Assembly (NCBI RefSeq): GCF_030067705.1 | Contig: NZ_JASJEX010000002.1 | Span: 62,001 to 126,000, forward strand | Source of the DNA: Kribbibacterium absianum | GTDB taxonomy: Bacteria; Actinomycetota; Coriobacteriia; Coriobacteriales; Atopobiaceae | Reading direction: 5' to 3' | DNA: 64,000 nt | Shown here: piece by piece, positions 1 to 64,000 of the stretch | Numbering within the stretch: position 1 is the stretch's first letter | Layout of the letters: every line of letters starts with the position of its first letter | Notes under the pieces: model-generated | What the model was told of the DNA's origin: nothing | The model's database searches: none | The model's input: the letters and a program-made list of their open reading frames with translations, nothing else | Translations under genes and position numbers: made by a program

Positions 1-439
1 AGATGGCGGTGAACATGCCGCCGGCGCCGAAGCGGGCCATCGTGAAGGCGGTCTCGCCGGTGTCCAGGGTCGGGGCGCACATGCAGAGCAGGTAGGTGCC
101 GACGCCGGTGAAGCCGGCGAGGACGCCGTGCTCCTTCTTCTCGTCCTTGACCATGCAGTTATAGGGGATGAGGAAGGCGATGAAGAGGCCGATAAGACCG
201 AACGAGTAAGTGCTGATGGGGCTCAGGTCGGGCACGCCCTCGACGAAGTTGCCGATGACGGCCACGAGGCTCGGAATCGCGGCCACCATCGTGAAGGGCA
301 CGATGACGAGGACCGCGTCGGCCACGAGGGAGAACCAGAAGTTGCTGGTGATCTTGTTGAGGGGCGGCACGACGCTCTGCTCCACCCACTGCTGGACCTT
401 TTCCATGAAGCCCAGTTTTTGGGCCGTGGCTTCTGCCAT
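1..439 (-). CDS. PTS lactose/cellobiose-type EIIC component (partial, N-terminal part)
   Basis: This is the N-terminal 146 residues of a PTS membrane permease; the gene runs off the left edge. It would carry a beta-glucoside or related sugar across the membrane while EIIB phosphorylates it. The opening FMEKVQQWVEQSVVPPLNKI, followed by a hydrophobic stretch at about residues 34-60 and another at 75-92, matches the lactose/cellobiose EIIC family (full length about 430-450 residues) rather than the galactitol family. The ATG at 439 has only a weak AAGAGA-like ribosome site. It lies downstream of the EIIB gene in the same operon, separated by 99 bp that hold two palindromic repeat units. The substrate cannot be told from this fragment. 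Confidence 0.8.
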   Translation of the reverse strand, partial: MAEATAQKLGFMEKVQQWVEQSVVPPLNKITSNFWFSLVADAVLVIVPFTMVAAIPSLVAVIGNFVEGVPDLSPISTYSFGLIGLFIAFLIPYNCMVKDEKKEHGVLAGFTGVGTYLLCMCAPTLDTGETAFTMARFGAGGMFTAI

Positions 440-462
440 GAGAGTCTCTTTTCTACGCAGAT

Positions 463-534
463 GTGGAAAGGGGGACAGCCCCTCTCCGAATGCGACTGAA
501 GATTTATGTGGAAAGGGGACAGACCCTTCTCCAC
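463..534. repeat. Two GGGACAG-core palindromic units between EIIB and EIIC
   Basis: Two imperfect hairpins, at 463-488 and 508-534, share the string GTGGAAAGGGGACAG. Each starts with GTGGAAAGGGG, has a GACAG centre and closes with CCTCTCC or CCCTTCTCCAC. They resemble the GGGAC(A/T)GTCCC elements at 3101, 18894 and 25160. The position between two co-transcribed PTS genes, 4 bp after the EIIB stop, suggests an mRNA-processing or partial-termination role, which is inference. Confidence 0.6.
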
Positions 535-538
535 GTTG

Positions 539-859
539 TTACGCGTTGTACAGCGCCAGGGCGTCGTTGATGATCCCTTCGCTGTTGAAGCTGGCGTAGT
601 AGGTGGGGTTGATGGACATGACCTTGACGCCGTGGGGCTCAAGCTTCTCGGCGTACGTGGGGACCTCGCCGGCGAAGTGGGGGCCCAAGAGAAGGACGTC
701 AATCTTGTCGGCGTAGTCCATGACCTGGGACCTGCTGACCGCGTGGATGTCGGCGGAGATGCCCTTGGCCTTGGCGCACTTGCGCATGTTGGCGGCCATG
801 AAGCCGGTGGAGGCGCCGATGCCGCAGGCGAGCAGGATGCGGATGGTGTTGTCAGCCAT
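539..859 (-). CDS. PTS lactose/cellobiose-type EIIB component
   Basis: This 106-residue cytoplasmic phosphocarrier accepts phosphate from EIIA and passes it to the sugar in EIIC. The motif LLACGIGASTGF near the N terminus places the phosphorylated cysteine at residue 12, as in the PTS_IIB family, and the length is normal. The upstream sequence contains AAGGAGG close to the ATG at 859. It is the first visible gene of the PTS operon and lies divergent from the PRD regulator at 1192, which probably controls it. No EIIA gene is visible; the regulator carries its own EIIA-like domain, and the operon continues beyond the left edge. Confidence 0.85.
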   Translation of the reverse strand: MADNTIRILLACGIGASTGFMAANMRKCAKAKGISADIHAVSRSQVMDYADKIDVLLLGPHFAGEVPTYAEKLEPHGVKVMSINPTYYASFNSEGIINDALALYNA

Positions 860-1035
860 GGTTCCTCCTTAGGGAACGGGCGAAGCAGGTGGGGGCGTGT
901 CAGTCGGGGTGGATAGATGCGGGTGGTGCTTGAGGGGTGGCGTCATGCGGTTTTCAAGGTGCGGAGCTGGGAATTCCCGAGGCTTGGACTCCGCTTGGAG
1001 TCCCTTCCTTTGCTCGCTTACGAGTCTCTGAAATC

Positions 1036-1122
1036 CGGCAACTCCGACCAAACTCACTTCTTGCCGCGACCCGGCAAACACGGCAGTTTTGCCGCCTTCC
1101 GGCAAAAGCGCAGTGGCGGCAA
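1036..1122. promoter_or_regulatory. Cluster of CGGCAA/TTGCCG boxes in the divergent PTS-regulator intergenic region
   Basis: Six copies of CGGCAA or its complement lie at 1036-1041, 1061-1066, 1072-1077, 1089-1094, 1100-1105 and 1117-1122. Three of them form small inverted pairs such as TTGCCG-CCTTC-CGGCAA at 1089-1105. The 332 bp non-coding region 860-1191 between the PTS operon and its regulator also holds the hairpin GGACTCC-GCTT-GGAGTCC near 986-1003. The spacing and position suggest an operator array for the PRD regulator; no binding data exist. Confidence 0.45.
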
Positions 1123-1191
1123 CTATCGACTGTCGCTAATCTGAAAGCCATGTTAACGGGGGACAATGCGAGCTATCACCGGGAGGCGCCT

Positions 1192-3111
1192 GTGAAGACG
1201 GACCGCGCGGCCAAGTTGAGGAGCGTGCTCGAAGCCTCACAGGACTGGTGCAGCACCGCGACGCTGGCTCAGGCCGTCGGAGTCTCCGAGCGCACCGTAC
1301 GCAACTACGTCGCGCGGCTCATGGGCGAGGGCGTGGCGATCGAGTCATCGCGGGCCGGCTACCGCATCCGGCGAGAAGCGCCCGCTCCCCTACTCGCGGT
1401 GCCCGAGCCCGTCATCGAGACCGACCAGACGCGCGCGGAGGCCGTGCTCATTCGCCTGCTGGACTCCACGGAATCGGTGTCGCTGTACGAGCTGTCCGAT
1501 TCGCTGGCGCTCTCCGAGAGCACCGTGTCCAACACTGTGCTGCCGCGGTGGCGCGCGATGCTCGCGTCCTTTGAGATGCGCCTCGTGAGCCACGACTTCA
1601 CGCTAGCCATCGAGGGCACCGAGCAGGACAAGCGGCGCCTCATGGGCAGCCTCGCGAGCCGCTCGGACGGCGCGTTCTTCACGTCGGAACCGGCGATCGC
1701 GCTCATGTTCCCCGGCATCAACGTGGCCGAGCTTCGCGCCGAGCTGGCCCGCACCTGCGAGAAGTGCGGCCTCGCCGCGAGCGACTATGCCATCAACAAC
1801 CTGCTCGTGCACCTGCTCGTAATCATGGAGCGCCTCGCTTCCGGGCACCGGCTGGACGACATCGAGGACCCGGTGAACGCGAGCGCCCTGCTGGCCTCCC
1901 TGCACCGTCGCGAGGAGGTGCTGCGCGGGGCTGGCGCCATCGTGCGCCTGCTCCAGGAGCGCTTTGGCGTGGAGGTGCCGGAGCGCGACTTCCGCCAGGT
2001 GACGCTCTTGCTCGCGCTTTCCATCGACCCCGGCGGCGGCGAGCAGGACCTCGCCGGCCTCATGGACCCGAGCTTCCGCGAGGCGGTGACGCAAATCCTC
2101 GGGCTCACCGCCGAGCGCTTCGGGCTCGAGCCCTTCGACGACGACTTCTGCTTGCGCATCACGTTGCACATGTTCAATGCCTACCAGCGGGCGGTGCTCA
2201 AGATCAGCTGCCCCAACCCCATCGCCGGCAACCTCAAGCGCGACCACATGCCGGTCTACGACATGGCAGTGTTCTTCTGCCACCGGTTCTCGCAGCTGTT
2301 CCACGTGCAGTTCTCGGAGGACGAGCTGGGGTTCATCGCGTTCCACATCGGCGCGTACCTGGAGCAGTCCAAGGCCGAGCACCCGCCCGCGAGCTGCGTG
2401 GTGGTGACCGAGCGGTACCACGACTTCTCGGACACGCTCTTGGCCGGGATCGAGAGCAACTTCCACAACCGCGTGATGGTGAAGCAGGTGCTGAGCCGGG
2501 CGGAGTGGGAGCTGGAGCAGCCGGAGGCAGAGCTGGTGGTGGACACGAGCGCGAGCCTGCCGCCGGCTCCGGGGCGCGTGGCCGTGAGCCCGATCCTCAC
2601 GCGCCACGACGTGCACCGCATCCGCCGGGAGCTGGACGCCATCGAGGAGCGGCGCGAGGGCGAGAAGGCCCGGGCGTTCCTGCGGCACATGCTGTCGCCC
2701 AACCTGTACCTGCGCGAGAGCCCGGGAAGCCCGGAGGAGTGCATCCGGCGGCTCGTTGAGCTGGCGCAGGGAATCGGCGTTGTAGACGAGGGGTTCTTGG
2801 AGGACGTGCTCTTGCGGGAGCGGTTGAGCAGCACGGCATTCACGGACCAGTTGGCGATCCCGCACACGTTGGACCATTTTGCGAAACGGTCCTTTGTGGC
2901 GGTGCTGCACGCTCAGAAGCCCGTGCCGTGGGAACGGCACGAGGTGAGCTTTGTGCTGCTCGTGGGGCTCGCACGAGAGGAGCGGGGGAACTTCTCCGAC
3001 GCCATGGAGGTGTTGGTGGACGCCTTCAGCGACATGGACACGACGCTGGCGCTGCTGCGCACGCGCGACTTCGACGAGTTCGCGTCGACCCTCTGCGGCG
3101 TGTGCATTTAG
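1192..3111 (+). CDS. PRD-domain transcriptional regulator with PTS EIIA domain (LicR/MtlR type)
   Basis: This 639-residue PTS-controlled activator has an N-terminal winged helix (about 5-60, SERTVRNYVARL), a second helix-turn-helix (about 85-140), two PRD modules (about 180-290 and 300-405), an EIIB-like segment (410-490) and a C-terminal EIIA domain with the phosphorylatable histidine in QLAIPHTLDHF near residue 557. The EIIB-like segment lacks the usual cysteine loop, so it may be inactive. I chose the GTG at 1192 because GGGAGG lies 5 nt upstream; the frame is open further upstream but has no such site. It is divergent from the PTS operon, its likely target. Its TAG stop sits inside the palindromic repeat at 3101-3131, giving the last residues Cys-Ile. 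Confidence 0.85.
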   Translation: MKTDRAAKLRSVLEASQDWCSTATLAQAVGVSERTVRNYVARLMGEGVAIESSRAGYRIRREAPAPLLAVPEPVIETDQTRAEAVLIRLLDSTESVSLYELSDSLALSESTVSNTVLPRWRAMLASFEMRLVSHDFTLAIEGTEQDKRRLMGSLASRSDGAFFTSEPAIALMFPGINVAELRAELARTCEKCGLAASDYAINNLLVHLLVIMERLASGHRLDDIEDPVNASALLASLHRREEVLRGAGAIVRLLQERFGVEVPERDFRQVTLLLALSIDPGGGEQDLAGLMDPSFREAVTQILGLTAERFGLEPFDDDFCLRITLHMFNAYQRAVLKISCPNPIAGNLKRDHMPVYDMAVFFCHRFSQLFHVQFSEDELGFIAFHIGAYLEQSKAEHPPASCVVVTERYHDFSDTLLAGIESNFHNRVMVKQVLSRAEWELEQPEAELVVDTSASLPPAPGRVAVSPILTRHDVHRIRRELDAIEERREGEKARAFLRHMLSPNLYLRESPGSPEECIRRLVELAQGIGVVDEGFLEDVLLRERLSSTAFTDQLAIPHTLDHFAKRSFVAVLHAQKPVPWERHEVSFVLLVGLAREERGNFSDAMEVLVDAFSDMDTTLALLRTRDFDEFASTLCGVCI

Positions 3112-3131
3112 GGACAGTCCCTAAATGCACA
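3101..3131. repeat. 31 bp palindromic repeat at convergent stop codons (family A, copy 1)
   Basis: Perfect 15 bp arms TGTGCATTTAGGGAC and GTCCCTAAATGCACA surround one base. The TAG in the left arm is the stop codon of the regulator at 1192. The stop codon of the PAP2 gene (3132-3134, minus strand) abuts the right arm with no gap. It probably acts as a bidirectional terminator. Related copies are at 18894-18924 and 25160-25192. Confidence 0.85.
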
Positions 3132-3908
3132 TCATTTCTTTGTGTGCTTGGCGGGGTTGACCGGCTTCCACATGAAGACGGGCGCCACCACGCGCACGTA
3201 GAAGATGAGCCACACGATGGAGACGCAGAACCCCGCGATCACGTCGCTCGTGTAGTGAACCCCGAGGTAGATGCGGGAGATGCCCACCGCAGGGATCACG
3301 AGGCACAGGAAGGCGCACCAGAGCCAGCGCATCCGGCGGTCCGGCTCGTAGCGCCAGATCATCCAGATGAGCAGGCCGAAGAACGCCATCGACACCATCG
3401 AATGCCCGGACGGGAAGCTGTAGCCCGTCTCGGCTATGAGGCGAAAGCCGTCTGGGCGCTGGCGCTGCACGATGTCCTTGAGCAGGACGTTGAGCGCCAC
3501 CACGCAGACAAGGTTCACCGCGGCGCAGAGGCCGGGCCGGCGGCCGGGCGCGAAGGCCGCCACCAGCACGAGCATCACGAGCAGCACCGCAGGGCTTGCG
3601 AGCATCGTGAGCTGCTCCATGAAGGGTGTGAGCCACTCCTGGCGGTTCTCGACGATGTAGCGGTAGCCGAGCGCGTCCCAATGGCGGAACTCCTGGGTCA
3701 GGAGGCCCTCCAGTACGGAGATGAGCACGAGGCCGAGCGCGCAGAGGGCGATGATGCTGAGGTTGTCCCGGCAGAGGTGCAGGAAACGCCGCCAGTAGTG
3801 GGGCTTCTCGATGTCCTGGGCGAGCCACTGGGAGGTGCCGCTCGGGTTGGGGCGCGGGCGCCTCGGGTCCTCCAGGGACTGCTTCTTGCTGTGCCGGGGT
3901 TCGGCCAC
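3132..3908 (-). CDS. PAP2-family membrane phosphatase
   Basis: The 258-residue product is an integral-membrane type 2 phosphatidic acid phosphatase that would remove phosphate from a lipid such as phosphatidate or undecaprenyl pyrophosphate. The three signature blocks are present: KDIVQRQRP, SFPSGHS and SRIYLGVHYTSDVIAG, with five or six hydrophobic segments between about residue 45 and the C terminus. A basic tail NPAKHTKK ends the protein. I chose the GTG at 3908, which is preceded by GAGAGGGAA; another GTG at 3938 is in frame but lacks a ribosome site. It is the last gene of a leftward block and its stop touches the repeat at 3101-3131. Confidence 0.85.
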   Translation of the reverse strand: MAEPRHSKKQSLEDPRRPRPNPSGTSQWLAQDIEKPHYWRRFLHLCRDNLSIIALCALGLVLISVLEGLLTQEFRHWDALGYRYIVENRQEWLTPFMEQLTMLASPAVLLVMLVLVAAFAPGRRPGLCAAVNLVCVVALNVLLKDIVQRQRPDGFRLIAETGYSFPSGHSMVSMAFFGLLIWMIWRYEPDRRMRWLWCAFLCLVIPAVGISRIYLGVHYTSDVIAGFCVSIVWLIFYVRVVAPVFMWKPVNPAKHTKK

Positions 3909-4067
3909 GGGTTCCCTCTCTCCGGTCGGAGCCTGCACGACGTGTCACAGTATGCCCCGGCCGCCGGCGCTGCGCGGCGTCAGGTCGCGTTCCTTACAGA
4001 ACCGTGGCCTGCCTGGTCATCACGTATTGAATGAGACACTGTCGTCTCTTTAGATCGTCCCACCGGG

Positions 4068-4685
4068 TCAGAAGCTCATGAACCAGGGGCTCGCCTGCTG
4101 CGCCTCCGAGAGCGGCAGCTGCACGATCTGCGGGTTCTCCACCACACCGTCGCGGATCCACAGGCGCCCGATCGTGGGGCCGAGCGACGTGCGCGGGGCC
4201 GATGGGCTGCCGGGGTTGATGAGCAGCGCGCCCACGGGCTCGTCGAGCGGGGTCTCGTCGTACGGCTGCGACGGCGTGGCGCCGAAGTCCGACACGCCGA
4301 GGCGCGCGGCGATGCTGCGCCCCGCGCGACGGCCGCGCTTGCCGCCCACGTCGGCGCGCTCGATGGACGGCCGGTGCGTGTGCCCGTAGACGCAGACGTC
4401 GGCGCCCGCCGGCTTGAGGCGCTCCTTGTGGTGGCACACCTGGAAGCGCACGCCGTCGATGTTGAACGTGACGAGGCGCTCCACGCCCGGCCCGTACTGG
4501 CCAGCGTAGTCGTTGTTGCCGAGACACGCATGGAGGGGCGCGATGGTGCGGAGCATCTGGTAGTCGGCCGTCGAGCAGATGTCGCCGGCATGGACGATGT
4601 GGTCCGCGCCGCGGAGCTCGCGCTTGAGCTCGTCGGTGAGCAGGCCGTGGGTGTCGGAAACTATGTCGATGCGAAGCTCGCGCAT
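4068..4685 (-). CDS. YfcE/MJ0936-type metallophosphoesterase
   Basis: This 205-residue cytoplasmic phosphodiesterase of the calcineurin-like superfamily has the metal-binding blocks DIVSDTHG at the N terminus, HAGDI, LGNND and, further on, YGHTHRP. The family hydrolyses small phosphodiesters; the true substrate is unknown. I chose the ATG at 4685, preceded by GGGAGGCGCCCC; a longer frame begins at 4724. The C-terminal part includes an insertion rich in arginine (about residues 125-150) compared with the shortest family members. It lies 56 bp after the LytTR regulator on the same strand. Confidence 0.8.
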   Translation of the reverse strand: MRELRIDIVSDTHGLLTDELKRELRGADHIVHAGDICSTADYQMLRTIAPLHACLGNNDYAGQYGPGVERLVTFNIDGVRFQVCHHKERLKPAGADVCVYGHTHRPSIERADVGGKRGRRAGRSIAARLGVSDFGATPSQPYDETPLDEPVGALLINPGSPSAPRTSLGPTIGRLWIRDGVVENPQIVQLPLSEAQQASPWFMSF

Positions 4686-4741
4686 GGGGCGCCTCCCGGA
4701 TGTGGTGAAAACGCAGCTCATCATACCCGGAGGCCGCCGTC

Positions 4742-5461
4742 CTAGATGCCGAGGGCCCGCTTGAGCTGGACCACGCGACGGCGCGACACCGAGACCTTCT
4801 TGTCCGGGATGCCGTCGAGCCCGAGCTGCAGGATACCGCTCGAGACCACCTCGACGTCCTCCACGTGCTCCAGGTTCACGATGTAGCCGCGGTGCACGCG
4901 GAAGAACCCGTGCGGCACGAGCTGCTGCTCCAGCTGCGCGAGGCTGATCGTGGAGAGGTACCGGTCCTGGTCCGTGTAGATGCAGGAGTAGTCGTCCTTG
5001 GCCTCGATGTAGCGAATCTGGTCGATGGGCACGAGGACCTTGCGGCCGCCCTTCTCCACCGGGATGCGCTCCGCCGGCGGCTTGGCCGGCTGGCTCGGCT
5101 GGCAGCGGGCCTCCACCTTGTCGAGCGCGACGGCCAGGCGCTCGGTCTCCACCGGCTTCATCAGGTAGTCCACGGCGTCCACGTCGAAGGCGTTCACGGC
5201 GTACTCGCTGTACGCGGTCACGAACACCACGGCCGGCGGGTTCTTGAGCTTGTGGAGGGCCTCGGCCAGCTGCATGCCGGAGGTCTTCGGCATCGAGATG
5301 TCGAGGAACAGCACGTCCGGGCGGTTCTCGATGATCTTCTCGACGGCCTCGCGCGCGCCGGACGCCTCCTCGATGGAGTCCACACGCCCGGTCTCCTCCA
5401 ACAGGAACCGGAGCTCGGAGCGGGCCGGGGCCTCGTCGTCCACGATCATCGCACTGAGCAT
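4742..5461 (-). CDS. LytTR-family response regulator
   Basis: The 239-residue protein has a receiver domain (1-120) with acidic pair Asp8-Asp9, phospho-acceptor Asp54 in VLFLDISMP and Lys102 in MKPVE. It is followed by a proline-rich linker and a LytTR DNA-binding domain (about 135-239, VLVPIDQIRYIEAKDDYSCIY split across its first strands). The ATG at 5461 is preceded by AGAGGTG. It is 92 bp downstream of the LytS-type kinase gene and is surely its partner. LytTR regulators bind pairs of short direct repeats near promoters; the target here is unknown. Confidence 0.9.
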   Translation of the reverse strand: MLSAMIVDDEAPARSELRFLLEETGRVDSIEEASGAREAVEKIIENRPDVLFLDISMPKTSGMQLAEALHKLKNPPAVVFVTAYSEYAVNAFDVDAVDYLMKPVETERLAVALDKVEARCQPSQPAKPPAERIPVEKGGRKVLVPIDQIRYIEAKDDYSCIYTDQDRYLSTISLAQLEQQLVPHGFFRVHRGYIVNLEHVEDVEVVSSGILQLGLDGIPDKKVSVSRRRVVQLKRALGI

Positions 5462-5553
5462 TGCGTCACCTCTCGCCTCTCGCATCCGCTTGCATAGAGT
5501 CAGTGCCTTCAATCATACCGTTGCTTCAGGAACGGTCGGGGCCAGATCGGGGC

Positions 5554-6903
5554 TCAGAGCCCCTCGTCGACCAGCCCCTTCGTCGCGCCGTTCAGGTGCA
5601 GCGTGATCACCGTGCCCTCCCCTTCGCGGCTCATGACCTCGAGGCCCGAGCCCGGCGCGAACTGCCGCTCCAGGCGCTGGGCCACGTTCCGCAGCGCGAC
5701 GCCGGTGCCCTTCTCCTCGTGGGACACACCCGACGCCTTGCTCGTGAGCCGCTCGACCTCCTCCGGCGTCATGCCCACGCCGTCGTCCGCCACGGCGATG
5801 AGGATGTCGTCGCCCTCGCGGGTCACGTGGATGTCGATGTGCAGCACGCCCTCCTCGCGCATCGCGTGCCGCACGGCGTTCTCGACGATGGGCTGGATCA
5901 GGAACGCCGGCACGAGCACGTCCTCGCAGCCCTCCTCGACGCGCTCCTGCTCGGCGATGCGGTCCTCGCCGAAGCGCGCGTACTCGAAGGTGAGGTACCG
6001 GCGCGTCTGCTCCATCTCGCGCTCGAGCGGGATCAGGGACTCCGAGGAGTTCTCGAGGGTCTGGCGGTAGAACGTCGCGAACTCGCGCAGCAACGTGCGG
6101 GCGCGCATCGGGTCCGTGCGGATGAGCGCCGCGATGGTGTTGAGCGTGTTGAAGAGGAAGTGCGGGTTGATCTGGGCCTGGAGGGCCTTGACCTCCGCCT
6201 GGGCGGTGAGCTGCGCCTGGTGCTCCAGCTCGTAGAGGGAGAGCTGGGTGGAGAGGAGCTCGCCGAAGCCACGGGCGAGGGCCGTCTGGGTGCGGTCGGC
6301 CTCCCTGAAGTTGTGGTAGTAGAACTTGAGGGTCCCGATGGTCTCCTCTTTGACGATGAGCGGCACGACGATGCCCGCCGGCATGAAGCCCATCATGCGC
6401 AGGCGGTCCGCCGGGCCCATCGCGCCCATGGCGTCCGCGTCCACCGGGTCCATGAGCGAGAAGGTCTGCATGCGGCCGGACTCGAGCACCTCTTTGGTGG
6501 CCTGGGTGCGCACCGGCATGCCGGCGGGGAACTCCTCGGCGTACTCGCCCACGTAGGCGATGACCTTCTCATGGTCGGTGATCGCGATGGACATCGCGTT
6601 GGTCTCGGGAAGCAACAGCTGGCACACGGCGCGGCAGCCCTCCGGCTCCAGGCCGTGCCGCAGGTAGTCGAGAGTGGAGCTGGCGGTGCGGAGCGTGCGC
6701 TCGGTGGCCTGGCTGCGCAGGGAGTCCGGCGCGCCCTGGGCCCCGGCGAGGATCACCACGGCGATGCCCACGCCGGCGATGACGACCACCACCGGCTCGC
6801 GCTCGCTGATGCCCCAGGCGAGCAGGGCGCCCATCGTGAGCACGCAGAGCCAGAAGATCACGAGCACGAACCGCTCGGACCGGCTGCGACGCTTGCGGGG
6901 CAC
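5554..6903 (-). CDS. LytS/YehU-type sensor histidine kinase
   Basis: This 449-residue membrane kinase pairs with the LytTR regulator downstream. Two hydrophobic helices (about 11-30 and 37-55) are followed by a GAF-like sensor region (70-215). The His_kinase domain has phospho-acceptor His248 in QINPHFLFNTLNTIAAL, and an ATPase domain carries VENAVRHA and DDGVGM. The gene begins with GTG at 6903, only 3 bp after the stop of the glycosyltransferase gene, with GAGGAGGGG upstream, so it is translated from the same transcript. The signal is unknown. Confidence 0.88.
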   Translation of the reverse strand: MPRKRRSRSERFVLVIFWLCVLTMGALLAWGISEREPVVVVIAGVGIAVVILAGAQGAPDSLRSQATERTLRTASSTLDYLRHGLEPEGCRAVCQLLLPETNAMSIAITDHEKVIAYVGEYAEEFPAGMPVRTQATKEVLESGRMQTFSLMDPVDADAMGAMGPADRLRMMGFMPAGIVVPLIVKEETIGTLKFYYHNFREADRTQTALARGFGELLSTQLSLYELEHQAQLTAQAEVKALQAQINPHFLFNTLNTIAALIRTDPMRARTLLREFATFYRQTLENSSESLIPLEREMEQTRRYLTFEYARFGEDRIAEQERVEEGCEDVLVPAFLIQPIVENAVRHAMREEGVLHIDIHVTREGDDILIAVADDGVGMTPEEVERLTSKASGVSHEEKGTGVALRNVAQRLERQFAPGSGLEVMSREGEGTVITLHLNGATKGLVDEGL

Positions 6904-6906
6904 GGC

Positions 6907-8256
6907 TCACCCCTCCTCGGGCGGCACGACGTCGTCCGGGTCCACGAGCAGGCCGTCGGCCGCGGTGTCGTCGGCGTCGGCGTCGAGAGCGTCCTCGGCC
7001 TGCACCGGGATCGTCTCGCTGTCGCCGATGGGGCCGGTCGGGTCGGGCGTCGGCGGAAGGCCGCACGGCGACCCCAGGGACAGAAGGAGCGCCGCGATGC
7101 TCGGCTCCTTCCAGAGGCCGCTGACGATGGAGGGCCACCAGCTCTGAAACTGCAGGTAGGAGCGCTCGTGGCGCTGGGCGTTGGCGACGGCGTCCGCAAG
7201 GCCGTCCTTCCAGACCGAGAGGTACTCGCGCCGGTCCTCGACGGCGACCCTCGCGGTGAGCGCGCGGCGCAGGGCCGTGGAGCGCACCCGGGAGCCGAGG
7301 TCCTCCTGCAGGTACGAGCCCGGGTACGGCATCAGCGACGAGGCCGTGACCTGCACGAGGTCCGGACGGGTGGCGGCGGCGGAGAGCTTCGCCTGCTCGT
7401 AGACCCAGCGGTAGACGTTCTGGCGGAAGCGACTGGCCGGCTTGGGGGTCTCGGGCGGCAGGTGCTGCACCTGCCATTGGTTGTCGAACCACACCTCGAG
7501 GCCGTACATGCGGAGGTTGAACAGGTAGTCCAGGTCCTCGCCGCGGGTGATGTAGGGGTCGAACGCCACGCGCGCGAAGGCCTCCGCGTGCACGGCGAAA
7601 CAGCCGCCGCAGAGGTGGTTGGAGCGCGAGATGCGCACGGCGCTCTGGGCGCGGCGCATCCACTGGTTGAACCCGAGGTTCTTGTCCCAGCGCCTGTCGG
7701 ACCACGGGAGCTGCTCGTTGGCGAGGACGGAGCCGTCGGCGTCGATGAAACAGCCGCTCTTGGCGTAGATGGGCGTGCCCTGGCGGGTGAGCTGGCCGAG
7801 CGCGTAGACGCCGTCCACGAGGAAGGTGGGGCCGAGCGCGACCTCGTCGTCGTCCATGAAGACCACGACGTCGTGGCCCAGCACGGCCGCGACGGCCAGG
7901 CCGAGGTTGCGAATGGCACCGTAGCCGCGGAGCGAGACCACCTCGCCGCTCAAGCGCGGGGCCATCACGGCGACGGCGTCCTTGATCACGCGGGCCTCGG
8001 GCTCGCCCACCACGAGCGGCGACAGGTTGGGGTGCTCGGCGCAGATGGCGTCCACGCGGGCGCGCGCCTCGGCCTGGGCCGCCGGAGGGGCGGTGACGAG
8101 CACGACGGTGCGCATCACGCCGCGCACCTGCTCGAGGGAATCGAGGCAGCGCGCCAGCTCCGGATCGGGCGCGTCCACGGGCGTCGCGTGGTCATAGGAG
8201 CCCGGCTGGCCTGCCTGTTGGGTCCAATAGGTGGGGATGACGATCACAGGATTCAT
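6907..8256 (-). CDS. Family 2-like glycosyltransferase
   Basis: The 449-residue cytoplasmic protein looks like a GT-A fold glycosyltransferase. It opens VIVIPTY, has a metal-binding run of aspartates at 135-137 (VVFMDDDEVALG), and carries the acceptor-side pattern RGEDLDY and a conserved LGFNQWMRRAQ block. It ends in a very acidic 45-residue tail. No signal peptide or membrane segment is visible. The ATG overlaps the stop of the QueT-like gene by four bases (ATGA), indicating coupled translation. The sugar donor and acceptor are unknown; a mannosylglycerate-type or wall-glycan role would be a guess. Confidence 0.65.
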   Translation of the reverse strand: MNPVIVIPTYWTQQAGQPGSYDHATPVDAPDPELARCLDSLEQVRGVMRTVVLVTAPPAAQAEARARVDAICAEHPNLSPLVVGEPEARVIKDAVAVMAPRLSGEVVSLRGYGAIRNLGLAVAAVLGHDVVVFMDDDEVALGPTFLVDGVYALGQLTRQGTPIYAKSGCFIDADGSVLANEQLPWSDRRWDKNLGFNQWMRRAQSAVRISRSNHLCGGCFAVHAEAFARVAFDPYITRGEDLDYLFNLRMYGLEVWFDNQWQVQHLPPETPKPASRFRQNVYRWVYEQAKLSAAATRPDLVQVTASSLMPYPGSYLQEDLGSRVRSTALRRALTARVAVEDRREYLSVWKDGLADAVANAQRHERSYLQFQSWWPSIVSGLWKEPSIAALLLSLGSPCGLPPTPDPTGPIGDSETIPVQAEDALDADADDTAADGLLVDPDDVVPPEEG

Positions 8257-8861
8257 GGACGGCTCTCCGACACGGGTGCAGGGTTCTCGGCAAGGGTCTC
8301 GACCGGCGCCACGAGCCCCGGCAGCGGCGAGCGCGCGAGGGCCCGGGCGAACGGGGCTCCCAGGACAGCGAGCACGACCGCCTCGCCGACGGCGGTGGCA
8401 ACGAGACCGAACGCGTACATGAGCGGCCAGGCGCCGTCGAGCGCCACGGACGTGAACGGGACCGTGTAGAAGCCGAGGCCCTGGAGCATGAGCGGCAGGT
8501 AGGCCGGGACGATGAGCGCGTTGGCGATCACGGGGCCGAGCAGGGCGACGGCGCGCCTGCTGCGGAAGCGCCAGGTCCAGGCGGCGCCGAGGGCGGTCGC
8601 GAGCGTCCCGAAGACCACGTCGAGAAGGCCGAGGGTGCCCGTGCCGCCGAGCACGATGTTCACGGCGTTGGCGATGGCGCACCCGAGGGCGAGGCCGGGG
8701 ACGGCGTCCGGCGTGAAGAGGGCGAGCACGCAGAGGGCCTCGGACGCGCGGAACTGCACGGGCCCCCAGGCGAGACTGCCCAGGAAGAGCAGGCAGAACA
8801 CGGAGGCCGACGCGTAGAGGGCGGCGCAGGTGGCGACACGGGCTATACGCTCCGCGCTCAC
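8253..8861 (-). CDS. QueT-family transporter
   Basis: This 202-residue membrane protein has about five or six hydrophobic helices and resembles the QueT family (queuosine-precursor uptake), notably the WGPVQFRASEALCVLALF block and the GxAxANAVNIVLGGTG stretch. I chose the GTG at 8861, which has GGGAGGG upstream; a longer frame starts at 8897. It heads the leftward block containing a glycosyltransferase and a two-component system, so its co-transcription with those genes is the main oddity. I did not see a convincing preQ1 riboswitch upstream. Confidence 0.65.
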   Translation of the reverse strand: MSAERIARVATCAALYASASVFCLLFLGSLAWGPVQFRASEALCVLALFTPDAVPGLALGCAIANAVNIVLGGTGTLGLLDVVFGTLATALGAAWTWRFRSRRAVALLGPVIANALIVPAYLPLMLQGLGFYTVPFTSVALDGAWPLMYAFGLVATAVGEAVVLAVLGAPFARALARSPLPGLVAPVETLAENPAPVSESRP

Positions 8862-9080
8862 GGCACCCTCCCCTCTCCGTCGGCACTGGTAGGCCACATA
8901 GTAGCGCCTCTTTCAGCAACCGGGAGCAGATCCCATCAAATCCTGAATGGGAGATTCGCGGCACCCCCGGGCCCCTCGCTCGCCGCGTATGCAGGTTGTG
9001 AGACAGAACCGACTCTCAGGCCGTGTCCCTCACATGGGGTATCAACGCAGCATTGTCCGTCAATCTCTCGAGGAGACACC

Positions 9081-10646
9081 ATGGCCTGCACATCCCTTAT
9101 GGTCGGCAAGGCCGCCACCACCGACGGCTCCACACTGCTCGCGCGCAACGAGGACACCGGGTCCGGCACCTTCGACCCCAAGACCTGGAAGGTGGTCGAG
9201 CCCGAGGACCAGCCGCGCACCTACACCGGCGTGGCCAGCCACCGCACCTACCAGCTGCCGGACGACCCCGTGCGCTACACGATCGTCCCGAACGCCGACC
9301 CCTCCCAGGGCGTCTGGGGCGAGGCCGGCATCAACGCCCACAACGTCGCGATGAGCTCCACCGAGACCACCGCCGTGAACGAGCGCACGCTCGGCGCCGA
9401 CCCGCTCGTCTGCTACCAGCCGGCCGTCGGAGAGCCGGGCCAGCCGGGCTACAAGCCGGAGGTTCTCGGCGGCGTGGGCGAGGAGAACATGCCCACCCTC
9501 GTGCTCCCCTACATCAAGACCGCCCGCGAGGGGTGCGAGCGCCTCGGCGCGCTGATCGAGGAGTACGGCACCTACGAGGTCAACGCCATCGGCTTCTCGG
9601 ACGTCGACGACATCTGGTGGTTCGAGTCCATCGGCGGCCACCACTGGATGGCCCGCCGCGTGCCGGACGACTGCTACGTCGCGAACCCCAACCGCCTCGG
9701 CAACGACTACTTCGACCTGGCCGACGCCTATGGCGAGCAGAACGAGTTCATGTGCGACCAGGGCCTCGTGGACTGGATGAAGGAGTACCACCTCGACACG
9801 ACGATGGAGCTGCCGGCCGATGAGAACGAGCAGTTCCGCGGCCTGCCGCGCACCTTCAACCCGCGCAAGGTCTTTGGCACCAACGACTACCTGGACTACA
9901 TCTACAACACGCCGCGCGCCTGGTACATGCAGCGCACGCTGTCGCCGGAAGGCCCCTGCGGCGGCCCGGACCCCCAGGTGGGCCCGGGCGACATCGACCT
10001 GCCCTGGGCGGTCAAGCCGGCGCACAAGCTGGGCGTGACGGACGTCAAGTACTGCCTGCAGGGACACTACGAGGAGACGCCGTACGACCCGTACGGCTTC
10101 GGCCAGGACGATGCCCAGCAGGGCAAGTTCCGTCCCATCGGCATCAACCGCAACTCCGAGACCTCGATCCTCCAGATCCGCCCCTCCGTGCCGGAGGCCT
10201 ACCGCGCCGTGCAGTGGTTGTCGATGAGCGACATGAACTACAGCACCTGCATCCCGCTCTACGTCAACGCATCGGTGGTGCCGGACTACGTGGACGTGAA
10301 GCCGGAGCCCGACAGCCACAAGTTCTACTGGGCGATCCGCCTCATCGCCGGCCTTGCCGACCCTGAGTACCTCACCAACTTCGAGAGCATCGAGGGCTAC
10401 CAGTCCAGCACCCTCGCCGCCGGGCTCGCACACGTGGCCGCGACGGACAAGAAGCTCGCCGATCTGGCCGAGCAAAAGGGCCTCACAACGAGCGACTGGA
10501 GCTCCCCGGCCATCACGCAGGCGCTCGACGCGGCGAACCAGGAGATCTGCGAGAGCGTCAAGGCGCAGACCACCGCGCTGCTCGGTCAGGTGCTGTACGT
10601 GCGCACCTGCCACCAGAAGGACGCCTTCGCGCTCTCCGACCGATGA
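9081..10646 (+). CDS. C69-family dipeptidase (paralogue 1)
   Basis: The 521-residue protein is an Ntn-hydrolase of peptidase family C69, which hydrolyses dipeptides. It starts MACTSLMVGKAA; Cys3 is the likely nucleophile once the leader residues are removed. Family blocks ARNED, WGEAGIN, STETTAVN and GGHHWMARRVPDD are all present, and the length is normal for family members. The ATG has GAGGAGA upstream. It is not near a peptide transporter. A paralogue (11907-13403) lies beyond the convergent YitT gene. A strong terminator follows at 10689-10722. Confidence 0.9.
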   Translation: MACTSLMVGKAATTDGSTLLARNEDTGSGTFDPKTWKVVEPEDQPRTYTGVASHRTYQLPDDPVRYTIVPNADPSQGVWGEAGINAHNVAMSSTETTAVNERTLGADPLVCYQPAVGEPGQPGYKPEVLGGVGEENMPTLVLPYIKTAREGCERLGALIEEYGTYEVNAIGFSDVDDIWWFESIGGHHWMARRVPDDCYVANPNRLGNDYFDLADAYGEQNEFMCDQGLVDWMKEYHLDTTMELPADENEQFRGLPRTFNPRKVFGTNDYLDYIYNTPRAWYMQRTLSPEGPCGGPDPQVGPGDIDLPWAVKPAHKLGVTDVKYCLQGHYEETPYDPYGFGQDDAQQGKFRPIGINRNSETSILQIRPSVPEAYRAVQWLSMSDMNYSTCIPLYVNASVVPDYVDVKPEPDSHKFYWAIRLIAGLADPEYLTNFESIEGYQSSTLAAGLAHVAATDKKLADLAEQKGLTTSDWSSPAITQALDAANQEICESVKAQTTALLGQVLYVRTCHQKDAFALSDR

Positions 10647-10688
10647 GCCGGCAACCGTCGGGCGATCGCCCGTTGTTTGTTTGACGCA

Positions 10689-10722
10689 CAGGGCCCGGCC
10701 GGGGTTGCTCGGTCGGGCCCTG
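10689..10722. terminator. Bidirectional terminator hairpin between dipeptidase and YitT gene
   Basis: Thirteen-base arms CAGGGCCCGGCCG and CGGTCGGGCCCTG pair with a single G-U and enclose an 8-nt loop. It lies between the converging dipeptidase and YitT genes. Confidence 0.8.
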
Positions 10723-10743
10723 CCTTGCGGGTCGGTTGGTGGG

Positions 10744-11766
10744 TCAGTTGGCGCCGCGGAAGCCGCGGCCCACGATGTCGCTCGTGGTCACGATGGTCAT
10801 GAACGCCGAGGGTTGCGTCTGCCGAACCCAGTTGCGCAGCCGGACCGCCTCGGTGCGAGAGAGCACGCACATGACCTGCGTGTACGGTTTGCCGGAGAAC
10901 CCGCCCTCCACCCGGGTGAGGGTCGCCGTGCGGCGCATCTCCTCGACGAGGTACCGCTCGACCGCCCCCGGGTCGCTGCAGATGAGCGTGCACACCTTGG
11001 ACTGGTTCACGGACTCGATGGCGCCGTCCACCACCATGGTCTTGGCGAGCAAACCGAGGATGCAGAGCAGGCCCGTCTCGGCGCCGTAGAGGAACACGCT
11101 CCACACGACGATGAGGCCGTCCACCACAAAGAGCGCCTTGCCGATCTGCAGGGTGGTGTACTTCTTCAAGATCATCGCGAGGATGTCCGTGCCGCCGGTG
11201 GACGCGCCCACGTTGAAGACCAGCGCCGAGCCGAGCGCCGGCAGAAGGACCGCGAAGCACAGCTCGAGCAGCTTGTTGGAGGTGAGGGGGTCCACCACCG
11301 GCCAGACCCACTCGAAGAGGCTCACGTAAAAGGACAGCGCGAAGCTGGCGAAGATGGTCCACCCCATGGTCTTGCGGCCGAGGAAGACGAGGCCGAGCGC
11401 CACGAGGACGCCGTTGAGGATCCACATGAACGCGCCGACGTCGAGCGTCGGGAACAGCGTGGCCAGGATGATCGAGAGGCCTGAGGTGCCGCCGAGCGCG
11501 AAATGGTTGGGCGCCTTGAACAGGTCCACGCCGAGGGCCGTGAGGATGAGGCCGGCGTTCACACAGAGGAAGACGAACGCGAAGGAGTCCCGCTCCCGCT
11601 CGCGAGCGACGCGCTTGGCCGCGTAGATGTGCGGCTCGTCCATCTGCTCCTCCATCGGCGTACCGGCGAGACGTCGTTGGGCGTCCCGTTGCGCCGGGAT
11701 GGGGTGGGTGCTCTCGAGGTCGTCGCACCTCTCGGGTCGCTGCTCGTCGTCGCTGTGCTCGGACAC
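10744..11766 (-). CDS. YitT-family (DUF161/DUF2179) membrane protein
   Basis: The 340-residue protein has a hydrophilic N terminus of about 60 residues, five or six membrane helices (about 62-235, with the family pattern NHFALGGTSGLSIIL and STGGTDILAMILKKY) and a C-terminal cytoplasmic DUF2179 domain containing the block GFSGKPYTQVMCVLSR. YitT proteins are widespread in Firmicutes and Actinobacteria; their transport substrate is not established. The gene starts with GTG at 11766, with GGGAGGG three bases upstream, divergent from the second dipeptidase. Confidence 0.85.
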   Translation of the reverse strand: MSEHSDDEQRPERCDDLESTHPIPAQRDAQRRLAGTPMEEQMDEPHIYAAKRVARERERDSFAFVFLCVNAGLILTALGVDLFKAPNHFALGGTSGLSIILATLFPTLDVGAFMWILNGVLVALGLVFLGRKTMGWTIFASFALSFYVSLFEWVWPVVDPLTSNKLLELCFAVLLPALGSALVFNVGASTGGTDILAMILKKYTTLQIGKALFVVDGLIVVWSVFLYGAETGLLCILGLLAKTMVVDGAIESVNQSKVCTLICSDPGAVERYLVEEMRRTATLTRVEGGFSGKPYTQVMCVLSRTEAVRLRNWVRQTQPSAFMTIVTTSDIVGRGFRGAN

Positions 11767-11796
11767 GGTCCCTCCCGATGGTCATCAACTCTCATA

Positions 11797-11829
11797 TGAG
11801 TCATTACCCGACGGTCGTGACCCGTCGGG
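11797..11829. repeat. Degenerate TGAGTCA/CCCGACGG element (family D, copy 1)
   Basis: TGAGTCA at 11797-11803 is followed by CCCGACGG at 11807-11814 and its complement CCGTCGGG at 11822-11829. It resembles the elements at 14633, 42872, 47699 and 62190. It sits in the 140 bp divergent promoter region between YitT and dipeptidase 2, so it could be an operator as well as a repeat. Confidence 0.5.
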
Positions 11830-11906
11830 CCCGTGCGGCGCCAGAGGAACGCCCACGCCGGGTACCTACCGTCTTTGACCCGTCACCAACCAGACAAGGA
11901 GGGTCT

Positions 11907-13403
11907 ATGGCCTGCACGACCCTGCTCGTGGCCAAGGGCGCGAGCGCGAACGGCTCCACCATCGTCGCCCGCAACGAGGACTGCGAGAACGGCACCTTCA
12001 ACCCCAAGAAGCTCGTCGTGGTCGAACCCGAGGACCAGCCCCGGCTCTACACCGGCGTCACGAGCCACCTGACCATGCACCTGCCCGACGACCCGATGCG
12101 CTACCTGTGCGTCCCCAACGTGGACCCGTCCGCCGGCGTGTGGGGCGAGGCCGGCGCCAACGCGGCCAACGTGGGCATGACCGCCACCGAGACCATCACC
12201 ACCAACGCGCAGGTGCTCGGCGCCGACCCGCTTGTGGCGTACGACGCGGCCACCGGCACGCCCGGCGGCATCGGCGAGGAGGACCTCGTCACTATCGTCC
12301 TGCCGTACGTCCACTCCGCGCGCGAGGGCGTCGAGCGCCTCGGGGCGCTGCTCCAGCAGTACGGCACCTACGAGGAGAACGGCATCGCGTTCAACGACGC
12401 GGACGAGGTCTGGTACCTCGAGACCATCGGCGGCCACCACTGGATTGCGCGCCGCGTGCCGGACGGCTGCTACGCCATCGTGCCGAACCAGCTGGGCATC
12501 GACTACTTCGACCTCACGGACGCCTTTGGCGACCAGGATGCGTTCATGTGCTCGGCGGACCTCGTGGACTGGATGAAGGACAACGGCCTCGTGCCGGACG
12601 GCCCCATGGAGGGCGAGGTGCTCTACGAGGGCATCCCGGCGGTGTTCAACCCGCGGCTGTGCTTTGGCTCGGACACCTGGCGCGACCACGTGTACAACAC
12701 GCCGCGCGCCTGGTACGCGATGAGTATCTTGAACCCGATGGACAGCTATCTGGGCCCGGACGCCGACTGGCGCCCCGAGGACGCCGACCTGCCCTGGTGC
12801 CGCGAGCCCGAGAAGCGCATCACGCTCGTGGACGTCAAGCGGGTGCTCGACAGCCACTACCAGAACACCGAGTACGACCCCTATGGCGCGCTCGGCGACG
12901 AGGCGACCCGCGCGCACTTCCGCGTGATCGGCATCAACCGCACCTGCGAGACGAGCGCCGTGGAGATCCGCGGCGACGCTCCGGAGGCCCTGCGCGCCGT
13001 GGACTGGGTGGCCATGGGGTCGGGGCCCTTCAACACGTTCATCCCGGTGTACGCCAACGTGGACGTCGCGCCTAAGTACCTCGCGACTGCGCCCAATGTG
13101 AACTGCGAGCAGAACTACTGGCAGGTGCGCCTCATCGCCGCGATGGCGGACCCGGAGTTCTATAGCAACGTGTCCGGCCTCATGGAGTACCAGCAGGCGA
13201 CGCTGGGCGCTGGCATCGCGCACGTGAGGAAGACGGACGCGGGCTTTGACGCCGTGGACGACAAGGACGCCGAGGCCTACCTGGCGAAGGCCAACGACGA
13301 GATCTGCGCCACGGTGAACGACGCGACGCAGAAGCTGCTGGCGAGCGTGCTGTTCACGCGGTCGCTGCATATGAAGAACGCGTTTAACATGCAGGACCAC
13401 TAG
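11907..13403 (+). CDS. C69-family dipeptidase (paralogue 2)
   Basis: This 498-residue cysteine peptidase is a clear paralogue of the gene at 9081: both begin MACT, keep Cys3, and share ARNED, TYTG/LYTGV, WGEAG, GGHHW(I/M)ARRVPD and the closing pattern LLxSVLFTRSLHMKNAF. The start at 11907 is preceded by AAGGAGGG. It lacks the roughly ten-residue insertion rich in Gly-Pro that follows the DPLVCY block in paralogue 1. It probably arose by local duplication with YitT between the copies. The substrate range of either copy is not predictable from sequence. Confidence 0.9.
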   Translation: MACTTLLVAKGASANGSTIVARNEDCENGTFNPKKLVVVEPEDQPRLYTGVTSHLTMHLPDDPMRYLCVPNVDPSAGVWGEAGANAANVGMTATETITTNAQVLGADPLVAYDAATGTPGGIGEEDLVTIVLPYVHSAREGVERLGALLQQYGTYEENGIAFNDADEVWYLETIGGHHWIARRVPDGCYAIVPNQLGIDYFDLTDAFGDQDAFMCSADLVDWMKDNGLVPDGPMEGEVLYEGIPAVFNPRLCFGSDTWRDHVYNTPRAWYAMSILNPMDSYLGPDADWRPEDADLPWCREPEKRITLVDVKRVLDSHYQNTEYDPYGALGDEATRAHFRVIGINRTCETSAVEIRGDAPEALRAVDWVAMGSGPFNTFIPVYANVDVAPKYLATAPNVNCEQNYWQVRLIAAMADPEFYSNVSGLMEYQQATLGAGIAHVRKTDAGFDAVDDKDAEAYLAKANDEICATVNDATQKLLASVLFTRSLHMKNAFNMQDH

Positions 13404-13410
13404 CACGGGC

Positions 13411-13500
13411 GCCGGCGAGCCAGGGGATTCCGCTTGTCCTCGGGTTCCGGCCGGATGGCCGGAACCCTGCGGAGGACGCTCCACCCCCTGGCTCGCCGGC
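13411..13500. terminator. Long imperfect hairpin after dipeptidase 2
   Basis: An outer stem of about 17 bp (GCCGGCGAGCCAGGGG with CCCCCTGGCTCGCCGGC) encloses an inner perfect stem GGGTTCCGGCC/GGCCGGAACCC at 13442-13467. It starts 7 bp after the dipeptidase stop and probably terminates the converging dipeptidase and sirtuin transcripts. At 90 bp it is much longer than a usual terminator. Nothing else is seen in 13404-13573. Confidence 0.6.
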
Positions 13501-13573
13501 TGCGCTTCTGGTACTGCGGGATGTCTACAGGCGGGCGAACATGGCTACGGCCGAGCTTTGCTCGGCCGCTTCT

Positions 13574-14308
13574 TTAGAAATCGAAGGCCCGCGCGATGTC
13601 CACGTTGCACACGAGGTCCGCTCGTGCGTCGGCGGCCGTCTCGCCCAGGTTCACCATGACCAGCCGGTCGCCCTGGAACAGGTCGATGAGGCCCGCCACC
13701 GGCCACACCACGAGCGACGTGCCACCCACGATGAGCGTGTCGGCGTTCGCCACCTCCATCGCCGCTTGGTTGAGGGTGTCCTGGTCCAAGGGCTCCTCGT
13801 AGAGCACCACGTCCGGCTTCACCGGGCCGCCGCACTCCTCGCAGGCGGGGACGCCCTCGGTGCCCATGATCCATTCGGCGGAGTGCACGTGGCCGCAGCG
13901 CTGGCAGATGTTGCGGTGCACCGAGCCGTGCAGCTCGAGCACGCGCCGGGAGCCGGCCATTTGGTGCAGCCCGTCGATGTTCTGGGTGAGCACTGCGGAG
14001 AGGCGCCCCTCGCGCTCCAGCTCGGCCAGCTTGCGATGGGCCTGGTTGGGCTTGGCGTCGAGCGCGATCATGCGCTGCCGATAGAAGTCGAAGAACTCGC
14101 GCGGGTGCGCCACAAAGAAGCTGTGGGAGAGCATGGTCTCCGGAGGGTAGTCGAAGCGCTGGTGATAGAGGCCGTCCACGGAGCGAAAGTCCGGGATACC
14201 GCTCGCCGTGGAGACACCGGCGCCGCCAAAGAACACCGTGCGGCCGCCGCGACCGGTGACCTCGCGCAGGGCCTCCTGAGCCTCTCGAACGTCCGTGATG
14301 CGCCTCAT
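13574..14308 (-). CDS. SIR2-family NAD-dependent protein deacylase
   Basis: The 244-residue sirtuin uses NAD to remove acyl groups from lysines of proteins. It has the NAD-binding GAGVSTASGIPDFRS, the catalytic TQNIDGLH and LHGSVH (catalytic His), a four-cysteine zinc site (CQRCGH and CEECGG), and VGGTSLVVWP. The length is typical of bacterial class II/III or U sirtuins. The ATG at 14308 has AAGGGAG upstream. It stands alone, convergent to dipeptidase 2. Confidence 0.92.
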   Translation of the reverse strand: MRRITDVREAQEALREVTGRGGRTVFFGGAGVSTASGIPDFRSVDGLYHQRFDYPPETMLSHSFFVAHPREFFDFYRQRMIALDAKPNQAHRKLAELEREGRLSAVLTQNIDGLHQMAGSRRVLELHGSVHRNICQRCGHVHSAEWIMGTEGVPACEECGGPVKPDVVLYEEPLDQDTLNQAAMEVANADTLIVGGTSLVVWPVAGLIDLFQGDRLVMVNLGETAADARADLVCNVDIARAFDF

Positions 14309-14434
14309 GACCGCTCCCTTGATGAGAAAACCGACCCGACCGCCCTTCCCATCCTAGTCCCGGGGTGTGGTGTGGGTACGAACCAACGCAGACCAAGCTG
14401 TCGCGCCGAGGCGCGCGGGCAAGAAGGAGGAGCC

Positions 14435-14611
14435 ATGACTGAGCTCGATAAGAAGAAGGCCGAGGAACAGGCCGTGCCGGCGGATCCCGTCACCGTTGCC
14501 GAGCAGAACGCCAACATGGTGGCCGAGGAGGTCGAGGGCGCGCTGGACGACCTCGAGATCGACCCCAACCGCGCCGAGGACGACCAGCTGGAGCAGGACC
14601 CCGCCAAGTAG
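14435..14611 (+). CDS. Small acidic protein of unknown function (58 aa)
   Basis: A 58-residue protein with about one third Asp/Glu and no cysteine, histidine or membrane segment. AAGGAGG lies just upstream of the ATG at 14435, which is a strong site. Its N terminus (M-T-E-L-D-K-K-K-A-E-E-Q) resembles that of the acidic protein at 45060 (M-A-E-I-D-S-K-Q-A-E-Q), and both have a later VAE(E/A)(V/I)EGA block. I do not recognise a family. It is followed by a family D repeat and the nifJ terminator. Confidence 0.7.
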   Translation: MTELDKKKAEEQAVPADPVTVAEQNANMVAEEVEGALDDLEIDPNRAEDDQLEQDPAK

Positions 14612-14632
14612 CCACGGCTCCACGACGGGCAC

Positions 14633-14661
14633 TGAGTCAACGTCCGACGAATGGTGACTCA
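14633..14661. repeat. TGAGTCA-N15-TGACTCA palindromic element (family D, copy 2)
   Basis: Perfect 7-base arms TGAGTCA (14633-14639) and TGACTCA (14655-14661) surround a 15-nt core containing TCCGACGA. It lies between the acidic protein gene and the nifJ terminator. Confidence 0.65.
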
Positions 14662-14670
14662 TACAAGAAA

Positions 14671-14703
14671 GGGCCGCACCCCGCGTTCGGGATGCGGCCC
14701 TTC
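14671..14703. terminator. Bidirectional rho-independent terminator of nifJ
   Basis: Arms GGGCCGCACCCCG and CGGGATGCGGCCC form the stem. Read leftward, as nifJ is, it is followed by CTTTCTTGT; read rightward it is followed by TTCT. It begins about 20 bp beyond the nifJ stop. Confidence 0.85.
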
Positions 14704-14722
14704 TGCTCACGGTTCGCGAGGC

Positions 14723-18286
<3,564 letters not shown>

Positions 18287-18462
18287 ACCCTCTCCTTCGA
18301 CGCGATCCGTCACCGCGTGTAGATGGCTTACGGCCGGCTGACCGGCACGGCGGCACGCAAAAACGCGCGTACTCGACGCATACAGTTTGCAGTATCGCAA
18401 AAGCTGAGGTGCTTTGCAGGGTCGTGGATCGGCGACCACAAAGTAGCTGGTAGAAGGGGCAA

Positions 18463-18487
18463 AAATACCCCTTGTTGATAGGTATTT
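18463..18487. promoter_or_regulatory. Inverted repeat upstream of nifJ
   Basis: AAATACC (18463-18469) and GGTATTT (18481-18487) form a 7-bp inverted repeat with 11 nt between, about 180 bp upstream of the nifJ start, in the 638 bp intergenic region 18287-18924. It could be an operator; it does not look like a Rex or FNR site. Confidence 0.35.
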
Positions 18488-18655
18488 CGAGAGCGGCGAT
18501 TGCGCTGGGTAGGGCGCCGTCGTCCGGAGCCGGCAACCCCGGGAGCCTCCCTTGGTTTCACGAGGGGGCCACGGCGGCTATCGGCGAGCGGTCGGTTGGC
18601 ATGCCGTTTTGGACGGCGCAGGGGGCGCTCTCGGACGCGCGGGCCCGGACGCACG

Positions 18656-18822
18656 TTGCGGGGAAACGGTTCCCCGCAAAGCCATGGAACCGGTTGCGGA
18701 GAACCGGCGTCGTCTCGGCGGCGCGGGCTCGGCCAGCTGGGGTTTTGCTCGGGAAACCGGTTGCGGAGAAACGTTTGCCCGCAAGCAGCCCGCTCGGGTT
18801 GCGCAGAAACGGTTCCCCGCAA
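18656..18822. repeat. Cluster of three 24 bp palindromes plus a half-site (family B)
   Basis: Copies at 18656-18679, 18761-18784 and 18799-18822 each begin TTGCGG(G/A)GAAAC or TTGCGCAGAAAC and end with the complementary G(G/T)TTCCCCGCAA or GTTTGCCCGCAA. A half-site TTGCGGAGAACCGG lies at 18694-18707. No convincing coding sequence is seen in 18500-18893. Seven copies of this element occur in the window. Confidence 0.8.
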
Positions 18823-18893
18823 GAGCCGCCGCTCCGCACGAGAACGCCGCGCCCTCGTCTCCGAGAAACGCGGCGCCCTGGTTGCATCATGCA

Positions 18894-18924
18894 TGTGCAA
18901 AAAGGGACTGTCCCTAAATGCACA
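18894..18924. repeat. 31 bp palindromic repeat at the transaldolase stop codon (family A, copy 2)
   Basis: Arms TGTGCAAAAAGGGAC and GTCCCTAAATGCACA flank one base. The right arm abuts the TGA stop (18925-18927, minus strand) of the transaldolase gene with no gap, exactly as at 3131/3132. Confidence 0.8.
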
Positions 18925-19587
18925 TCAGAGTGCGGTCGTGCCGTAGGCCTTCTCCCAGTTGGCGGTGAACTCGTCCACCGCGATCGGGGTGCTCGGGTTG
19001 TCGATCATGTTGTAGGCCACGTCCACCGGGATGGTGACGGCCTCGATGCCGCCGGCGATCAGCTCGTTCACCTGCTGCACGTTCTTGAAGGACGCCGCGA
19101 TCACCTTGGAGTCCACGCCTTGCACGTCGAGCATCTGCTGCAGCTGGAGCACCTGGCCGATGCCGTCGCCGAGGTTGCACATGCGGTTGACGTAGGGCGC
19201 CAGGTAGTCGGCGCCGTTGAGGGCGGCCATGAAGGCCTGGTTGGGCGCATAGATGGCGGTGGCGAGCACGCCGAGCCCCTCGGCCTTGCAGGCCTTGATG
19301 GCCCGCATGCCGATGCGGGTCACCGGGATCTTGACGTAGGTGTTCTCGGCGCGGAGCGACGTGATGCGACGGGCCTCCTCCATGATGCCGTCGAAGTCGG
19401 TGGAGACCACCTGGGCGAAGAGCTTCTGGCCCGGGTCGAGCACATCGACGATCTCGGCCATGAGCTGGTCGAAGGGCTTGCCGCTCTTGGTGACGATGGT
19501 GGGGTTGGTGGTGACGCCGGCCACGTTGTAGAGCTCGCAGAGCTCGGCGATGGCGTCCACATCAGAGGTGTCGAGGAACAGTTCCAT
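18925..19587 (-). CDS. fsa: Transaldolase-like fructose-6-phosphate aldolase (FSA/TalC type)
   Basis: This 220-residue protein has the short form typical of fructose-6-phosphate aldolases and TalC, with Schiff-base Lys86 in NTYVKIPVT and the motifs FLDTSDVDAI and GVTTNPTI. Such enzymes cleave or form bonds between dihydroxyacetone or hydroxyacetone and glyceraldehyde 3-phosphate. AAGGGAG lies upstream of the ATG at 19587. It is 92 bp downstream of the glycyl-radical enzyme on the same strand; E. coli also keeps a talC gene beside pflD/pflC. The pairing suggests that the radical enzyme's product is cleaved by this aldolase, which is inference. Confidence 0.85.
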   Translation of the reverse strand: MELFLDTSDVDAIAELCELYNVAGVTTNPTIVTKSGKPFDQLMAEIVDVLDPGQKLFAQVVSTDFDGIMEEARRITSLRAENTYVKIPVTRIGMRAIKACKAEGLGVLATAIYAPNQAFMAALNGADYLAPYVNRMCNLGDGIGQVLQLQQMLDVQGVDSKVIAASFKNVQQVNELIAGGIEAVTIPVDVAYNMIDNPSTPIAVDEFTANWEKAYGTTAL

Positions 19588-19679
19588 GAAACTCCCTTTC
19601 TCAACGGGGCCCCGAGGCCCCACGACGTGCCTGGCGAGTCGCTCTCCCGGTACCCGAAGCATACGCGCACCGGGACTGG

Positions 19680-21983
19680 CTACAGCGTGTGCTCCGACCG
19701 ATTGATGATGTCGTCCTGGATGCCCTTGGCCAGCTCGGTGAACATGGCACTGTACCCCGCCACGCGGACGACGAGGTCCTTGTGGTTCTCCGGGTGCGCC
19801 TGCGCGTCGAGCAGCGTGGCCTTGTCGACGACGTTGAACTGGATGTGCTGGATCTTCAGGCGGCAGAACGCGCGGAGGTACGCGGCCAGCTTGTTGAGGC
19901 CCTCGTCGCCCGCGAGCGTGCTCGGCGAGAACTTCACATTGAGCAGCGAGCCGTTGGAGTCCTGGATGTTGTCCAGCTTGGACACGGACCTGAGCGACGC
20001 GGTGGGCCCGTGCTGGTCGCGGCCGACCATCGGCGAGAGGCCGCCGTCGGCCAGCTGGTCGTGGGCGTGGCGGCCGTCCGGCGTGGCGCCGCAAGCCTCG
20101 CCGAGCGGGATGTGCGCGGACACCGTGTAACTGCCCGGCTGGAAGTGGCCGCCGCGGGGGTTCTCGTAGCGCACCACCTCGTGGCCGTAGTGGCTGAGGA
20201 GACGCGCGCCGAGGGTGTCCACCTCGTCGATGTCGTTGCCGTACTTGGGGAACTGGTTGATGAAGCGCTGGCGCCAGACCTCGTCGCCGTCGCCGGACCA
20301 GTCGCGCCCGAGCATCGCGCTCATCTCGTCCCAGTCGAGAAGGCCCTGTTCGATGACGGCCTGCTTGAGCACCACGAGGGAGTCGGCGAGGTTGGGGGTG
20401 CCCACGCCCTGGACGCCGGACGGGTTGTACTTCGCGCCGCCTTCGGTGATGTCACGGCCGCGCTCGATCGCGCCGTCCATCAGCGAGGAGAGGAGCGGGG
20501 TCGGAGCCGTCGCGCGATGTGCGAGGTCGCAAGTGTTGCAGCCCTCGACCATCAGCTTGACCATGCGGTCGATGACGCCCTCGACGGCGCCCACCAGCCC
20601 GTCGAAGGTCTCGAAGCCCTCGGGGTTCTCCTCGAGCGCGATCTCCAGGCAGCGGACCATGTTGAACATCGAGATGTCGTGGAGGCCGTACATGCGGCCG
20701 GGGATCGACAGCTCGACGCAGCCCACCACGGAGTAGTCGCGGGCGTCCTCGAGGGAGACGCCGCGGTTCACGAACGCGAGCACGTTGGCCTCGTCGTTGA
20801 AGACCTGGGGCATGCCGTCGCCGAGGCGGATCACGTCGCCAGCGCAGGTGAGCAGGCGCGCCGGGGTGAGCGAGTGCACGCGCAGGGACAGGTTGGGCTG
20901 CGGCAGGCGCGTGTCGTGTTGCACCTGGAGGAGCAGCTCGGAGAGCTCGTTGGAGCAGTCCTTGCCCTGGGCGTCGATGCCGCCGGCGGTGATCGTGAAA
21001 CCGGAGGGGAAGCCGGCGAAGAACTTGGCGGACTCGGTGGAGCGCACGAAGACCACCGTGTTGCACTTGAGGTAGAACTCCTGGATCCACTCGCGGAGAG
21101 CGTCGGCGGAGAGCTCGCGCTCGCTCACCTGGTAGAGGGGCCAGAGGTACTGGTCCATGCGGCCGAGGGAGATGGAGCTGGCGTTGGACTCGTGCTGGAG
21201 CACGAGCAGCGTCATCCAGAGCTGTTGGAGGCCGCCAACGAAGTCGCGGGCCGGCTCGGTGGCGAGACGCGCCATGCGGGCGGCGGCCTCGTCGAGCTCC
21301 TGGGCACGGGCCTCGTTGCCGGCCTCGCGGGCCTCGGCGGCGAGGCGCCCGCACTCCACCACGTAGCGGCCGTAGTAAGAGATGACGGCCTCGAGGCAGA
21401 TGACGGCTGCCTGGAGGAACGCGTTGTTCGGGTTCTCGGCCAGCTGCGCCCGGGCCTTCTCGAGCTGGGCGCCCCAGCCTTCGTCAATCACAAGGCCGAA
21501 GTCCGGGATGATGTGGCCCTGCCCCTTGTCGGTCTGGGCCACGGCGAAGACCTTGGTCCTCTGGGCCTCGACCACCTCGGGCGCCACGTGGGCCCGGTAC
21601 CAGTCGTTGAGGGACCTGCCGGCCCAGTAGGGCTTGAGGACCTCGCGGTAGGTGGCCTTGTCCTCGTCGGTGATGGCGAAGCGGTCCTGCGGGCGGGTGC
21701 CGAACTGGTCCAGCTCGTCCTCGATCCAGTAGGGGCTCATCTCCGGGGAGACCACACCGGCGCGCGGCACGGCGGTGCGGTTGCCCAGGAGGCGCTCGCC
21801 CTCGCCAATCACGATCCGGTGGTTGTCGAGCAGGTGGCGCAGCGCCTTCGCACGGCGGACCACGACCGGCTCGCCCTCGGTGGCCTCGTAGCTCTCCTTG
21901 TAGAGGAGGGCCCGCTCGAGGTCGATGGGGCGCTCCTGCGCGAAGAGGCTTTCCTTGATGGCCTGGGTGCGGGGGGTGAGCAT
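19680..21983 (-). CDS. Glycyl-radical enzyme, PflD/dehydratase-like
   Basis: The 767-residue enzyme carries the two signatures of the family: the active-site cysteine Cys422 in VVGCVELSIPG, with Glu424 two residues later as in dehydratase/lyase-type members, and the radical glycine Gly743 in VVRVAGYSAMF near the C terminus. The single cysteine followed by Val-Glu separates it from true pyruvate formate-lyase, which has adjacent cysteines. Oxygen would destroy the radical form, so it works anaerobically. Its activase lies upstream at 22273 and an FSA-type aldolase downstream. The substrate is unknown; candidates are an anhydro- or deoxy-sugar phosphate, a diol or an amine. Confidence 0.88.
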   Translation of the reverse strand: MLTPRTQAIKESLFAQERPIDLERALLYKESYEATEGEPVVVRRAKALRHLLDNHRIVIGEGERLLGNRTAVPRAGVVSPEMSPYWIEDELDQFGTRPQDRFAITDEDKATYREVLKPYWAGRSLNDWYRAHVAPEVVEAQRTKVFAVAQTDKGQGHIIPDFGLVIDEGWGAQLEKARAQLAENPNNAFLQAAVICLEAVISYYGRYVVECGRLAAEAREAGNEARAQELDEAAARMARLATEPARDFVGGLQQLWMTLLVLQHESNASSISLGRMDQYLWPLYQVSERELSADALREWIQEFYLKCNTVVFVRSTESAKFFAGFPSGFTITAGGIDAQGKDCSNELSELLLQVQHDTRLPQPNLSLRVHSLTPARLLTCAGDVIRLGDGMPQVFNDEANVLAFVNRGVSLEDARDYSVVGCVELSIPGRMYGLHDISMFNMVRCLEIALEENPEGFETFDGLVGAVEGVIDRMVKLMVEGCNTCDLAHRATAPTPLLSSLMDGAIERGRDITEGGAKYNPSGVQGVGTPNLADSLVVLKQAVIEQGLLDWDEMSAMLGRDWSGDGDEVWRQRFINQFPKYGNDIDEVDTLGARLLSHYGHEVVRYENPRGGHFQPGSYTVSAHIPLGEACGATPDGRHAHDQLADGGLSPMVGRDQHGPTASLRSVSKLDNIQDSNGSLLNVKFSPSTLAGDEGLNKLAAYLRAFCRLKIQHIQFNVVDKATLLDAQAHPENHKDLVVRVAGYSAMFTELAKGIQDDIINRSEHTL

Positions 21984-22023
21984 GGCTTCTCCAGCGGACG
22001 TGGCTATTGATTACTCGTAGTTT

Positions 22024-22041
22024 ATCCGATTTGTGTCGGAT
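22024..22041. promoter_or_regulatory. Inverted repeat upstream of the glycyl-radical enzyme
   Basis: ATCCGA-TTTGTG-TCGGAT forms a 6-bp inverted repeat ending about 40 bp from the ATG at 21983. It sits where an operator for the adjacent DeoR regulator or another repressor would lie. Confidence 0.4.
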
Positions 22042-22122
22042 TGCGCGATAAAGTACGCGGTACGCCGACCTGCACGATTCCTGCACAAAGGGCTACGGGA
22101 GCGCGGCGGGGCTCGGCGCAAG

Positions 22123-22157
22123 TTCTGCAGCAAAAGGTCTAACTGGCCGCTGCAGAA
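22123..22157. promoter_or_regulatory. Long inverted repeat between activase and glycyl-radical enzyme
   Basis: Nine-base arms TTCTGCAGC (22123-22131) and GCTGCAGAA (22149-22157) are separated by 17 nt in the 289 bp gap 21984-22272. It may be an operator or a weak terminator after the activase gene. Nothing else is clear in this gap. Confidence 0.4.
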
Positions 22158-22272
22158 GACCGTGATTCTCGGCGACGAACCCGACGGTGCCGGATTTGGG
22201 CGACTTCGGCAGCGGCGTCGGGCGCGCTAGTTGCAAAACTTGGTGCAGAAGTTGAGCGCGAAGGAGACGCGC

Positions 22273-23151
22273 TCACTCCCCGTGCAGACGGGCGTCGAGA
22301 CCCTTCTCGGCGGCGGCGTCGACGATCCAAGCGACGTCCTCGTCCGCGAGCTGGGGCACGTCCCCCATCGTGTAGTCACGACCCATGGAGTCGTACTTTC
22401 CGCTGCCAAGCTGGTGGAACGGGAGCACGTCCACGCGGCGAAGGCCGAGGTCGACGATCGTGTCCAGGTTCGCCGCCACGTTCTCCGGCTGATCCGTGTA
22501 GCCGGGGACGATCGGCATGCGGGCCACCACGCGGGCCGCAAAGGCGTCGTCGCCGAGAAGCGCACGCAGCCGCCGGAGGTTCTCGTCGCGGATGCCAGGG
22601 TCAAGGCCGACCTGCTCGAGCGAGCGCGCGGCGTCGGCGATCTTGAAGTCCACGAGCCAGACGTCGATATGCCGGGCAAGCTCGGCGAGGACATCGTTGG
22701 ACAGTGGCAGCGCGAGCGTGGTCTCCAGCGCGGTTTGCAGCAGCTCTCGCTTGGCGCGGGCCATGAAGCAAGCGAGGAACTCCGGCCAGGTGAGGGCCTC
22801 GCCGCCAGAGACCGTGACACCGCCACCCGACTCCTCGTAGAACGCGGCGTCGCGGAGCATCTCGTCCATGAGGTCGTTCACGGACCTCGTCTCGCCCATG
22901 CGGGTCTTGGCCTTTTTGGGACAAAGCTCGGGCGGCGTGTCGCAGAGGCGCGCGCCGGGCTGGAAGTGCGAGCAGCCCATGCAGAGGCTGGGCTTGAAGG
23001 AGACCTCCGGCTCGCGGGACAGGTTCTCAGGGTTGCAGCACCAGGGGCAGCGGAACGGGCAGCCCTTGAGAAAGACATTGGTACGAATGCCGCCACCGTC
23101 ATGGAGCGAGTAGCGCTGGACGTTGGTGACGGTCGCGGTAGGGTTGCTCAT
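22273..23151 (-). CDS. Glycyl-radical enzyme activating enzyme (radical SAM)
   Basis: This 292-residue radical SAM activase would abstract hydrogen from Gly743 of the enzyme at 19680 using SAM and a 4Fe-4S cluster. The cluster cysteines are Cys31, Cys35 and Cys38 in GCPFRCPWCCNPE, preceded by the family block RYSLHDGGGIRTNVFLKG and followed by GGGVTVSGGEAL. A short cysteine-bearing insert (LCMGCSHFQPGARLC) replaces the full two-cluster ferredoxin insert seen in many dehydratase activases. I chose the ATG at 23151, with AAGGAG upstream. It precedes its target gene on the same strand. Confidence 0.9.
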   Translation of the reverse strand: MSNPTATVTNVQRYSLHDGGGIRTNVFLKGCPFRCPWCCNPENLSREPEVSFKPSLCMGCSHFQPGARLCDTPPELCPKKAKTRMGETRSVNDLMDEMLRDAAFYEESGGGVTVSGGEALTWPEFLACFMARAKRELLQTALETTLALPLSNDVLAELARHIDVWLVDFKIADAARSLEQVGLDPGIRDENLRRLRALLGDDAFAARVVARMPIVPGYTDQPENVAANLDTIVDLGLRRVDVLPFHQLGSGKYDSMGRDYTMGDVPQLADEDVAWIVDAAAEKGLDARLHGE

Positions 23152-23287
23152 GTCGGCTCCTTGGAGCTTAGTTCGTCGCATTTCCTATTGATTTATAGCA
23201 AGTCTGAGAAGCGACCAAACCAGAGCGCTGCACCTGCACGGACGGCCCACGAGAACGCGCCGCAATTCGGCACCAAACCGCGCGTTT

Positions 23288-23427
23288 TTGCATGCTTGGG
23301 CGGAATGGCGGCGCAGGGGGCCAACCACGCGCCGCCATTCCGCGTGAACCCGCACCTTGTCATAAGCACTCTTGCATGCTCAGGCCGAAGGGCGGCGCGT
23401 GCGGAGCGGTTCGCACCGCCCTTCGGC
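23288..23427. repeat. Two tandem TTGCATGCT-plus-hairpin modules
   Basis: The 340 bp gap 23152-23491 holds two modules that each start with TTGCATGCT (23288-23296 and 23372-23380). The first continues into perfect 15-bp arms GCGGAATGGCGGCGC (23300-23314) and GCGCCGCCATTCCGC (23329-23343). The second continues into 12-bp arms GCCGAAGGGCGG (23384-23395) and CCGCCCTTCGGC (23416-23427). Fragments of the same words (GAATGGCGGCGC) appear again near 23460. It looks non-coding. Confidence 0.7.
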
Positions 23428-23491
23428 GCAAAGTTGCAAGACCTTGCCGATTCGGCTCGAATGGCGGCGCAGCGCACGCCATACCGGCGAC

Positions 23492-24253
23492 TCAGCCCTC
23501 CAGGATGCGACCGCCGAGGTCCGCCACGGCCGCCTCCAAGCCCTCGTTGGGCTCGTCGGTGATCAGGGCGGTGAAGTCTGCCACGCTGGCAAACTCGTAG
23601 TTGCCGGGCGCGCCGAACTTCTGCAGGTCGGCCACCAGGTACGGGGTCTCGGTGCGGGCGAGGGCCGTGCGCTTGACGGCGGCGTCGTCCACGTCGAAGG
23701 TCAGCACGCCGCCGGTCTCCATATCGATGCCAAGGGCGCCGATGAACGACTTGTTGAAGCGCATCGGGGCCAGCGCGTCCACCGTCATCGTGCCCACGAA
23801 GCCGTTGAGCTCGAGGTTCACCGTGCCGCCCGTGGAGAGCACCTTGAGCAAGGGGTTCTGCGCGAGGATCTGCAGCAGGTCGATCATGTTCGAAACCACG
23901 ATGCAGCGCTTGGTCCCGGTGGCCAGCAGCTCGGCGAGCGCGATGTTGGTGGTGGAGACGTCGAGGAAGACCGTGTCGCCGTCGCCGATCAGCTCGTAGG
24001 ACTGCTCGGCGATGCGGCGCTTCTCGTCCGTGCGCACACCGATGCGGTGGAAGATGTTGCGGTCCGGCGCGGCCTCGACGCGGATCGCGCCGCCGTAGAC
24101 CTTCTTGCACCGGCCCTCCTCGGCCAGGGTCTTGAGGTCCTTGCGGATGCAGTCCTCGCTGACGTCGTAGCGCTGGGCGAGGTCGGAAACAGTCACGCGG
24201 CCGTCCGTCTGGATCTGCTCGGCGATGGCGTCCTGGCGCTCTTTGAGGAACAT
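23492..24253 (-). CDS. DeoR-family transcriptional regulator
   Basis: The 253-residue protein has an N-terminal DeoR helix-turn-helix (residues 1-57, VTVSDLAQRYDVSEDCIRKDL) and a DeoRC sugar-phosphate-sensing domain with FLDVSTTNIALAE and STGGTVNLE. DeoR repressors are usually released by a phosphorylated sugar. It lies upstream of, and on the same strand as, the activase, glycyl-radical enzyme and aldolase genes, which are its likely targets and point to a sugar-phosphate substrate. The intervening 340 bp carry the hairpin modules, so the genes are probably not one simple operon. Confidence 0.85.
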   Translation of the reverse strand: MFLKERQDAIAEQIQTDGRVTVSDLAQRYDVSEDCIRKDLKTLAEEGRCKKVYGGAIRVEAAPDRNIFHRIGVRTDEKRRIAEQSYELIGDGDTVFLDVSTTNIALAELLATGTKRCIVVSNMIDLLQILAQNPLLKVLSTGGTVNLELNGFVGTMTVDALAPMRFNKSFIGALGIDMETGGVLTFDVDDAAVKRTALARTETPYLVADLQKFGAPGNYEFASVADFTALITDEPNEGLEAAVADLGGRILEG

Positions 24254-24371
24254 GGGGACTCCCTCTCAAATGGTCGTGGTCTGTCCCACTTTATTCCACT
24301 TTCCAAAGGATCCGCGCAAACGGACGACTGGGCATAAGGGAACCCGAGAGAACCCGACCCGAGGAGCGCCC

Positions 24372-25160
24372 ATGTTGGCCGATGTCGCTTTGTACCTGCT
24401 GATCCCGCTCGCGGGAACCACGCTCGGTTCCGCCTGCGTGCTGTTCTTGAAGAACGGCCTCAAGAGCTGGGTGCAGCGCGCGCTGGCCGGGTTCGCGGCG
24501 GGCGTGATGGTGGCCGCGTCCATCTGGTCGCTGCTCGACCCGGCGCTCGAGGAGTCCGCCCACCTCGGCACCTGGTCCTTCGTGCCGGCGGTGGTGGGCT
24601 TTTGGCTGGGCATCGGGTTCCTGCTGCTGCTGGACATGACGGTGCCGCACCTCCATGCGGGGGCCGACGCGCCCGAGGGGCACGCGTCGCGCCTCAAGCG
24701 CACGACGATGCTGGTCTTCGCCGTGACGCTGCACAACGTGCCGGAGGGCATGGCGCTCGGCGTCGTGGTGGCCGGCTGGCTGAGCGGCGCGGTCGACATC
24801 TCTGCGGCCGGGGCCCTGGCGCTCGCGCTTGGCATCGCGATTCAGAACTTCCCGGAAGGCGCGATCATCTCGATGCCGCTCCACGCCGAGGGGGCGAGCA
24901 AGGGCAAGGCGTTCTGGCTCGGGACGCTGTCCGGCGTGGTGGAACCTGTCGCCGGGCTGGTCACGATCGCGCTGAGCGACCTCGTGATCCCCGCGCTCCC
25001 CTATCTGCTGAGCTTTGCCGCCGGCGCGATGATGTACGTGGTGGTGGAGGAGCTCGTGCCCGAGATGAGCGAGGGCGAGGGCGGCCACTCGAACCTGCCG
25101 ACCATCCTGTTCGCGCTCGGGTTCACCCTGATGCTCGCGCTCGACGTGGCGCTCGCTTGA
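24372..25160 (+). CDS. ZIP-family metal transporter
   Basis: The 262-residue membrane protein has about eight hydrophobic helices and the two ZIP metal-site motifs HNVPEGMALG and QNFPEGAIIS, plus a histidine-containing loop (DMTVPHLHAGADAPEGH). It belongs to the GufA/ZupT-like branch, which imports Zn2+ and sometimes Fe2+ or Mn2+. The ATG at 24372 follows GAGGAG. It is divergent from the DeoR regulator. The TGA stop (25158-25160) directly abuts the family A palindrome. Confidence 0.9.
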   Translation: MLADVALYLLIPLAGTTLGSACVLFLKNGLKSWVQRALAGFAAGVMVAASIWSLLDPALEESAHLGTWSFVPAVVGFWLGIGFLLLLDMTVPHLHAGADAPEGHASRLKRTTMLVFAVTLHNVPEGMALGVVVAGWLSGAVDISAAGALALALGIAIQNFPEGAIISMPLHAEGASKGKAFWLGTLSGVVEPVAGLVTIALSDLVIPALPYLLSFAAGAMMYVVVEELVPEMSEGEGGHSNLPTILFALGFTLMLALDVALA

Positions 25161-25192
25161 CGTGCATTTGGGGACTGTCCCTAAATGCACGT
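25160..25192. repeat. 33 bp palindromic repeat at convergent stop codons (family A, copy 3)
   Basis: Arms ACGTGCATTTGGGGAC and GTCCCTAAATGCACGT flank one base. The ZIP stop codon abuts the left arm, and the TAG that ends the PAS-GGDEF gene (25181-25183, minus strand) is inside the right arm. Confidence 0.85.
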
Positions 25193-26235
25193 GAGCTGCA
25201 GGCGGTTCTTGCCGCCCGTTTTGGCCTGGTAGAGGGCCTTGTCGGCCGCGGCGTACAGCTCCTCGAAGCCAGCACTGCCATCGGGGCTGGTCACGGCGCC
25301 GATGGAGACCGAGGGCAGCGGGATGCCGAGGCCCGGGTCGTCGGAGCGGCGACCGGTGAACGTGTTCTGCGTCAGGCGCGCCACGAGCCCTTCCAGCGCC
25401 TTGCCCGCCGGTAGCCCGCGTGCGAACACCACGAACTCGTCGCCCCCGAAGCGCGCCACTACGTCGCCGGAGCGCACGGTCGAGCGCAGGTGCCGGGCCA
25501 GCGCCACGAGCACGCGGTCTCCCATCGGGTGTCCGTACGTGTCGTTGATGCCCTTGAAGTCGTCGATGTCGATGATGATGAAGCTGCCCGGCCTTGCGGA
25601 AGCCAAGGCCAACGCCCAGGCTTGAAGTCGTCGATGTCGATGATGATGAAGCTGCAGGGCTTGCCGCCCATCTCGAGCTACTCGACGATCCTCGCCACCC
25701 CGGCCGTGCGGTTGAGCACCCCCGTCAGGCCATCGATCTCCGCGCGGCGCTGGTAGGTGCCGAGCATGGCCATGACCTCGAACTTCTCGTTGGCCTCGGC
25801 AAGGGCCTCGCGCAGGCGCACCTCCTCGGTGACGTCGAGCAGTGTCACGTAGAACCAGCCCACGCCGGTGGAGTCCACGATGTAGTGGCCGTTGTCCTCG
25901 ATCCAGCGCACCTCGCCGTTCTTGCGCTTGATGCGGAAGCGCACGCGGTCCTCGGACTCGAGCCGCATCTGGTCCTGGATCTCGCGCATCACGCGCTCGC
26001 GGTCCTCCTCCATCACCATGCCGGGGAAGGTGTTGCCGGTGAGCTCGAGGAACTCCTCGTAGTCGCGGCACCCGAACATGCGGATCAGGCCGTTGTTCAC
26101 ATAGTCGAGGGCGCACTCGTCGTCCGCGCGGTACCGGAAGACGCCGCCGGGGATGCGGTCGAGGAACTCGTGGGAGACTTCGGCGTCGATCTGCTCGCCC
26201 GGGCCGTCCGTGCCCATGCGATGGAAAACGGTCAT
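25181..26235 (-). pseudogene. PAS-GGDEF diguanylate cyclase, broken by a stop codon and a 68 bp duplication
   Basis: The N-terminal part (26235 to 25681) encodes a PAS sensor domain followed by a coiled linker and the start of a GGDEF domain (IDGLTGVLNRTAGVARIVE), then an in-frame TAG at 25678-25680. Beyond it, the word FIIIDIDDFK is encoded twice because 35 bp (25553-25587 and 25621-25655) are duplicated around a 33-bp segment, shifting the frame by 68 nt. The remainder encodes an intact GGDEF half (GINDTYGHPMGDR, RFGGDEFVVFARG, PSVSIGA) ending at 25181. An intact protein would make cyclic di-GMP. Two independent lesions argue for a pseudogene, although the N-terminal PAS protein (185 residues) could still be made. 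Confidence 0.8.
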
Positions 26236-26334
26236 GGGGTCCTCACCGTGGTCGTCTGTGCCGAACGCCCCAAGGGTAGCTGACACATCGCTGAAACGCC
26301 AGCCTTTGATGCGTCCGGCGCCGAGCCAACCGGG

Positions 26335-27408
26335 CTACAGGGAGGCCGCGTCGAGGTGTTTGGCGAGCGCCTCCGTGTGGTTCGAGAACTGCAGCGCCGT
26401 CTCGCGGGTCACGCGACCCTCCTTCACGAGGTCGAACAGGCTCTGGTCCATGGTCCGCATGCCCTGGGCGCCGCCCGCCGCGATCACGGAGTCCATCTGG
26501 TGGGTCTTCTCCTCGCGGATCAGGTTGCGGATGGCCGGGTTCGCCACCATGATCTCCCAGGCCGGCGCGACACCGCCGTCAACGGTGGGCACGAGCTGCT
26601 GCGACACGACCGCCTGCAGCACCATCGCCAGCTGGATGCGGATCTGGCGCTGCTGGTTGGCCGGGAAGGCGTCGACGATGCGGTCCACGGTGGTCGCCGC
26701 GCCCGTGGTGTGCAGCGTGGAGAACAGCAGCTGCGCCATCTCGGCGGCCGTCACGGCGGTGGCGATGGTCTCGGCGTCGCGCATCTCGCCGAGTAGGATC
26801 ACGTCGGGGCTCTCGCGCATCGCGGAGCGCAGCGCCTCGGCATAGGTGGCGACGTCGGTGGGCACCTCGCGCTGGGTCACGATGGACGTGCCGTGCCGGT
26901 GCACGAACTCGATGGGGTCCTCCATCGTGACGATGTGGCCGGAGCGCGTGTGGTTGAGCCGGTCGATGAGACAGGCGAGCGTCGTGGACTTGCCCGCGCC
27001 GGCCGGGCCGGTGACGAGCACGAGGCCCTTCTGGAAGTCCGCGCAGGCCATGACCTCGGGCGGGATGTTGTAGTCCTCCGGTCGCGGCAGCGAGAACGGG
27101 ATCACGCGGATCACCGCGGCGTACGAGCCGCGCTGGCGGAACACGTTGATGCGGAAGCGCCCGAGGCCCGCGATGGCGAACGAGAAGTCGTCGTCGTGGT
27201 TCTCCGAGGCCTCGAAGGGGCCGAAGTCGCGGCCCGCCAGCGCATAGACCCGCCGGAGGAGCTCCTCGGTGTGCGCGGGCGCGAGCGGCGCCATGTCCAT
27301 GCGGTGCTGGTGGCCGTCCACCGCGTAGGCCAACGGCAGGCCGGGCACGACGAACACGTCCGACGCGCCCTCCTCGATCATCTGCGCGAGCAGCTCGTTG
27401 ATGTCCAT
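26335..27408 (-). CDS. PilT-type twitching/type IV pilus ATPase
   Basis: The 357-residue cytoplasmic hexameric ATPase belongs to the PilT branch of secretion ATPases: Walker A GPAGAGKSTT (133-142), Asp box MEDPIEFVH, Walker B DVILLGEMRD, His box LLFSTLHTTGA, and the PilT-type tail AIRNLIREEKTHQM. It would power pilus retraction or, in a reduced system, all motion. AGGAAGG precedes the ATG at 27408. It is the last gene of the pilus-like operon, 38 bp after the 27447 gene. No PilB/GspE-type extension ATPase is present in the window. Confidence 0.85.
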   Translation of the reverse strand: MDINELLAQMIEEGASDVFVVPGLPLAYAVDGHQHRMDMAPLAPAHTEELLRRVYALAGRDFGPFEASENHDDDFSFAIAGLGRFRINVFRQRGSYAAVIRVIPFSLPRPEDYNIPPEVMACADFQKGLVLVTGPAGAGKSTTLACLIDRLNHTRSGHIVTMEDPIEFVHRHGTSIVTQREVPTDVATYAEALRSAMRESPDVILLGEMRDAETIATAVTAAEMAQLLFSTLHTTGAATTVDRIVDAFPANQQRQIRIQLAMVLQAVVSQQLVPTVDGGVAPAWEIMVANPAIRNLIREEKTHQMDSVIAAGGAQGMRTMDQSLFDLVKEGRVTRETALQFSNHTEALAKHLDAASL

Positions 27409-27446
27409 GGTGCCTTCCTCTCGGGAGTGTCGGTGAATCGAAGCGG

Positions 27447-27947
27447 CTACGGCTCTAGGGGGCCCTGCCAGACCTGCGGGGGCTCGTCCTCCGGGATGTC
27501 GCTCGTGGCGACCCAGGCGTCGACGGTGCAGGCGAGGCGCTCGTCCACGGAGAGGCGCACGAGCAACTTTCGCGTCCCGCCGCAGGTGAACGTGCCGACG
27601 ATCGAGCCGCCGTCGCGCTCCAGGCCATAGGTGGCGACAAGGGGCCCCGCGGCCTCGGGCCTCGTCGCCAGCGCCCGGTCGAGGGCCGCCAGCGCGGCGT
27701 CGAGGTCGAGCCCGGCGGCGCGGGACTCGGCGAGCGACCCCTCCACCTGCGCGAGCACCGCGTTGGCCGCGGCCTCGTTGGCGTAGGTGGCCTCGAGCGT
27801 CGCGGCCTGGCGCTCGGCCGTGGCCCGCTGCGCCTGCCCAGTGGCCAGGCAGAGCACCGCGAGCACGGCAAGGCACACGCCCATGACCAGCACGAACACG
27901 CTCACGGGGCCGAGACGCACGGCCCCGGCGTCGCGACGGGCGCTCAT
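27447..27947 (-). CDS. Small membrane-anchored protein of the pilus-like operon
   Basis: The 166-residue protein has one N-terminal membrane helix (about 15-38, VSVFVLVMGVCLAVLAVLCL), an alanine-rich helical stretch (40-95) and a beta-rich C-terminal part containing a single cysteine pair candidate (TFTCGG and LACTVD). It fits the size and layout of minor pseudopilins, but no Gly-Phe...Glu prepilin cleavage site is seen. Its start overlaps the upstream gene's stop by four bases (27944-27947). I do not recognise a named family. Confidence 0.65.
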   Translation of the reverse strand: MSARRDAGAVRLGPVSVFVLVMGVCLAVLAVLCLATGQAQRATAERQAATLEATYANEAAANAVLAQVEGSLAESRAAGLDLDAALAALDRALATRPEAAGPLVATYGLERDGGSIVGTFTCGGTRKLLVRLSVDERLACTVDAWVATSDIPEDEPPQVWQGPLEP

Positions 27948-28375
27948 GAGGCACCGCCTGTCCCGGCTCCGTCGGCGGCCTTCACGAACCGCGCGGTGGA
28001 GAGCGTGACGAGCGGCTCGGCGCCCCCGTCGCTCACGGAGATCGCGGCCGTCCAGAACGTGCCGGCGTCCTGCTCGGTGGCCTCGGTGGCACAGGTCACG
28101 AGAAGGCCGTCCTGCTCCCAGGCCGTCTCGACCACCGACGCCGGGTCCGCCGCGAACCGCTCGGCCACGGACTGCGCGACGGCCGAGGCGCGCGTCAGGT
28201 CGCTCGCGCTTGCGGACAGCAGCGCCGTCCGGCTGAACGCGCTCATCAACACCGCGAGGCTAAAGGCGAGCACAGCGGTCAGCAACAGCGCCTCGACGAT
28301 GAGGGCGCGGGTGCGTCCGGACGTCTCGTCGCGCCGCGCGCCAAGGGCGCCGAACACAGAGGGCCGCCCGGTCAT
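27944..28375 (-). CDS. Pseudopilin-like membrane protein of the pilus-like operon
   Basis: The 143-residue protein has an N-terminal cytoplasmic tail of about 20 residues, then RALIVEALLLTAVLAFSLAV, where a Glu lies five residues into the hydrophobic helix as in pilin-like proteins, but arginine replaces the usual glycine before the cleavage point. The remainder is a small extracytoplasmic domain. I chose the ATG at 28375, which overlaps the upstream stop (ATGA). Function is inferred from the operon context only. Confidence 0.65.
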   Translation of the reverse strand: MTGRPSVFGALGARRDETSGRTRALIVEALLLTAVLAFSLAVLMSAFSRTALLSASASDLTRASAVAQSVAERFAADPASVVETAWEQDGLLVTCATEATEQDAGTFWTAAISVSDGGAEPLVTLSTARFVKAADGAGTGGAS

Positions 28376-28917
28376 GCCGCGCCCCCAATCGCACCGGCCC
28401 GGGAGGCGCGGAGGTCCACGCACACGCTCCCTGCGTCCGTGGTCACCGTGACGAGCGAGCCGTCCACCGTGAACGAGAAGGCCTCGGTGGGGAACAGCTC
28501 GTCGGCCACGGAGGGGTCGTACGCGGCGCCGGCCAGCACGAAGTCCTGCAGCAGCGCGCCCTGGTAGCGATAGAGACGCGTCTGGTACGAGCCGGTCTCG
28601 GTGGTCCGTGTCAGCACGAGCGCGTCACCCTCGGGCCCGGGCCCGACAGAGACGGCGCCGGCGTAGTCGTTGCCCATCACGGTGTTGGCGATGAGCGCGC
28701 TCGAGAGGCGCTCGAGGTCCTGGTCGTGCCCGCGGGCCACGATGGCGCCGTACGCCTGCACGCCGGCGACGAGCGCAAGGAGCACGGTGAGCACGAAGAG
28801 GGCCATGAGGACGCCGGCGAACAGGTGCCACAGGCGCCCGGCGTCCCGCCGTCCGTGAAACAGCGACGCGGTCCGGGCGAGGGCATCGAGCGTGGCGGCC
28901 GGGTTCCGGCGGCTCAT
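28372..28917 (-). CDS. Membrane-anchored protein of the pilus-like operon (possible DUF4860-type)
   Basis: The 181-residue protein has one membrane helix (about 32-57, FAGVLMALFVLTVLLALVAG) and a beta-rich outer domain with the pattern YQTRLYRYQGALLQDFVLAG and FSFTVDGSLVTVTT. This resembles the DUF4860-like proteins found in Gram-positive pilin clusters, though I could not verify that. It starts at 28917 overlapping the upstream stop (ATGA) and ends overlapping the next start. Confidence 0.6.
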   Translation of the reverse strand: MSRRNPAATLDALARTASLFHGRRDAGRLWHLFAGVLMALFVLTVLLALVAGVQAYGAIVARGHDQDLERLSSALIANTVMGNDYAGAVSVGPGPEGDALVLTRTTETGSYQTRLYRYQGALLQDFVLAGAAYDPSVADELFPTEAFSFTVDGSLVTVTTDAGSVCVDLRASRAGAIGGAA

Positions 28918-29258
28918 GACACGGCCCCCACCAGGGTGCCGCGCGGGCGCACAGAGACCGTGGGGGGCACGTTGGAGGCGAACCACTCGTAGCCCACCCG
29001 GAAGTCCTGCTCGTTCACGCGGAGCTCGTAGTGCTCCACGAGATAGTCGACCGACGGCGGATAGGCACCCTCGACAGCCTGGCAACGGTCGGCCGCCAAA
29101 AGGACCGCCTCGCGCACGGACGCCGCCGCCTGCTCGTCGGGGGACGCGGTCGCAGAGATGCCGAGGCCCACGAGCGTCACCGAGACCGCGACGACCGCGA
29201 CGACGAGAGCGAGCCACGGTCCTGTATGCGGGCGCTCCCTCAAGAACCTCGACCTCAT
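28914..29258 (-). CDS. Pseudopilin-like protein of the pilus-like operon
   Basis: The 114-residue protein has an N-terminal membrane helix (about 14-36) and an outer part whose block AADRCQAVEGAYPPSVDYL, followed by FASNVPPTVSV, closely follows the pattern CYAxEGxYPPSLxYL...FASNxMPxIxV common in Gram-positive pseudopilins. A canonical prepilin cleavage site is not evident. GGGAGGGGAGG lies upstream of the ATG at 29258. It is the first small gene after the PilC-like gene. Confidence 0.7.
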   Translation of the reverse strand: MRSRFLRERPHTGPWLALVVAVVAVSVTLVGLGISATASPDEQAAASVREAVLLAADRCQAVEGAYPPSVDYLVEHYELRVNEQDFRVGYEWFASNVPPTVSVRPRGTLVGAVS

Positions 29259-29287
29259 GGCACCTCCCCTCCCGTTCCGACGACGCG

Positions 29288-30340
29288 CTAGCCGATGGAC
29301 CCCATGATCCCGACGAGCGGCAGCATCACGGACACGAGCGTGGCGCCCACCGCGACGGTCACAAGGGCCGCGAGGGCCGGCTCGACACCGTCGATGGCCG
29401 CGTCGAGGCCCTGCACGGCCTCGGAGAAGAGCAGGGCGGAGAGCTCGCCGAGGGACCGGTCGAGCGAGCCGGAGCGGCTGGACACCGCCAGCATGCGGGC
29501 GTACACCGGCTGGAGCAGCCCCACCTCGGCAACGGCCTGAGTGAGGGAGCGAGGCTCGGAAACGTCGAGCATGAGCTTGTGGGCGCGGGCCAGCTGGGCG
29601 CGCAGGCGCCGGTCGGTCACGGTGGCGAGGGCGTCGCCCATCGCATCGTCGGTGTTGGAGCCGGCGGCGACGTAGATGGCGAGGCAGCTGACGAAGCGGG
29701 AGAGGTCGAGCTCGTAGACCGCGTCGCGGGTCCAAGGGAGCACCGCGAGGACGCGCACGAGCCGCTGGCGACCGTCGGCCGTCGCGCCGAGGATGACCGT
29801 CGCAAGCGCCGCCGCCGTGCAGGCCAGCGTGGCGACGAGCGCGATCCAGCCGATGACGATGGACGCCTCGACCGCACCGAACGAGCCAGTGGTGAGACTG
29901 CCGGCAAGGCTCGCGTACACGCCCTCGAACGTGGGCAGCACGGCCCACACGGTGAACGCGACGATGACGGACATGAGGCAGAGGAGCGCCGCCGGGTAGC
30001 CCACGCTCGCGCGCATCTTCGCGAACATGCGGCCCTCCTCCTCGTAGTAGGCGGCGAGGCTCGAGAGCACCTGCTCCAAGCGGCCGGACTTCTCGCCCAC
30101 ATCGACCATGGACACGGCGTGCTCGGGGAACGCGCCCGTGGACGCAAGGGCGAACGCGAGGGACGCGCCGTCCGCGAGCTCGGCGTACACCTCCGAGAAG
30201 AGCTGGCTCGTGAACGCGTCCGTGGTGCCGTCTGCGAGCATGCCGACGGCCTCGTCCACCTGAATGCCGGCGGCGAGCATTACGGCCACGCCGTTGCAGA
30301 AGGCACTGACCGTCTCGCTGGTGGCGGTGGTCTGAGCCAT
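29288..30340 (-). CDS. Type II secretion system F-family protein (PilC/ComGB-like)
   Basis: The 350-residue platform protein has two T2SSF domains, with membrane helices near residues 105-130, 150-180 and at the C terminus. The family pattern appears twice: FPEHAVSMVDVGEKSGRLEQVL and YARMLAVSSRSGSLDRSLGEL. It anchors the pilus base in the membrane and connects to the ATPase. It is the first gene of the operon that ends with the PilT-type ATPase. The order F protein, small pilin-like proteins, ATPase differs from comG, where the ATPase comes first. Confidence 0.85.
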   Translation of the reverse strand: MAQTTATSETVSAFCNGVAVMLAAGIQVDEAVGMLADGTTDAFTSQLFSEVYAELADGASLAFALASTGAFPEHAVSMVDVGEKSGRLEQVLSSLAAYYEEEGRMFAKMRASVGYPAALLCLMSVIVAFTVWAVLPTFEGVYASLAGSLTTGSFGAVEASIVIGWIALVATLACTAAALATVILGATADGRQRLVRVLAVLPWTRDAVYELDLSRFVSCLAIYVAAGSNTDDAMGDALATVTDRRLRAQLARAHKLMLDVSEPRSLTQAVAEVGLLQPVYARMLAVSSRSGSLDRSLGELSALLFSEAVQGLDAAIDGVEPALAALVTVAVGATLVSVMLPLVGIMGSIG

Positions 30341-30491
30341 GGCGTCTCCTCAGGTTCGCTTGTGATTCCTTCAGACAGTCTAGACCAAGCTTGAGAACAC
30401 ATGCGGGGACGGCGATATAGGCGCGTGGGCCGTGCCGCGAGCGGCGCGCGTGCGGGGAGACGGCGGCGCCCTTGCCCAGGTGCGGGCGCGG

Positions 30492-30551
30492 TTGCGCGGA
30501 AACGTTTCTCCACAACAGCGCGTCACGTGAGCGCCGCGTCACGTGAGCGCC
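30492..30551. repeat. Family B palindrome followed by a 16 bp tandem repeat
   Basis: A 24 bp family B copy at 30492-30515 (TTGCGCGGAAAC then GTTTCTCCACAA) is followed by two identical 16-bp units GCGTCACGTGAGCGCC at 30520-30535 and 30536-30551, each containing the palindrome TCACGTGA. They lie in the 242 bp gap 30341-30582 upstream of the pilus-like operon. Confidence 0.75.
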
Positions 30552-30582
30552 GAACCTCACGAGAGAAGCGCGCCGGGCCGCG

Positions 30583-31458
30583 TCAGTCCAGGGGGACCGT
30601 CATCGTGGCGCCGTTGTCGAAGTTGAGGACCAAGTTGGAGCCGTCGAGCGAGGCCGACGAGATGGATCCGTCGCCCTCAAGGGCCGAGCCGTCCTCCTGG
30701 GTGAGCTGCGTGGAGGCCGTGCCGTCGCCGATGTGCCACGCGACGACGTTCCACGTGTTCCCGAGGTTCTGCGGGATCACGAACGCGCCGTTGTACAGCA
30801 CTTCGGTCACCGGCGTGCCCTGCAGCTGGAAGAGCACCATCGCGTCCGAGCTGCCGCTCGCGTACCGCACAAAGGAGTACGAGGCGCCGTCGTCGTCGAG
30901 CGCGCAGGCATAGGTGTAGCCGTCGTAGGAGATGCCCTTGGTCTGGTCGTCCGCCTGGACCTGCTCGGCGCGCGTAGGGGTCGTGTCATCGGTTTGGAGG
31001 CTCGTGGAGGGCTGGAGCACCACCGCAAAGATCACGACCACGATGACGAGCAGCACCGCCACCGCAGCCAGGGCGATCATCACGGGGCGGCTGAGCTTGG
31101 CGCGGTTCTGGCGGCTCTTGACCTGCGGTCGCTTGGAGGCGGCGATGCGCTGGCCGGAGCCGCTGCGGTAGTTGGAACGGGCGGCGTGGGCGGCCTCGGA
31201 GGCGGAGTCGCGGTCGTGGAGGACGGCGCCCTCGCCAGAGGAGATGGTGTCGAAAGCGCTCGTGTCGTGCACGGGGCGTGGGGCGTCGGAGGAGATGTGC
31301 GGCGACGCCTGGGCGGCGCCGGCGACGCGGTTCCCGACAGAGCGGCCCGCGGCCGAGGTGCCCGCGCCCTTGAAGCGCTTGGCAGTGGGCTTCGCGCCCG
31401 ACGAGGCCGCGTGCTTGCCGTAGTGCCGAGGGGTGCCGTTGTCGTTGCTCGTGGCCAT
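30583..31458 (-). CDS. Single-pass membrane protein of unknown function
   Basis: The 291-residue protein has a long basic, serine/alanine-rich N-terminal cytoplasmic region (1-120), one membrane helix (about 126-148, PVMIALAAVAVLLVIVVVIF) and a 140-residue outer domain of mixed beta character. No catalytic motif or named family is recognised. GGAG precedes the ATG at 31458. It stands alone between the NRAMP-related gene and the pilus-like operon; an export-associated role is possible but unsupported. Confidence 0.75.
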   Translation of the reverse strand: MATSNDNGTPRHYGKHAASSGAKPTAKRFKGAGTSAAGRSVGNRVAGAAQASPHISSDAPRPVHDTSAFDTISSGEGAVLHDRDSASEAAHAARSNYRSGSGQRIAASKRPQVKSRQNRAKLSRPVMIALAAVAVLLVIVVVIFAVVLQPSTSLQTDDTTPTRAEQVQADDQTKGISYDGYTYACALDDDGASYSFVRYASGSSDAMVLFQLQGTPVTEVLYNGAFVIPQNLGNTWNVVAWHIGDGTASTQLTQEDGSALEGDGSISSASLDGSNLVLNFDNGATMTVPLD

Positions 31459-31620
31459 GGTCTCTCCACAAGGCCCGGACCAGCCGGGCGTCGATGGTCG
31501 TACGGAGCAATCTTAAACGTCCTTGCGGTTTTGTAAGGGTCATTGGCAAGAACAGCAGAAGCGCCCCGGCTGCGGTCGCTCGCGCGGCGACGCGCCCGGG
31601 GCGCGCACGAGGCCGCCCTC

Positions 31621-33042
31621 TCAGTAGCCCATGAGCTGCAGGGCGAACATGATCAGGGTCAGGATCACGATGAGCACGATGGTCACCCAGGTCACCCCGG
31701 TCCAGACGCGTCCGTTGCGGTACGGACCCATCACCCGCTTGTCGGACGCGATCTTCACCATGTACACCATCAGCACCGGCAGCAGCACGCCATTGACCAC
31801 CTGCGCGGCCATCATCACGCCAAAGAGGTCCACGTTGGGGACGAGCACCACCACGGCCGAGAGCACGATCACCGCCGTCACGATGCCGCAGTAGATGGGC
31901 GCCTCGCTCCAGCCATGGTCCGCGCCGTGCTCCCAGCCGAACGCCTCGCAGATGGCGCTCGCCGTGATGCCCGGCAGCACGCAGGCCGCGAGCAGCGACG
32001 CGCCCACCAGGCCGAGGCCAAAGAGCGCCTCGGCGTAATCGCCCACGATCGGCGCGAGGGCGCTCGCCGCCGTCGCGGCGTCGTCCACCACAAGGCCCGA
32101 GCCCGCCAGCGTCGCTCCCGTGGCCAGGATGATGAACCAGCTGATCACGCTCGCGAGCACCGCGCCCGTGCAGGTGTCGATGCGCTGGTAGGGGATCTCC
32201 TCGGTGCCGACGTTCTTGTCCACCACGTTGGACTGGGCGAGGAAGATCATCCACGGTGCGATGGTGGTGCCCGTGAGGGCCACGAGCAGCGACAGGTACT
32301 CCGGGCTCATCTGGACCTGCGGCACGAAGGTGTCGACCAGGGCCTCGCCCCAGTCGGGCCCCACCATCACGCCGGCGATCACGTAGGCCACAAAGATGCA
32401 GCTGATGGCCAAGAGGACCTTCTCGATGCGCTTGTAGGAGCCGCTCATCGTGAGCAGCCACACGGCGATGGCCGCGACGGGCACCGACACGTAGGGCGGC
32501 ACGCCGAAGAGGCTCATGCCGCTCGCCACGCCCGCGAACTCCGACAGCGTGACCATCGTGTTCGAGACGAGCAGCGACAGCATGGCCACGGCGCTCCACC
32601 GCACGCCGAACTGCTCGCGGATGAGGCTCGCGAACCCCTTGCCGGTGACGCAGCCCATGCGCGCGGCCGTCTCCTGCACCACCACCAGGAGGAAGCACAT
32701 CACGGGCACGGTCCAGAGAAGGCCGAATCCGAACATCGCGCCGGCGTTGGAGTAGGTGGCGATGCCGCCGGCGTCGGTGCCGGCAAGGGCGGCGATGAGG
32801 CCGGGGCCCATCGCGGCAAGCACCATCGACCAGCGCATCCGCGGCTTGGCGTGGGGCTCGGCCTGGTCCACGGTCTGGGGCCGGGTGCGCAGAGCGGGGC
32901 CGGCGGGCCGCTTCTTGACAGCGGGCTCGGCGGGCCGCTTGGGCGCGGGCGCCTTGTGGCCCACGCGCTCGGGCTTCTGGGAGGCCCCACGCCACGCGGT
33001 GCCACCCACGCGGCGCAGCCTCTCCTCCTTGCGGGGCGTCAT
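31621..33042 (-). CDS. NRAMP-related divalent cation transporter (probable Mg2+-type)
   Basis: The 473-residue protein has a 70-residue basic, proline-rich N-terminal tail and about eleven membrane helices. Helix 1 reads GTDAGGIAT where Mn/Fe NRAMPs have Asp-Pro-Gly-Asn: the aspartate (Asp90) is kept but the asparagine is glycine. Helix 6 reads TIAPWM where they have Met-Pro-His. These are the replacements reported for NRAMP-related magnesium transporters, characterised in Eggerthella lenta of the same class. It starts one base after the MgtE-like gene ends, so the two are co-translated. Mg2+ transport is inference from residues and partner. Confidence 0.78.
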   Translation of the reverse strand: MTPRKEERLRRVGGTAWRGASQKPERVGHKAPAPKRPAEPAVKKRPAGPALRTRPQTVDQAEPHAKPRMRWSMVLAAMGPGLIAALAGTDAGGIATYSNAGAMFGFGLLWTVPVMCFLLVVVQETAARMGCVTGKGFASLIREQFGVRWSAVAMLSLLVSNTMVTLSEFAGVASGMSLFGVPPYVSVPVAAIAVWLLTMSGSYKRIEKVLLAISCIFVAYVIAGVMVGPDWGEALVDTFVPQVQMSPEYLSLLVALTGTTIAPWMIFLAQSNVVDKNVGTEEIPYQRIDTCTGAVLASVISWFIILATGATLAGSGLVVDDAATAASALAPIVGDYAEALFGLGLVGASLLAACVLPGITASAICEAFGWEHGADHGWSEAPIYCGIVTAVIVLSAVVVLVPNVDLFGVMMAAQVVNGVLLPVLMVYMVKIASDKRVMGPYRNGRVWTGVTWVTIVLIVILTLIMFALQLMGY

Positions 33043-33043
33043 G

Positions 33044-34870
33044 CTACGCCCCCAGCCCGCAGGTGAGGAACGCCACGACCGCGTACACGGCGATGGCGAT
33101 CAGCTGCGCCAGGATGCGCAGCGTGAGACGGGAGGTCTCCTCGCCCTTCTCGTCGCGCCGGCGCAGCACCCGGAGGTAGAGGGGCGCGATGAGGAAGAGG
33201 CCGAGGCCCGCGACCACGGCGGCCACGAAGCCGAACACGAAGAGCGTCCGGGCCGGCTCGCCGTGGAAGAGCGCGCTGCCGAGGCCCGCCGCCACGAGCA
33301 GCACCAGGGCCAGGAACACGACGCTGATGCCGAGGCCGCGCCAGAAGAAGCTCGCGGTGGAGGGGGCGTCCTCGTCGTCCGCGTCGAACTCGATGAAGAA
33401 TCCGATCACGTAGTCCACCATCGAGTCCGCCGTGAGCAGCGCCACCGGCAGGCCCACGCACAGCGCGAGACCCGTGGCCCCCAGCCCGAGCGCGTTGCCC
33501 GCCGAGACGAGGATCGCCGCGCCGAGCGCCCAGAAGAACAGCCACAGCTGGTCGAGCAGCAACCATCGGAGGTCGTTGGAGGGCTGGTCGGAGTCGCTGT
33601 CGCGGCCGCCGGCGAGCACGAGGTCCTCCTCGTGCTCCTCCTCCATGACGTCGAGGGCGTCGTCCACGGTCACGATGCCGAGGATGCGGTTGTGCTCGTC
33701 CACCACGGGGATCGCGAGCAGGTTGTACTTGGAGATGGCCTCGGCGACGTCCTCCTGGTCGTCCTCGGGGTCGCAGGTGATGACGTCGGTGGCCATGAAG
33801 TCCTGGATCCGGGCCGTCATCGGCTGCACCACGATGTCGCGCAGGGTCACGACGCCGAGCAGCTTCTTGCCCTCGTCGGCCACGTAGAGGTAGTTGACGG
33901 TCTCCACTTCCTCGTCATCGAGGTCGCGGACCGCCTGCACGGCGTCGGCCACGGTGGCCGTGGGCTTGATCCAGAGGAACTCGCTCGTCATGATGCGGCC
34001 CGCGGTGTCCTCGCGGTAGCCGAGCAGCTGGCGGACGGCCTTCTCCTCCTTCACGCCCATCAGGCGCAGGAGCGTCTCGGCCTTCTCGTAGTCCAGCTCG
34101 CTCACCAGCTCCGCCGCGTCGTCCGGGTCCATCTCGGTGAGCAGGCGCGTGGCGTCGGCGGTGTCCATGTCGCCCATGATCTCGGCGGCCATCTCGTCGT
34201 CGTCCAGCTCGGCCATGGTCTCGGCGGCGCGGGTGTCGTCGAGCTGCGCGAAGACCTGGGCGCGGAGGCGCGGGTCCAGCTGCTCGATGATGTCCGCGAT
34301 GTCGGCCGGGTGCATGTCGTCGAGGGTCTTGTGCGAGACGCTGAGCTGCACGTCCGAGAGCTCGCGGTCGAGCAGGTCCATGTAGGACCAGGCGATGATC
34401 TTCTCAGGCACCTCTTTGCCCACGGCCTTCGCGGCCTTGACCACCGCGCGCTCCACCTTGGGCGACAGGGCGCGGAGGATGCCGCGGGCGCCCACCTCGG
34501 CGCCGAGCAGGCGCAGCTGGTTGGTGCCGGAGTCCGAGAGCTTGAGGTCGTTCACGCGCACCACGCGCAGGCCGCGGGTGTCCACGATCTGCTTGTTGAG
34601 CAGGTCGCGGGAGATGAGGACCTCGTTGGGCTGCAGGTACGAGAAGCGGATGTCGGTCGCGGGGACCTTGAGACGCACGGCGTCGTCGAACGAGTCGACG
34701 TACTTGCGCCAGCTGATCATGAACGGCGTCTTGCCGGGGCCCACGAACGCGAGGCTCGTCACCCGGGGGAAGACCTCGCCGGTGGCGATGCCCAGGTCGT
34801 TGACGGTGCCGATCTTCTCACCGTTCGAGTCGATAACGGGGATTCCCAGCATCTGGGACAGGTAAATCAT
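33044..34870 (-). CDS. PRC-barrel/MgtE_N/CBS protein with C-terminal membrane domain
   Basis: The 608-residue protein has an N-terminal PRC-barrel-like domain (1-75), an MgtE_N helical domain (about 180-290, with repeated Leu-Asp-Asp-Asp and MHPADIADIIEQL), a CBS pair (300-440) and four or five membrane helices (about 465-608). The membrane part does not show the Gly-Gly-Asn channel motif of MgtE, so it is probably a Mg2+-sensing regulator or partner rather than a true MgtE channel. It precedes and nearly overlaps the NRAMP-related gene. A structured leader at 34881-34985 lies upstream. Confidence 0.8.
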   Translation of the reverse strand: MIYLSQMLGIPVIDSNGEKIGTVNDLGIATGEVFPRVTSLAFVGPGKTPFMISWRKYVDSFDDAVRLKVPATDIRFSYLQPNEVLISRDLLNKQIVDTRGLRVVRVNDLKLSDSGTNQLRLLGAEVGARGILRALSPKVERAVVKAAKAVGKEVPEKIIAWSYMDLLDRELSDVQLSVSHKTLDDMHPADIADIIEQLDPRLRAQVFAQLDDTRAAETMAELDDDEMAAEIMGDMDTADATRLLTEMDPDDAAELVSELDYEKAETLLRLMGVKEEKAVRQLLGYREDTAGRIMTSEFLWIKPTATVADAVQAVRDLDDEEVETVNYLYVADEGKKLLGVVTLRDIVVQPMTARIQDFMATDVITCDPEDDQEDVAEAISKYNLLAIPVVDEHNRILGIVTVDDALDVMEEEHEEDLVLAGGRDSDSDQPSNDLRWLLLDQLWLFFWALGAAILVSAGNALGLGATGLALCVGLPVALLTADSMVDYVIGFFIEFDADDEDAPSTASFFWRGLGISVVFLALVLLVAAGLGSALFHGEPARTLFVFGFVAAVVAGLGLFLIAPLYLRVLRRRDEKGEETSRLTLRILAQLIAIAVYAVVAFLTCGLGA

Positions 34871-34998
34871 GGTTGTGACTCCTAACGAGTGCGCCCCGAG
34901 CGCACGCGTTAGGCCGCCCAGGGATCAGAGACTGTGAGGTCGGGGTTTCATCACGATCCTTTCGGTCGCCCCTGGACAGATTGCCGCAGGTCATTCTA
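34868..34998 (-). promoter_or_regulatory. Structured 5' leader (candidate regulatory RNA) of the MgtE-like gene
   Basis: Read on the minus strand, a possible -10 box TAGAAT (34993-34998) precedes a stem CCAGGG/CCCTGG (34970-34975 with 34918-34923) enclosing a hairpin with a GAAA tetraloop (34954-34968). A second long hairpin at 34881-34913 has stem CCTAACG/CGTTAGG plus TGCG/CGCA and includes part of the AGGAG ribosome site. The layout, a folded domain followed by a site-sequestering hairpin, is that of a translational riboswitch. It does not match the M-box or yybP-ykoY consensus as I know them. Confidence 0.5.
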
Positions 34999-35024
34999 AC
35001 AGCTTGCGTGCTGAAAACCAGCGC

Positions 35025-35510
35025 TTAGGCCGTGGCCCGGGCCTTCTCCAGGCGGTCCTCAGCCACGAGGTCCTCGGCCGCCTCGCTCACGGCGTCGAGC
35101 ACGGCCACCACCTGGGTCAGGTCGAGGCCCTCCAGGCGGTCCGCCAGCGCGTCGACGGTGCGAAGCACCCGGGCGTGCTGCTTGTCGTAGAGGTCCGAGT
35201 CCTCGCGGAGCTCCATGAACACCCGGCGGCGGTCCTCGGTGGAGCGGTGCCGGCGCACGATGCCCTTCTCCTCCATGGCCTGGAGGGTTCGGTTCATCTG
35301 GGACTTCATGATGTGCGACTCGCGGCAGAGGTCCGTGGCCGTGAGCATCGTGCCGGGGTTCTCCATCTTGTTCTTCATGAGCAGGTTGCAGATGACCGCC
35401 TCGTTGTAACGAAGGTCGTCGAACCGTTGGAGCTGGGAGATGTTGGAGGTGATGCGCAACCACGCGCTGAGCAGCTGTTCGCGCTCGTCGCGTCCCTTGA
35501 TCTCACCCAT
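35025..35510 (-). CDS. MarR-family transcriptional regulator
   Basis: The 161-residue protein has a winged helix in the middle: LTATDLCRESHIMKSQMNRTLQAMEEKGIV followed by the wing RRHRSTEDRRRVFMEL, written here in two pieces. This is typical of MarR proteins, which bind palindromes and are often released by small phenolic ligands. I chose the ATG at 35510, with GGAGG nine bases upstream. It precedes the MgtE-like gene by 154 bp and follows the nitroreductase terminator; its target is unknown. Confidence 0.85.
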   Translation of the reverse strand: MGEIKGRDEREQLLSAWLRITSNISQLQRFDDLRYNEAVICNLLMKNKMENPGTMLTATDLCRESHIMKSQMNRTLQAMEEKGIVRRHRSTEDRRRVFMELREDSDLYDKQHARVLRTVDALADRLEGLDLTQVVAVLDAVSEAAEDLVAEDRLEKARATA

Positions 35511-35577
35511 GGGCGTGCGCCTCCAATTCCAGCCGCAAAAGGCTAAAGAGCAACCAGTTAACTTATCCCACAAGAAG

Positions 35578-35604
35578 GGGGCCGGTTCAAGGAGAACCGG
35601 CCCC
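35578..35604 (-). terminator. Terminator of the nitroreductase gene
   Basis: Arms GGGGCCGGTTC and GAACCGGCCCC with a 5-nt loop; on the minus strand the stem is followed by CTTCTTGT. It lies about 40 bp beyond the nitroreductase stop. Confidence 0.8.
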
Positions 35605-35645
35605 GATCGACTGGGACGAAGCACGCGCGGTGGCGTCTGCGCAGG

Positions 35646-36317
35646 TCAGGCCCAGCACACGTTCTCGGCGCCGGCCCCCAGCTCAAAGTGCCGCTTGACG
35701 ATGCCGAGGTCCACGTCGGCATAGGGCGCGGGCAGCGCCTCGGCGCGGACCGTGCCGCCGCGGTAGGTGATGTGGAACCGTTGCTGGTTCATCGCGGTGG
35801 GCGCGAGCTGCGCCGCCCACATGCCCTCCTGGAACCATGCCGGCGCCTCGACGCCGCCCTCGACGGTGCAGAGCTTCTCGAGGGGCTTCACCGGGTGCGT
35901 GGACCCGGAGCCGGCGCCATGGCCGAGCGCCACCACGCAGACGAGCTTCTCGTCGGGGGCCAGGCCGCCGCGCACGATGCCGTGCTTGTAGGTGAGGCCC
36001 ACCCAGCAGCTGTTGAGGCCCATCTCCTGGGCCTCGAGGACGATGAGCTCGCCGGCGTAGCCCACGTCCTGGCTCAGGTGCAGGCTGCGCTCGCCGGCGC
36101 AGACGAGGTAGTTGGTCACGCCCTTGAACGCGCCATAGGCCGGGAGGCTCGACGAGAAGGCCCGGGGCTCGTCAAAGGCCAGGCGGAACGAGAGGCCGGG
36201 GGTGCGGTTGGCGTCCGCAACGAGGGCGGAGAGGCGCTCGCGGTCCTCGGGGCCGATGGGGTCCGGGAGATAGGAGCGCACGGAGTGGCGCTGGGCGATG
36301 GCATCGAGAAGGGGCAT
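35646..36317 (-). CDS. Nitroreductase-family flavoprotein
   Basis: The 223-residue protein fits the NfsB/FRase-like nitroreductase superfamily: FMN phosphate-binding RHSVRSYLPDPI at the N terminus, the middle block VGYAGELIVLEAQEMGLNSCWVG and the C-terminal LAPTAMNQQRFHITYR. These enzymes use FMN and NAD(P)H to reduce nitro groups, quinones or enones. I chose the ATG at 36317; its ribosome site (AAAGG) is weak. It has its own terminator and a 236 bp upstream region shared with the divergent membrane protein gene. Confidence 0.85.
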   Translation of the reverse strand: MPLLDAIAQRHSVRSYLPDPIGPEDRERLSALVADANRTPGLSFRLAFDEPRAFSSSLPAYGAFKGVTNYLVCAGERSLHLSQDVGYAGELIVLEAQEMGLNSCWVGLTYKHGIVRGGLAPDEKLVCVVALGHGAGSGSTHPVKPLEKLCTVEGGVEAPAWFQEGMWAAQLAPTAMNQQRFHITYRGGTVRAEALPAPYADVDLGIVKRHFELGAGAENVCWA

Positions 36318-36553
36318 GGGCGCCGCCTTTCTGCGAGGGGTCGACGCACCCAGCATACCCGGCCCCGGTGCCCGGGAAACGGCCGCGCCACGGGCGAGCG
36401 GCGCAGCGAGGGGAGTGTCGAGGGCCGAGAGCCAACGGCCGCGGGGGACTCGCCGTGGAGGGTCCGCTGCTGAGGGCCCGCTGACAGGACGCGCTCCGAG
36501 GCGAGGGTACAAGCATCCGCAGACATCGAAATAACGAACCCGAGGAGGTCACC

Positions 36554-37213
36554 ATGGCCCAGGACAAGCCCACGCCGGAGGAAAAGGCGCACGCGGACGA
36601 GCAGGTGGAGCGCACGTTCGGCGACGGCGACGCGGCACAGAACGCGAAGGAGCTGGAAAGCGAGCTCGGCGCGCTCGAGATGGACGCCGAGACGATGGAC
36701 GACCCCACGCTAACGGCGCAAGTCGCGGCCGAGGAGGCGGTCGTGGCCGAACAGGCCGCACCGGCGCAGCAGGCCGCGCCCGACCGGACCGCCCAGATGC
36801 CCAAGCCTGCGACCCCGCCGCGCCCGAGGACACCGGCGGACGACGCGGCGCCCGGGCCCCAGAGCCGCGAGGCCGCGCGCACCCAGCGCGAGCTGGACCG
36901 GCTCGGCCGCGACCGCGCGTTCAAGGTGTACAGCTGGCTCGGGTTCCTCGGCGGCGCGTTCGCGGTGGCCTGGGGCTTCATGATCCTCTTCGGCGTGGAC
37001 ACGGGCTCCGCCGCGGCGTTGGGCGGCCTCTACGCGGCGGCGCACAGCCCCATCGAGTCGCTCGCCTTCCTGCTCAAGCTCGGGCTCTTCGGCATCCTCG
37101 AGGCGCTCGGCCTCGGCCTCATGGGCGGCTTCGGCCGTCGCCTGCTGCGCGACGAGTCCCGTGAGCAGCGGCTCCTCGACGGCGCGCGCCACCACAAGGG
37201 GCCCCGCGCGTGA
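36554..37213 (+). CDS. Acidic-tailed membrane protein of unknown function
   Basis: The 219-residue protein has a 125-residue N-terminal region that is first acidic, then alanine/proline-rich, and then two membrane helices (about 128-150 and 165-195) and a basic C-terminal tail. GAGGAGG lies upstream of the ATG. No named family is recognised. The acidic beginning (M-A-Q-D-K-P-T-P-E-E-K) recalls the small acidic proteins at 14435 and 45060, though this may be chance. Confidence 0.75.
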   Translation: MAQDKPTPEEKAHADEQVERTFGDGDAAQNAKELESELGALEMDAETMDDPTLTAQVAAEEAVVAEQAAPAQQAAPDRTAQMPKPATPPRPRTPADDAAPGPQSREAARTQRELDRLGRDRAFKVYSWLGFLGGAFAVAWGFMILFGVDTGSAAALGGLYAAAHSPIESLAFLLKLGLFGILEALGLGLMGGFGRRLLRDESREQRLLDGARHHKGPRA

Positions 37214-37349
37214 GCCAACGGCCGTCGGCCGCCCCGCACGGTCGGTCTTTTGATGGGCCTCGGGGGCTTTGCATCGACCCCTCCCGCACAAATGGGTAGA
37301 GCCCGGGTGCAGCACGTCCATTCGAGTTTGCGTTTCAGGAAGGTGTTCC

Positions 37350-37994
37350 ATGAACGTCTCAACCACCCAGCAGCTGCTGGTCCTCGCACTCAACAATGAC
37401 GGCGTCGTCCCCACCAAGGAGGCCATGGCGGCCATCGTCGCCTGCGGCCTTTTTGAGCTGGAGAACGACGGCGTCGCCGACTTCAAGGACGGCAAGGCCC
37501 GCATCAAGGGCGAGCTGCCGGCCGACAAGGAGTACCTGCTGCCGCTCTACCGCTTCATCGAGCAGCGCGAGGAGGTCTCCGTCCAGACGATCATGGACGA
37601 GTTCGTCGAGGGCGACCAGGCCGGCGACTTCCTCGCCGCGCTGGCGCTGCCGCTGCGCAAGGGCGGCTACATCCTCGGCGAGCAGTCCGAGGTGGTCTTC
37701 GTGCCGACCGCCGAGGCCAAGCGCGAGTTCAAGGACTACGCGGTTCAGGCCATGGACGGCAAGGCCCCGATGACACAGGACGAGGCGGCCCTTCTCACCT
37801 TCGCCCTGGGCGCCGGTCTCCGCGACGAGCTCTTCGGCCGCGCCGAGCTCAAGGACAAGCTCATGGTGGAGCTCCACGGCCGCAAGATCGAGCTCTTCAT
37901 GGCCCCGGAGGCCAAGGACGCCTTCGAGTCCACGTTCAGCGAGATCCAGAAGCGCTTCGCGCCCTACGTGGTGAAGTACGTGGCCGAGCACTAA
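37350..37994 (+). CDS. Protein of unknown function, possibly GPP34/GOLPH3-like
   Basis: The 214-residue soluble protein begins VSTTQQLLVLALNNDGVVP and contains alternating helical blocks rich in Glu, Lys and Leu, with no membrane segment or catalytic motif. The LLVLALNN(D/G) opening and helical repeats vaguely recall GPP34 (GOLPH3-like) phosphoinositide-binding proteins, but the match is weak. AGGAAGG lies six bases before the ATG at 37350. A strong terminator follows at 38016. Codon use is like that of highly expressed genes here. Confidence 0.7.
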   Translation: MNVSTTQQLLVLALNNDGVVPTKEAMAAIVACGLFELENDGVADFKDGKARIKGELPADKEYLLPLYRFIEQREEVSVQTIMDEFVEGDQAGDFLAALALPLRKGGYILGEQSEVVFVPTAEAKREFKDYAVQAMDGKAPMTQDEAALLTFALGAGLRDELFGRAELKDKLMVELHGRKIELFMAPEAKDAFESTFSEIQKRFAPYVVKYVAEH

Positions 37995-38015
37995 GCGCCC
38001 CGAGCCGGAGCAGTC

Positions 38016-38057
38016 GCAGCGAGACGTCGCCCATTCGGCGACGTCTCGCTGCTTTTT
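38016..38057 (+). terminator. Strong rho-independent terminator
   Basis: Perfect 16-bp arms (GCAGCGAGACGTCGCC and its complement), a 5-nt loop and five Ts terminate the gene at 37350 before carAB. Confidence 0.92.
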
Positions 38058-38072
38058 GCGGTGTTTTGCATA

Positions 38073-38090
38073 GGATACGCATGAGTATCC
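38073..38090. promoter_or_regulatory. Inverted repeat upstream of carA
   Basis: GGATAC-GCATGA-GTATCC forms a 6-bp inverted repeat 83 bp before the carA start. It may be an operator for arginine or pyrimidine control; it does not clearly match known ArgR or PyrR sites. Confidence 0.35.
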
Positions 38091-38172
38091 AGTTTGTTGC
38101 GAATCTCTCCGGACGAATTCTCACCGCGCCGCGACCCCTATGGTGGCTTGAACCCACAGGAGGGAGCGGCAC

Positions 38173-39417
38173 GTGAACCCATTGGCAGCGCCAGCAGGCA
38201 ATCAACCGGCACCGGCCCTTCTCGCACTCGAGAACGGCCGGTGTTTTTTTGGGCGGTCGTGCGGTGCTCTGGGAGAGGCCTTTGGCGAGGCCGTCTTCAA
38301 CACCTCGATGATCGGCTACCAGGAGGTGGTCACCGACCCCTCCTACGCGGGTCAGGTCGTGGCCCTCACCTACCCGCAGGTGGGCAACTATGGCATGAAC
38401 GCGCGGGACGGCCAGGCGCCGCACCCGGCGCTCGAGGCCCTCGTCGTGGGCGACCTCTGCCGCACCCCGAGCCACTGGCAGTCCGACGAGGCCCTCGGCG
38501 ACTACCTGGCCCGGGAGGGCGTCGTGGCCATCGAGGGCGTGGACACCCGCGCGCTCACGCTGTGCCTGCGCGAGGAGGGCGCCATGCGCGCGGCCGTCTC
38601 GACCGAGGACCTGGACCCGGAGTCGCTCGTGGAGCGCGTGCGGGCGTCCCGGCCCATCGGCGAGCGCGACCTCGTCGCCCAGGTCTCCCGGGGGCAGCCC
38701 CGCACCATTCCGGCCCGCGGTGCCGCGCGCCGGCGCGTCGTCGCCGTGGACTGCGGCGAGAAGGCCGGCATCATGGAATGCCTGGCCGCGGCCGGCGTCG
38801 AGTGCGAGCTCGTGCCCTGGGACACCCCGGCCACAAGCATCCTCGCGCGCGACCCGGACGGCGTCTTCTTCTCCAACGGCCCCGGCGACCCGGCCGCGAT
38901 CCCACAGGTCACGGCCTGCGCGCGCGAGCTTCTCGGCCAGGTGCCGCTCTTTGGGATCTGCCTCGGCAACCAGGTGCTCGCCACCGCCGCGGGCGCGTCC
39001 ATCGAGAAGCTCGCCTTCGGCCACCACGGCGGCAACGAGCCGGTGATGAACCTCCTCACCGGCCGCACCGAGGTCACGGCGCAGAACCACAACTACGGGC
39101 CGGTCTTCTCGTCGCTGGGGCCGCTCGTCCCGGAACTCTCCGGAGGCGTGGCCGAGCACCCGGGCGACCTTCGCGTCTGGAGCGAGCGCCGCATCGCCCC
39201 CGTGGTGATGAACCCGCAGGTAGGACGCGTGCGGCTCACCCACGTGAACCTCAACGACGGCACGCCCGAGGGGCTCCAGTTCCTCGACGCCCGGGCCTTC
39301 TCGCTCCAGTACCACCCCGAGGCGCGCCCCGGCCCCACGGACGCCCGCTACGCGTTCGACGCGTTCGTGCGCCTGATGGACGGCGACCCCGAGTACCTCG
39401 AGCAAGGGAGGGCGTAG
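38173..39417 (+). CDS. carA: Carbamoyl-phosphate synthase small subunit
   Basis: The 414-residue glutaminase subunit releases ammonia from glutamine for carbamoyl-phosphate synthesis in the pyrimidine and arginine pathways. The N-terminal CPSase domain has FNTSMIGYQEVVTDPSY. The C-terminal class I glutamine amidotransferase has the nucleophile in FGICLGNQ, where Asn replaces the common His next to Gln, and the catalytic HPEA in SLQYHPEARPGP. It starts with GTG at 38173 after GGAGGGAG. carB starts directly after its stop codon. Confidence 0.95.
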   Translation: MNPLAAPAGNQPAPALLALENGRCFFGRSCGALGEAFGEAVFNTSMIGYQEVVTDPSYAGQVVALTYPQVGNYGMNARDGQAPHPALEALVVGDLCRTPSHWQSDEALGDYLAREGVVAIEGVDTRALTLCLREEGAMRAAVSTEDLDPESLVERVRASRPIGERDLVAQVSRGQPRTIPARGAARRRVVAVDCGEKAGIMECLAAAGVECELVPWDTPATSILARDPDGVFFSNGPGDPAAIPQVTACARELLGQVPLFGICLGNQVLATAAGASIEKLAFGHHGGNEPVMNLLTGRTEVTAQNHNYGPVFSSLGPLVPELSGGVAEHPGDLRVWSERRIAPVVMNPQVGRVRLTHVNLNDGTPEGLQFLDARAFSLQYHPEARPGPTDARYAFDAFVRLMDGDPEYLEQGRA

Positions 39418-42621
<3,204 letters not shown>

Positions 42622-42671
42622 GTCACGACCCGGCGGGCTGCGGCTCGACGACCGGGGCTTGCGCTCGGGGC

Positions 42672-42829
42672 TTGCGGGGAAACGTTTCCCCGCAAATCTC
42701 GGGGCCGTTTTGCGGAGAAACGGGGGCAACGGCGGGCTTCGCTTCTCGGCCACCTGCGGTTTTGTCGTCGAGGCCGCTTGCGGGGAATCGTTTGTCCGCA
42801 AATCCTTGCGGGGAACCGTTTCCGCACAA
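42672..42829. repeat. Second cluster of 24 bp palindromes (family B)
   Basis: A perfect 24-bp palindrome (TTGCGGGGAAAC with GTTTCCCCGCAA) lies at 42672-42695, with near copies at 42778-42801 and 42806-42829 and a half-site at 42710-42722. The gap 42622-42897 between carB and the convergent alcohol dehydrogenase appears to contain no gene. Confidence 0.85.
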
Positions 42830-42871
42830 ACGAATCCGCCCGCCAGGTCCCGTCGCATCGACCAGCGGGCG

Positions 42872-42900
42872 CGAGTCAAAGCCCGACGGGCGCTAACTCA
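42872..42900. repeat. TGAGTCA-type element overlapping a stop codon (family D, copy 3)
   Basis: Arms CGAGTCA (42872-42878) and TAACTCA (42894-42900) surround a 15-nt core with GCCCGACGGGC. The minus-strand TGA stop of the alcohol dehydrogenase (42898-42900) is the edge of the right arm. Confidence 0.7.
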
Positions 42901-44082
42901 TTGACAGGCTTCGAAGATGGCGACCACGTCTGCAGGCTCCAGGTCCACGAAGCCGTGGATCGTGCCGCCCTTGCCGTCGCAGGCCTTCTTCGCCATGCGC
43001 TCGAAGTGCTCGTCGCCGATGCCTATCTCTCCGAGCGTCGACGCGAGCCCCAGCTCGTCGGTGAAGAACGCCGCCAAGGCGTCGATCCCCGCCTCGGCCT
43101 TCTCGCGCTCGGTCAGCGCCGGGTCCGTGACGCCAAAGACCTGCTCGGCCAGTTGGGCCAGCTTGCCCGCGGTCGCCGGGTCCTTGTCCAAGCAGTGGCG
43201 CATCCAGCGCGGCAGCAGGATCGCGAGGCCAAGGCCGTGCGTGATGTCGTAGAACGCCGAGAGCTCGTGCTCCATCGGATGCGCCGACCAACCGTGCCGC
43301 TTGCCGCCGTCCGCGAACCCGTTGATGGCCCAGGAGCTGGCCCACATGAGGTTGGCGCGCGCCTCGTAGTTGGTGGGGTCCCTCATGGCCACCGGGGCGA
43401 ACCTCACGACCGTTCGGAGCAGCCCCTCCATGAACGTGTCGAGGAAGAAGAGGTCGTCCTCCGTGGTCAGGTACACCTCGAGGGTGTGGGCGATGATGTC
43501 CGCCGAGCCCGCCGCCGTCTGCGAGGGCGGCACCGAGTAGCTGTTCTCGGGGTCGAGGAAGCTCGCCTTGGGTAGGAGCACGCGGGCGCCCCGGCCCTGC
43601 TTCTCCTGCAGCTCGGGGTTGGAGATCACGCCCGTGTCGTCCATCTCGGAGCCCGTGGCGGCGAGGGTGAGCACGGTGACCAGCGGCAACGCGTCGGTGA
43701 TGGGGATGGTCTTGTCGGCGAACCAGTCCCAGGGGTCGCGGTCGGACCGGGCGCCCGCGCACACGAACTTCGCGCAGTCGATGGTGGACCCGCCGCCGAC
43801 CGCGAGCACCACGTCCACGTCGTGCTCCTTGCACAGCCGCACGCCCTCGCGCACCGACCCGATGCGGGGGTTGGGCTCGATGCCGGACAGCTCCACCACC
43901 TGGAGGCCCTGCTCGGCTAGCTGTCCCATCACGCGGTCATAGAGGCCGGTGCGCTTGATCGACCCGCCCCCGTAGCAGAGAAGCACCGTGCGACCGAGGC
44001 CCGCGACCTCCTCCCCCAGGTGGCGGAACTCGTCCGAGCCAAAGTAGACCGTGGTGGGGACGGAGTACACGAAGCCGTTCAT
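42898..44082 (-). CDS. Iron-containing alcohol dehydrogenase (YqhD/BdhB-like)
   Basis: The 394-residue enzyme reduces an aldehyde with NAD(P)H or oxidises the alcohol. The nucleotide-binding GGGSIKRTG and AVGGGSTIDCAKF are present, and the metal ligands lie in ADIIAHTLE, HPMEHELS and DITHGLGLA. This layout matches YqhD/butanol dehydrogenases. I chose the ATG at 44082 because GGGAGG precedes it; a longer frame is open upstream. It is probably a fermentative aldehyde reductase acting with NifJ-derived acetyl units or other aldehydes. Confidence 0.9.
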   Translation of the reverse strand: MNGFVYSVPTTVYFGSDEFRHLGEEVAGLGRTVLLCYGGGSIKRTGLYDRVMGQLAEQGLQVVELSGIEPNPRIGSVREGVRLCKEHDVDVVLAVGGGSTIDCAKFVCAGARSDRDPWDWFADKTIPITDALPLVTVLTLAATGSEMDDTGVISNPELQEKQGRGARVLLPKASFLDPENSYSVPPSQTAAGSADIIAHTLEVYLTTEDDLFFLDTFMEGLLRTVVRFAPVAMRDPTNYEARANLMWASSWAINGFADGGKRHGWSAHPMEHELSAFYDITHGLGLAILLPRWMRHCLDKDPATAGKLAQLAEQVFGVTDPALTEREKAEAGIDALAAFFTDELGLASTLGEIGIGDEHFERMAKKACDGKGGTIHGFVDLEPADVVAIFEACQ

Positions 44083-44113
44083 GGGACCTCCCTTGATTGC
44101 GGTGGCCTTGAGC

Positions 44114-44854
44114 CTAGCGGATGAACACGAGCCGGTCCGGGGCGGAGAGCCCACGGTCGAGCGCGTAGCCCGCCTCCGAGAAACCCGAGAGCCGCTCCCA
44201 GTCCTCGATGCCCTGCTCGGCGCACCAGCGGCAGAACATGCCGCGGGCACGCTTGGCCTCGGTGGCCCGCTGGCGGAGGCGCCCGTCCCGAAGCTCGCCG
44301 AAGAGGCAGGTCACGACGCGCGTGCGCTCGGGGAGGTGCGGGAGCACGGCCCGGGCGTACTCGACGGAGGCGACGTTCACGAGCGTGTCGCACTCGCGGG
44401 CCAGACGCTCCGCCAGCCGAGCGCCCCAGAACGCGTAGACGTCGCCGCCCCACGGGCCCGACAGCTTGGCCTGCATCTCCAGACGGTAGGGACAGACCGC
44501 GTCGAGGGGCCCAAGGACCCCGTAGAGGCCGGAGAGGATGCGCAGGTGCTCCTGGGTGTAGGCCAGCTGCGCGCGGTCCATGACCTGCGGCGCGAGCGCC
44601 GTGTACTGGATGCCCCGATAGGACATCGCCGCAGCGTCGCGGCCGTGCGGCGTCCAGGCGGCAAGGTGGTCGCAGGCCGTGGCCGTCAGGGCGTCCGACG
44701 TGCGCCACAGGGCCTGAAGCTCGTCACGGGAGCGCTCCCGCAGCGCCGCGGTGAGCTGCTCGGCCTGCTCGAGGAACGCCGGCTGCGCCTCGGGCGCGAA
44801 ATCCGGTGTGGGGGCCAGCTTCTTGGCCGGCGAGACGATGAGACGCAGCGGCAT
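44114..44854 (-). CDS. yaaA: YaaA family (DUF328) peroxide-stress protein
   Basis: The 246-residue protein matches YaaA, a cytoplasmic DNA-binding protein that lowers free iron during peroxide stress in E. coli. Seen here are LIVSPAKKLAPTPDF at the N terminus, YRGIQYTAL, RILSGLYGVLGPLD and the C-terminal LVNVASVEYARAV and KRARGMFCRW. It lies 31 bp downstream of the alcohol dehydrogenase on the same strand but reads toward it, so the pair are probably separately started. In an anaerobe this may protect iron-sulphur enzymes such as NifJ. Confidence 0.88.
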   Translation of the reverse strand: MPLRLIVSPAKKLAPTPDFAPEAQPAFLEQAEQLTAALRERSRDELQALWRTSDALTATACDHLAAWTPHGRDAAAMSYRGIQYTALAPQVMDRAQLAYTQEHLRILSGLYGVLGPLDAVCPYRLEMQAKLSGPWGGDVYAFWGARLAERLARECDTLVNVASVEYARAVLPHLPERTRVVTCLFGELRDGRLRQRATEAKRARGMFCRWCAEQGIEDWERLSGFSEAGYALDRGLSAPDRLVFIR

Positions 44855-45059
44855 GGCAGCTCCGGGTCGCGTGTGGCTTCTGGTCGGGACTGCCCATTGT
44901 TGCAGCATTGCGCGAAGGCGAGGCGCCGGCGCTGCCCGGAGCCCCCCACTCACTCCCCACAAAAACAAGGTCCTCATATCAAGGGACAGCGATACCCGGG
45001 TACCAAGACACCGCGTCAGGAACAGCGGCCGTAAGCGCCGCACCATGAAAGGACACGCC

Positions 45060-45323
45060 ATGGCCGAGATTGATTCCAAGCAGGCTGAGCAGACCCTGAT
45101 CGACGACGTCATCGCCGAGGGCAAGCTCGAGGACGAGACCCACAGGATGGACGTCTCCATCAAGCCCAACTGCGACATCGAGGGCAACTACCCCGAGCAG
45201 ACCGTCGCCGAGGCCATCGAGGGCGCCGAGGACGAGCGGGTGACCGAGAACATCACCGTCGGCACCGACGAGAACGGCCACCAGTACGCCGAGGTCAAGG
45301 AGAGCGTGACCGGCGAGGAGTAA
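45060..45323 (+). CDS. Small acidic protein of unknown function (87 aa)
   Basis: An 87-residue, strongly acidic protein without membrane segment. Its start M-A-E-I-D-S-K-Q-A-E-Q and the block VAEAIEGAEDERV resemble the 58-residue protein at 14435. AAAGGA lies seven bases before the ATG at 45060; an in-frame ATG at 45045 has no site. It precedes the cation exporter by 78 bp and may be co-transcribed with it. I do not recognise a family. Confidence 0.7.
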   Translation: MAEIDSKQAEQTLIDDVIAEGKLEDETHRMDVSIKPNCDIEGNYPEQTVAEAIEGAEDERVTENITVGTDENGHQYAEVKESVTGEE

Positions 45324-45401
45324 CGCGCCCAGCCATATCGATTGACCTGCGCTCCTGTCGCCTGCGATTGGGGCGCTTTTTCTACAGGAGGAACCAGCAC
45401 C

Positions 45402-46622
45402 ATGGCCACGCAGACCGCCCCGGCCACAACACATCCGCGTAAGACCCCCAACGCCCAGCAGTCCCCGGCGGGTCAGCAGCCCGTGGGCGCCCAGCAGCCG
45501 GACGCCCAACAGCAGATGGAGGCCCGCAACAAGCAGGTGGTGCGCGCGGGCCTCGTGGGCATCGTCGCCAACGTGCTGCTCTCCTCCGCCAAGCTGCTGA
45601 TCGGGCTTGTCGCCAACTCGCTCGCCATCATCTTGGACGGCGTCAACAACCTGGCCGACGCCGGCGCCTCGATCATCACCATCGTGGGCGTCAAGCTCGG
45701 CGCGCGCCCGGCCGACCGGGAGCACCCGATGGGCTACGGGCGCGTGGAGTACCTGTCCGCGCTGGCCGTGGCCGTGATCGTGCTGGCCACGGGCATCGTG
45801 TCGTTCCGCGACTCCATCGAGAAGATCCTCCACCCGGTGATCTCCGACTACTCGTGGGTCGCCGTGGTGGTCATCGTGATCGCCATCGCCGTGAAGCTCT
45901 GGCTCGGCATCTGGACCAAGAAGCAGGGCAAGGAGACGGACTCCGACGCGCTCGTGGCCTCGGGCGTCGATTCCTACTTTGATGCCGTGGTGTCCGCGAC
46001 CACGCTGCTCGCCATCGCGACCGCGGTCTTTTGGCACGTGTCCATCGACGGCTGGGTGTCGGCGTTCATCTCGCTCGTGGTGGCCAAGGCCGGCTGGGAC
46101 ATGATGAGCGACGTGGTGAACGAGATCCTCGGCGAGCGCATCGACCCGCGCCTCGCCAAGGAGCTGAAGACCGAGATCGCGGCCTTCCCGGGCGTCCTCG
46201 GCGTGCACGACCTGTACCTCGACGCCTACGGCCCCAACGAGATGATCGGATCTGTGCACCTGGCGCTCGAGGCCGACACCACCGCCGCGCAGATCGACAT
46301 GCTGTCGCGCCAGATCACCGCGCAGGTGTACCGCGAGCACCACATCCTTCTGACCTGCGGCGTGTACGGGATCGTCTCCAAGGACCCCGAGTACCAGCAG
46401 CTGTTCAAGTCCGTGCGCGACCAGGTCGCGACGTACCCGGGCGCGACCTCGATGCACGCCTTCTTTGTGGACCCGGACACCGGCGAGGTGCGCTTCGACG
46501 TGGTGCGGTCCTTCGACGTGAAGGACCCGGGGCCCTGGCGCGACGAGCTGGAGAAGGAGCTGGCCGAGAAGCACCCCGGCCACACGTTCAAGATCGCCAT
46601 CGACGTGGACTACGCGAGCTAG
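45402..46622 (+). CDS. Cation diffusion facilitator (CDF) exporter, possibly Mn-type
   Basis: The 406-residue membrane exporter has a glutamine/alanine-rich N-terminal tail, about six helices and a cytoplasmic C-terminal domain with a further extension. Helix 2 carries LDGVNNLADAG (Asn-x3-Asp) and helix 5 VDSYFDAVVS (Asp-x3-Asp). In the CDF family these pairs, rather than His-x3-Asp, are typical of the Mn2+ group, so Mn export is the best guess. I chose the ATG at 45402, preceded by AGGAGG. A hairpin made of inverted family C repeats follows. Confidence 0.85.
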   Translation: MATQTAPATTHPRKTPNAQQSPAGQQPVGAQQPDAQQQMEARNKQVVRAGLVGIVANVLLSSAKLLIGLVANSLAIILDGVNNLADAGASIITIVGVKLGARPADREHPMGYGRVEYLSALAVAVIVLATGIVSFRDSIEKILHPVISDYSWVAVVVIVIAIAVKLWLGIWTKKQGKETDSDALVASGVDSYFDAVVSATTLLAIATAVFWHVSIDGWVSAFISLVVAKAGWDMMSDVVNEILGERIDPRLAKELKTEIAAFPGVLGVHDLYLDAYGPNEMIGSVHLALEADTTAAQIDMLSRQITAQVYREHHILLTCGVYGIVSKDPEYQQLFKSVRDQVATYPGATSMHAFFVDPDTGEVRFDVVRSFDVKDPGPWRDELEKELAEKHPGHTFKIAIDVDYAS

Positions 46623-46653
46623 CGGGCGCGGGCCGGCGGGCGCGGAACGGCGC

Positions 46654-46713
46654 GGACAAATCGCTTTGACGCAAGCGTCCGCGCCTGGACGCTTCGGTCA
46701 AAGCCATTTGTCC
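46654..46713. repeat. Inverted pair of 27 bp elements forming a terminator (family C)
   Basis: A 27-bp copy at 46654-46680 (starts GGACAAATCGCT, ends CAAGCGTCC) faces an inverted copy at 46687-46713 (starts GGACGCTTCGG, ends CATTTGTCC), six bases apart. They can form a 27-bp stem between the converging CDF and LysR genes. Confidence 0.85.
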
Positions 46714-46721
46714 ACGGTCGG

Positions 46722-47603
46722 TCACCGGGGCCGGTCCCTCTCGTCGAGGAGCTGGCCCTTCTCCAGCTCGCGAACCAGACCCGAGAAGCGCTCAGCGTCT
46801 TCCCGGCGCAGCGCCACATGAAAGAGCGGGTGGGCCTCCTCGTCCAGAATCGGCACGTGCACGCGCCCGGCCGCCGCGCCGTCGCCGCGGAACCGGCGCG
46901 AGAGGTCCGTCGTGAAGATGGGAAGCGCCGAGCTCTGCGCCACGGCGTCGTGGTCCTCTTGGCTGCGCGAGACGATGAAGTGCGCGCGCGGCATGCCCTC
47001 GTCGTGAACCCGCTGCCAATGGCCGAGGTTGGGCAGCACCAGGACGTCGGCGCCGTCGAGGTCCGAGAAGCGCACGCCCGCGCGCGTCGCGAGCGGATGT
47101 CCTGGCGGCACCGAGAAGCACAGGCGCTCGCGGACGTAGGGGAACGAGAGCGCATCGGGGTTCTCGGACGGGCGGGGCAGCACGATGAGCTGGTAGGTGC
47201 CGTCCTTGAGGCCGGCCTCAAGCTCGGGCACGTCCTCGTTGCGGGACGTGATGGTCATGCCCGGATAGAGGCCGCCAAGGGTCGGTAGCAGCGTCCAGAG
47301 CGGGGCCGGCCCGGCGGAGCCCACGACGATGGTCTTGAGGCTCTCGAGATGCGCGCGGACCGCGCGCCGAAGCTCCTGCTGCGCGGCCAGCGTGGCACGG
47401 GTCTGCGCCACCGCGACGCGGCCCGTGTCGTTGAGTTCCAGCCGGTTCTTGCCATGGATGAAGAGCGGGCCTCCCAGCTCCCGCTCGAGCCTCCGCAACG
47501 ACCGCGAGAGGGCCGGTTGGGAGATGTGCAGGCGCTCGGCCGCCGCCGACACCGTGCCCAGCTCCGCCACGGCCACAAGCTGTTCCAGCTGGTCAAAGGT
47601 CAT
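46722..47603 (-). CDS. LysR-family transcriptional regulator
   Basis: The 293-residue protein has the N-terminal LysR helix-turn-helix (1-60, LGTVSAAAERLHISQPALSR) and a substrate-binding effector domain (about 90-290). The ATG at 47603 has GAGAGGA upstream. It is divergent from the CMD-cupin gene, which it probably regulates through the 139 bp between them. Confidence 0.9.
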   Translation of the reverse strand: MTFDQLEQLVAVAELGTVSAAAERLHISQPALSRSLRRLERELGGPLFIHGKNRLELNDTGRVAVAQTRATLAAQQELRRAVRAHLESLKTIVVGSAGPAPLWTLLPTLGGLYPGMTITSRNEDVPELEAGLKDGTYQLIVLPRPSENPDALSFPYVRERLCFSVPPGHPLATRAGVRFSDLDGADVLVLPNLGHWQRVHDEGMPRAHFIVSRSQEDHDAVAQSSALPIFTTDLSRRFRGDGAAAGRVHVPILDEEAHPLFHVALRREDAERFSGLVRELEKGQLLDERDRPR

Positions 47604-47640
47604 GGGCGATCCTCTCGGTATGCATGGACAGCATAGCAGC

Positions 47641-47655
47641 GTGCGAAACCGGCAC
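47641..47655. promoter_or_regulatory. Possible LysR binding site
   Basis: GTGC-GAAACCG-GCAC is a short inverted repeat with the approximate T-N11-A spacing of LysR boxes, between the divergent LysR and CMD-cupin genes. The support is positional only. Confidence 0.35.
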
Positions 47656-47698
47656 TGTGATTGGGCGCGCCCTCGCAGCACAATGGAGCCAGTCCCGA

Positions 47699-47726
47699 TG
47701 AGTCATCACCCGTCGGGTTTGGCTCA
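47699..47726. repeat. TGAGTCA-type element in a promoter region (family D, copy 4)
   Basis: TGAGTCA (47699-47705) and TGGCTCA (47720-47726) surround CACCCGTCGGGT. It ends 16 bp before the start of the CMD-cupin gene, so in the mRNA it would be a hairpin close to the ribosome site. Confidence 0.65.
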
Positions 47727-47742
47727 TAAGAGAGGAAACGAC

Positions 47743-48489
47743 ATGCCCAAGATTGTCCAGACCGCCGGCCGAGACTCCCTCGGCGACTTCGCCCCTGCGT
47801 TCGCCGCGTACAACGACGATGTGCTCTTTGGCGAGGTGTGGAGCGACGACACGCTCCCCCTCAAGACCCGCTCGCTGCTCACGATCACCACGCTCGTGGC
47901 CAAGGGCCTCGTCGACTCCTCGTTCACCTACCACCTCGCCACGGCCAAGGCCAACGGCGTCACCGCGCAGGAGATGGCCGCCGCGCTCACCCATGTGGCC
48001 TTTTACGCCGGCTGGCCCAACGCCTGGGCCGCGTTCCGCGAGGCCGTGAAGGTGTACGGGGACGAGCAGGACGGCCCGGAGGCCCACGGCGGCCTGTTCG
48101 GCCTCGGGCAGCCCAACGACGCCTTCGCGCAGTACTTCGACGGCCGCTCGTGGCTCAACCCGCTCACGGACCCGTCCCAGACGCAGTCCATCGCCAACGT
48201 CACCTTCGAACCAGGCTGTCGCAACCACTGGCACGTGCACGAGGCCACGTCCGGCGGCGGTCAGATTCTGCTCGTGACCGACGGCCGCGGCTGGTACCAG
48301 GAGTGGGGCGAGCCGGCGCAGGAGCTCACGCCCGGGACCGTCGTGTACATCCCGGCCGGCGTCAAGCACTGGCACGGCGCGGCGGGCGACAGCTGGATGA
48401 GCCACATCGCGTTCGAGGCCCCGGGCGAGGGCTGTGGCACCACCTGGCTGGAGGCCGTGGCGGACGAGCAGTACGGCGCGCTGGAGTAG
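47743..48489 (+). CDS. Carboxymuconolactone decarboxylase-cupin fusion protein
   Basis: The 248-residue soluble protein joins a CMD/AhpD-like domain (1-110, with RSLLTITTLVAKG and TYHLATAKANG) to a cupin domain (about 135-230, CRNHWHVHEATSGGGQ and PGTVVYIPAGVKHWHGA giving the metal-binding histidines). The CMD part lacks the Cys-x2-Cys pair of peroxidase-type AhpD. Such fusions occur beside flavodoxins and LysR regulators in many gut anaerobes, where a redox or aldehyde-detoxifying role is proposed but not shown. AGAGGA precedes the ATG at 47743. Confidence 0.85.
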   Translation: MPKIVQTAGRDSLGDFAPAFAAYNDDVLFGEVWSDDTLPLKTRSLLTITTLVAKGLVDSSFTYHLATAKANGVTAQEMAAALTHVAFYAGWPNAWAAFREAVKVYGDEQDGPEAHGGLFGLGQPNDAFAQYFDGRSWLNPLTDPSQTQSIANVTFEPGCRNHWHVHEATSGGGQILLVTDGRGWYQEWGEPAQELTPGTVVYIPAGVKHWHGAAGDSWMSHIAFEAPGEGCGTTWLEAVADEQYGALE

Positions 48490-48592
48490 CAGATCATCAG
48501 CACTGCAACGACGTGCAAAAGTGCTTCGTCCCCTTTTCCACAACGGTCTACACTCCCGGTACGGCGAAAAGCGCCCACCCCAAGGAGGCATG

Positions 48593-49081
48593 ATGAGTCA
48601 CACGTTGGTGGCGTACTTCAGCGCCACGGGCACCACAGAGACGGCCGCCGAGCTGCTGGCCAAGGCCGCAGGCGCGGACCTGTACGAGATCCTCCCCGCC
48701 CAGCCCTACAGCAAGGCGGACCTGGACTGGAACAACAAGGCGTCCCGCTCGACCGTCGAGTGCAGCGACCCCGCATGCCGCCCGGCGCTGGGACAGCCGG
48801 TGCCGGACGTCAGCGGCTACGACGTCATCTACGTGGGCTTCCCCATCTGGTGGTACAAGGAGGCGCCCATCGTCGACACGTTCTTGGACGCCCTCGACCT
48901 CAATGGCAAGACCGTGGTGCCGTTCGCCACGTCCGGTGGCAGCCCGCTCGGCCAGGCACAGGGCAACATCGCCGGCAACGCGCCCGGCGCGACGACCCTC
49001 CGCGGCGGGATGATGAACCCGGCCAGCCGCACCACGGCCCAGGCGCTGGTGGACAGCGTGACCCAGCAGATGGCGGAGTAG
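48593..49081 (+). CDS. Flavodoxin-like protein
   Basis: The 162-residue protein belongs to the Flavodoxin_4-type family: FMN phosphate-binding loop YFSATGTTETAAE, the aromatic stacking region VGFPIWWYKEAP and FATSGGSPLG. It would carry electrons, possibly for the CMD-cupin protein just upstream. AAGGAGG lies four bases before the ATG at 48593 (another ATG is directly upstream, too close to the site). Confidence 0.88.
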   Translation: MSHTLVAYFSATGTTETAAELLAKAAGADLYEILPAQPYSKADLDWNNKASRSTVECSDPACRPALGQPVPDVSGYDVIYVGFPIWWYKEAPIVDTFLDALDLNGKTVVPFATSGGSPLGQAQGNIAGNAPGATTLRGGMMNPASRTTAQALVDSVTQQMAE

Positions 49082-49114
49082 CCGCCACATCGAGCGGTTC
49101 AGCCGCCCGCGCAA

Positions 49115-49224
49115 AAGACCTCCCGAGGTGCCACGCACCCTGGGAGGTCTTCTCATAACCACCGCAACCACCTGAGGTGCCACGCATCTCGGGAGGTTTC
49201 CGCCTGGGGTGCGTGGCACCCCAG
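49115..49224. terminator. Terminator region with three GGTGCCACGCA words
   Basis: AAGACCTCCC (49115-49124) and GGGAGGTCTT (49142-49151) form a terminator stem for the flavodoxin gene. The word GAGGTGCCACGCA appears in its loop and again at 49174-49186. A second perfect hairpin, CTGGGGTGC/GCACCCCAG at 49204-49224, carries the same word inverted and lies beyond the stop of the convergent small gene. Confidence 0.75.
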
Positions 49225-49229
49225 GTGAC

Positions 49230-49433
49230 TCAGCGGCCCGGCTTCAGGCGCAGATAGATCTGGTAGCCCAGCCACACCACGCCGGCCACGATCAGCAGCC
49301 GGAACACACCGCCAAAGAACATCCCGAGCATCCAGCCGGCAAACCGCAGCACCAGGCAGAGGGCCGCGATCCCAATCACCACGAGCACGATGAGCGTGAC
49401 GCTCGCTCCCACTTTGTCCTTCAGGTCGCTCAT
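49230..49433 (-). CDS. Small membrane protein (67 aa)
   Basis: A 67-residue protein with two closely spaced hydrophobic segments (about 9-30 and 33-58) and a basic C terminus LRLKPGR. Its start overlaps the stop of the upstream gene by four bases (49430-49433), so the two are co-translated. No named family is recognised. Confidence 0.7.
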   Translation of the reverse strand: MSDLKDKVGASVTLIVLVVIGIAALCLVLRFAGWMLGMFFGGVFRLLIVAGVVWLGYQIYLRLKPGR

Positions 49434-49699
49434 GACACCTCCTGTACGTAGAGCTTGTTCGAGCGCGGGAACTCCCGGGCCACGGCCGCCCGCACGGCCC
49501 GCTTGGCCTCCGACCCAGAGGGCAGCTCACGGGACTCGGTGACGAACCCGTCCTCCGAGAGGCGCACCGCCCCATCGGCCGCCACGATGCGCACGCCCCG
49601 GTCCTTCTTGAAGGTCCGCAGCTCAAGACCGCCGCGCGCACCCTTGCCGCACAGCGCGAGCGCGCTCGCCACCCCCTGCTTCATCGGCACAAGCCTCAT
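49430..49699 (-). CDS. Small protein of unknown function (89 aa)
   Basis: An 89-residue soluble protein with a basic, beta-rich character (LELRTFKKDRGVRIV, AAVAREFPRSNKLYV) and no catalytic motif. AGGAGGG lies close upstream of the ATG at 49699. It forms a two-gene operon with the small membrane protein. Function unknown. Confidence 0.7.
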   Translation of the reverse strand: MRLVPMKQGVASALALCGKGARGGLELRTFKKDRGVRIVAADGAVRLSEDGFVTESRELPSGSEAKRAVRAAVAREFPRSNKLYVQEVS

Positions 49700-49712
49700 C
49701 GGCCCTCCTCGC

Positions 49713-49772
49713 GGACGCTTGCGTCAGAGCCAAATGTCCAACCGTGGACAAACGGCTCTCTCCGAAGCGTCC
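49713..49772. repeat. Inverted pair of 27 bp elements (family C)
   Basis: A copy at 49713-49739 (starts GGACGCTTGCG, ends CAAATGTCC) and an inverted copy at 49746-49772 (starts GGACAAACGGCT, ends CCGAAGCGTCC) lie between the small operon and the ettA stop. The same arrangement with the same 6-base spacer occurs at 46654. Confidence 0.85.
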
Positions 49773-49776
49773 AGCA

Positions 49777-51456
49777 TCAGTCCCTTGTCAGCTTGCGGTG
49801 CAGACGGTGCGGCTTCGAGGCCTCCGGCCCCAGGCGCTTCTCGCGGTCCTTCTGGTAGCTCTCGAAGTTGCCCTCGAACCAGTGCCAGCGGCCGGGGTTC
49901 TCGTCGTCGCCCTCCCAGGCCAGGATGTGCGTGGCCACACGGTCCAGGAACATGCGGTCGTGGCTGATGACCACGGAGCAGCCGGGGAACTCGAGCAGCG
50001 CGGCCTCGAGGCTGGAGAGCGTCTCGACGTCGAGGTCGTTGGTGGGCTCGTCCAGAAGCAGCAGGTTGCCGCCCTGCTTGAGCGTCAGCGCCAGGTTCAG
50101 GCGGTTCCGCTCGCCGCCGGAGAGCACGCCGGCCGGCTTCTGCTGGTCGGAGCCCTTGAAGCCGAACGCCGCCACGTAGGCGCGGCTCGGCACCTCGGTC
50201 TCGCCCACCTGCATGAAGTCGTTGCCGTCGGAGACGACCTCCCACACGCGCTTCTCGCCGTCGATGCCGGCGCGGTTCTGGTCCACGTAGGAGAGCTTGA
50301 CCGTCTCGCCGAGCTTGACCTCGCCGGCGTCGGGCTCCTCCAGGCCCACGATGGTCTTGAACAGCGTGGTCTTGCCCACGCCGTTGGGGCCGATGACGCC
50401 CACGATGCCGTTCCGCGGCAGCGTGAAGGAGAGGTCGTCGATCAGCACGCGGTCGCCAAAGCCTTTGCTGAGGTGCGAGACCTCGAGGACGTTCGCGCCC
50501 AGGCGCGGGCCCACCGGGATGTGGATGTCGGTGAAGTCGACGTCCTTGTGGCTGCGGGCCTCGGCCTCCATCTGGTCATAGCGGTCGAGACGGGCCTTGT
50601 TCTTGGCCTGGCGCGCCGACGGGCTCGAGCGCACCCACTCCAGCTCCGCCTTCATGCGCTTGGCGAGCTTGGCGGACTGCTGGTTCTGCGCCGCGATGCG
50701 GGCGGCCTTGGTCTCGAGATAGGTGCTGTAGTTGCCCTTGTAGGGGAAGAGCTGGCCGCGGTCCACCTCACAGATCCACTCGGCCACGTGGTCGAGGAAG
50801 TAGCGGTCGTGCGTGACGGCGAGCACGGCGCCCGGGTAGCTCTTGAGGAACTGCTCGAGCCAAAGCACCGACTCGGCGTCCAGGTGGTTGGTGGGCTCGT
50901 CGAGGAGCAGCAGGTCGGGTGCCTCGAGCAGCAGGCGGCAGAGGGCCACACGACGCCGCTCGCCACCGGAGAGCACCGAGACCGGCGTGTCCGGGTCCGG
51001 GCACTGGAGCGCGTCCATGGCCTGGGAGAGCTGGCTGTCCAGGTCCCAGCCGTTGGCGGCGTCGATCTGGTCCTGCAGCCTGCCCATCTCGGCCATGAGC
51101 GCGTCGAAGTCCGCGTCCGGCTCGGCCATCTCGAGGCCGATCTGGTTGAAGCGGTCGATCTTCGCCAGCAGGTCGCCAAAGGCCATGCGGATGTTCTCGA
51201 TCACGGTCTTGTCGTCGTCCAGCTGGGGCTCCTGCTCGAGGATGCCCACCGTGTAGCCGGGCGTGAGCCGTGCCTCGCCATTGGAGACGTCCTCGATGCC
51301 GGCCATGACCTTGAGCAGCGTGGACTTGCCCATGCCGTTGGGGCCCACCACGCCGATCTTCGCGCCGGGAAAGAACGAGAGGGACACGTCGTCCAGGATC
51401 ACCTTGTCGCCCGCAGTCTTGCGGGCCTCGTACATCTGGTACACGAACTCAGCCAT
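49777..51456 (-). CDS. ettA: Energy-dependent translational throttle protein EttA (ABC-F)
   Basis: The 559-residue ABC-F ATPase acts on the ribosome E site and gates the first translation cycle according to ATP/ADP. It has two ATP-binding cassettes with Walker A GPNGMGKST and GPNGVGKTT, signature LSGGERRRVALCRLL and LSGGERNRLNLALTL, Walker B LLLLDEPTNHLD and LLLLDEPTNDLD, and the P-site linker helices between. AAGGAG precedes the ATG at 51456. Confidence 0.95.
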   Translation of the reverse strand: MAEFVYQMYEARKTAGDKVILDDVSLSFFPGAKIGVVGPNGMGKSTLLKVMAGIEDVSNGEARLTPGYTVGILEQEPQLDDDKTVIENIRMAFGDLLAKIDRFNQIGLEMAEPDADFDALMAEMGRLQDQIDAANGWDLDSQLSQAMDALQCPDPDTPVSVLSGGERRRVALCRLLLEAPDLLLLDEPTNHLDAESVLWLEQFLKSYPGAVLAVTHDRYFLDHVAEWICEVDRGQLFPYKGNYSTYLETKAARIAAQNQQSAKLAKRMKAELEWVRSSPSARQAKNKARLDRYDQMEAEARSHKDVDFTDIHIPVGPRLGANVLEVSHLSKGFGDRVLIDDLSFTLPRNGIVGVIGPNGVGKTTLFKTIVGLEEPDAGEVKLGETVKLSYVDQNRAGIDGEKRVWEVVSDGNDFMQVGETEVPSRAYVAAFGFKGSDQQKPAGVLSGGERNRLNLALTLKQGGNLLLLDEPTNDLDVETLSSLEAALLEFPGCSVVISHDRMFLDRVATHILAWEGDDENPGRWHWFEGNFESYQKDREKRLGPEASKPHRLHRKLTRD

Positions 51457-51525
51457 GAGGCTCCTTGCTCGGGTTCTGGCTACAGGAATCGGCCACCAGC
51501 CTACCAGAGCCGCCCCGAAGGCGCG

Positions 51526-52938
51526 CTACCTGCGGCCTTCGGACGTCCTCGCCCCCGTCGGCCGCCCCCACGGCGCGAGCACGATGCGAGCGCACCCCCG
51601 GCACGTGACCACGTAATAGAACACCATGACGGCCACAGTGACCCCCACGGTCGCCGCCACGATGGTTCCGAACACGGCACCGATGCCCTCGGCCAGCACG
51701 GCCACGATGGTCAGACCCACCACGTCGTGGAGCAGGGCTCCCGCCAGCGGCACGCCAAAGTACAGCGCCACCTGGGTCCTCAGTGAGCCGGCGGCCAGGG
51801 AGCGACTAGCCCCGAGGTCGGCCAGCACCCGGTAGCGCCGCGTGCCGTCCGCCGCCTCGGCGAGCTGCTGGAGGGCAAGCACCGCCATGGCCGCAAGCAG
51901 GAACGACAGCCCGTAGAGCAGCCCGATGAACCCCACCGGGGCAAGGGAGTCCGCCAGCTCCGCGGACACTGGCGACCCGCTGCCGCGCACACCCACCGTG
52001 AAAGCGAGGCCTGCAGCGACCATGCACACCGCGCACGCGATCAACACGCAAACCACGGCCATGGCCATCGAGGAGCTGGACGCCGTGGCCTGCGTCTGGC
52101 GCACGGTGAAGCACGTGAGGCCGCGCAGGTAGCGCTGAGGGCGACGCTGAAGCGCACGGGGCACAGCCCACGCCAAGAACCGCGCCACGAGCCACGTTCC
52201 CACCAGCGCCATGGCGCCAAAGGGGACGAGGAGCACGAGGAAAAGGGCCGGCTGGAGAAGAACTGCAGCCCACACCGCACCCACGAGGACGACGCCAAGC
52301 GCCAGCTGCGCCCAGGCGAGCCTGGGCTTTCCCATGGCAAGCAGACGCTCGGGCTTCTTGTCGGCAACGAACAGCGTCGCCAAGGGTGCACGGGCCACTT
52401 GGCGTCCCGACGCCGCGCACGCCGTCGCCACGAGCGCGGCAAAGCACAGGAGGGTCCAGCGAAACGCATCCGGGGAGAAGATGACGGCCGGGCGCCAGCC
52501 CACCCCGAACACCCACGCCTCAAGGAGCATGAACGCGGGGGACGCCAGCACGCCCACGGCCACCCCCACGGCCCAAGCCGCCACGCCCACGAGGGCTCCT
52601 TCCAGGCACAAGATGGCCGACACGCCACGCCCGTCCATGCCGAGCAGCCCGTAGAGAGCGAACTCACGTGTGCGCCGTCGCACGATGAACCGAAAGCCAT
52701 AGGACATCAGAAACGCAAAAACCACCACCACGAACACCGAGAAGGCGCTCATGACCGTGTTGAGCTGCTGAGACTCGGCCAGGCCGCGCTGCTCGCCGCT
52801 GAGGTCCATGGCCCACAGATAGTCCCCTGCCGACGAGAACGAGTAGAGCAGACAGGCGGCGAAGGCGAGGGTGGCAAAGAACACCGAGTAGTCCTTGACG
52901 CTGCGCCGCACGTTGCCGAGCGCGAGCTTGAGATACAT
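51526..52938 (-). CDS. FtsX-like ABC transporter permease (orphan)
   Basis: The 470-residue membrane protein has about eight to ten helices and resembles the FtsX domain of BceB/VraG-type peptide-resistance permeases: LALGNVRRSVKDYSVFF at the start and FRFIVRRRTREFALYGLLGM after the second helix. It is shorter than typical BceB (about 650 residues), and no ABC ATPase or two-component partner is next to it, which is unusual. I chose the ATG at 52938; AAGGAGG lies ten bases upstream. Confidence 0.75.
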   Translation of the reverse strand: MYLKLALGNVRRSVKDYSVFFATLAFAACLLYSFSSAGDYLWAMDLSGEQRGLAESQQLNTVMSAFSVFVVVVFAFLMSYGFRFIVRRRTREFALYGLLGMDGRGVSAILCLEGALVGVAAWAVGVAVGVLASPAFMLLEAWVFGVGWRPAVIFSPDAFRWTLLCFAALVATACAASGRQVARAPLATLFVADKKPERLLAMGKPRLAWAQLALGVVLVGAVWAAVLLQPALFLVLLVPFGAMALVGTWLVARFLAWAVPRALQRRPQRYLRGLTCFTVRQTQATASSSSMAMAVVCVLIACAVCMVAAGLAFTVGVRGSGSPVSAELADSLAPVGFIGLLYGLSFLLAAMAVLALQQLAEAADGTRRYRVLADLGASRSLAAGSLRTQVALYFGVPLAGALLHDVVGLTIVAVLAEGIGAVFGTIVAATVGVTVAVMVFYYVVTCRGCARIVLAPWGRPTGARTSEGRR

Positions 52939-53045
52939 GGGAACGAGACCTCCTTGGACGGGTGGATCCATGGTGGCCCGCCCGCCGGGAGGGTGCCCCG
53001 GGCGCGGCTTACGGCTCGGTGACGTGTCTGTAAGGGGCCGCGCGG

Positions 53046-53363
53046 CTAGTCGGCGGGCCTGCCACGCAACGTCTCCGTCCAGTCCTCGCCCGCAAAGAAC
53101 AGGTCGGCCAGCAGGACGTCGGAGCCCCGCCTCTCATGAACCACAATCAAGTTTTGCAACGGTAGCCATCGAAGACCGATGGAACCATCGCCCAGGTCCA
53201 CCGGCGCCCCCATCTCGGGGAAGGCGGCAAGGTCGCGCACCAGCGTTTCATAGTCGTCGAGCAGCTTGGCCACGCTCGTAATTCCCGCCGCACTCTCCCG
53301 CTGAGCCAATGCGAGCGCGAAACGTTCAGCAAAGCCCTGGCCTTCGACCACCCTACAGACCAT
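53046..53363 (-). CDS. RelE/ParE-type toxin
   Basis: The 105-residue protein has the size and pattern of RelE/ParE-type toxins (LLDDYETLVRDLAAFPEMG, LRWLPLQNLIVVHERRG, LLADLFFAGEDW). Its start overlaps the end of the antitoxin gene by 11 bp, the usual arrangement when the antitoxin comes first. RelE members cut mRNA on the ribosome and ParE members poison gyrase; which applies here is not clear. Confidence 0.72.
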   Translation of the reverse strand: MVCRVVEGQGFAERFALALAQRESAAGITSVAKLLDDYETLVRDLAAFPEMGAPVDLGDGSIGLRWLPLQNLIVVHERRGSDVLLADLFFAGEDWTETLRGRPAD

Positions 53364-53628
53364 ACTTCGCTCTCAACTCGCGCACATGGTCCATCGCGTC
53401 GACGCAGCGATGCTCTCGATAGTCCTCTTCTGCACCGGCCACGCGAGCAAGAAACTCCTCTCGCGTGCCAAGCTGCAAGGTCGGCTCGTGCACAGGCACC
53501 AGTTCCACGCGCTCTCCGTCGCTGAGAAGAGCAACCTGATCGTGAGGTTTGACCCCAAGAATCTCTCGAAACTGCTTGGGTAGGCCGATCTGGCCTGTTG
53601 TCGTGACTCTCGTGACTGCGACAGGCAT
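53353..53628 (-). CDS. AbrB/MazE-type antitoxin
   Basis: The 91-residue protein has an N-terminal AbrB swapped-hairpin domain (VTRVTTTGQIGLPKQFREILGV, given in shortened form as TTTGQIGLPKQFREILG) and a C-terminal helical tail that would wrap the toxin. AAGGAGG lies upstream of the ATG at 53628. It forms a toxin-antitoxin operon with the 53046 gene and probably represses its own promoter. Confidence 0.8.
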   Translation of the reverse strand: MPVAVTRVTTTGQIGLPKQFREILGVKPHDQVALLSDGERVELVPVHEPTLQLGTREEFLARVAGAEEDYREHRCVDAMDHVRELRAKYGL

Positions 53629-53678
53629 GACGGCCTCCTTAGAGTTGATTAATAGCTCTAATAGTACCCACCGACGCC

Positions 53679-54551
53679 TCACACCTCGACCGCGCCCGGG
53701 ACCTCCTTGGGAATCCACGACGCCACGAGCAGGTAGTTCTCCTCCTCGGCCAGCGCGTCGTCGATGGCCGGCACCACAGCGACGTAGGGAAACACCGTCA
53801 GCAGGCGCCTGCGACAGGCCAAGAGGGCCGACGGATCCTCCTTGGGCACCGAGACGTTCACCACGAACACCCCGTACATCGTGAGGTTCACCTGCACGAG
53901 CGCAAGGCCGTCTGGAGATGTGAGCGCGTCGTCTGCCGTGCGGCCCACGAAGGCGTCGTCGACGATCGCCGTGAAGCGCGGGACGGCGTCCGCCCCTCGC
54001 GTCGCGCGGTCCCGTGTCAGCTCCCGCAGCAGGTCCATGCCCTCCTGCGCGCGCACCTCCAGGCGGGGCGTTCCGTCCGGCAGCTCGCCGGCCTCCGTGA
54101 TCGAGCGCCCCAGCCGGAACTCGCGCAGCGCGATGTCCACCATCGCCGGGTCAATCTCAGAGACGAGCACCGCCACGTCCGGATTCACCGCCACCGCATG
54201 CCGCGGCCAGGCACAGCCCGCACCGCCAATCACCAGCACGCGCCCCGGCTGCGGGGCGACGGCGGGATCCAGCACCAGGTCGAACGCCCGCGCGTAGGCG
54301 GCCGCCGGCTCGTCGGGCGCGTCCTCGTACATCACCGTCTGCCAGCCGCCGCCGAGCGACAGCACGCGGATCGGCCTGCGCCCCTCGTCTGGCGACGTCG
54401 TCGAGAACACCCTGGCCGTACCGAACTTCGTGCAGTACAAGCGGGGACGAGCGCCGGCCACGCGAGTCACGGCGAACGCGGAAACCGCTGCCGCAGTAGC
54501 CCCGACGGCCACGGCGCCAGCAGTCTTAAGGAAACGGGAGCGAACGCCCAT
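53679..54551 (-). CDS. Spermidine-synthase-like methyltransferase-fold protein with N-terminal anchor
   Basis: The 290-residue protein starts with a basic/hydrophobic segment (about 9-31) that could be a signal anchor, followed by a Rossmann domain resembling spermidine synthases: RVLVIGGAGCAWPRHAV as the nucleotide loop, VSEIDPAMVDIALREF and FTAIVDDAFVG. The usual Asp-Ala-Tyr catalytic block reads Asp-Asp-Ala-Phe, so polyamine synthase activity is doubtful. It starts 2 bp after the HI0074-like gene ends and is probably co-transcribed with it. Confidence 0.65.
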   Translation of the reverse strand: MGVRSRFLKTAGAVAVGATAAAVSAFAVTRVAGARPRLYCTKFGTARVFSTTSPDEGRRPIRVLSLGGGWQTVMYEDAPDEPAAAYARAFDLVLDPAVAPQPGRVLVIGGAGCAWPRHAVAVNPDVAVLVSEIDPAMVDIALREFRLGRSITEAGELPDGTPRLEVRAQEGMDLLRELTRDRATRGADAVPRFTAIVDDAFVGRTADDALTSPDGLALVQVNLTMYGVFVVNVSVPKEDPSALLACRRRLLTVFPYVAVVPAIDDALAEEENYLLVASWIPKEVPGAVEV

Positions 54552-54553
54552 TG

Positions 54554-54970
54554 TCAGCCCACCTCACCGGGAAGATCCAAGGGCCAGTTCTCGGCCAGCT
54601 CTCCAGCCAGCACTTCGAAGAGCCTCAGGTGCTGGGTCCGTGCGCGCTCGACCACGTCCAGGGCAATGTTCTCGTCATAGACGTGCGACAGTGTGCTGCG
54701 GTCCTCGAGCATCTGAACCCAGCCGACCTCGTCGTCGACCATCCCCACCTGATACGCGATTTGGATGACGCCCTGCGGCGACCCCATGCGCTTGGCCGTG
54801 TCATAGCCGTAGCGGCTCAGCGTTTCCTTCATCGCCTTCCACGACAGCTCGAACGCGATCTCGAACAGGTTGGCGATGCCGGCCAGCTGCAGCGGGGTGT
54901 ACGGAGCTCCGAGGCTCTCGACGGTGCGTAGGTTATCCACGGCCCTCGCGAAGTTCTCGACCTTTCTCAT
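54554..54970 (-). CDS. HI0074-type nucleotidyltransferase substrate-binding protein
   Basis: The 138-residue helical protein matches the HI0074/NTP_sub_bind family (FARAVDNLRTVESLG, FEIAFELSWKAMKETL, LEDRSTLSHVYDEN). These proteins partner a minimal nucleotidyltransferase and form HEPN/MNT-like toxin-antitoxin or repair modules. The gene overlaps the end of the nucleotidyltransferase gene by 38 bp, as is typical for these pairs. Confidence 0.82.
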   Translation of the reverse strand: MRKVENFARAVDNLRTVESLGAPYTPLQLAGIANLFEIAFELSWKAMKETLSRYGYDTAKRMGSPQGVIQIAYQVGMVDDEVGWVQMLEDRSTLSHVYDENIALDVVERARTQHLRLFEVLAGELAENWPLDLPGEVG

Positions 54971-55269
54971 AGAGGATCACCCCGTCTCGCTCAATCTCGG
55001 CCAGAAAGCCCGGGTTGTTGGGTCGGGCCAGGTCCACGGTGTCGCACATCAAGAGCGTCGATGTCTCCTCGTCCACGTCGAGCGCGAACCGCGCGCCGTC
55101 GCCCCCTCGATAGGCCAGATCGATGTCGCTCCGCTCCCCTTGGTCGCCTCGCGCCCGTGAGCCATAGAGCACCACGAGCTCCACCCCCGTGCTTCTGGGC
55201 CAGCCCTCGGATCTGGTCAATCACCTGTGGGCGGATCCCGGTAAAGGAAAGGTCAGAACAAACCCTCAC
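54933..55269 (-). pseudogene. Minimal nucleotidyltransferase, frameshifted at a C5/G5 run
   Basis: The catalytic part (VELVVLYGSRARGDQ, ERSDIDLAYRG) and C-terminal half are in one frame, while the N-terminal helix (FTGIRPQVIDQIRGLAQKHG) is in another. The frames meet at a run of five Cs on the + strand (55184-55188); with four, one continuous protein of the normal size results. A GTG at 55269, preceded by GGAGAG, is the likely original start. The partner gene at 54554 is intact. It could be a real mutation, a phase-variable tract or a sequencing error. Confidence 0.7.
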
Positions 55270-55329
55270 ATCTCTCCGTCCGGCCGCAGTCCACGAGTCC
55301 AACCGATAACATTCGATGCACTCCCGCGC

Positions 55330-55354
55330 TTTCAGGCTTCTTGTTGGCCTGAAA
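55330..55354. promoter_or_regulatory. Inverted repeat upstream of the amylase gene
   Basis: Perfect 8-bp arms TTTCAGGC and GCCTGAAA with a 9-nt spacer lie 69 bp before the GH13 start. This is a plausible repressor operator in the promoter region. Confidence 0.45.
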
Positions 55355-55422
55355 TGGGAAGCCTTCTGCAAGTATAGGCGGCGCATATTTCCCGCTACGC
55401 ACGACCCATCCTAGGAGGTTCC

Positions 55423-57069
55423 ATGGCCTGGTACGACGAGGCGGTCTTCTACCACATCTATCCGCTGGGGCTCACGGGCGCGCCCAAGGTCAACGAGCAC
55501 GGCGAGCCCGAACACCGGCTGCTCGACCTGATCCCCTGGCTCGACCACATGCGGGACATCAACGCGAACGCCCTGTACATCGGGCCACTCTTTGAGTCGA
55601 TGACCCACGGGTACGACACGGTGGACTACTCCACGGTCGACGCGCGACTCGGCACCAACGAGGACCTCGCGACCCTTGTCCAGGAGGCCCACGACCGCGG
55701 GATCCACGTGATCCTCGACGGCGTCTTCAACCATGTGGGGCGCGACTTCTTCGCGTTCCAGGACCTGCTCGAGAAGCGCGAGAACAGCCCCTACCGCGAC
55801 TGGTTCTGCAACGTGAACTTCTGCGGCAACAACAGCTACAACGACGGCCTCTGCTACGACAACTGGGGCGGCGTCGACGCGTTGGTCAAGCTCAACCAAA
55901 AGAACCCGGCGGTGCGCGAGCACCTGACGAACGCCGTGCAAGGCTGGGTGGACGAGTTCGACATCGACGGCCTGCGCCTGGACGCCGCCGACGTGCTGGA
56001 CTTCGAATGCATGCACGCGCTCCGGCACCTGGCCAACACCGTGAAGCCGGACTTCTGGCTCATGGGCGAGGTGATCCACGGCGACTACAGCCGCTGGGTC
56101 AACGGCGACACGCTCCACGCGGTCACGGACTACTCGCTCCACAAGGGACTCTACTCCGGCCACAACGACCACAACTACTTCGAGATCGCGCACACCGTGA
56201 AGCGCAACCTCGACATGGGCGGCGGCCATGTGGACGGCCTCAAGCTCTACAACTTCGTGGACAACCACGACGTGGACCGCATCGCCAGCAAACTCGACCA
56301 GCCGGCGCACCTGGCGCCCGTGCACGTGCTGCTCTACACGCTGCCGGGCGTCCCGAGCATCTACTACGGCAGCGAGTTCGCCGTCCCGGGCAAGCGCACC
56401 GCCCATGCCGACGACATGCTGCGCCCGGCGCTCGACCTGGAGGAGCTGGAGGAGCAGCGCCAACCGCTCGAGGCGCTGGTGACGGCGCTCGGGGCCGTCC
56501 GCGAGGCGCGCCCGGAGCTCTCCTACGGGGAGTATCAGGAGCTCGCGCTCACCAACCGCCAGTACGCGTTCGCGCGCACCTTGAACGGCAGCTCCGTGAT
56601 CGTGGCCGTGAACAACGACGAGGGCCCGGCGTCCGTGACCGTCGACGCCCTGGACGCGGACGGGTACGTGGGCGCGCTCACCGGGACCGCGTACCCGGCC
56701 GAGGACGGGCGCGTCACCATCGAGCTGGACGCCTGCTCCGGCGACGTGCTGGTGCCAGAGGGAACCGAAGTGCCGGAGGTCCCCGACGTGCCGGCGTTCG
56801 AGCCCGAGACGACCCCGGAGGCGCAGTCTGCCGGCGTGACGCTCGAGGGCGACGCCGCCGAGGTGCTCGACGAGGCCTGCGAGGCCATCGGCATTCCGGA
56901 CGAAATCCCCGAGGACAAGCCGCTCGAGGAGTGGACCGTCCAGGAGCTGCAGGCCGGCGTCCTCGCGCACCTGGCGGCCAACGGCCCCGTGACCCCGCAG
57001 ATGCGCAAGGACGTGGAGAACAACGTCTACCACGACTCGCTCCTGAACTGGATCAAGTCCTTCAGATAG
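55423..57069 (+). CDS. GH13 alpha-amylase-family glycosidase
   Basis: The 548-residue enzyme has the GH13 catalytic barrel with VFYHIYPLG at the start and the conserved regions GVFNHVG, GLRLDAADVLD (nucleophile Asp), LMGEVIHGDY (acid Glu) and FVDNHDVDRI (third Asp). It then has a beta domain and an acidic, proline-rich tail ending in a small helical domain (about 465-548). No signal peptide is seen, so it acts in the cytoplasm, probably on maltodextrins. AGGAGG precedes the ATG. A terminator follows. Confidence 0.9.
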   Translation: MAWYDEAVFYHIYPLGLTGAPKVNEHGEPEHRLLDLIPWLDHMRDINANALYIGPLFESMTHGYDTVDYSTVDARLGTNEDLATLVQEAHDRGIHVILDGVFNHVGRDFFAFQDLLEKRENSPYRDWFCNVNFCGNNSYNDGLCYDNWGGVDALVKLNQKNPAVREHLTNAVQGWVDEFDIDGLRLDAADVLDFECMHALRHLANTVKPDFWLMGEVIHGDYSRWVNGDTLHAVTDYSLHKGLYSGHNDHNYFEIAHTVKRNLDMGGGHVDGLKLYNFVDNHDVDRIASKLDQPAHLAPVHVLLYTLPGVPSIYYGSEFAVPGKRTAHADDMLRPALDLEELEEQRQPLEALVTALGAVREARPELSYGEYQELALTNRQYAFARTLNGSSVIVAVNNDEGPASVTVDALDADGYVGALTGTAYPAEDGRVTIELDACSGDVLVPEGTEVPEVPDVPAFEPETTPEAQSAGVTLEGDAAEVLDEACEAIGIPDEIPEDKPLEEWTVQELQAGVLAHLAANGPVTPQMRKDVENNVYHDSLLNWIKSFR

Positions 57070-57105
57070 CGCTCTGCGATTGTCAAGGTGCACGCGTGTC
57101 CCAGG

Positions 57106-57135
57106 GGCCCCGGGTTTTCTCGGGGCCTCTTTCTT
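57106..57135 (+). terminator. Terminator after the amylase gene
   Basis: GGCCCCG and CGGGGCC form the stem with an 8-nt loop, followed by TCTTTCTT. Confidence 0.75.
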
Positions 57136-57185
57136 ATGGGTAGAGACCTCTCTCAGACATCGTTCGTCCCGCTCCAGGAGTCGTC

Positions 57186-59330
57186 ATGCGCTTCAAAACC
57201 CCCATCCCGTTCGATCGGCTCGAAAGAAGCCCCACCCTTCGCGAGTGTCAGATCAACTACGGCAGCGACGACGAGCATGAGGAGCACGAGGCCAAGAGCG
57301 GCTACAAGCCCTTCTCGACCACGCTCGGCTTCGACCCGATGTGGTTCACGCTCGAGAACGACCGCTACAACCCCTATCTCGCCACCGCGTCCATGGGCAT
57401 CGCCAGCTGCACCTACGGCAACCTGCCGAGCAACGGCTACCGCTACATCGTCAGCTCGCTCCAGAACCTGGGCTTCCAGGACATCGACATCACGAGCTTC
57501 CACCACCGCAACGCCGAGGACGACAGCGACTTCGACAAGACCTGCAACCTCGTTGCCTATGCGTTCGCGCACCAGACCATCGCCGACGAGAACGGGAGAC
57601 CCTGCCAGCTCGTGGCGCTCGTGGTCCGCGGCACCAGTCACACCATCGAGTGGCGCAGCAACGCCGACGTGTGCCAACCGAACGGCGACGACTTCACGAT
57701 GCGCTGGCACCACGGGTTCCGCGCCAGCGAGCTGGAGTGCCTCGAGAGCTTCAAGCGCTACCTGACAGAGCACCATCTGGACGACCAGAGCACCCGCATC
57801 TGGAACCTCGGCCACAGCCGCGGCGCGCCGGTGGCCAACCTTCTCGGCATGGACCTCAACGAGATGGGCTTCAGCAGCGACTACGCCTTCACTGCCGACC
57901 ACGTGTACAGCTACTGCATCGCCTGCTCCATGACCACGATGGACACGGACGCCAACGGACCGGCCTACGCCAACATCTTCAACGTGAACGACCCGGAGGA
58001 CTTCATCGGCCTCGTGCCCCTCTTCTCGTGGGGCTTTCGCCGCTATGGCAGCGACGTGTACCTCCCCTCCCTCGCGACCAGCTACCGACTATTCAACGAA
58101 GCCAAGCCTGGCTCCGACAAGCTCTTCCATGTGCTGGGCGGCGCCCGCGCGAACACCGTGCACGGCATCGCGGGGCCCGACACCTTCGACCGCGACTCCG
58201 CCGACTGCGTCGCGGACGTCAAGGAGATGTACCGGCTCCCCCACAAGAGCGCCGGGGAATGGCGGCCCTTCTCCGACTTCTTCGACACCTTCTGCACCGT
58301 GGCCGGCGTGAAGGGCCTCACGCTTATCAAGGATGCGACGAAGCTCGTGCGGCTCGCCGACGGCGCCTACATGCACGCCCTCACCTACTTCATGGAGGAC
58401 GAGGTCCTCGAGCCCCTTTCTCCCATCGCCCACAACGAGCAGCATTACCTCGCGCGACTCCAGACCCTGCAGAACCTCCAGCTGGACGTCACCGGCTGCA
58501 CGCTGCCGGACACGCGCCGCGTCGAGCTCTATGGCCCCGTGGACGTGGACGTTATCTGCTCGGATGCCCCGATGCCCACGGACACCTACAACGACGGTGT
58601 CGTGAACACCGAGGGTGTGAGCCTCCAACCCCGCGTGCCGGAAGGGCGCATCGTCTCCCAGGTCACCCGCGGCAAGGTGAACACCGACCTATGGGACACG
58701 CCCAACTGCGTCTCCGTGCACCACGACGACCGCACGCACAAGACCAGCGTGTGGCTCCCGGTCGGAGGTCACTACCTGCTCGTGCTGAAGGCCCGCAAGC
58801 CCCTCGAGAAGCTCGAGGGCACGGTCGCCGCCCAGCATCCCGGTGGCCCCGTGTACGCACAGACGGCGTTCACCAAGCCTGGACTGGCTCAGGACGAGCG
58901 CCTTGTGCTCGACGGAGCCGACCTCATCGCTCTTCTCCCCGATGAGCGCGTCCAAGCTGCCTATGCCGCGTACGCCGAGACGGGCGCCTTCCCACAGACA
59001 GTGAGCGTGGAGGCAGAGCCCGTCCCGGCGCGCACCGCCGGCGGCGACGTCACCAGCTCCCACAACCTGCAGCCCGGCGACCATGCCTACCTGCGTGCCT
59101 ACGAGCAGCCCGGCCATCGCTTCCGCGGCTGGTACCGCCTCGATGACAGCGGCAACCCTGGCGCGCTGGTCTCCAAGGACAAGCGCCTGGTGGTGCCCGT
59201 CCCTGGCGACCTTGACAAGGGCTCGCTGCCAGTTCGCGGTGGCACTGCAGCGGATGGCACACAGCCCGCAGACCCGTGGGTCATCGACAACAGCGCCGTG
59301 TACGAGCGATACGTGGCAGAGTTCGACTGA
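57186..59330 (+). CDS. Lipase-like alpha/beta hydrolase with C-terminal extension
   Basis: The 714-residue protein has a central serine hydrolase domain of lipase-3/Mbeg1 type: nucleophile elbow NLGHSRGAPVANLLG and VALVVRGTSH before it. A helical middle region follows, and a C-terminal beta-rich part (about 460-714) includes HRFRGWYRLDDSGN, which resembles InlB-type repeats. No signal peptide is visible, so the beta extension's resemblance to surface repeats is odd. AGGAG precedes the ATG. Confidence 0.7.
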   Translation: MRFKTPIPFDRLERSPTLRECQINYGSDDEHEEHEAKSGYKPFSTTLGFDPMWFTLENDRYNPYLATASMGIASCTYGNLPSNGYRYIVSSLQNLGFQDIDITSFHHRNAEDDSDFDKTCNLVAYAFAHQTIADENGRPCQLVALVVRGTSHTIEWRSNADVCQPNGDDFTMRWHHGFRASELECLESFKRYLTEHHLDDQSTRIWNLGHSRGAPVANLLGMDLNEMGFSSDYAFTADHVYSYCIACSMTTMDTDANGPAYANIFNVNDPEDFIGLVPLFSWGFRRYGSDVYLPSLATSYRLFNEAKPGSDKLFHVLGGARANTVHGIAGPDTFDRDSADCVADVKEMYRLPHKSAGEWRPFSDFFDTFCTVAGVKGLTLIKDATKLVRLADGAYMHALTYFMEDEVLEPLSPIAHNEQHYLARLQTLQNLQLDVTGCTLPDTRRVELYGPVDVDVICSDAPMPTDTYNDGVVNTEGVSLQPRVPEGRIVSQVTRGKVNTDLWDTPNCVSVHHDDRTHKTSVWLPVGGHYLLVLKARKPLEKLEGTVAAQHPGGPVYAQTAFTKPGLAQDERLVLDGADLIALLPDERVQAAYAAYAETGAFPQTVSVEAEPVPARTAGGDVTSSHNLQPGDHAYLRAYEQPGHRFRGWYRLDDSGNPGALVSKDKRLVVPVPGDLDKGSLPVRGGTAADGTQPADPWVIDNSAVYERYVAEFD

Positions 59331-59432
59331 GACCGAGGTCGCGGAATCAGGGGTCTTCGGCTAGGGCCTGCTCCATGAAGTCGCTCCAGCGCAGGTGCTC
59401 CCAGGAAACCGGAGCGCGAGCCGCATCCGCTG

Positions 59433-60266
59433 CTAACCCTGTTGTGCTCCGAGTTCTTCGGCGTACCGCGTGACAGCGTCCGCAAGCTCGCGTCCCCGTA
59501 GCTGGCTGAGCATCTGTAGGTCTTCAAAACGCTGCGCCGCGAGCAAAGCTCGCGTCACTGCTGCCATCTGCGCCTGGCCTTCTTCGCGGCCCTCTTCGCG
59601 CGCCTCGAAACGCTCGTCGGCAATGGCTGACTCCCAGCTCATGTGATCCTCCCTCCAGCGCACGTCGTCGCGCACTCGCACGACTTCTTCTTCGATGATA
59701 CGGGACAGCTCTCCCTCCGCACGGTCGCTGGCGATGTACGCGAGCAGGTCACGCAGCGCCTCGGAGTCAGCCCGCTCCGCGTTGTTCGCGCACAGGAACC
59801 GGGTCGTGTACTGCTCGCTCAGCACAAGCTCCGGCTCCTCGTCACACCGCTGCCGGAAGGTGTAGGACGCCCTCCCCAGCTTGAACGGGTCGAAGGTGCA
59901 GATCCACACCACGTTGACCCCTGGAAGCTCGTAGAACTTCTGCCCTTCATGCAGCAGGCTCACCACTATGCGAGCGGAGTACAGGGTCGTGCGCTCGGAC
60001 AGGTCGCCGTCGTCTGTTCTTTGAAGCTCGACGTCGTACACGGTCCCACTCGTCAGACGCAGTCGGGTGTCTAGGCGCACACCCCGAGAAGGCCCCGGTT
60101 CGTTAATCTCGAACTCACCCACAGCGTCCTCCGTCGGGCCCACGTCATAGCCCTCAATGGCCGATAGCACGGCGCGAGCCACGACCTCGTTCCGCATCAC
60201 GGTGTTGAACATATGGTGGTTGCGAATGCCGATGCTCTCCCACTGCCTCTCGTTCCAACTTTGCAC
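59433..60266 (-). CDS. Rpn-family PD-(D/E)XK nuclease (paralogue 1)
   Basis: The 277-residue protein fits the PDDEXK_2/Rpn family of recombination-promoting nucleases. The core is LDTRLRLTSGTVYDVELQRTD (Asp then Glu-x-Gln) followed by RTTLYSARIVVSLLHEGQKF and WICTFDPFK; the C-terminal tail is helical and ends DAVTRYAEELGAQQG. I chose the GTG at 60266 with GGAGGAGGG just upstream; an ATG at 60305 lacks a site. A paralogue lies at 61104 and shares the leader region and the C-terminal words. Confidence 0.82.
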   Translation of the reverse strand: MQSWNERQWESIGIRNHHMFNTVMRNEVVARAVLSAIEGYDVGPTEDAVGEFEINEPGPSRGVRLDTRLRLTSGTVYDVELQRTDDGDLSERTTLYSARIVVSLLHEGQKFYELPGVNVVWICTFDPFKLGRASYTFRQRCDEEPELVLSEQYTTRFLCANNAERADSEALRDLLAYIASDRAEGELSRIIEEEVVRVRDDVRWREDHMSWESAIADERFEAREEGREEGQAQMAAVTRALLAAQRFEDLQMLSQLRGRELADAVTRYAEELGAQQG

Positions 60267-60296
60267 GGCGCCCTCCTCCGTCTTGTCCCTTGCTGT

Positions 60297-60368
60297 TGCG
60301 AACAATTGTGCTCTATATACGGTCGGATGTTCGGTTAATGAAGGGACTTCACAGAAAGTGAACAGAAC
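60297..60368. promoter_or_regulatory. Conserved leader/promoter of Rpn paralogue 1
   Basis: GCGAACAATTGTGCTC, then GACTTCACA and CAGAAC, match the region 61981-62050 upstream of the second Rpn gene in order and spacing. GAACAATTGTGC is close to a palindrome around CAATTG. TATATAG on the minus strand could be the -10 box. Confidence 0.55.
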
Positions 60369-60394
60369 TACTGTTCTCTACTTGCGCCGACTGA

Positions 60395-61080
60395 GCAGTC
60401 CTAGACCCAGCAGGTGGTGCTTCGCAACGTCGTGGAGCGTCGCGACCTCGCACGACCTCAGGTGGCGCTGGCCCTCATGAAGCGCCCGCTCAGCCTCAGC
60501 GGGCGCCAACTGTCGTTGCGGCGGATCGAGAACGGCCTTCGCTCCGCAGCCTCAAAACCGGTCGGAGCTACCTCGGCGAGGCGTTCTACGACCTTCAGGA
60601 GGCCTGCCCGCTGTTTGCCGCAAGAGAGTTCGCGCGCGCCCTATCGGAGTCGGGCGGCGCGCCCCCAAAATCCATGCGGTGGACCCGCGAATCACGCCGG
60701 CGAACGCCAGAGCTTCCACCAGCGCCTCGGGCCAGCGGCTCAAGAACGCCGTGTACCTAGAGCTACCTCGCCGGGCAATCGGTCTCCGGCGCGGCAGCAT
60801 CGCTCCTTTGCGCACAAGTGACAGCTATAAGATCGACTTTGCGACCGGCGACGCGGCGACCGGGACTCCGCTGAGTCTGGTTCAGGTCTCTTGGGGCGTA
60901 AGCAACGAGAAGACCCTGGCGCGAGAAGTCCGGGCACTCCAGGCTGCCATGACGCAGTTCGACACGGCGCCTGGAGCGCTGGTGGCTGGCGCAGAGACCG
61001 CCGAGACCCCTGCGCCCACGCCCGGTGTCCAGATCATGCCAGCGTGGCGTCGGCTCCTGGACGGACAACCAGAACCGGGC
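60395..61080 (+). pseudogene. Remnant of a DUF4143-type AAA ATPase
   Basis: Fragments in changing frames match, in order, the C-terminal half of the AAA/DUF4143 family: VVLRNVVER and an LSGRQLSLRRIEN block, then LKTGRSYLGEAFYDLQEACP, PPKIHAVDPRI, LKNAVYLELPRR and SYKIDFATGD followed by LSLVQVSWGV and the closing helix. The family normally reads through these as one protein of about 400 residues; the ATPase N-terminal half is absent. It lies between the two Rpn genes. Confidence 0.75.
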
Positions 61081-61103
61081 CCGGCGGGGCCGCGTCCCCG
61101 AAC

Positions 61104-61955
61104 TCAGCCCCGCAGCCCCAGCTCCTCGGCGTACCGCGAGACGGCGTCCCCGAGCTCGCGCCCCTGCAGCTCGCTCAGCGCGCGCAGGTCCTCGAAGCGC
61201 TCCGCGCGCAGCAGCGCCTTCGCGACGGCGGCCATCTCGTCGCGCCCACAGGCCTCGCCCTCGGCCCGGCTCGCCTCGCGCTCCTCGTCCAGCATGAACT
61301 GGAAACTCGATGCCAACATGACGGCCTCCTCTGCCATGCGCTCCGTCGGGTGCTTACGGAATCGCTGCACGTAGCTATCAATCTTACTGGAGAGCTGGCC
61401 GGTCACCTCGTCCTCTTCGGCGTATTGTGCGAACTCTCGAATCTGGCCCTCCGGCATCTGGCGCCAGGCCTTCATGTTCACGAGCATGGTGTGTCGACGG
61501 TCATCGATGGAGTAGTCGCGATGGTTGTCCAAGACCGTGAGCCAGTTGTAGACGGGGTCACCAAAGCCGTACGGGTCGAAATCGCAGAACACCAAGACGT
61601 ACGTGTCCCCAAGCTCCGAATACTCCTCGCCGGCATCGATGGCGCCGCCCTGCATGCGCGTGTGATAGAAGCCCAGACGAGCATCGAAGTCGACGAGCTC
61701 TTTCCGCTGCATCTCGACGTCCCACTGAACAGCCTTGCCGCGGCCCCAAACATCCATTCGAATGCCCTTGGTTCCATCGGGGGTCTTGTAAACCTTCTCT
61801 TGAACCACCACTTCAAGGTCCTGCACCTTGATAGACCACGCGGCTTCGATGATCTCTCGAAAGACATCCTCCTGCTCAAAGACCCAGCAGAACAGGAGAT
61901 TCTCCTGAATGGACCGCGCCGGCTTCGAAGTTTTCTTTCCGTCCGTCTGTCTCAT
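61104..61955 (-). CDS. Rpn-family PD-(D/E)XK nuclease (paralogue 2)
   Basis: The 283-residue protein shows the PDDEXK_2/Rpn core GIRMDVWGRGKAVQWDVEMQ, split here as GIRMDVWG and WDVEMQRKEL, then RLGFYHTRMQGGAIDAG and LVFCDFDPYG. The tail RAERFEDLRALSELQGRELG matches the RFEDLQMLSQLRGREL tail of paralogue 1. I chose the ATG at 61955, with GAGGGGA upstream. The family is linked to DNA nicking and gene transfer; its role here is unknown. Confidence 0.82.
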   Translation of the reverse strand: MRQTDGKKTSKPARSIQENLLFCWVFEQEDVFREIIEAAWSIKVQDLEVVVQEKVYKTPDGTKGIRMDVWGRGKAVQWDVEMQRKELVDFDARLGFYHTRMQGGAIDAGEEYSELGDTYVLVFCDFDPYGFGDPVYNWLTVLDNHRDYSIDDRRHTMLVNMKAWRQMPEGQIREFAQYAEEDEVTGQLSSKIDSYVQRFRKHPTERMAEEAVMLASSFQFMLDEEREASRAEGEACGRDEMAAVAKALLRAERFEDLRALSELQGRELGDAVSRYAEELGLRG

Positions 61956-61980
61956 GATGTCCCCTCGCCCACTCTCTGGT

Positions 61981-62050
61981 GCGAACAATTGTGCTCCTAT
62001 TGCGGGTCTATGTTCGCAAATTGAGGGACTTCACAAAACACTGACAGAAC
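61981..62050. promoter_or_regulatory. Conserved leader/promoter of Rpn paralogue 2
   Basis: Shares GCGAACAATTGTGCTC, ATGTTCG, GAGGGACTTCACA and GACAGAAC with 60297-60368. It lies just upstream of paralogue 2 and next to the tandem family C repeats. Confidence 0.55.
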
Positions 62051-62071
62051 ATTTGTACGACTCAGAGGCGT

Positions 62072-62164
62072 GGACAAACGGCTCTCTCCGAAGCGTCCAA
62101 CCGTGGACAAATGGCTCTCTCCGAAGCGTCCAGGCGTGGACAAATGGCTCTCTCCGAAGCGTCC
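62072..62164. repeat. Three tandem 27 bp elements with 33 bp period (family C)
   Basis: Copies at 62072-62098, 62105-62131 and 62138-62164 are identical except for C/T at one position (GGACAAA(C/T)GGCT ... CCGAAGCGTCC), with 6-base spacers CAACCG-like. They are in the same orientation, unlike the inverted pairs at 46654 and 49713. Confidence 0.9.
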
Positions 62165-62189
62165 GGGAGCGGGAACGGAAAACGCGCAA

Positions 62190-62218
62190 TGAGCCAGGGC
62201 CCGACGGGTGCTGACTCA
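62190..62218. repeat. TGAGTCA-type element (family D, copy 5)
   Basis: TGAGCCA (62190-62196) and TGACTCA (62212-62218) surround a 15-nt core with GCCCGACGGGTG. The arms extend outward to GCGCAATGAG and CTCATTGCGC. It lies 32 bp beyond the stop of the gene at 62250 and probably terminates it. The stretch 61956-62249 holds only leader and repeats. Confidence 0.75.
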
Positions 62219-62249
62219 TTGCGCGCTTGATGCGGATGTCCGCGAACGG

Positions 62250-62762
62250 TTAGATCGTTGCCAGGATCTGCTGCAGCTGCTGCGGATCGTCGAACTGCCA
62301 GCGGAGTGCCTGATCGCCGTCGGGCTTCACGACCTCGCCCTTCCAGGTGGTGTCGTCGCCGTCGGCCTTGAACTCACGGGTGCGGACCATGTACTCGGGG
62401 GTGAACTCCTCCTCGTCGGGGAAGTCCTTGCGACCGAACCCATAGTCCAGGTCCTTGAGCAGCGCGTAGGTGGTGTCCTGCGCGGTGCGGCCGTCCATCT
62501 CCACCAGGCCCTTCTCGGGATTGAAGACGGCGGGCATGGCGCCGGCCTCGCCCACGTACACGGTGCGCACGCGCTCCTTGCGCGTGTTGTCGGCGCGGAC
62601 GGTGAGGTAGACGGCCACACCGATCACCGCCCACCAGGCGATGGCCACGATCAGGTCCAGCGGGTCGTCGACCAGGTACAGGCCTGTCGCATACCACACG
62701 AACAGCAGCACGCCGCAGGCAACTGCCAGGAGGGCGTAGATCGCTGTGCTTGCCTTTGACAT
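62250..62762 (-). CDS. Two-helix membrane protein of unknown function
   Basis: The 170-residue protein has two N-terminal membrane helices (about 7-29 and 36-57) and a soluble acidic C-terminal domain with FNPEKGLVEMDGRTAQDTTY and DYGFGRKDFPDEEEF. No named family is recognised. AAGGAG precedes the ATG. It lies 60 bp after the surface-protein gene, with a hairpin between. Confidence 0.75.
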   Translation of the reverse strand: MSKASTAIYALLAVACGVLLFVWYATGLYLVDDPLDLIVAIAWWAVIGVAVYLTVRADNTRKERVRTVYVGEAGAMPAVFNPEKGLVEMDGRTAQDTTYALLKDLDYGFGRKDFPDEEEFTPEYMVRTREFKADGDDTTWKGEVVKPDGDQALRWQFDDPQQLQQILATI

Positions 62763-62780
62763 GTGTCTCTCCTTTGGGAG

Positions 62781-62807
62781 GGGTGCCGGGGACGAGCCCC
62801 GGCACCC
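62781..62807. terminator. Terminator/attenuator after the surface-protein gene
   Basis: Perfect 11-bp arms GGGTGCCGGGG and CCCCGGCACCC with a 5-nt loop lie between the surface-protein stop and the start of the 62762 gene, without a clear T run. Confidence 0.75.
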
Positions 62808-62822
62808 AGCGTTACTTACGTA

Positions 62823-64000
62823 CTAGACGTGCTGCGTCTCGGTGACGGTGTCCGCGTCCATATCCACCACGTCGCGGCCGTCCACGAAGTCGCTCTTCAC
62901 GGACTTCAGCTGGCTCGCCAGACGCTGGCGACGGCCCACGAGCACCGCGCCGCTCACCACGGTGGCGACGATGCCCACGAACATCACCCAGTGCACCCAG
63001 CACTCCTGCTCGATCAGGTTCATGAGCGGGGTCGCGTCCTCACCGATGGTCTCGGGCTCGGCGGCCTGCGGGGTCGCGTCGTCAGCGATGGTCTCGGTGG
63101 CAGCCGGGGCCGCGGGCGCCGGAGCGGGCGCCGCAGGAGCAGCAGCCGGAGCAGCCGGAGTCACGGTCGGCGTCGTCGGAGCGGCGGGCGTCGGCGGCGT
63201 GGTCGGCGGCACAGGCGCAGCCACCGGGGTCACGGTCAGCGCGCCGAGGACCCACGTCACCGCGTAGTTGCGGAGCACGTTGTCCGGGTCGTTCACCGTG
63301 GCGGTGTTCTCGGACGTGCCGACGGTCTGGCGCATGCCCGTGGCCGTGATGGTGAGCAGCGAACCCTCGCCGTTCACGAAGCCGTCGCTCGTGACGGTGC
63401 CGCTGGTGAGCGGCGTGCCATCGAACACCTTGGTCGCGGAGCCGGTGGTGATGGTCAGCGGCGCCTGGGCGATCTGGAACCCGGTCTGGAACTCGCCGGC
63501 GTAGTTGCCGATGCCGCGCACGGCCACGGTCGCAGCGCCCGCGTCGGTGTTGTTCGAGTACACCAACTCGTAGTCGGTGCCCTCAGCCAGCGGGTTGCCG
63601 TTGCGGTCCACCACCGTCGGCGCCGGGGTCTGCGCCGTGCCGTTGTACGTGACATTGCCCGGGGCGGTGACGGTCACGCCGCTGTAGACCGGCTGGTCCG
63701 GGTTGTCCGGGTCCGGGTCCACCGGGTCGGTCGGGTCGATGGACTGGGCGGTGATGGTCAGCGTGCCGGCGGCGAAGCTCACCGTGTAGTTGCCCTGCTC
63801 CGCAGCGCCACTGGCGTTGATGGCGTAGGTGCCCGTGGCCTCGCCGGCCTCACGCTCGAGGCCGTAGTTAATCAGCGAGGCGCTCTCGCCATTGACCAGA
63901 CCCTCCACCGTGGCGGAGAAGGCCGGGTCCTCGGCGCCGTACACCTTGACCGCGTCGTTGGCCGTGACGGTCACCTGGGCCGGCAGGATCCGGTAGGTGC
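62823..64000 (-). CDS. Surface protein with MBG-type repeats, C-terminal part (cut by the window edge)
   Basis: The 392 visible residues are the C-terminal part of a larger secreted protein; the frame stays open to the right edge. Several beta-sandwich repeats of MBG/Ig type are seen (PAQVTVTANDAVKVYG, YNGTAQTPAPTVVDRNGN, APLTITTGSATKVFDG). A Pro-Ala-Thr spacer (about 130-190 residues before the end) follows, then a membrane helix VMFVGIVATVVSGAVLVG and a 40-residue cytoplasmic tail. There is no LPxTG sorting motif, so it is held by the helix. It probably mediates adhesion; the N terminus is not in the window. Confidence 0.82.
   Translation of the reverse strand, partial: TYRILPAQVTVTANDAVKVYGAEDPAFSATVEGLVNGESASLINYGLEREAGEATGTYAINASGAAEQGNYTVSFAAGTLTITAQSIDPTDPVDPDPDNPDQPVYSGVTVTAPGNVTYNGTAQTPAPTVVDRNGNPLAEGTDYELVYSNNTDAGAATVAVRGIGNYAGEFQTGFQIAQAPLTITTGSATKVFDGTPLTSGTVTSDGFVNGEGSLLTITATGMRQTVGTSENTATVNDPDNVLRNYAVTWVLGALTVTPVAAPVPPTTPPTPAAPTTPTVTPAAPAAAPAAPAPAPAAPAATETIADDATPQAAEPETIGEDATPLMNLIEQECWVHWVMFVGIVATVVSGAVLVGRRQRLASQLKSVKSDFVDGRDVVDMDADTVTETQHV

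Follow-up and report, generated by a model that had tools for sequence, protein, structure and literature searches.

A candidate upstream-ORF attenuator in the leader of a magnesium-uptake operon of Coriobacteriales

What kind of switch, if any, lies in the folded leader ahead of the MgtE-like gene of Kribbibacterium absianum? A preliminary description, made from the DNA letters of this locus, had proposed a metal-sensing riboswitch. We examined the leader within the window, the whole stretch of 64,000 nucleotides that was analysed (contig NZ_JASJEX010000002.1, positions 62,001 to 126,000), and in relatives throughout the order. On the minus strand, it fills the gap that separates a MarR-family gene, which ends at 35025, from the ATG of the MgtE-like gene at 34870-34868, with a TAGAAT hexamer about 120 nt ahead of that ATG. 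Of 43 non-redundant Atopobiaceae leaders, 39 had a TANAAT box 40-98 nt before the small upstream ORF (uORF) described below, where 2.3 would be expected. The TAGAAT box is thus plausible as a promoter element, and the transcript probably starts just before the first pairing segment of the leader (segment 1, Table 1). Read-through from upstream is also possible, from the MarR-family regulator gene just ahead of the operon (35025-35624, minus strand) and the nitroreductase-like gene that precedes it on the same strand (35646-36512). Further along, on the plus strand, positions 37269-37994 encode a bacterial protein with a weak match, just below the Pfam cut-off, to the GPP34 (Golgi phosphoprotein 3) domain, and two adjoining ORFs of 414 and 1067 aa (38173-42621) resemble carbamoyl-phosphate synthase subunits by eye.

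The minimum free energy (MFE) of the leader was -50.7 kcal/mol, compared with a mean of -42.2 for shuffled sequences (z = -2.3; 5 of 200 shuffles were as good). In this fold CCAGGG (34975-34970) pairs with CCCTGG (34923-34918), and a second strong hairpin covers the AGG of the AGGAG ribosome site of the MgtE-like gene. The -10 box with its folded leader, the closed domain and the hairpin over part of the ribosome site, all of which had been pointed out before, were thus recovered. The GAAA-capped hairpin (CC-GAAA-GG) of the same description was absent from the MFE fold, and its GAAAGG turned out to be the Shine-Dalgarno sequence of the uORF. No intrinsic terminator was found in the leader, the sole terminator-like site being inside the MarR gene. 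A single-sequence fold of this kind is only modestly better than chance, and it is the comparison with other genomes that makes the leader structure real.

We then asked which genes the leader precedes. The protein of gene 1 gave no match to PF01769. The product of gene 2 scored 492.6 bits against EleNRMT (7qia), with 109.6 bits for the next best NRAMP structure, and its translation contains DAGG and TTIA, which correspond to the DxxG (helix 1) and TxxA/T (helix 6) motif of NRMTs. EleNRMT is a Mg2+ transporter with the DxxG / TxxA motif of this clade (PMC8806188), and by similarity and motif gene 2 belongs to the NRMT, Mg2+ clade of NRAMP. Close EleNRMT homologues sit in the orthologous operon in Eggerthellaceae (93-97% identical in the nearest genomes); because the NRMT adjoining the leader reaches this identity to E. 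lenta EleNRMT in four genomes, we took family f4 of our sample as Eggerthellaceae. Family f1 was taken as Atopobiaceae, and f3 is a second family, possibly Coriobacteriaceae. The genome has one CorA. The Eggerthellaceae orthologues (L142-L171) match the MgtE-like protein only to about residue 416 and seem to be without the C-terminal hydrophobic region. Six leaders of that family (L144, L147, L148, L151, L159 and L160) come shortly after what looks like a tRNA-gene 3' end (ggttcgaatccctcacggcgcacca) together with a T-rich stretch resembling a terminator, and the operon may stand behind a tRNA gene there.

Genes like those of this operon have a reported link to Mg2+ regulation: nrmT genes often adjoin such an MgtE-N gene, and in Clostridia they are under an M-box (PMC4072509). 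In our sample of the order, families f7 and f8 had an M-box immediately before their MgtE-like orthologue (L212, L213, L214), and none was found in the f1, f3 and f4 genomes; the leader element thus occupies the position that a Mg2+ riboswitch holds in sister families. The Rfam 15 families gave no regulatory match at the window or at the loci of ten relatives, where only tRNAs passed the gathering threshold. The M-box model (RF00380) had no match in the window at gathering, nor in 34500-35200 at E<=10, and the yybP-ykoY and NiCo models had none in the window or the ten relatives' loci. The suggestion of an undescribed structured regulatory leader of Coriobacteriales therefore held against Rfam.

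The best-conserved part of the leader is the uORF. In the window it reads ATG AAA CCC CGA CCT CAC AGT CTC TGA and encodes the 8-codon peptide MKPRPHSL* (34951-34925, minus strand). A search of the window with the uORF pattern returned this one match, and shuffled sequences returned none. Its codons are mostly rare, AAA, CCU, CGA and AGU being minor synonyms in nine genes of the window (a small sample).

Table 1 Features of the leader and the operon in the window.
Feature	Position	Strand	Basis
-10 promoter hexamer TAGAAT	34993..34998	-	sequence; TANAAT in relatives' leaders
Segment 1, CCAGGG, 5' arm of P1 (1:2)	34970..34975	-	MFE fold; in relatives, P1 5' arm varies together with the stop codon
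uORF Shine-Dalgarno GAAAGGA	34957..34963	-	SD core in 177/177 leaders
uORF, leader peptide MKPRPHSL*	34925..34951	-	8-codon uORF in 87/90 Atopobiaceae leaders
Segment 2, CCCTGGGC, just after the uORF stop; predicted to pair with segment 1 (P1) or segment 3 (P3)	34916..34923	-	2:3 covariation
Segment 3, GCTCGGGG; predicted to pair with segment 2 (P3, antisequestrator) or to join P4	34894..34901	-	window's own leader (row L002)
P4 (3:4), GTGCGCT-cgg-GGCGCAC, nested inside the sequestrator	34889..34905	-	folds; cross-genus 3:4 covariation
Predicted sequestrator, anti-SD CCTAACG (34913-34907) with CGTTAGG (34887-34881), hiding AGG	34881..34913	-	fold; cross-genus covariation
Shine-Dalgarno AGGAG of the MgtE-like gene	34879..34883	-	sequence
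Gene 1, PRC-barrel + MgtE_N + CBS, C-terminal hydrophobic region	33044..34870	-	domain matches
Gene 2, NRMT, NRAMP-related Mg2+ transporter	31621..33042	-	Pfam Nramp; EleNRMT similarity

We compared the uORF across the families of the order. An MgtE-like orthologue was present in 115 of 140 Atopobiaceae genomes, and 87 of the 90 leaders read in this family carried an 8-codon uORF, which encodes exactly MKPRPHSR in 68. The three others (L009, L048, L083) carry the MgtE-like gene but no uORF; L009 and L048 seem to have a different coding sequence that extends as far as this gene. The uORF is nearly always single-copy per genome, and it stood before the MgtE-like gene wherever this was checked. 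In f3 its start lies two codons further upstream, in frame, as GTG or TTG, giving MK(S/P/A)KPRP(H/Y)SR; in f6 a GTG start gives MKPRPHSS; and in Eggerthellaceae a TTG or GTG start gives MKVRKxKPHSx in nearly all of 70 leaders. Over 177 leaders the length is fixed within each family (8, 10, 8 and 11 codons), with one exception of 9. A Shine-Dalgarno core lies 3-20 nt upstream of the uORF in every one of them, against about 10% (Atopobiaceae) or 6% (Eggerthellaceae) in nearby sequence. Every leader ends the uORF with one of the three stop codons, TGA, TAG or TAA, and none has a sense codon there; among Atopobiaceae, about eight genera include TAG or TAA stops. An acidic residue is found in only 3 of the 177 peptides (MKDRPHSR twice and one MKVRERKPVSK). 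These patterns indicate selection on the uORF as a coding sequence. Within it, CGA (codon 4) and AGU (codon 7) are invariant among the Atopobiaceae representatives, a conservation beyond the needs of the peptide, so part of the constraint acts on the RNA or on codon choice; the uORF is under a double constraint, that of coding plus that of pairing or codon choice.

The element appears confined to this order in the genomes searched. Search R1 gave matches in f1 and f3, plus a few in f4, f6 and f10, those in f4 and f10 being weak (G304, G398), and among 297 genomes sampled from the phylum, neither R1 nor R2 matched any outside the order. The exact Atopobiaceae pattern, run over 84,980 species genomes, was found on 78 contigs, all of them titled as Atopobiaceae, Coriobacteriaceae/Coriobacteriales or unspecified actinobacteria and including the genera Olsenella, Atopobium, Lancefieldella, Parafannyhessea and Thermophilibacter; no viral contig matched. 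In literature searches, we found no publication on MKPRP or on a Mg2+ riboswitch in Coriobacteriia. As far as Rfam 15 and these literature searches show, the sequence family, the peptide and the phylum are new for a kind of uORF attenuator that is already known.

The leader follows a four-segment plan in the order of a trp attenuator, in which 1:2 would wrap the uORF and 2:3 competes with 3:4. The families share little sequence downstream of the uORF, yet they keep the same plan: segment 2, which starts at the uORF stop, can pair with 1 or 3, segment 3 can pair with 2 or 4, and the 3:4 helix lies inside an anti-SD:SD helix at the MgtE-like gene. RNAalifold was uninformative on the Eggerthellaceae leaders, in which the helix register slides, and partner-swap tests were used instead. 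We compared the pairing energies of own and swapped partners with one leader per genus (27 Atopobiaceae and 33 Eggerthellaceae genera) and 20000 permutations. The energies for own versus swapped partners in Atopobiaceae were -16.43 versus -14.25 for anti-SD:RBS, -20.33 versus -17.01 for 2:3, and -14.89 versus -12.50 for 3:4; in Eggerthellaceae they were -14.94 versus -10.96, -17.55 versus -12.88, and -17.34 versus -13.31, respectively. No permutation out of 20000 was as strong for anti-SD:RBS or 2:3 in either family, and for 3:4 there was 1 of 20000 in Atopobiaceae and 0 of 20000 in Eggerthellaceae. The z values of the three pairings ranged from -4.5 to -9.6, and larger leader sets also co-varied. 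These statistics ignore the tree, a worry that is limited by genus-level sampling and by two sequence sets with different helices. The 10 leaders of f3 were too similar to one another to give the tests power on 2:3 or anti-SD:RBS. The covariation that had been suggested as a check on orthologous leaders is thus present, and the comparisons argue for mutually exclusive 2:3 and 3:4 helices, with the ribosome site predicted to be hidden together with 3:4.

The helices around the uORF gave mixed results. In Atopobiaceae the 5' arms of P1 track the stop codon (0 of 20000 permutations): leaders with a TAG stop have a P1 score of 13.9 with their own arm versus 5.3 with arms of the other stop types, and the P1 arm of the four TAA-stop leaders shows no such tracking. 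Despite this tracking, P1 was weak in a free-window swap test and modest in a further test. P2 (CGAC/GUCG) has invariant GAC/GUC pairs and almost no covariation; we dropped it as a proven helix, its near-invariance being evidence neither way. When the uORF or the stop region was masked, folding without pseudoknots shifted the predicted pairing of the Shine-Dalgarno sequence only slightly. A pseudoknot between the anti-SD in the P3 loop and the Shine-Dalgarno sequence was considered as the main sequestrator and, after the folds, was replaced by the nested anti-SD:SD + 3:4 hairpin; according to the models, the anti-SD in the P3 loop of the 2:3 state could still reach the Shine-Dalgarno sequence as a pseudoknot.

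On this evidence, we consider it likely that the leader is a uORF-driven translational attenuator of a Mg2+-uptake operon, probably on at low Mg2+. Sequence comparison supports the uORF, its Shine-Dalgarno sequence, its start and stop codons, the alternative pairings and the identity of the operon; that translation of the uORF drives the switch, in which direction it is ON or OFF, and that low Mg2+ is the signal, we infer. A ribosome would start on the uORF, of 8-11 mostly rare codons. When Mg2+ is short, it would stay at the uORF start (slow, paused or dropping off), leaving segment 1 open and segment 2 free. Free segment 2 would pair with 3, which would keep 3:4 and anti-SD:SD from forming as a single hairpin and leave the MgtE_N/CBS-NRMT operon with an exposed ribosome site (ON). 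When the uORF is read to its stop, the ribosome would cover segment 2, and 3:4 + anti-SD:SD would form and hide the site (OFF). An untranslated uORF would give the same OFF state with segment 2 tied up by segment 1. By an estimate from the usual ribosome footprint, segment 2 should be free only while the ribosome is still on the first two or three codons, so an early pause or drop-off would be the expected step on an 8-codon uORF. Arrest at the stop codon would cover segment 2 and, on this wiring, give the opposite output. The logic by which a ribosome early on the uORF means ON was drawn by analogy with Salmonella mgtQ.

A ribosome-driven attenuator need not sense Mg2+, and this one might instead report the charging of tRNA for Pro, Arg or Lys, or the general translation rate, as Salmonella mgtP responds to charged tRNA-Pro (cited in PMC8092293). 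The Pro- and Arg-rich peptide and its rare codons throughout fit such a sensor; however, the amino-acid make-up differs by family (MKPRPHSR versus MKVRKSKPHSK), with little repetition of any one amino acid, the genes under control are for Mg2+ uptake and an M-box takes the same place in sister families, so we regard this reading as unlikely.

The metal-sensing riboswitch of the preliminary description fared differently in its two parts: the structured regulatory leader stood, and the metal-binding aptamer found no support, since the best-conserved part is an in-frame short ORF and the rest reads as a 1:2 / 2:3 / 3:4 attenuator. Were the leader a genuine metal riboswitch, its core (P1/P2, containing the invariant CGACC...GUC) would be an aptamer for Mg2+ or another ligand, shifting 2:3 versus 3:4, and the ORF would be incidental. 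The nucleotide conservation of the core is indeed very high, the GAC/GUC pairs of P2 do not vary, the element occupies the place of the M-box, and alternative helices suit any ligand-driven switch. Against this, the stop column holds only stop codons over many genera, the start codon varies among ATG, GTG and TTG in frame and shifts by two codons, with the Shine-Dalgarno core in 177 of 177 leaders, and the Eggerthellaceae leaders, which have a largely different core sequence without the P1/P2 core of Atopobiaceae, retain the uORF and the 2:3/3:4 plan. Because uORF starts and stops vary only among valid codons and the Eggerthellaceae keep the plan with a different core, we rejected the aptamer as first choice, consider it quite unlikely, and prefer a ribosome-mediated leader-peptide switch. 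Hairpins that, without any switch, only hold translation at a constant low level, or that link translation of the operon to that of the uORF, would agree with a Shine-Dalgarno sequence predicted to be largely paired in every modelled state, but are very unlikely given that a static hairpin needs no 2:3 and that 2:3 and 3:4 exclude each other and both show cross-genus covariation.

If the leader is a uORF-driven attenuator, the question arises how Mg2+ shortage could be signalled by a peptide that has no acidic residues. One tentative answer, which we hold to be doubtful, is that the basic, Pro-rich peptide itself makes the ribosome a Mg2+ sensor and represents a novel class of pausing or arrest peptides sensitive to Mg2+, which would have replaced the M-box in Atopobiaceae, Eggerthellaceae and the related family. 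Its KPRP(H/Y)S core may resemble in sequence the proline-rich peptides of insects that act by trapping release factors on stop codons.

Among known systems, the closest in plan is Salmonella mgtQ, in which an 8-codon ORF and stems 1:2/3:4 versus 2:3 were shown experimentally to control mgtB translation (PMC8092293). The two share an 8-codon ORF and a choice between 3:4 and 2:3, to which 1:2 belongs as a putative helix in Coriobacteriales, together with a Mg2+ transporter ribosome site hidden with 3:4 and translational control, which in Coriobacteriales is predicted. They differ in phylum and show no apparent shared peptide sequence; mgtQ lies inside its operon before mgtB, whereas the Coriobacteriales leader is at the 5' end before MgtE_N/CBS-NRMT. 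mgtQ depends on Asp2/Glu5, acidic codons with a destabilising effect, and these residues are absent from the basic, Pro-rich peptides MKPRPHSR, MKSKPRPYSR and MKVRKSKPHSK. In the mgtL leader peptide of enterobacterial mgtA, low Mg2+ interferes with uORF translation at an EPDP motif, and the output is Rho-dependent termination (PMC11282234 and references therein). Our leader likewise has a short uORF, with a presumed regulatory role, before a Mg2+ transporter gene; unlike mgtL, its visible output is masking of the ribosome site, no intrinsic terminator having been found, and no acidic/Pro motif such as EPDP was seen near the start, acidic residues occurring in only three leaders.

The leader shares with the M-box (ykoK, RF00380) its place before the orthologous MgtE-like gene, as in f7 and f8, and the M-box also precedes nrmT in Clostridia (PMC4072509); it differs from it in having no RF00380 match, another structure and a conserved uORF. 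Sister families would thus use either a Mg2+ riboswitch or a candidate leader-peptide attenuator ahead of one and the same orthologous operon, and the structurally characterised NRMT of gut Eggerthellaceae is placed under a defined candidate switch. The four-segment logic is that of trp-type attenuators, and, as with ilvB-II in Corynebacterium, where a uORF was first listed as an RNA motif (PMC10272879), a conserved RNA motif turned out to hold a uORF. Unlike those systems, the Coriobacteriales leader would act by masking the ribosome site, its peptide is not a run of one amino acid, and it precedes a Mg2+-uptake operon. These comparisons point to an mgtQ-like attenuator plan with a different peptide in another phylum.
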